Shown piece by piece: positions 1-13,107 of a stretch of 13,107 nucleotides of DNA. The position numbers and the translations under genes are program-made. Every line of letters begins with the position of its first letter. The stretch's first letter is position 1. The notes under the pieces are model-generated. The model saw only the letters and a list, made by a program, of their open reading frames with translations, did not search any database and had not been told where the DNA came from. This DNA is from Tubulinosema ratisbonensis (lineage: Eukaryota; Microsporidia; Tubulinosematidae), in NCBI GenBank assembly GCA_004000155.1, contig RCSS01000061.1, positions 1 to 13,107 on the forward strand. The letters run 5' to 3'.

Positions 1-223
1 GTAAAAATGATATAACAATCAGATAATTTATCTAAAAAAATATTTAAGCAGATTTACTTAAATATTATGATCATTTTTTAGCAATAAACAAAACCAAAAA
101 AATAAATCTTTTAAAATAACCAACAGACTTACAGGTCAAAAAATTCCCTTATCAAAAAATATCTTTAGAATAGGATAATGACAGTAAGGTTGGACAGTTA
201 TGTTACTAAATTTAAAAAATGTA

Positions 224-340
224 CAGGGGGTTTAGAAGTTTATTTACAATTTAAACTCTTGTTTTACTATAAAAACATTTATATTCACAACATAAACATT
301 TATTTTCAAATTAGATATTTTAAATTTAAAAAATAGATTA
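224..340 (+). repeat. Left terminal inverted repeat of Tc1/mariner element
   Basis: Pairs with the complement of 1341-1458. Both ends start CAGGG. In both, ACAATTT begins 22-23 bases in, and an identical 15-mer, AAACATTTATATTCA, begins at base 50. Similarity fades at about base 117. An ACATTTAT-type motif occurs twice inside the repeat (about 275-304), possibly a transposase-binding subrepeat. Confidence 0.8.
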
Positions 341-362
341 AGTAATAACTGTAATCATGTAT

Positions 363-1321
363 TCACTCTTGGTTTAATGATCGCAAAACATACCTCATTT
401 TATTCCTATAATATCCTTCAATATCCTCACAAGAAATAAGATTGTATCCATGTATTTTAGGCGACATCAAAAAATTCTCTTCTATAGAATTTTCCCTTTT
501 ACATGATTTTTCTATTTTGAAAACTTTTCTCCAATACTGGTTAAAATGGTGAATAACGTGATAAAAAAATAAATTCAATATTAGAATTACGCAAAAAATT
601 TGATCTCTCTGTATTTGTAAAAAGGAACATTATATAAAATAAAAAAACATAGCTTAACTCCTTTTCACTTAATACATTTATTAACTCTTTTAAAATAGTA
701 AAAAAGAGGCTGAATTAAAAGGAGTGCTTTGTGTACCATAGTAGATGACTTGTAAATATTTAATGCGCAGCATATATAAATGTTTCTTGAACGTATATAA
801 GGAAATATAGATATAACAGATTTACTAATTGGAGATCCACCTTTTGAAGCTCTAATAAAAATATTAAACCTAAATTCATCAATAAAAAACAAATTGCGAT
901 GCAGAAAATTACCCTTGAAGAGAGACAAAGTCTTGGGAGTGTTTAATCTTTAATAAATTACTGACGTTGTTTCTTTTTTTTAAAATTAGATAAACTTTTT
1001 TTAAGTATGACGGAAGTCTTTAATTAATTTAGAAACTGTTGTAATTGACACATTAAAACGCAATCGGGTTCATATTTCTATAAATAGTACGATTGTTATT
1101 AATCAAGATTTTATGTTGATTTCATGTTCATTTGTTACTTTTTTTGGGTTAAACACTGTTCTTATCTTTTTATCGATTAGGCCGGTTCCCATATAACTCT
1201 TAATAATTTTATGTATTGTGGTTCGAATTATACTTAGAATTCGTGATATCTAAAATACGCTATGTCTGTTATCATATGCTTCTATGATTTGTCTACTTAT
1301 AAAATGAGAAATTGTGGTCAT
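363..1321 (-). pseudogene. Broken Tc1/mariner (IS630-like) transposase
   Basis: The minus strand can be followed from an ATG at 1319-1321 to a TGA at 363-365, about 320 codons, the usual length for this family. The N-terminal part reads as a helix-turn-helix followed by a stretch of the 'KKVTNEHE' type. It has in-frame stops in the 1080-1260 region and a frameshift near 1005. The middle (665-928) is open and carries FIDEFRFN, which matches the DDE-fold strand with a catalytic Asp, then SRNIYICCALN. Near 545-590 another frame reads FLSRYSPF, the family's 'LPPYSPxLNPIE' segment with the third acidic residue. A further frameshift follows, and the C-terminus (363-578) contains EGYYRNKMRYV. No intact protein can be made. 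It sits inside the inverted repeats, so it is the element's own transposase. Confidence 0.82.
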
Positions 1322-1340
1322 AGATAAAAAATTTTAAAAT

Positions 1341-1458
1341 TAATTTATTTTTAAAAATTAAAATATTTATATGTAAGAATAAATGGTTATTTTATGAATA
1401 TAAATGTTTATGCTGTGTATACTAATGTCTAAATTGTGATAATGACTCGGTAACCCTG
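1341..1458 (-). repeat. Right terminal inverted repeat of Tc1/mariner element
   Basis: Read on the minus strand from 1458 downward, it starts CAGGGTTACC and aligns with 224-340 with only small indels. It shares the 15-mer AAACATTTATATTCA at base 50 from the end. The TA at 1459-1460 is the flanking target dinucleotide. Confidence 0.8.
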
Positions 1459-1460
1459 TA

Positions 1461-1599
1461 AATAAAATCGCCGAATCAACAATTTTTTAAATGATTTAAA
1501 AGCACACATTNTCTTAATAAGATNAAACAAGCAATTTTAGNTCGCTTCGAATGTAAAATACTGTATAAAAAATTCAAAAGAGGCATGATATATTATATA
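1461..1599. other. AT-rich flank of the transposon, no gene seen
   Basis: The DNA right of the transposon's TA has no open frame worth reporting. It holds three ambiguous bases (1511, 1524, 1541). Confidence 0.5.
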
Positions 1600-1924
1600 A
1601 AAATTGTTATGATACTTTTTCGATATCACTTTAATTTTCTATACCTTCAGTAAATATTGTGGTACATTAGGTAACCACATCAAAATTAACCAATCAGAAA
1701 ATACCAAAAATTATTAATAAAAATATTTCAACTTCTAAGGGGACCAGAAGAAAAACGAATAAACAACTTAAATGAAAGTCTATTCAACAATCTTGTTTGA
1801 GGTGTGTTATCTATCCTTGATGGATTACTTTGTTTTTAAAGAAGTATTCAATAAAGTTTTGTTGTGACAATTTATCTAAATATAAAATATTCTCATTAGT
1901 TCCTTTTTTTATTATTATACTCAT
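1600..1924 (-). pseudogene. Relic of a dispersed repeat, possible transposase N-terminus
   Basis: A small minus-strand ORF (1811-1924, 37 codons, ATG start) contains KLSQQNFIEYFFKNKVI and stops at TAG. Continuing on the minus strand, the DNA matches 8150-8296: an exact 18-mer (1781-1798 and 8279-8296) is followed by about 100 bases of looser similarity. 'FIEYFF' near the start is reminiscent of microsporidian ISXO2/Merlin-type transposases, but no zinc-binding or DDE motif survives, so the identity is only a suggestion. It is best treated as one of three decayed copies of one repeat (see 4933-5420 and 7960-8440). Confidence 0.4.
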
Positions 1925-2014
1925 GTTTACTTTTCTGGGATTAAAATGTAAATAAAGTTATTAATAAATATAAATTATCATTTTGTTTTAACAGTGTGAA
2001 ACGCCGAAATATTT

Positions 2015-2300
2015 TTACAAATCGTTTTTTAAGTGACTGTTATTCAGATTAATCTTTTTGAGTTTTACTGAGAATTTATACTTTTTTTTGCGGGAATTTT
2101 TAGCGAGCATTTTCTGTTCATTAATAGAACAAGTTTCATCATCTTGCTCCTCCGTATAAGGTCTTAAGTTTTTTAAATTGTGCCGTCTATTTGACCATTT
2201 ATTAAAATATTTACCCTGCCATGAAAATTATTCATTTTTTCGATATTATGAAACCCTTTCCATTGTTCATCTAATTTCTTAATGTTAAAATTTTTTAGTA
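2015..2300 (-). pseudogene. Frame-broken fragment, possibly Myb/SANT-like
   Basis: Two overlapping minus-strand frames look like one broken gene. The upstream part (about 2300-2200) reads KKLDEQWKGFHNIEK. The frame then shifts, and the downstream part (2015 to about 2227, TAA at 2015-2017) reads FNKWSNRRHNLKNL, then PYTEEQDDE and a lysine/asparagine-rich tail. A Trp, then a basic 'KW.NR..NL', then 'TEEQDDE', resembles the junction of two Myb repeats ('RW.N.L...WTEEEDE'). Only one Trp-spaced helix set is visible and the frame is disrupted, so the family call is weak. No intact start is seen. It could also be unrelated degraded coding sequence. Confidence 0.35.
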
Positions 2301-3163
2301 ATTACAGTAAAACCTCTATTCAAGGCACAGCATAATTACTTTATTTTATTAAAGACAAAATTAAAATTTAATTTTTATTTTTGAAGGGAAATTAATGTAT
2401 AAATTTAATTTTATATGGCAAAATTCAAATTCATAAAAAATATTATATTAACATAATTTTCTTTACCTTTATTTATGACAAAAAAAAAATATTTATCATT
2501 TGAAAATATGAAAGGAATATTTAACAATTTAAAATAAAGCCGAATACAAAATATCTTTAATAAATACTCTTTCTTAAAAAGAATGTTGTATCGTATAAAG
2601 GATTATATGAAAGATATTGTGGTAACCTGTTGATTTGTAAGTTTTATTAAATTTATTTTTATTATTATTATTTAGTAAAAGTAAAGGGGTTATATAATGA
2701 AATATTCTTTTTATCCAGAGTTTTTTCTAAAAAACTCTTAGGGTTACAATAATATTATCAAACTATGCATTATATTTACAAATTTCAAAATTAATAACAA
2801 TTCCTTTAACTCATAACATTCTTAGTTTTAAGCTTAGAGTGTGTAAGAACCCATTTATATTAAAATAAGTATCTCGAGTGAACCTAAACTAGTAAAATTA
2901 AAATTTTATTCAAAAATAAAAACTTGTTTTATGATAATTTTTGAGATTTTCTGAAAATAGTCAATAAATTTTTTCATTTAAAAATGAGGTTGTGTAAAAA
3001 ATTATATTTATTCTATAATTCTAATCATTATTGTATAATTCAGAATCATTGTATGAGTGATTTAGACAAAACTGCATAAAAAAATAAAATAAATAATTTA
3101 CAGTAATTTATTAAAATTTATTTTATTTAATTTAAATATAAAAATAATAAATCATTTATTTCA
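2301..3163. other. AT-rich gene-free stretch upstream of Rpb12
   Basis: About 860 bases of very AT-rich DNA with no open frame that looks coding on either strand. The sequence immediately upstream of the Rpb12 ATG is A/T only, apart from a C two bases before it, with no CCC or GGG motif. Confidence 0.5.
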
Positions 3164-3319
3164 ATGGAAGAAGACTCAAACAAATACCAGTACGAATGTT
3201 TAGATTGTAAAGAAACAGTAATCTTGACAGAGAAATCACAAATAAGATGTACATACTGCTCATACAGAATACTTAGAAAGAAAAGAAGTGATAAACCAGT
3301 ACAATTCGAGGCAAGATAA
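3164..3319 (+). CDS. RPB12: RNA polymerases I/II/III subunit RPABC4 (Rpb12/Rpc10)
   Basis: This encodes a 51-residue protein, the smallest shared subunit of the three nuclear RNA polymerases. In known structures this subunit is a zinc ribbon bridging the Rpb2 and Rpb3 side of the enzyme and helping assembly. Cys12, Cys15, Cys29 and Cys32 form the C-X2-C-X13-C-X2-C site. The run IRCTYCSYRILRKKRS followed by VQFEAR matches the highly conserved 'IRCxxCGxRIxYKKRT...VxFxAR' end of the family, including the C-terminal Arg. The canonical Gly after the fourth Cys (CGYR) is Ser33 here. The N-terminus is trimmed relative to yeast. The stop is 5 bp from the stop of the convergent U1-C-like gene. AATAAA overlaps the stop codon (3319-3324) and may be a poly(A) signal. 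Confidence 0.95.
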   Translation: MEEDSNKYQYECLDCKETVILTEKSQIRCTYCSYRILRKKRSDKPVQFEAR

Positions 3320-3324
3320 ATAAA

Positions 3325-3519
3325 TTAATTTGATTTTTTTGTATTATTCTGTTTATACACATAATCCAAATATTTTAACTTATTTTTATCTTGTAAAACT
3401 TCTAAAAAGTATGTTTTTTTATTCAAATTGTGTTTCATTCCTTTTAAGTGCATTAATCTTCCTGTCAAGTGTTGGTGAAATAAAAATACTTTGCAATATT
3501 CACAATAATACTTTTTCAT
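3325..3519 (-). CDS. U1-C-type C2H2 zinc finger protein (U1 snRNP C-like)
   Basis: A 64-residue protein that is almost entirely the zinc finger of U1 snRNP subunit C (Yhc1 in yeast), which helps the U1 particle engage 5' splice sites. Starting MKKYYCEYC, its Cys6, Cys9, His24 and His30 fall at exactly the U1-C positions, and His15, Arg21, Gly27 and Lys29 also agree. The C-X2-C-X14-H-X5-H spacing fits U1-C better than the related ZMAT5/U11-U12-20K finger, which has one residue fewer between the second Cys and the first His. The tail after residue 50 is short and Lys/Asn-rich, with no proline-rich region, so the protein is minimal. It converges on RPB12 (5 bp apart) and diverges from ASF1 (57 bp). 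If the call is right, the organism keeps at least part of the spliceosome. Confidence 0.72.
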   Translation of the reverse strand: MKKYYCEYCKVFLFHQHLTGRLMHLKGMKHNLNKKTYFLEVLQDKNKLKYLDYVYKQNNTKKSN

Positions 3520-3576
3520 TTATGGATTAATAAATTAATTAAATAAACCAATAAAAAAATATTTTAAAAATTGCCC
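3520..3576. promoter_or_regulatory. 57-bp shared divergent promoter region (U1-C-like / ASF1)
   Basis: This is the whole interval between the minus-strand start at 3519 and the plus-strand ASF1 start at 3577. Both promoters must fit here or overlap coding sequence. It is A/T only apart from the CCC beside the ASF1 start, two other C and two G residues. Such short spacers are normal in microsporidia. Confidence 0.55.
3574..3576 (+). promoter_or_regulatory. CCC motif directly before the ASF1 ATG
   Basis: CCC abuts the ATG at 3577. A CCC- or GGG-like motif just upstream of start codons is an established microsporidian gene-start signal. It supports ATG 3577 over the in-frame TTG at 3571 and supports the taxonomic assignment. 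Confidence 0.6.
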
Positions 3577-4620
3577 ATGTCAGTTACGTTTAAGAAAATT
3601 AAGCCTTCTTCTACAACCCAGTTGTTAAAGGATCCAATGACATTTTCGGTTGTGTTGGAGTGTGAAGAGATTAAGGATGACCTTGATTTTGAGATATCTT
3701 ACTCTGTAGATCCTCATACCGAAGAATTTGATCAAAAAATTGCCGTTCTTANTGTTGGGCCTATTCCTAAAGGAAATATTGGATTTAACATTGAAACTGA
3801 TCCAATTAATTTTAATTTGTTAAAACCTGAACATATTTTTGGGCTTACCTCTGTGATTATTGTAGGAAAATANAAAGAAGTNCCTTTTTTAAGAGTAGGT
3901 TACATTTTTGAAGTGAAGTATCCTGGGATTGATAATAAGTATTTGGTAAAAGAGGATGAAATAGGAGAAGGAATGGATTCAGAAGAAAATACCCTTAGAC
4001 AAAGTGATGAATGTCAGTGCGAGGGAGAATGTCAATGTGAATTAGAAGAAGAGGAGCAGTGCCAATGTGAGGGAGAATGTCAATGCGAATTGAAAGAAGA
4101 ACACGAATGTGAATGTGAAGGAGAGTGTCAATGTGAATTAGAAGAAGAGTGTCAGTGCGAAGGAGAATGTCAGTGTGAATTAGAAGAAGAGTGTCAGTGC
4201 GAAGGAGAATGTCAGTGCGAATTAGAAGAAGAGTGTCAGTGCGAGGGAGACTGTCAATGTGAATTAGAGGAATGTGAAGAAGATTGTGAGTGTGAAAACG
4301 AAAAAACACAAGAAGAAGAAATCAAACCAGAAAACAACGAAGAAATAAAAGAAAACTTATCAAAAAAAGTAAAACTAAGCTCACCTTATTTACCAGACCC
4401 ACTTAACAACATTTCAGTCGAGTCTCTCGTAAACGAATCTTCTTTTACTGAAATACAAAAAAAAATGGATGAGCCATTACTTCCACCTATTTTAGATGAG
4501 AATATTTTAGAAGAAAATAAGATTAATGTTAATGGTATTACTTTAGATAAAACTAAAATAGAAATAGAGTTTAAAGAACCTCCTTTAGTGACTGTATTTC
4601 AAATTGAGTGGGATAAATAA
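3577..4620 (+). CDS. ASF1: Histone H3-H4 chaperone ASF1 with internal Cys-rich insertion
   Basis: A nuclear histone chaperone that binds H3-H4 dimers during replication-coupled and other chromatin assembly. The 347-residue protein starts MSVTFKKIKPSS. The Asf1 core is recognisable: LECEEIKDDLDFEISYS (about 28-44, retaining the acidic 'DL' H3-binding strand), VGPIPKG (60-66, family VGPVPxG) and PFLRVGY (103-109, family FVRVGYY, with the H3-H4-contact Arg kept). The final strand VTVFQIEWDK (338-347) matches the family's VTRFNIVWD. In ordinary Asf1 about 30 residues link the last two segments; here there are more than 220. The insertion contains six acidic Cys-X-Cys units (146-233) and a charged, low-complexity stretch. 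Yeast has an acidic tail after the core, whereas here the acid is inside it. Ambiguous codons: residue 59 (ANT) and residue 99 (TAN). Tyr fits 99, because a stop would remove RVGY; GTN at 102 is Val. Confidence 0.9.
   Translation: MSVTFKKIKPSSTTQLLKDPMTFSVVLECEEIKDDLDFEISYSVDPHTEEFDQKIAVLXVGPIPKGNIGFNIETDPINFNLLKPEHIFGLTSVIIVGKXKEXPFLRVGYIFEVKYPGIDNKYLVKEDEIGEGMDSEENTLRQSDECQCEGECQCELEEEEQCQCEGECQCELKEEHECECEGECQCELEEECQCEGECQCELEEECQCEGECQCELEEECQCEGDCQCELEECEEDCECENEKTQEEEIKPENNEEIKENLSKKVKLSSPYLPDPLNNISVESLVNESSFTEIQKKMDEPLLPPILDENILEENKINVNGITLDKTKIEIEFKEPPLVTVFQIEWDK
4012..4275 (+). repeat. Six tandem 42/48-bp repeats encoding C-X-C-X3-C-X-C units
   Basis: In-frame repeats inside ASF1 begin at 4012, 4060, 4108, 4150, 4192 and 4234. 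The first two are 48 bp (16 codons) and the others 42 bp (14 codons). Each encodes the pattern CQCEGECQCELEEE with small changes, giving four cysteines per unit and 24 in all. Three more cysteines follow at 4276-4293. The last three units are almost identical at the DNA level, suggesting recent expansion, while the first three have diverged more. The reverse strand is also open here (3995-4309), a by-product of the repeat. Confidence 0.92.
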
Positions 4621-4932
4621 AGTTTTTATGATTTATTAAAAAAAAAGAAATTATAAAATAATTTATTTTATTTAAGAATGATGATAGTAAATTATATTTA
4701 AAAAGAAAGACATAAAATAATAAACAAGAAATATTTATTTAATTAAATTAATTATTTATTTACACATTAAAATAAATTAAAGATAAAATGTTTTAAGAAA
4801 TTATTAAATAATAAAATTTTTTCTGACCTTAAACAATTTTTTATAATGAATTTTATTAACTTAGTTCTTAATAAAGCTACATTAGTTTACATATAACATT
4901 TGGTTAATATATTAATTAAAGTCAATTTCTAG
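4621..4932. other. AT-rich stretch after ASF1, no gene seen
   Basis: Nothing beyond A/T-rich low-complexity DNA. There is no convincing open frame on either strand. Confidence 0.5.
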
Positions 4933-5420
4933 TAAATAGGTATTTATATTTTATATAGAAGGTATAGCAAAAGATCTTAGTATGAATTTCATCTTTAGGC
5001 AACAAAAAAAAATCAATTGAAGCAAAATGATTTTATTATAAAACTTCTACATTGTTTTTTTTAATTTTTAGAGGGTAACAAACACAATTCTAAAATACCT
5101 TTTATTTAGTACAATAAATTATTACTATTTTGATATAAAATTGTTAATCGTTTTGTAAGGAAATCATGATAATAAAAAATATAAGTTTCTTTTAAAATTG
5201 TCAGATTTAATTTACAAAACTTTAATTTAGAACTACAAAAAAAGATAAATAGTTATATAAGAACATTAAGAAGATTAAATGTCTCATGTAAAAAGACTCT
5301 AATTTCAGATTAATTAATAAATAAATTAAAAAGTTTTTGAGTAATAAGGTTAAGAGTAATGAAGAACAGGTGTGACTAACATAGCCAAACTAATTTCAAG
5401 GATTAAAGAAGATAAAAAGA
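4933..5420. repeat. Diverged copy of a dispersed repeat
   Basis: Two blocks match the region 8093-8440 in the same order and orientation. The first, from taaatagg at 4933 through tttatat.agaagg, corresponds to 8093-8130. The second, gtaataagg followed by taag.gta and aacag (about 5341-5370), corresponds to about 8409-8432. The blocks are about 410 bases apart here and about 315 there. No open frame survives. It is probably a remnant of the same mobile element as 1600-1924 and 7960-8440. Confidence 0.4.
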
Positions 5421-6577
5421 ACATATTACAACATGATCGTAGTAAATTTTAAATAAAATTGTTTTATATTCAATATACAGTGCTCGTGGGTAAAAAATCT
5501 TACTCTAAAGAAGATTGTACATATATTTTAATTTCGATAAACAACAAAGGGTATGGATTAAATATATGATTTTACTTTTATTTTCTGAAATTACAAAAAA
5601 AACTATCTGACGAATGATTTATAGTAAATAAAGAAGGGGCTATTTACATAAAAAAGTCAAGGTAGGAACTAAAAAAAATAAGGAGAAGAGTAAGTCATCA
5701 CAAATAATTAAATATTTAAATTAATACCTGACAAATATGTAAAAAAGTATTTTATATTTATTTTGCTAAATTACTTCTAAAGCAATAATAGTTTCCTAAT
5801 TATAATTTATCGCATAAGAAAAGATGCCTTAAATAAAATTTTAATCCAAAAAAAAATAAGTTAAAATATCTTTTTAGTTAAGTTATAAAAAACGTAAAAA
5901 ACACTTTTTATACAATGTGTTTTAGAACTATAATTCAAAATAAATCATTAAAGGTAATGGTATATTAAGAAAAAAGAAGCAATTTAAAATTCTCTACTCA
6001 AAAAGTAATGTTTTAAACAAATATGATAGATTTCTCTTAACTTTAACAATCTCTAAATTAAAAATCATCAAATTATTTAGAAACCAAAACAAAATATAAT
6101 AAAGTTCGTTGTTTTGCTTAACTAATATGTCTGTAAAGTAAAATTAATACATTTATAATAAAATACTATCAATAATTAATATTCCCAAGCAAAGAATATT
6201 TAAGAAAATAATTACAACAAGTATTTTTTTATTGCCTAAAGATGAGAAATCTATAAAAAACTTTTATACTCTAAAAATACTGCCAGTATCATATTTGATT
6301 CACTTAATTCATTATAAATAGGAATACTATGTTTATTTCAGAGTTAGATAGTTTATATCTTCAATATTTTAATGGGTTGTTTGAAAATAAAAGGTAAATG
6401 ACAAGAATCTGCATCTAAAAGTGTGCGTAACTCTCTTTATAATCTTTTTTTACCAAAATGTATATTACTTCATTTACAACTTACTTTCTCTTAAAGATTA
6501 GAGTCTAAGAATATTTTCCAAAATAAAAATTTTTTATTTTTAAATAAAAATTTAAAAAATAAATTTTCAATTCTAAA
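5421..6577. other. Long AT-rich stretch upstream of TRM11, no convincing gene
   Basis: About 1.15 kb with only very short open frames. The best seen is a 22-codon plus-strand frame (6329-6397) reading MFISELDSLYLQYFNGLF, which I do not regard as a gene. The last 40 bases before TRM11 are A/T except for two C, with no CCC or GGG motif. Confidence 0.45.
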
Positions 6578-7738
6578 ATGTTATTCATTTTTCATTACAC
6601 AAATTTAAATACATCAAGAATAGAAACTTACACACTTTTTAAAAGAAACAACTTAAACTATAAAGTAATAACCAGTATCCCAGGATATCCTTACGATATA
6701 ATAAACACTTCTTTTGAAAATATTAACATTCTACTAAAAAGACTTGGTTTAATTCATCACATAAGCATATTCCTAGGATACGACAACGAAATACATCCTT
6801 ATTACTTAAAATACAACATAAAAACACAACTAGAACTAATAAATCTAATCGAGTCATATGATTTCTGTAAAGAAAAAGTAAAAAAAGGAAGATTTTTTAA
6901 AATAAATTTTTATAAAAAAAATGTACAAAAAAACCAAGAAGATTTTATTAAAGAAAAGGCATTTTTGTTAGAAAATAAAGAAATAAACTCACAAGGATTG
7001 ATTTTAGAAATAAACATTTATAAAGAAAAATTGTTGATGGGAATATTTTACAAAAAATCAATAAGAAAAGAATTATTAAAATTCGATGTTAAAAATTTAG
7101 ATTTTATTGGAAGAACAAGCATGAAAGTAGAAAACTGTATTCTTGTAACAAATCTTACCAATGCTTGTGCTAATCAAATTGTTTACGATCCTTTTTGTGG
7201 AAGTGGTTCTTTGTTAAATATTTTTGCTTATTTTGGGTGTAAAGTCTTAGGAAGTGATTTGAATAAACGTGAAATGATAGGTAAAAATACACAAAAAGGT
7301 AAAATACGTACACTTTTAAAAGGATTTAATGTGTATTCTAATTTTACAAAATACAATTTAAGCAAAAATTTAATTGGTTTTTTACAAAGTGATATTAACA
7401 ATTCACCAGTGAAATATTCAGATTTTATTGTTACTGACATACCTTATGGNGTTAGAATACATATGAAGAATGAGGTTTATTTTTATATTGAATCATTGTT
7501 TAAACTTGCTAAAAGAATTTTACCAACTAAAGGTATTTTAGCATTTTTTTCACCATCAGTTTCAATACAAGAAAAAGAGTTTGTTTTGTTAAACAAGGTA
7601 GATGAGAAATTAGGGACAGTTAGTAGAAGTTTATATATTTTTGAGAAANTAGGNANANTTATTCATTTTTTTAAATTATTTCATAAATCATTTACAATTT
7701 TTAATATAATTATTGTTTTGGGGTGGATATTGGTTTAG
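6578..7738 (+). CDS. TRM11: tRNA (guanine10-N2)-methyltransferase catalytic subunit TRM11
   Basis: A SAM-dependent methyltransferase that, with partner Trm112, makes m2G at position 10 of tRNAs. The N-terminal half (about 1-170), where Trm11 has its THUMP-containing region, is Lys/Asn/Ile-rich and poorly conserved. The catalytic domain is clear: GRTSM (178-182, family 'GxTSMD'), then VYDPFCGSGSLL (202-213), the SAM-binding motif I (DPFxGTGS in the family), LGSDLN with the ribose-binding acidic residue, and TDIPYGVR (286-293), the catalytic motif IV. The usual N/D-P-P-Y is D-I-P-Y here; GGN at 291 is Gly whatever the base. At 386 residues it is shorter than yeast Trm11. Four ambiguous bases (7649, 7654, 7656, 7658) precede a hydrophobic 25-residue tail that looks unlike Trm11, so the true C-terminus may lie near residue 358. 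Confidence 0.88.
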   Translation: MLFIFHYTNLNTSRIETYTLFKRNNLNYKVITSIPGYPYDIINTSFENINILLKRLGLIHHISIFLGYDNEIHPYYLKYNIKTQLELINLIESYDFCKEKVKKGRFFKINFYKKNVQKNQEDFIKEKAFLLENKEINSQGLILEINIYKEKLLMGIFYKKSIRKELLKFDVKNLDFIGRTSMKVENCILVTNLTNACANQIVYDPFCGSGSLLNIFAYFGCKVLGSDLNKREMIGKNTQKGKIRTLLKGFNVYSNFTKYNLSKNLIGFLQSDINNSPVKYSDFIVTDIPYXVRIHMKNEVYFYIESLFKLAKRILPTKGILAFFSPSVSIQEKEFVLLNKVDEKLGTVSRSLYIFEKXXXXIHFFKLFHKSFTIFNIIIVLGWILV

Positions 7739-7959
7739 TATCAGATGTTTAAGGTAAAAAGATCTTATTTTTGTAAATTTTTATTGATTAACTTATAATT
7801 ATGACAAATTTAAATAAAAAAATATAATACAATATAAAAATCATTATGCTTATCCACTGAGCTAATAGTATTTTCTTTAAGTTTTGTAAAAATAGTCATT
7901 TATTTTATTTTATTAAAAGATGATGATTATTTATTTTATGAATAATGATGTTTAAATTT
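7739..7959. other. AT-rich spacer after TRM11, no gene seen
   Basis: No open frame of interest. Several short T-rich and A-rich tracts are present. Confidence 0.45.
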
Positions 7960-8440
7960 CACAACCTAATATAAATTATATTGTGTTATATTAAGTATCC
8001 ACGTAAAACCGTATGTTTTAGCGGTTGAAAAGCTTGCAGTATCTTGTGCTATACCCAATTATGTAGAAAAACATTTCATTAGATGTTTCTTTTAAATAGG
8101 TACTAATATTTTATATTATAGAAGGTTTAGGGAAAAAATTTCGAATCAATTTTCTATCCATAGACAAAAAACCTCACTTAAAACCTAAAAAATCTGAAAA
8201 TAATAAAAAATTCTTTTAAAAATATCTTATATCCTAAGTAACTCTATGAGCAAGGGAGTCAACAATATAAATAAAGTATATTCAACAATCTTGTTTTATT
8301 TGCAAAACAGCACAAAATTTTAGAAAAATCAAAAATTTGCTTTTGGTAACAAATCGTCAAAGTAACCAGCAGAAAAATCATTACATAAATAAGTATAATT
8401 TTTTTCAGTAATAAGGCATAAGTAGTATACAACAGAAAAA
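7960..8440 (-). pseudogene. Second relic copy of the dispersed repeat
   Basis: On the minus strand this region matches 1600-1800. The exact 18-mer TATTCAACAATCTTGTTT (8279-8296 and 1781-1798) is followed by about 100 bases of partial identity. It also shares two blocks with 4933-5420. A minus-strand frame in about 7970-8080 reads MKCFST, stop, then LGIAQDTASFSTAKTYGF. The 'elgI...T' pattern recalls a transposase helix-turn-helix, but no catalytic motif is seen. It is a dead repeat and its family is not determined. A small hairpin (AACCG / CGGTT, 8007-8026) lies within it. Confidence 0.4.
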
Positions 8441-8650
8441 AACTTTTAATTTAAAATTATAACTAATTTTTTAAAAAATATCTGTGTTAACTAAGATCTT
8501 TGTATTATTTTAGAAAACAAATTATAATTTTGTATTAAAATTAAAGATTTTTTATTCAGTAAACTTGGATTCATCTTCAGTTTTCCCAAACTAATTAACT
8601 TAACAACAATTGATAATTCATTTTTAATTTAATATTTTTTTAAAAATATT
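8441..8650. other. AT-rich spacer downstream of TFIIE-alpha, no gene seen
   Basis: A/T-rich DNA between the repeat relic and the TFIIE-alpha stop codon. No supported feature. Confidence 0.45.
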
Positions 8651-9532
8651 TTATTTTTCATTACAAATCTCAAAATATTTTTCATACTCAGATTCTGTCA
8701 TTCTTTCTAAATCTTCTTCTGTTATTTCATAAACACACTTTTTTACTTTATTAACATACACCATTTTATTACTAATTGATTCAGGTTGTATACTTTGTAC
8801 AACTACTTCTTCTACCTTTTCTTGAATAATTATTTCTTTTTCGTCTATTTCTTCTACCACTTCTTTTTCTTCGTCTATTCCTTCTTCTTTCTTTATTTCT
8901 GGCTTCTTTACTACTTCTAAAGAATCTTTCTTCTTTTTTAACTCTAATATTTGAAAATAATCCATAAATGGTACGTCCATTTGATCAATCTCTTTAAGTA
9001 ACCCAATAATTGTTTGTAATGTTTCCATAGTTACCCCATAAATATTATGAGGATCATTCTCTATCACTCTCCTACTTTCTTCTAAGGTACCTTTGCACTC
9101 ATCGCACTGGAACAAAAAATCTTTCATCAGAGATTGAGCATCCAAAATAGAAAACTCTTTCTTACACGTTGTACACACAAATATCTCTTCACTTTTACCC
9201 ATTTCTTGTTCTAATAGCTTAGTCATTTTATAAATTTTAAATTTGATAACATCTTTGACTTCGCCGTAATTAATGTAGAAAGCTTGTCTTATTTCCTGGT
9301 AATTGTTTTCTCTGTTTTCTATCTTAGTTTCTTGTTTTATGATTTTATCTTCCTTCAACTTAAACACTATTTTGTTAAATTCTTTTGGTACTACTTTAAG
9401 AATAGAAGCTATTTCTGAATCGAATATTAGCATTTTCTTTAAAAGAATATCGCAGAATATTATCTGAGAATTGTCGTAAAATAATCTTACAACATGTCTT
9501 ATAAGTTTTTGCATTTTTGGCTCNTAATCCAT
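8651..9532 (-). CDS. TFA1: Transcription initiation factor IIE subunit alpha (TFIIE-alpha)
   Basis: Large subunit of TFIIE, which joins the RNA polymerase II preinitiation complex, recruits TFIIH and helps promoter opening. Residues about 5-105 form the extended winged helix: RHVVRLFYDNSQIIFCDILL, then a 'KEFNKIVFKLKEDKII' recognition segment and the YINYGEVKDVIKFKIYKM end that matches the family's 'fyYIdy+.fvdvvkyrl..m'. The zinc ribbon follows, with Cys120, Cys123, Cys143 and Cys146. The C-terminal part (about 200-293) is Lys/Glu-rich, with EEKEVVEEIDEKE, and has an acidic end like other TFIIE-alpha tails. At 293 residues it is much shorter than yeast Tfa1 (about 480). Codon 3 is TAN. If it is TAA or TAG, translation would start at Met7 (9512-9514), which still keeps the whole domain. 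It diverges from the MCM9-like gene. Confidence 0.9.
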   Translation of the reverse strand: MDXEPKMQKLIRHVVRLFYDNSQIIFCDILLKKMLIFDSEIASILKVVPKEFNKIVFKLKEDKIIKQETKIENRENNYQEIRQAFYINYGEVKDVIKFKIYKMTKLLEQEMGKSEEIFVCTTCKKEFSILDAQSLMKDFLFQCDECKGTLEESRRVIENDPHNIYGVTMETLQTIIGLLKEIDQMDVPFMDYFQILELKKKKDSLEVVKKPEIKKEEGIDEEKEVVEEIDEKEIIIQEKVEEVVVQSIQPESISNKMVYVNKVKKCVYEITEEDLERMTESEYEKYFEICNEK

Positions 9533-9714
9533 TCCTTTTTATTATTTTTTAAAAATTATTTTAAATTATTTTTTTTAGAAAAATAAAAAAGGGGGTTGTT
9601 TTAGATTAAAAAAATAAAAGAATAAAATTTTTTTTATTTAACCGGATTAGTTTAAAAAATTACTTTTTTTATTTCTCCTTTTTTATAAAATAAAAAAACC
9701 TATTTTTAAAAAAA
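9533..9714. promoter_or_regulatory. Divergent intergenic region TFIIE-alpha / MCM9-like
   Basis: A 182-bp spacer between two divergent starts. It holds an isolated GGGGG at 9591-9595, which reads CCCCC on the TFIIE-alpha strand 59 bases before its ATG. That is farther from the start than usual for the microsporidian CCC motif. A TATAAAAT sequence at 9684-9691 lies about 31 bases before the MCM start and could act as a TATA-like element. The rest is A/T homopolymer runs. Confidence 0.4.
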
Positions 9715-11343
9715 ATGTTAAATTTATTAGCTCATATCAACAGATCATCAGAAATAAACTTAATAGACCTATACCATTTATTCCCAGACCTAATACACCA
9801 ATTAATAAGTGATACTTCTTTCTTTGCAGACCTACTAAAATCAAAAAAGCTTACCGGTATACCAAAATCACTNGTTCAAAAATTTCCATCTTCCTCCGAA
9901 ATCAACAAACTTATTNCCGTANTAGGAACAATAGTAAAGAATGGCCAGGTATTGTTGAACAACGTAAAACTAACTTATACTTGTGTTAAATGTAATTCAT
10001 TCTGTGAAACTAAAGAGATTTGTGACCAGTGTGGGTGTACAGAATTAATCAAATCGGAAAACTTTTCTTCTGCTATGAAATGTCAGAAGATACGGGTACA
10101 AGATATAAGTAATCCGTCTTGTTTGTCCGAGACACTTGAGATTGTTTTATCGGATGATTTTGCTGGCTTGTTTTTACCTGGGGAAAGAATTTTGNTAACA
10201 GGTATTGTAAAATTAAAAATTAACTGTACAAAAATNGAGATGGACATGAAACCGTCAATTTATTTGGAAGCATTNGATATACAAAGAGAAGAATTAGATA
10301 ATCTGTCAGATATTGATGANTCTTTGTTTTTAGAGTTTAATAATTTTACCAATTTCGAGAAAAGAAAATTTTTAATTGAAGGATTTAAAAATGAGATCAG
10401 CGGATGGAACAATGTTAAATTGGGGATGTTGCTTGCTTTAGCTAAAGGAACTATGAATGGGCGTAGATCAACTATACATATTCTTTTGGTTGGTAATCCT
10501 AGCACCGGCAAAACTTTTTTGATGGACGGGTGCTTAAAAATGATTTTTCCTAGTGTTTATGTCAATGGACTAGGCACAACTGATGCAGGATTAACTACTT
10601 GTGCAGTAAAACAAGGAAAAGAATGGGGCTTAGAGGCCGGTGCTCTTGTTTTGTCTGATATGGGATTGTGTTGCATAGATGAATTGGATGCAATAAAGTC
10701 ACAAGATTGTAATGGTTTATTAGAAGCAATGGAACAACAAACTTTAAGCATAGCGAAAGCAGGTTTAGTTACAACTTTAAATGCCAGAACAAGTGTAATA
10801 GCTTCCATTACAGCTAAGTTTAAATATGACACATTCGAAGATCTCATTTCTTCCAACTCATTAGCCACTCCTCTATTAACAAGGTTTGATTTAATTTTTG
10901 GGATGTTTGAAAACAAAAACGAAGACACAAACATTGTTAACAAAATATTCGCCAGAAAAATAAAACCAAACGACAAGCAATTAAAAACGTGGAGCAATAA
11001 AATTTTTAAAGTTTATTTACAAAATTTAAGAAAAAAAGAGTTAGAAATTCAGTTAGAAGAAAGAGAANTTTTACTAAATTATTACAATAAAAAAAGAAAA
11101 TTGGCAGGCAAAACTTCCGAATTTTTTTCTATTAGGTTGTTAGAAGGACTGATGAGGTTGGTAGAAGCACATGCTAAACTGATTTGTAAGGATGTGATTG
11201 ATAAGGATGATGTTTATAGTGTGATAATTTTATACGAATATTCACTTTGTACCAAAAGATTTATAAATGTTGGTGATGAAGTATTCATCAACGAGAATGA
11301 GTTTAAAAAAATTAAAGAAAAGTTGATTAATAAATTAAAATGA
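9715..11343 (+). CDS. MCM-family AAA+ DNA helicase, MCM9-like
   Basis: A 542-residue minichromosome maintenance protein. The N-terminal OB domain carries a zinc finger with Cys90, Cys93, Cys103 and Cys106. The AAA+ domain has Walker A GNPSTGKT (260-267), Walker B CCIDE (Asp322, Glu323) and the arginine finger in LLTRFD (Arg390). The lid helices follow (RLLEGLMRLVEAHAKL). The stretch EWGLEAGALVLSDMGLCCIDE, then EAMEQQTLSIAKAGLV and FENKNED, resembles MCM9 (EWNLEAGALVL.D.GLCCIDE, DTKNED) more than MCM2-7; 'LLEAMEQQ' also recalls MCM8. MCM8-MCM9 is known for homologous-recombination repair and fork rescue. The sensor-1 Asn (family 'AATNP') appears replaced by Thr366 in ASITAKF. It lacks the long C-terminal tail of animal MCM9. 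Ambiguous bases affect single residues only. I recall the residues rather than a computed alignment, so the subfamily needs a tree. Confidence 0.9.
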   Translation: MLNLLAHINRSSEINLIDLYHLFPDLIHQLISDTSFFADLLKSKKLTGIPKSXVQKFPSSSEINKLIXVXGTIVKNGQVLLNNVKLTYTCVKCNSFCETKEICDQCGCTELIKSENFSSAMKCQKIRVQDISNPSCLSETLEIVLSDDFAGLFLPGERILXTGIVKLKINCTKXEMDMKPSIYLEAXDIQREELDNLSDIDXSLFLEFNNFTNFEKRKFLIEGFKNEISGWNNVKLGMLLALAKGTMNGRRSTIHILLVGNPSTGKTFLMDGCLKMIFPSVYVNGLGTTDAGLTTCAVKQGKEWGLEAGALVLSDMGLCCIDELDAIKSQDCNGLLEAMEQQTLSIAKAGLVTTLNARTSVIASITAKFKYDTFEDLISSNSLATPLLTRFDLIFGMFENKNEDTNIVNKIFARKIKPNDKQLKTWSNKIFKVYLQNLRKKELEIQLEEREXLLNYYNKKRKLAGKTSEFFSIRLLEGLMRLVEAHAKLICKDVIDKDDVYSVIILYEYSLCTKRFINVGDEVFINENEFKKIKEKLINKLK

Positions 11344-12160
11344 TAAAAAAATTTTTTAAACTAAGTTGTTTTTTTGAGAAAAAAAATTGATTGAAAATTT
11401 TTTTTGTAACCTTGCAGTATTTTTCAAAACAAATTTAAATAAAAAAATTCTTCCTAAGAGTCTTCATTTTGCTTTTTCTTATGTTATAAAAAAAATAATT
11501 TTTTTAAACATGTAATCTTTTTTATTACTGAAGAAATATATCTCAGTTTATACAATTAGTAATTGGTCTTAATGTATTAAATTTATTTAACTTAATAATA
11601 ATCTTGAAGAAAAGGCATTATTCAGAGAATTTTATTTTCTAAAAAAAAGTAAATAAAGCATGGAAAGACATTGTTTGATAAATATGTCTTTTTTTGAGTA
11701 AATATTTAATTATTAAGTTTTAACTAAAAAACTATTTAAATGTCTAACAAAATAAAAGAAGTAGAAGTTTTAAAAAAAATTTTATACGGGGTTATTTAAT
11801 AAAAACAAATAAAAAATTATCAATACTACTTTTTACTTAAAATACCACAACCTAAAGGCACACACTCGACCTTTCCAAATTAAATTAAAAATTAGAGTAT
11901 AAAAAATTTTACAAAATAGTGCAAATAATATTATTTTTGAATTAAAAAAATTATTTAACAAAATACCTTCAAATAATAATAAAAGAAACTACAATTTATT
12001 TGTCGATAATATTTTTTTGTAGATTTCATTACCGTATAAAAATTTATTCCAAAAGTATTGATATTAAATTAAAGGATTTGTCTTTTGTTTTTGTTTGTAC
12101 ATAAAAATCTATATCACAACCATTTATAATTTAATAAATCATCTTACATTAATTCTTTAT
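11344..12160. other. AT-rich stretch after the MCM gene, no gene seen
   Basis: About 800 bases of A/T-rich DNA with long T runs just after the stop codon and no coding-like open frame on either strand. Confidence 0.5.
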
Positions 12161-12186
12161 TTGTTCAGTGTTTGAATACCGAACAA
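12161..12186. repeat. Hairpin, 9-bp stem and 8-base loop
   Basis: TTGTTCAGT (12161-12169) pairs with ACCGAACAA (12178-12186) with one A-C mismatch. It is more GC-containing than its surroundings. No gene is nearby, so no role can be assigned. It could be a decayed repeat end. Confidence 0.45.
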
Positions 12187-12506
12187 CTCTTAAATTTTAT
12201 TACCTCATGTAATCTACAGCCTGAAGTATATTTAATCATTTAAAAATTAATCAATTTTTATTTTTTAGATATTGGAGATAAATTACTTGATATAAAAAAT
12301 CAAAAAGAAATTTCTTAAAAGTTATTACTAAATTTTAAAGCTGAAATGGCATATTTTTCTATTTCGTTGACACAAGAATTAGAAATATAAATTTTAAAAT
12401 GAAAAAAAATTAAAAAGCGTATTGAAAATTCTAATGCTGTTAATTAAAAGATTAGGGTTTTGTTTTTTATTCATCATTTCGAAAAAATTTTGATATTTCT
12501 TTCATT
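12187..12506. other. AT-rich stretch, no gene seen
   Basis: Only tiny frames occur, such as a 14-codon ATG frame near 12346 (MAYFSISLTQELEI). Nothing is supported as a gene. Confidence 0.45.
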
Positions 12507-12620
12507 ATGTACTATTTAAAAAGTTTAATAGATCCTAGTTCAATAGCTTTGACAGATAGTTGTGTGAATGAAATCTTTTCTCAAGTAAAATATAAGATAA
12601 AGCGATTATATCGAAAATAA
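12507..12620 (+). pseudogene. 37-codon ORF, possible transposase fragment
   Basis: ATG to TAA, starting MYYLKSLIDPSSIALTDS. 'IDPSSIALTDSC' resembles the segment around the second catalytic Asp of ISXO2/Merlin-type transposases ('I.pGS.I.TD.w'). The next family landmark, a 'VNHS'-like string, is not found in any frame downstream. It may be a decayed fragment or a chance ORF. No other match is recognised. Confidence 0.3.
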
Positions 12621-13107
12621 ACACTTGGAACTTACATTAAAGAATTAAATTTTATAATAATTTATATTAACTTGGTATCTTAAATATTTCTACAAACTGA
12701 GTTAAGAAAATAAATAATTGGTAATTTTTTATTTGTTTTTTTTAGTTCCTAGAACCAAGAAGGTGGTTCATAAATATATTTAATATACCACCCATTCATT
12801 ATAAAAAATTATATCTAGCACTCCTTAAATAAATCTTCAAAGAAATTTCTATTCAGCTGAAATGTAATCATGTTAAATATGTTTTATCTTTTTAATGAAA
12901 TAGAATATGAAATTTTTAATTTTACAGATTAAAATTAGAACATGTAAATGAATTGTATAATTTTAAGTAAATAATAAATTATATAATTTTAATTAATTAG
13001 AGTCTAATGAAATATGAACGTTATATTTTGTTCCTATCTAAAACCTCTTAATTTTATTCATGACAAAATTCATTTACAGTGGTTTTCATAAATATATTCC
13101 CAATTTT
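12621..13107. other. AT-rich window end, no gene seen
   Basis: No coding-like frame. A small stem (GGTGGT 12762-12767 with ACCACC 12787-12792, 19-base loop) is the only structured element noticed. Confidence 0.45.

Follow-up and report, generated by a model that had tools for sequence, protein, structure and literature searches.

Few chromatin proteins are as conserved as Asf1, which normally has a compact core. In yeast the core is followed by a C-terminal tail that is acidic and not cysteine-rich. Metallothioneins, for their part, are defined as small free-standing proteins with a very high content of cysteine, arranged in CXC, CC and CXXC motifs, and with no or few aromatic residues.

The residues of yeast Asf1 described as contacting histone H3 are D54, V94, L96, Y112, R145 and T147, and the V94A substitution alone was reported to abolish H3 pull-down (PMC1762009). 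For the human complex, the final strand of the ASF1 core is described as the pairing partner of the strand at the C-terminus of H4 (PMC4537477). The tail of Saccharomyces cerevisiae Asf1 is reported to promote binding of H3/H4 and to strengthen binding of CAF-1 (PMC3526290). Among the metallothioneins of Tetrahymena, those of subfamily 7b carry a CKCXXCKC block and have been described, tentatively, as copper thioneins (PMC1808422).

The stretch of DNA analysed in this study (hereafter the window) comprises 13,107 bases of the genome assembly of the microsporidian Tubulinosema ratisbonensis and contains a gene for an Asf1 that carries an acidic, cysteine-rich insert of about 185 residues (125-307), the cysteine array within it occupying residues 146-239. 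A limited survey of the literature on Asf1, microsporidia and metallothionein found no Asf1 bearing a domain that is rich in cysteine or binds metal, and no metal-gated histone chaperone. The statement of the first-pass annotation that it knew of no described Asf1 with such a domain therefore agrees with this limited survey, although a protein of Anncaliia algerae with a like domain is already present in the databases, filed as hypothetical.

The Asf1 gene and the layout of its core

The open reading frame begins with ATG and remains open to a TAA codon, encoding 347 amino acids. Judged from sequence comparison, its product is Asf1. The Asf1 family PF04729 was recognised at residues 3-117 (profile positions 4-119), scoring 74.5 bits where the cut-off is 27, which bears out the Asf1 landmarks claimed in the first-pass annotation. 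A PDB search at E <= 0.001 matched 30 distinct sequences, every one of them named Asf1 or Cia1. This gene is the sole PF04729 match in the 4.12 Mb genome assembly, which, to the extent that it is complete, shows no additional Asf1 of the ordinary kind. The features of the gene that concern the start and the core are as follows.

3577..4620, forward strand: Asf1 gene, single open frame (open reading frame and PF04729 match)
3574..3576, forward strand: possible microsporidian start signal CCC, directly 5' of the Asf1 ATG
3577..3948, forward strand: residues 1-124, forming the N-terminal portion of the core, with the Pfam match at 3-117 (Pfam, PDB, identity with A. algerae)
4498..4617, forward strand: predicted C-terminal end of the core (residues 308-347), made up of a loop and the final strand (strand and joined-core tests)
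4576..4614, forward strand: predicted final Asf1 strand EPPLVTVFQIEWD, residues 334-346 (8/13 identical to Schizosaccharomyces pombe Cia1)

The Pfam match ends well before the C-terminus. Compared with the end of S. pombe Cia1 (EKPRVTRFNIQWD), the peptide EPPLVTVFQIEWD scored 44 with 8 of 13 identities, the runner-up among the 9,420 stop-free 13-mers in the six frames of the window scored 21, and a score of 44 was not reached in any of 3,000 tail shuffles. The same residues, 334-346, carry the pattern P-x-V-T-x-F-x-I-x-W of the final strand at the end of the core. Taken alone, the last 34 residues gave no Asf1 match against PDB and Pfam. When residues 125-307 were removed in silico, PF04729 covered positions 4-154 of its 154 with 84.1 bits, while the same core joined to five shuffled tails gave 74.7-76.5 bits, so that the real tail gains 7.6 to 9.4 bits; with shuffled tails the match ended at profile positions 119-121 in four cases of five and at 151 in one. 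Once the insert is removed, the sequence thus belongs with the Ig-like Asf1 core of about 155 residues known from S. pombe Cia1 (2cu9) and human ASF1A/B. The window protein differs from these in having the insert before the final strand and only one residue after the core.

Because of the score of the strand and the completion of the profile by the joined core, the core appears to be split just before its final strand, and an interruption between the last two strands of Asf1, as the first-pass annotation had proposed, is supported by these comparisons. Two details of that proposal changed: the last strand is present, best placed at residues 334-346 rather than at 338-347, and the extra residues, large in number as claimed, amount to about 185 instead of about 200.

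The CCC preceding the ATG resembles a CCC-type signal described immediately 5' of most coding starts in Encephalitozoon cuniculi, and also described in further microsporidia, A. algerae included, where it stands 5' of genes for ribosomal proteins (PMC2803860). Its support as a start signal is only modest, since neither CCC nor GGG occurs within 15 bases 5' of the start in the three other window genes checked; CCC occurs 23 times in the window. Isolated N bases occupy 20 single positions across the window, of which 3752, 3873 and 3882 lie within the Asf1 gene and none lies inside the cysteine repeat; these scattered positions are possibly heterozygous sites.

Elsewhere in the window, an MCM-family helicase of 542 amino acids (9715-11343, forward strand) has its best PDB matches in MCM9, at 232.4 and 228.5 bits, the next-best match to an MCM other than MCM9 scoring 171.2 bits. 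An MCM9-like gene would be unexpected in a microsporidian. A TFIIE alpha gene lies at 8651-9532 on the reverse strand (PF02002, 44.7 bits), and a methyltransferase-like gene at 6578-7738 on the forward strand matches UPF0020 above its cut-off and TIGR01177 below its own. Stop-to-stop frames of at least 90 codons are absent from the long stretches 950-3567, 4621-6562 and 11341-13107, which is sparse for a microsporidian contig. Searches of the window for tRNA genes and Rfam families gave no matches.

The cysteine-rich insert and its counterpart in Anncaliia algerae

Within the insert, the following features were located.

4012..4293, forward strand: cysteine-rich, acidic domain at residues 146-239 with 27 Cys and 13 CXC (motif count, TRF)
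4012..4038, forward strand: unit 1, CQCEGECQC (motif count)
4060..4086, forward strand: unit 2, CQCEGECQC (motif count)
4108..4134, forward strand: unit 3, CECEGECQC (motif count)
4150..4176, forward strand: unit 4, CQCEGECQC (motif count)
4192..4218, forward strand: unit 5, CQCEGECQC (motif count)
4234..4260, forward strand: unit 6, CQCEGDCQC (motif count)
4312..4497, forward strand: linker of residues 246-307, without clear similarity to A. algerae (alignment)

The six units of pattern C-X-C-X3-C-X-C start at residues 146, 162, 178, 192, 206 and 220, with spacings of 16, 16, 14, 14 and 14 residues between successive starts. Residues 138-245 contain 27 cysteines in 108 positions, 45 acidic and 3 basic residues, and no phenylalanine, tryptophan or tyrosine. 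The six units in a strongly acidic context, as first described, were thus confirmed by count; the figure of 27 cysteines holds for the domain, the whole protein having 28 with the addition of C29. In 5,000 shuffles of residues 138-245 the pattern C-X-C-X3-C-X-C occurred 0.33 times on average and at most four times, against the six observed. Neither CC nor CXXC is present, against 5.3 and 6.4 expected from shuffles. The number of CXC motifs (13) falls inside the shuffle range (mean 6.5, maximum 14), so it is the spacing, and not the number of CXC motifs, that is unusual.

At the DNA level, TRF reported a 42-bp unit present in 5.9 copies at 4012-4272, with 84% matches. Over the 42 bases from the start of each of the six units, 14 sites are variable and ten of them are third codon positions. 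Pairwise comparison of the units over these bases gave 79 codon differences, 59 synonymous and 20 not, the pairs not being independent of each other. Delimiting the units by the amino-acid motif favours synonymous changes (46/56 differences; 7/8 variable sites), and the 42-base count was preferred to this biased one. The predominance of synonymous differences makes the units look held at the protein level, with the same reservation that unit pairs are not independent. No second copy of the cysteine domain was found in the genome assembly beyond this gene (one candidate scored).

A homology search with 61 candidates yielded one scored homologue, H311_01482 of A. algerae PRA109, a partial hypothetical protein of 327 residues. 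It is 75% identical to the window Asf1 over residues 1-130 and carries an acidic cysteine-rich domain at the same place as the insert. All 27 cysteines of the window domain align with cysteines of the A. algerae stretch, which has 29, although several gaps are needed; in the same alignment 27 of 40 aspartate or glutamate positions and 5 of 28 remaining residues are kept. When the A. algerae domain was fully shuffled, 19.2 cysteines aligned on average and 25 at most. When CXC blocks were kept intact during shuffling the average was 22.2, one shuffle in 1,000 reached 27 and none in 1,000 reached the alignment score.

Each of the two domains contains 13 CXC motifs. The A. algerae domain has its own repeat unit, with a period of 26 residues compared with 16 and 14 in the window, and its exact C-X-C-X3-C-X-C motifs number three, inside the shuffle range (mean 0.36, maximum 4). 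It also contains two CXXC motifs and four tyrosines, and the linkers of the two proteins are not alike. No final strand was seen in the visible end of the partial A. algerae record (best score 9), and its core joined to the last 40 residues of that record gave 77.1 bits with the match ending at 122. Alignment with this other microsporidian protein upheld a comparable domain in the two species; the final strand is not visible in the partial record.

That A. algerae carries a comparable domain in this position disfavours an accident of one genome. A search with the core only examined 26 candidates and found no homologue at E <= 0.01, and a search with the cysteine domain examined 1,142 candidates and found none at E <= 0.001. 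The latter is a weak test, since A. algerae was missed as well, and domains of this kind are hard to find in such a way. Because the search needs shared words of five residues, its null results are no evidence that Asf1 of other microsporidia is without the domain.

Proposed metal binding and alternative readings of the insert

The composition of the insert, with its share of cysteine, its CXC motifs and its lack of aromatic residues, is that of a metallothionein. It is not a small free-standing protein, being placed inside an Asf1 of 347 residues. Pfam metallothionein models gave no match to the domain at E values up to 10, the only match being to Bactofilin at 16.5 bits, below the cut-off. 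Repeated CXC pairs are shared with Tetrahymena subfamily 7b, in which the spacer is X2, lysine is present and the proteins are free-standing, in contrast to the X3 spacer with glutamine and glutamate of the window insert; the acidic spacing of the insert is likewise unlike the cysteine-juxtaposed lysines described for Tetrahymena metallothioneins (PMC1808422). Accordingly, the domain may work like a metallothionein, yet is not filed as one.

The reading preferred here, and held to be somewhat probable from the sequence comparisons given above, is that the insert is an acidic, metallothionein-like metal-thiolate domain carried by the H3-H4 chaperone Asf1 and tuning its hold on H3-H4. Each C-X-C-X3-C-X-C unit would form one four-thiolate Zn(II) site; alternatively, the whole array would form a Cu(I)-thiolate cluster. 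Free of metal, the insert would form an open loop of polyanionic character in contact with basic histone tails; loaded, it would become compact and fix the hinge beside the final strand, which in human ASF1 is the partner of H4. Loading would alter the hinge in shape and in charge, and hence the grip on H3-H4, and the metal or redox state would in this manner set the tightness with which H3-H4 is held or handed over. ZIP zinc transporters are present in the genome assembly, and a search of it for a Ctr copper transporter, run without a positive control, gave no match.

A possible reading, though a distinctly less probable one, takes the insert as an acidic arm, a polyanionic histone-binding loop that would replace the C-terminal tail of yeast Asf1 in its job, the cysteines serving disulfides or solubility and not metal. 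The excess of acidic over basic residues is what such an arm would show, and the yeast tail, with its reported effects on H3/H4 and CAF-1, is likewise an extra partner-binding segment on Asf1; it differs in following the core, the window insert lying inside it. Against this reading, the acidic residues are less strictly kept between the two species than the cysteines (27/40 against 27/27), and a purely acidic arm needs no regular CXC spacing.

The tandem structure of the DNA would also suit a functionless low-complexity repeat, expanded by slippage within a surface loop that tolerates it, and the difference in repeat unit between the two species, together with the lack of conservation in the rest of the linker, agrees with such an origin. 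This is considered unlikely, since all window cysteines remain aligned though the cores are 25% different, and since the codon differences between units are mainly synonymous, with the above reservation about unit pairs.

Paired CXC motifs without CXXC are more typical of metal thiolates. This regularity counts against the insert being a redox sensor, in which reversible disulfides formed under oxidative attack would alter Asf1 and halt chromatin assembly with no metal bound in the cell; the cysteines, dense and aligned between species, would fit such a sensor, and it is nevertheless judged quite improbable. Least credible of all is an artefact, the repeat being an assembly error, an intron or a part of another protein: an assembler can miscount copies of a 42-bp repeat and one possible splice donor, GTGAGT, occurs in the open reading frame at 4286, but the frame is open throughout, GTAAGT, GTTAGT and GTATGT are all absent from it, the six units differ in DNA sequence and the like domain of A. 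algerae is in the same frame and place.

Histone contacts and meaning of the insert

Two of the H3-contact residues of yeast Asf1 are kept in the window protein according to the PDB alignments, D54 as D52 and T147 as T339, and L96 is conservatively replaced by I94. The equivalents of V94, Y112, R145 and V45 are changed to S92, I110, L337 and S43, respectively, which sets the window Asf1 apart from Asf1/Cia1. In these assignments we take R145 and T147 to lie in PRVTRF, and the human and yeast numbering of the final strand is assumed in the same way. With the equivalents of V94, Y112 and R145 changed, histone binding by the window Asf1 cannot simply be assumed. S43, S92 and I110 are common to the window Asf1 and A. 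algerae, so H3 binding may have changed together with its partner, or may have weakened.

Neither H3 nor H4 was found in a search of the genome assembly, a result that by itself shows nothing, and MCM matches in the assembly number only five; together this points to an incomplete assembly or an incomplete search. A histone-fold protein encoded elsewhere in the genome was read as H2B-like, below the Pfam cut-off, with a long run of N nearby. HIRA gave no match in the genome assembly in a search without a positive control. An MCM2-like protein encoded elsewhere in the genome has, near its N-terminus, the peptide DYKSLPELDTYD, which resembles the histone-binding region of MCM2; the protein matched five PDB sequences at E <= 1, all of them MCM2, with a best E of 0.061. 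A small frame matching a histone-fold family adjoins this gene. The peptide DYKSLPELDTYD fits, as a weak indication, a relay Asf1-H3-H4-MCM2 that would have been kept in this organism.

Copper reductase activity has been reported for histone H3, the likely site lying at the H3-H3' interface, where L126 takes an axial or tuning position (PMC11134540). Asf1 is described as covering this interface, with V92 and V94 of the yeast protein contacting L126 of H3 (PMC1762009). A more specific proposal, which is regarded as improbable, is that the domain is a metal acceptor at the histone, taking up or withholding Cu(I) or Zn as H3-H4 comes apart or comes together, in the manner of a metal-gated chaperone; the assembly of chromatin in a parasite would then be coupled to its supply of metal.

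If the preferred reading of the insert as a metal-thiolate domain is true, an insert beside the strand that meets H4, common to two species, would suggest that the supply of histones can be tied directly to metal or redox state. It would offer a testable approach to the proposed handling of copper by H3, and to the management of chromatin by a parasite living on the metal of its host.
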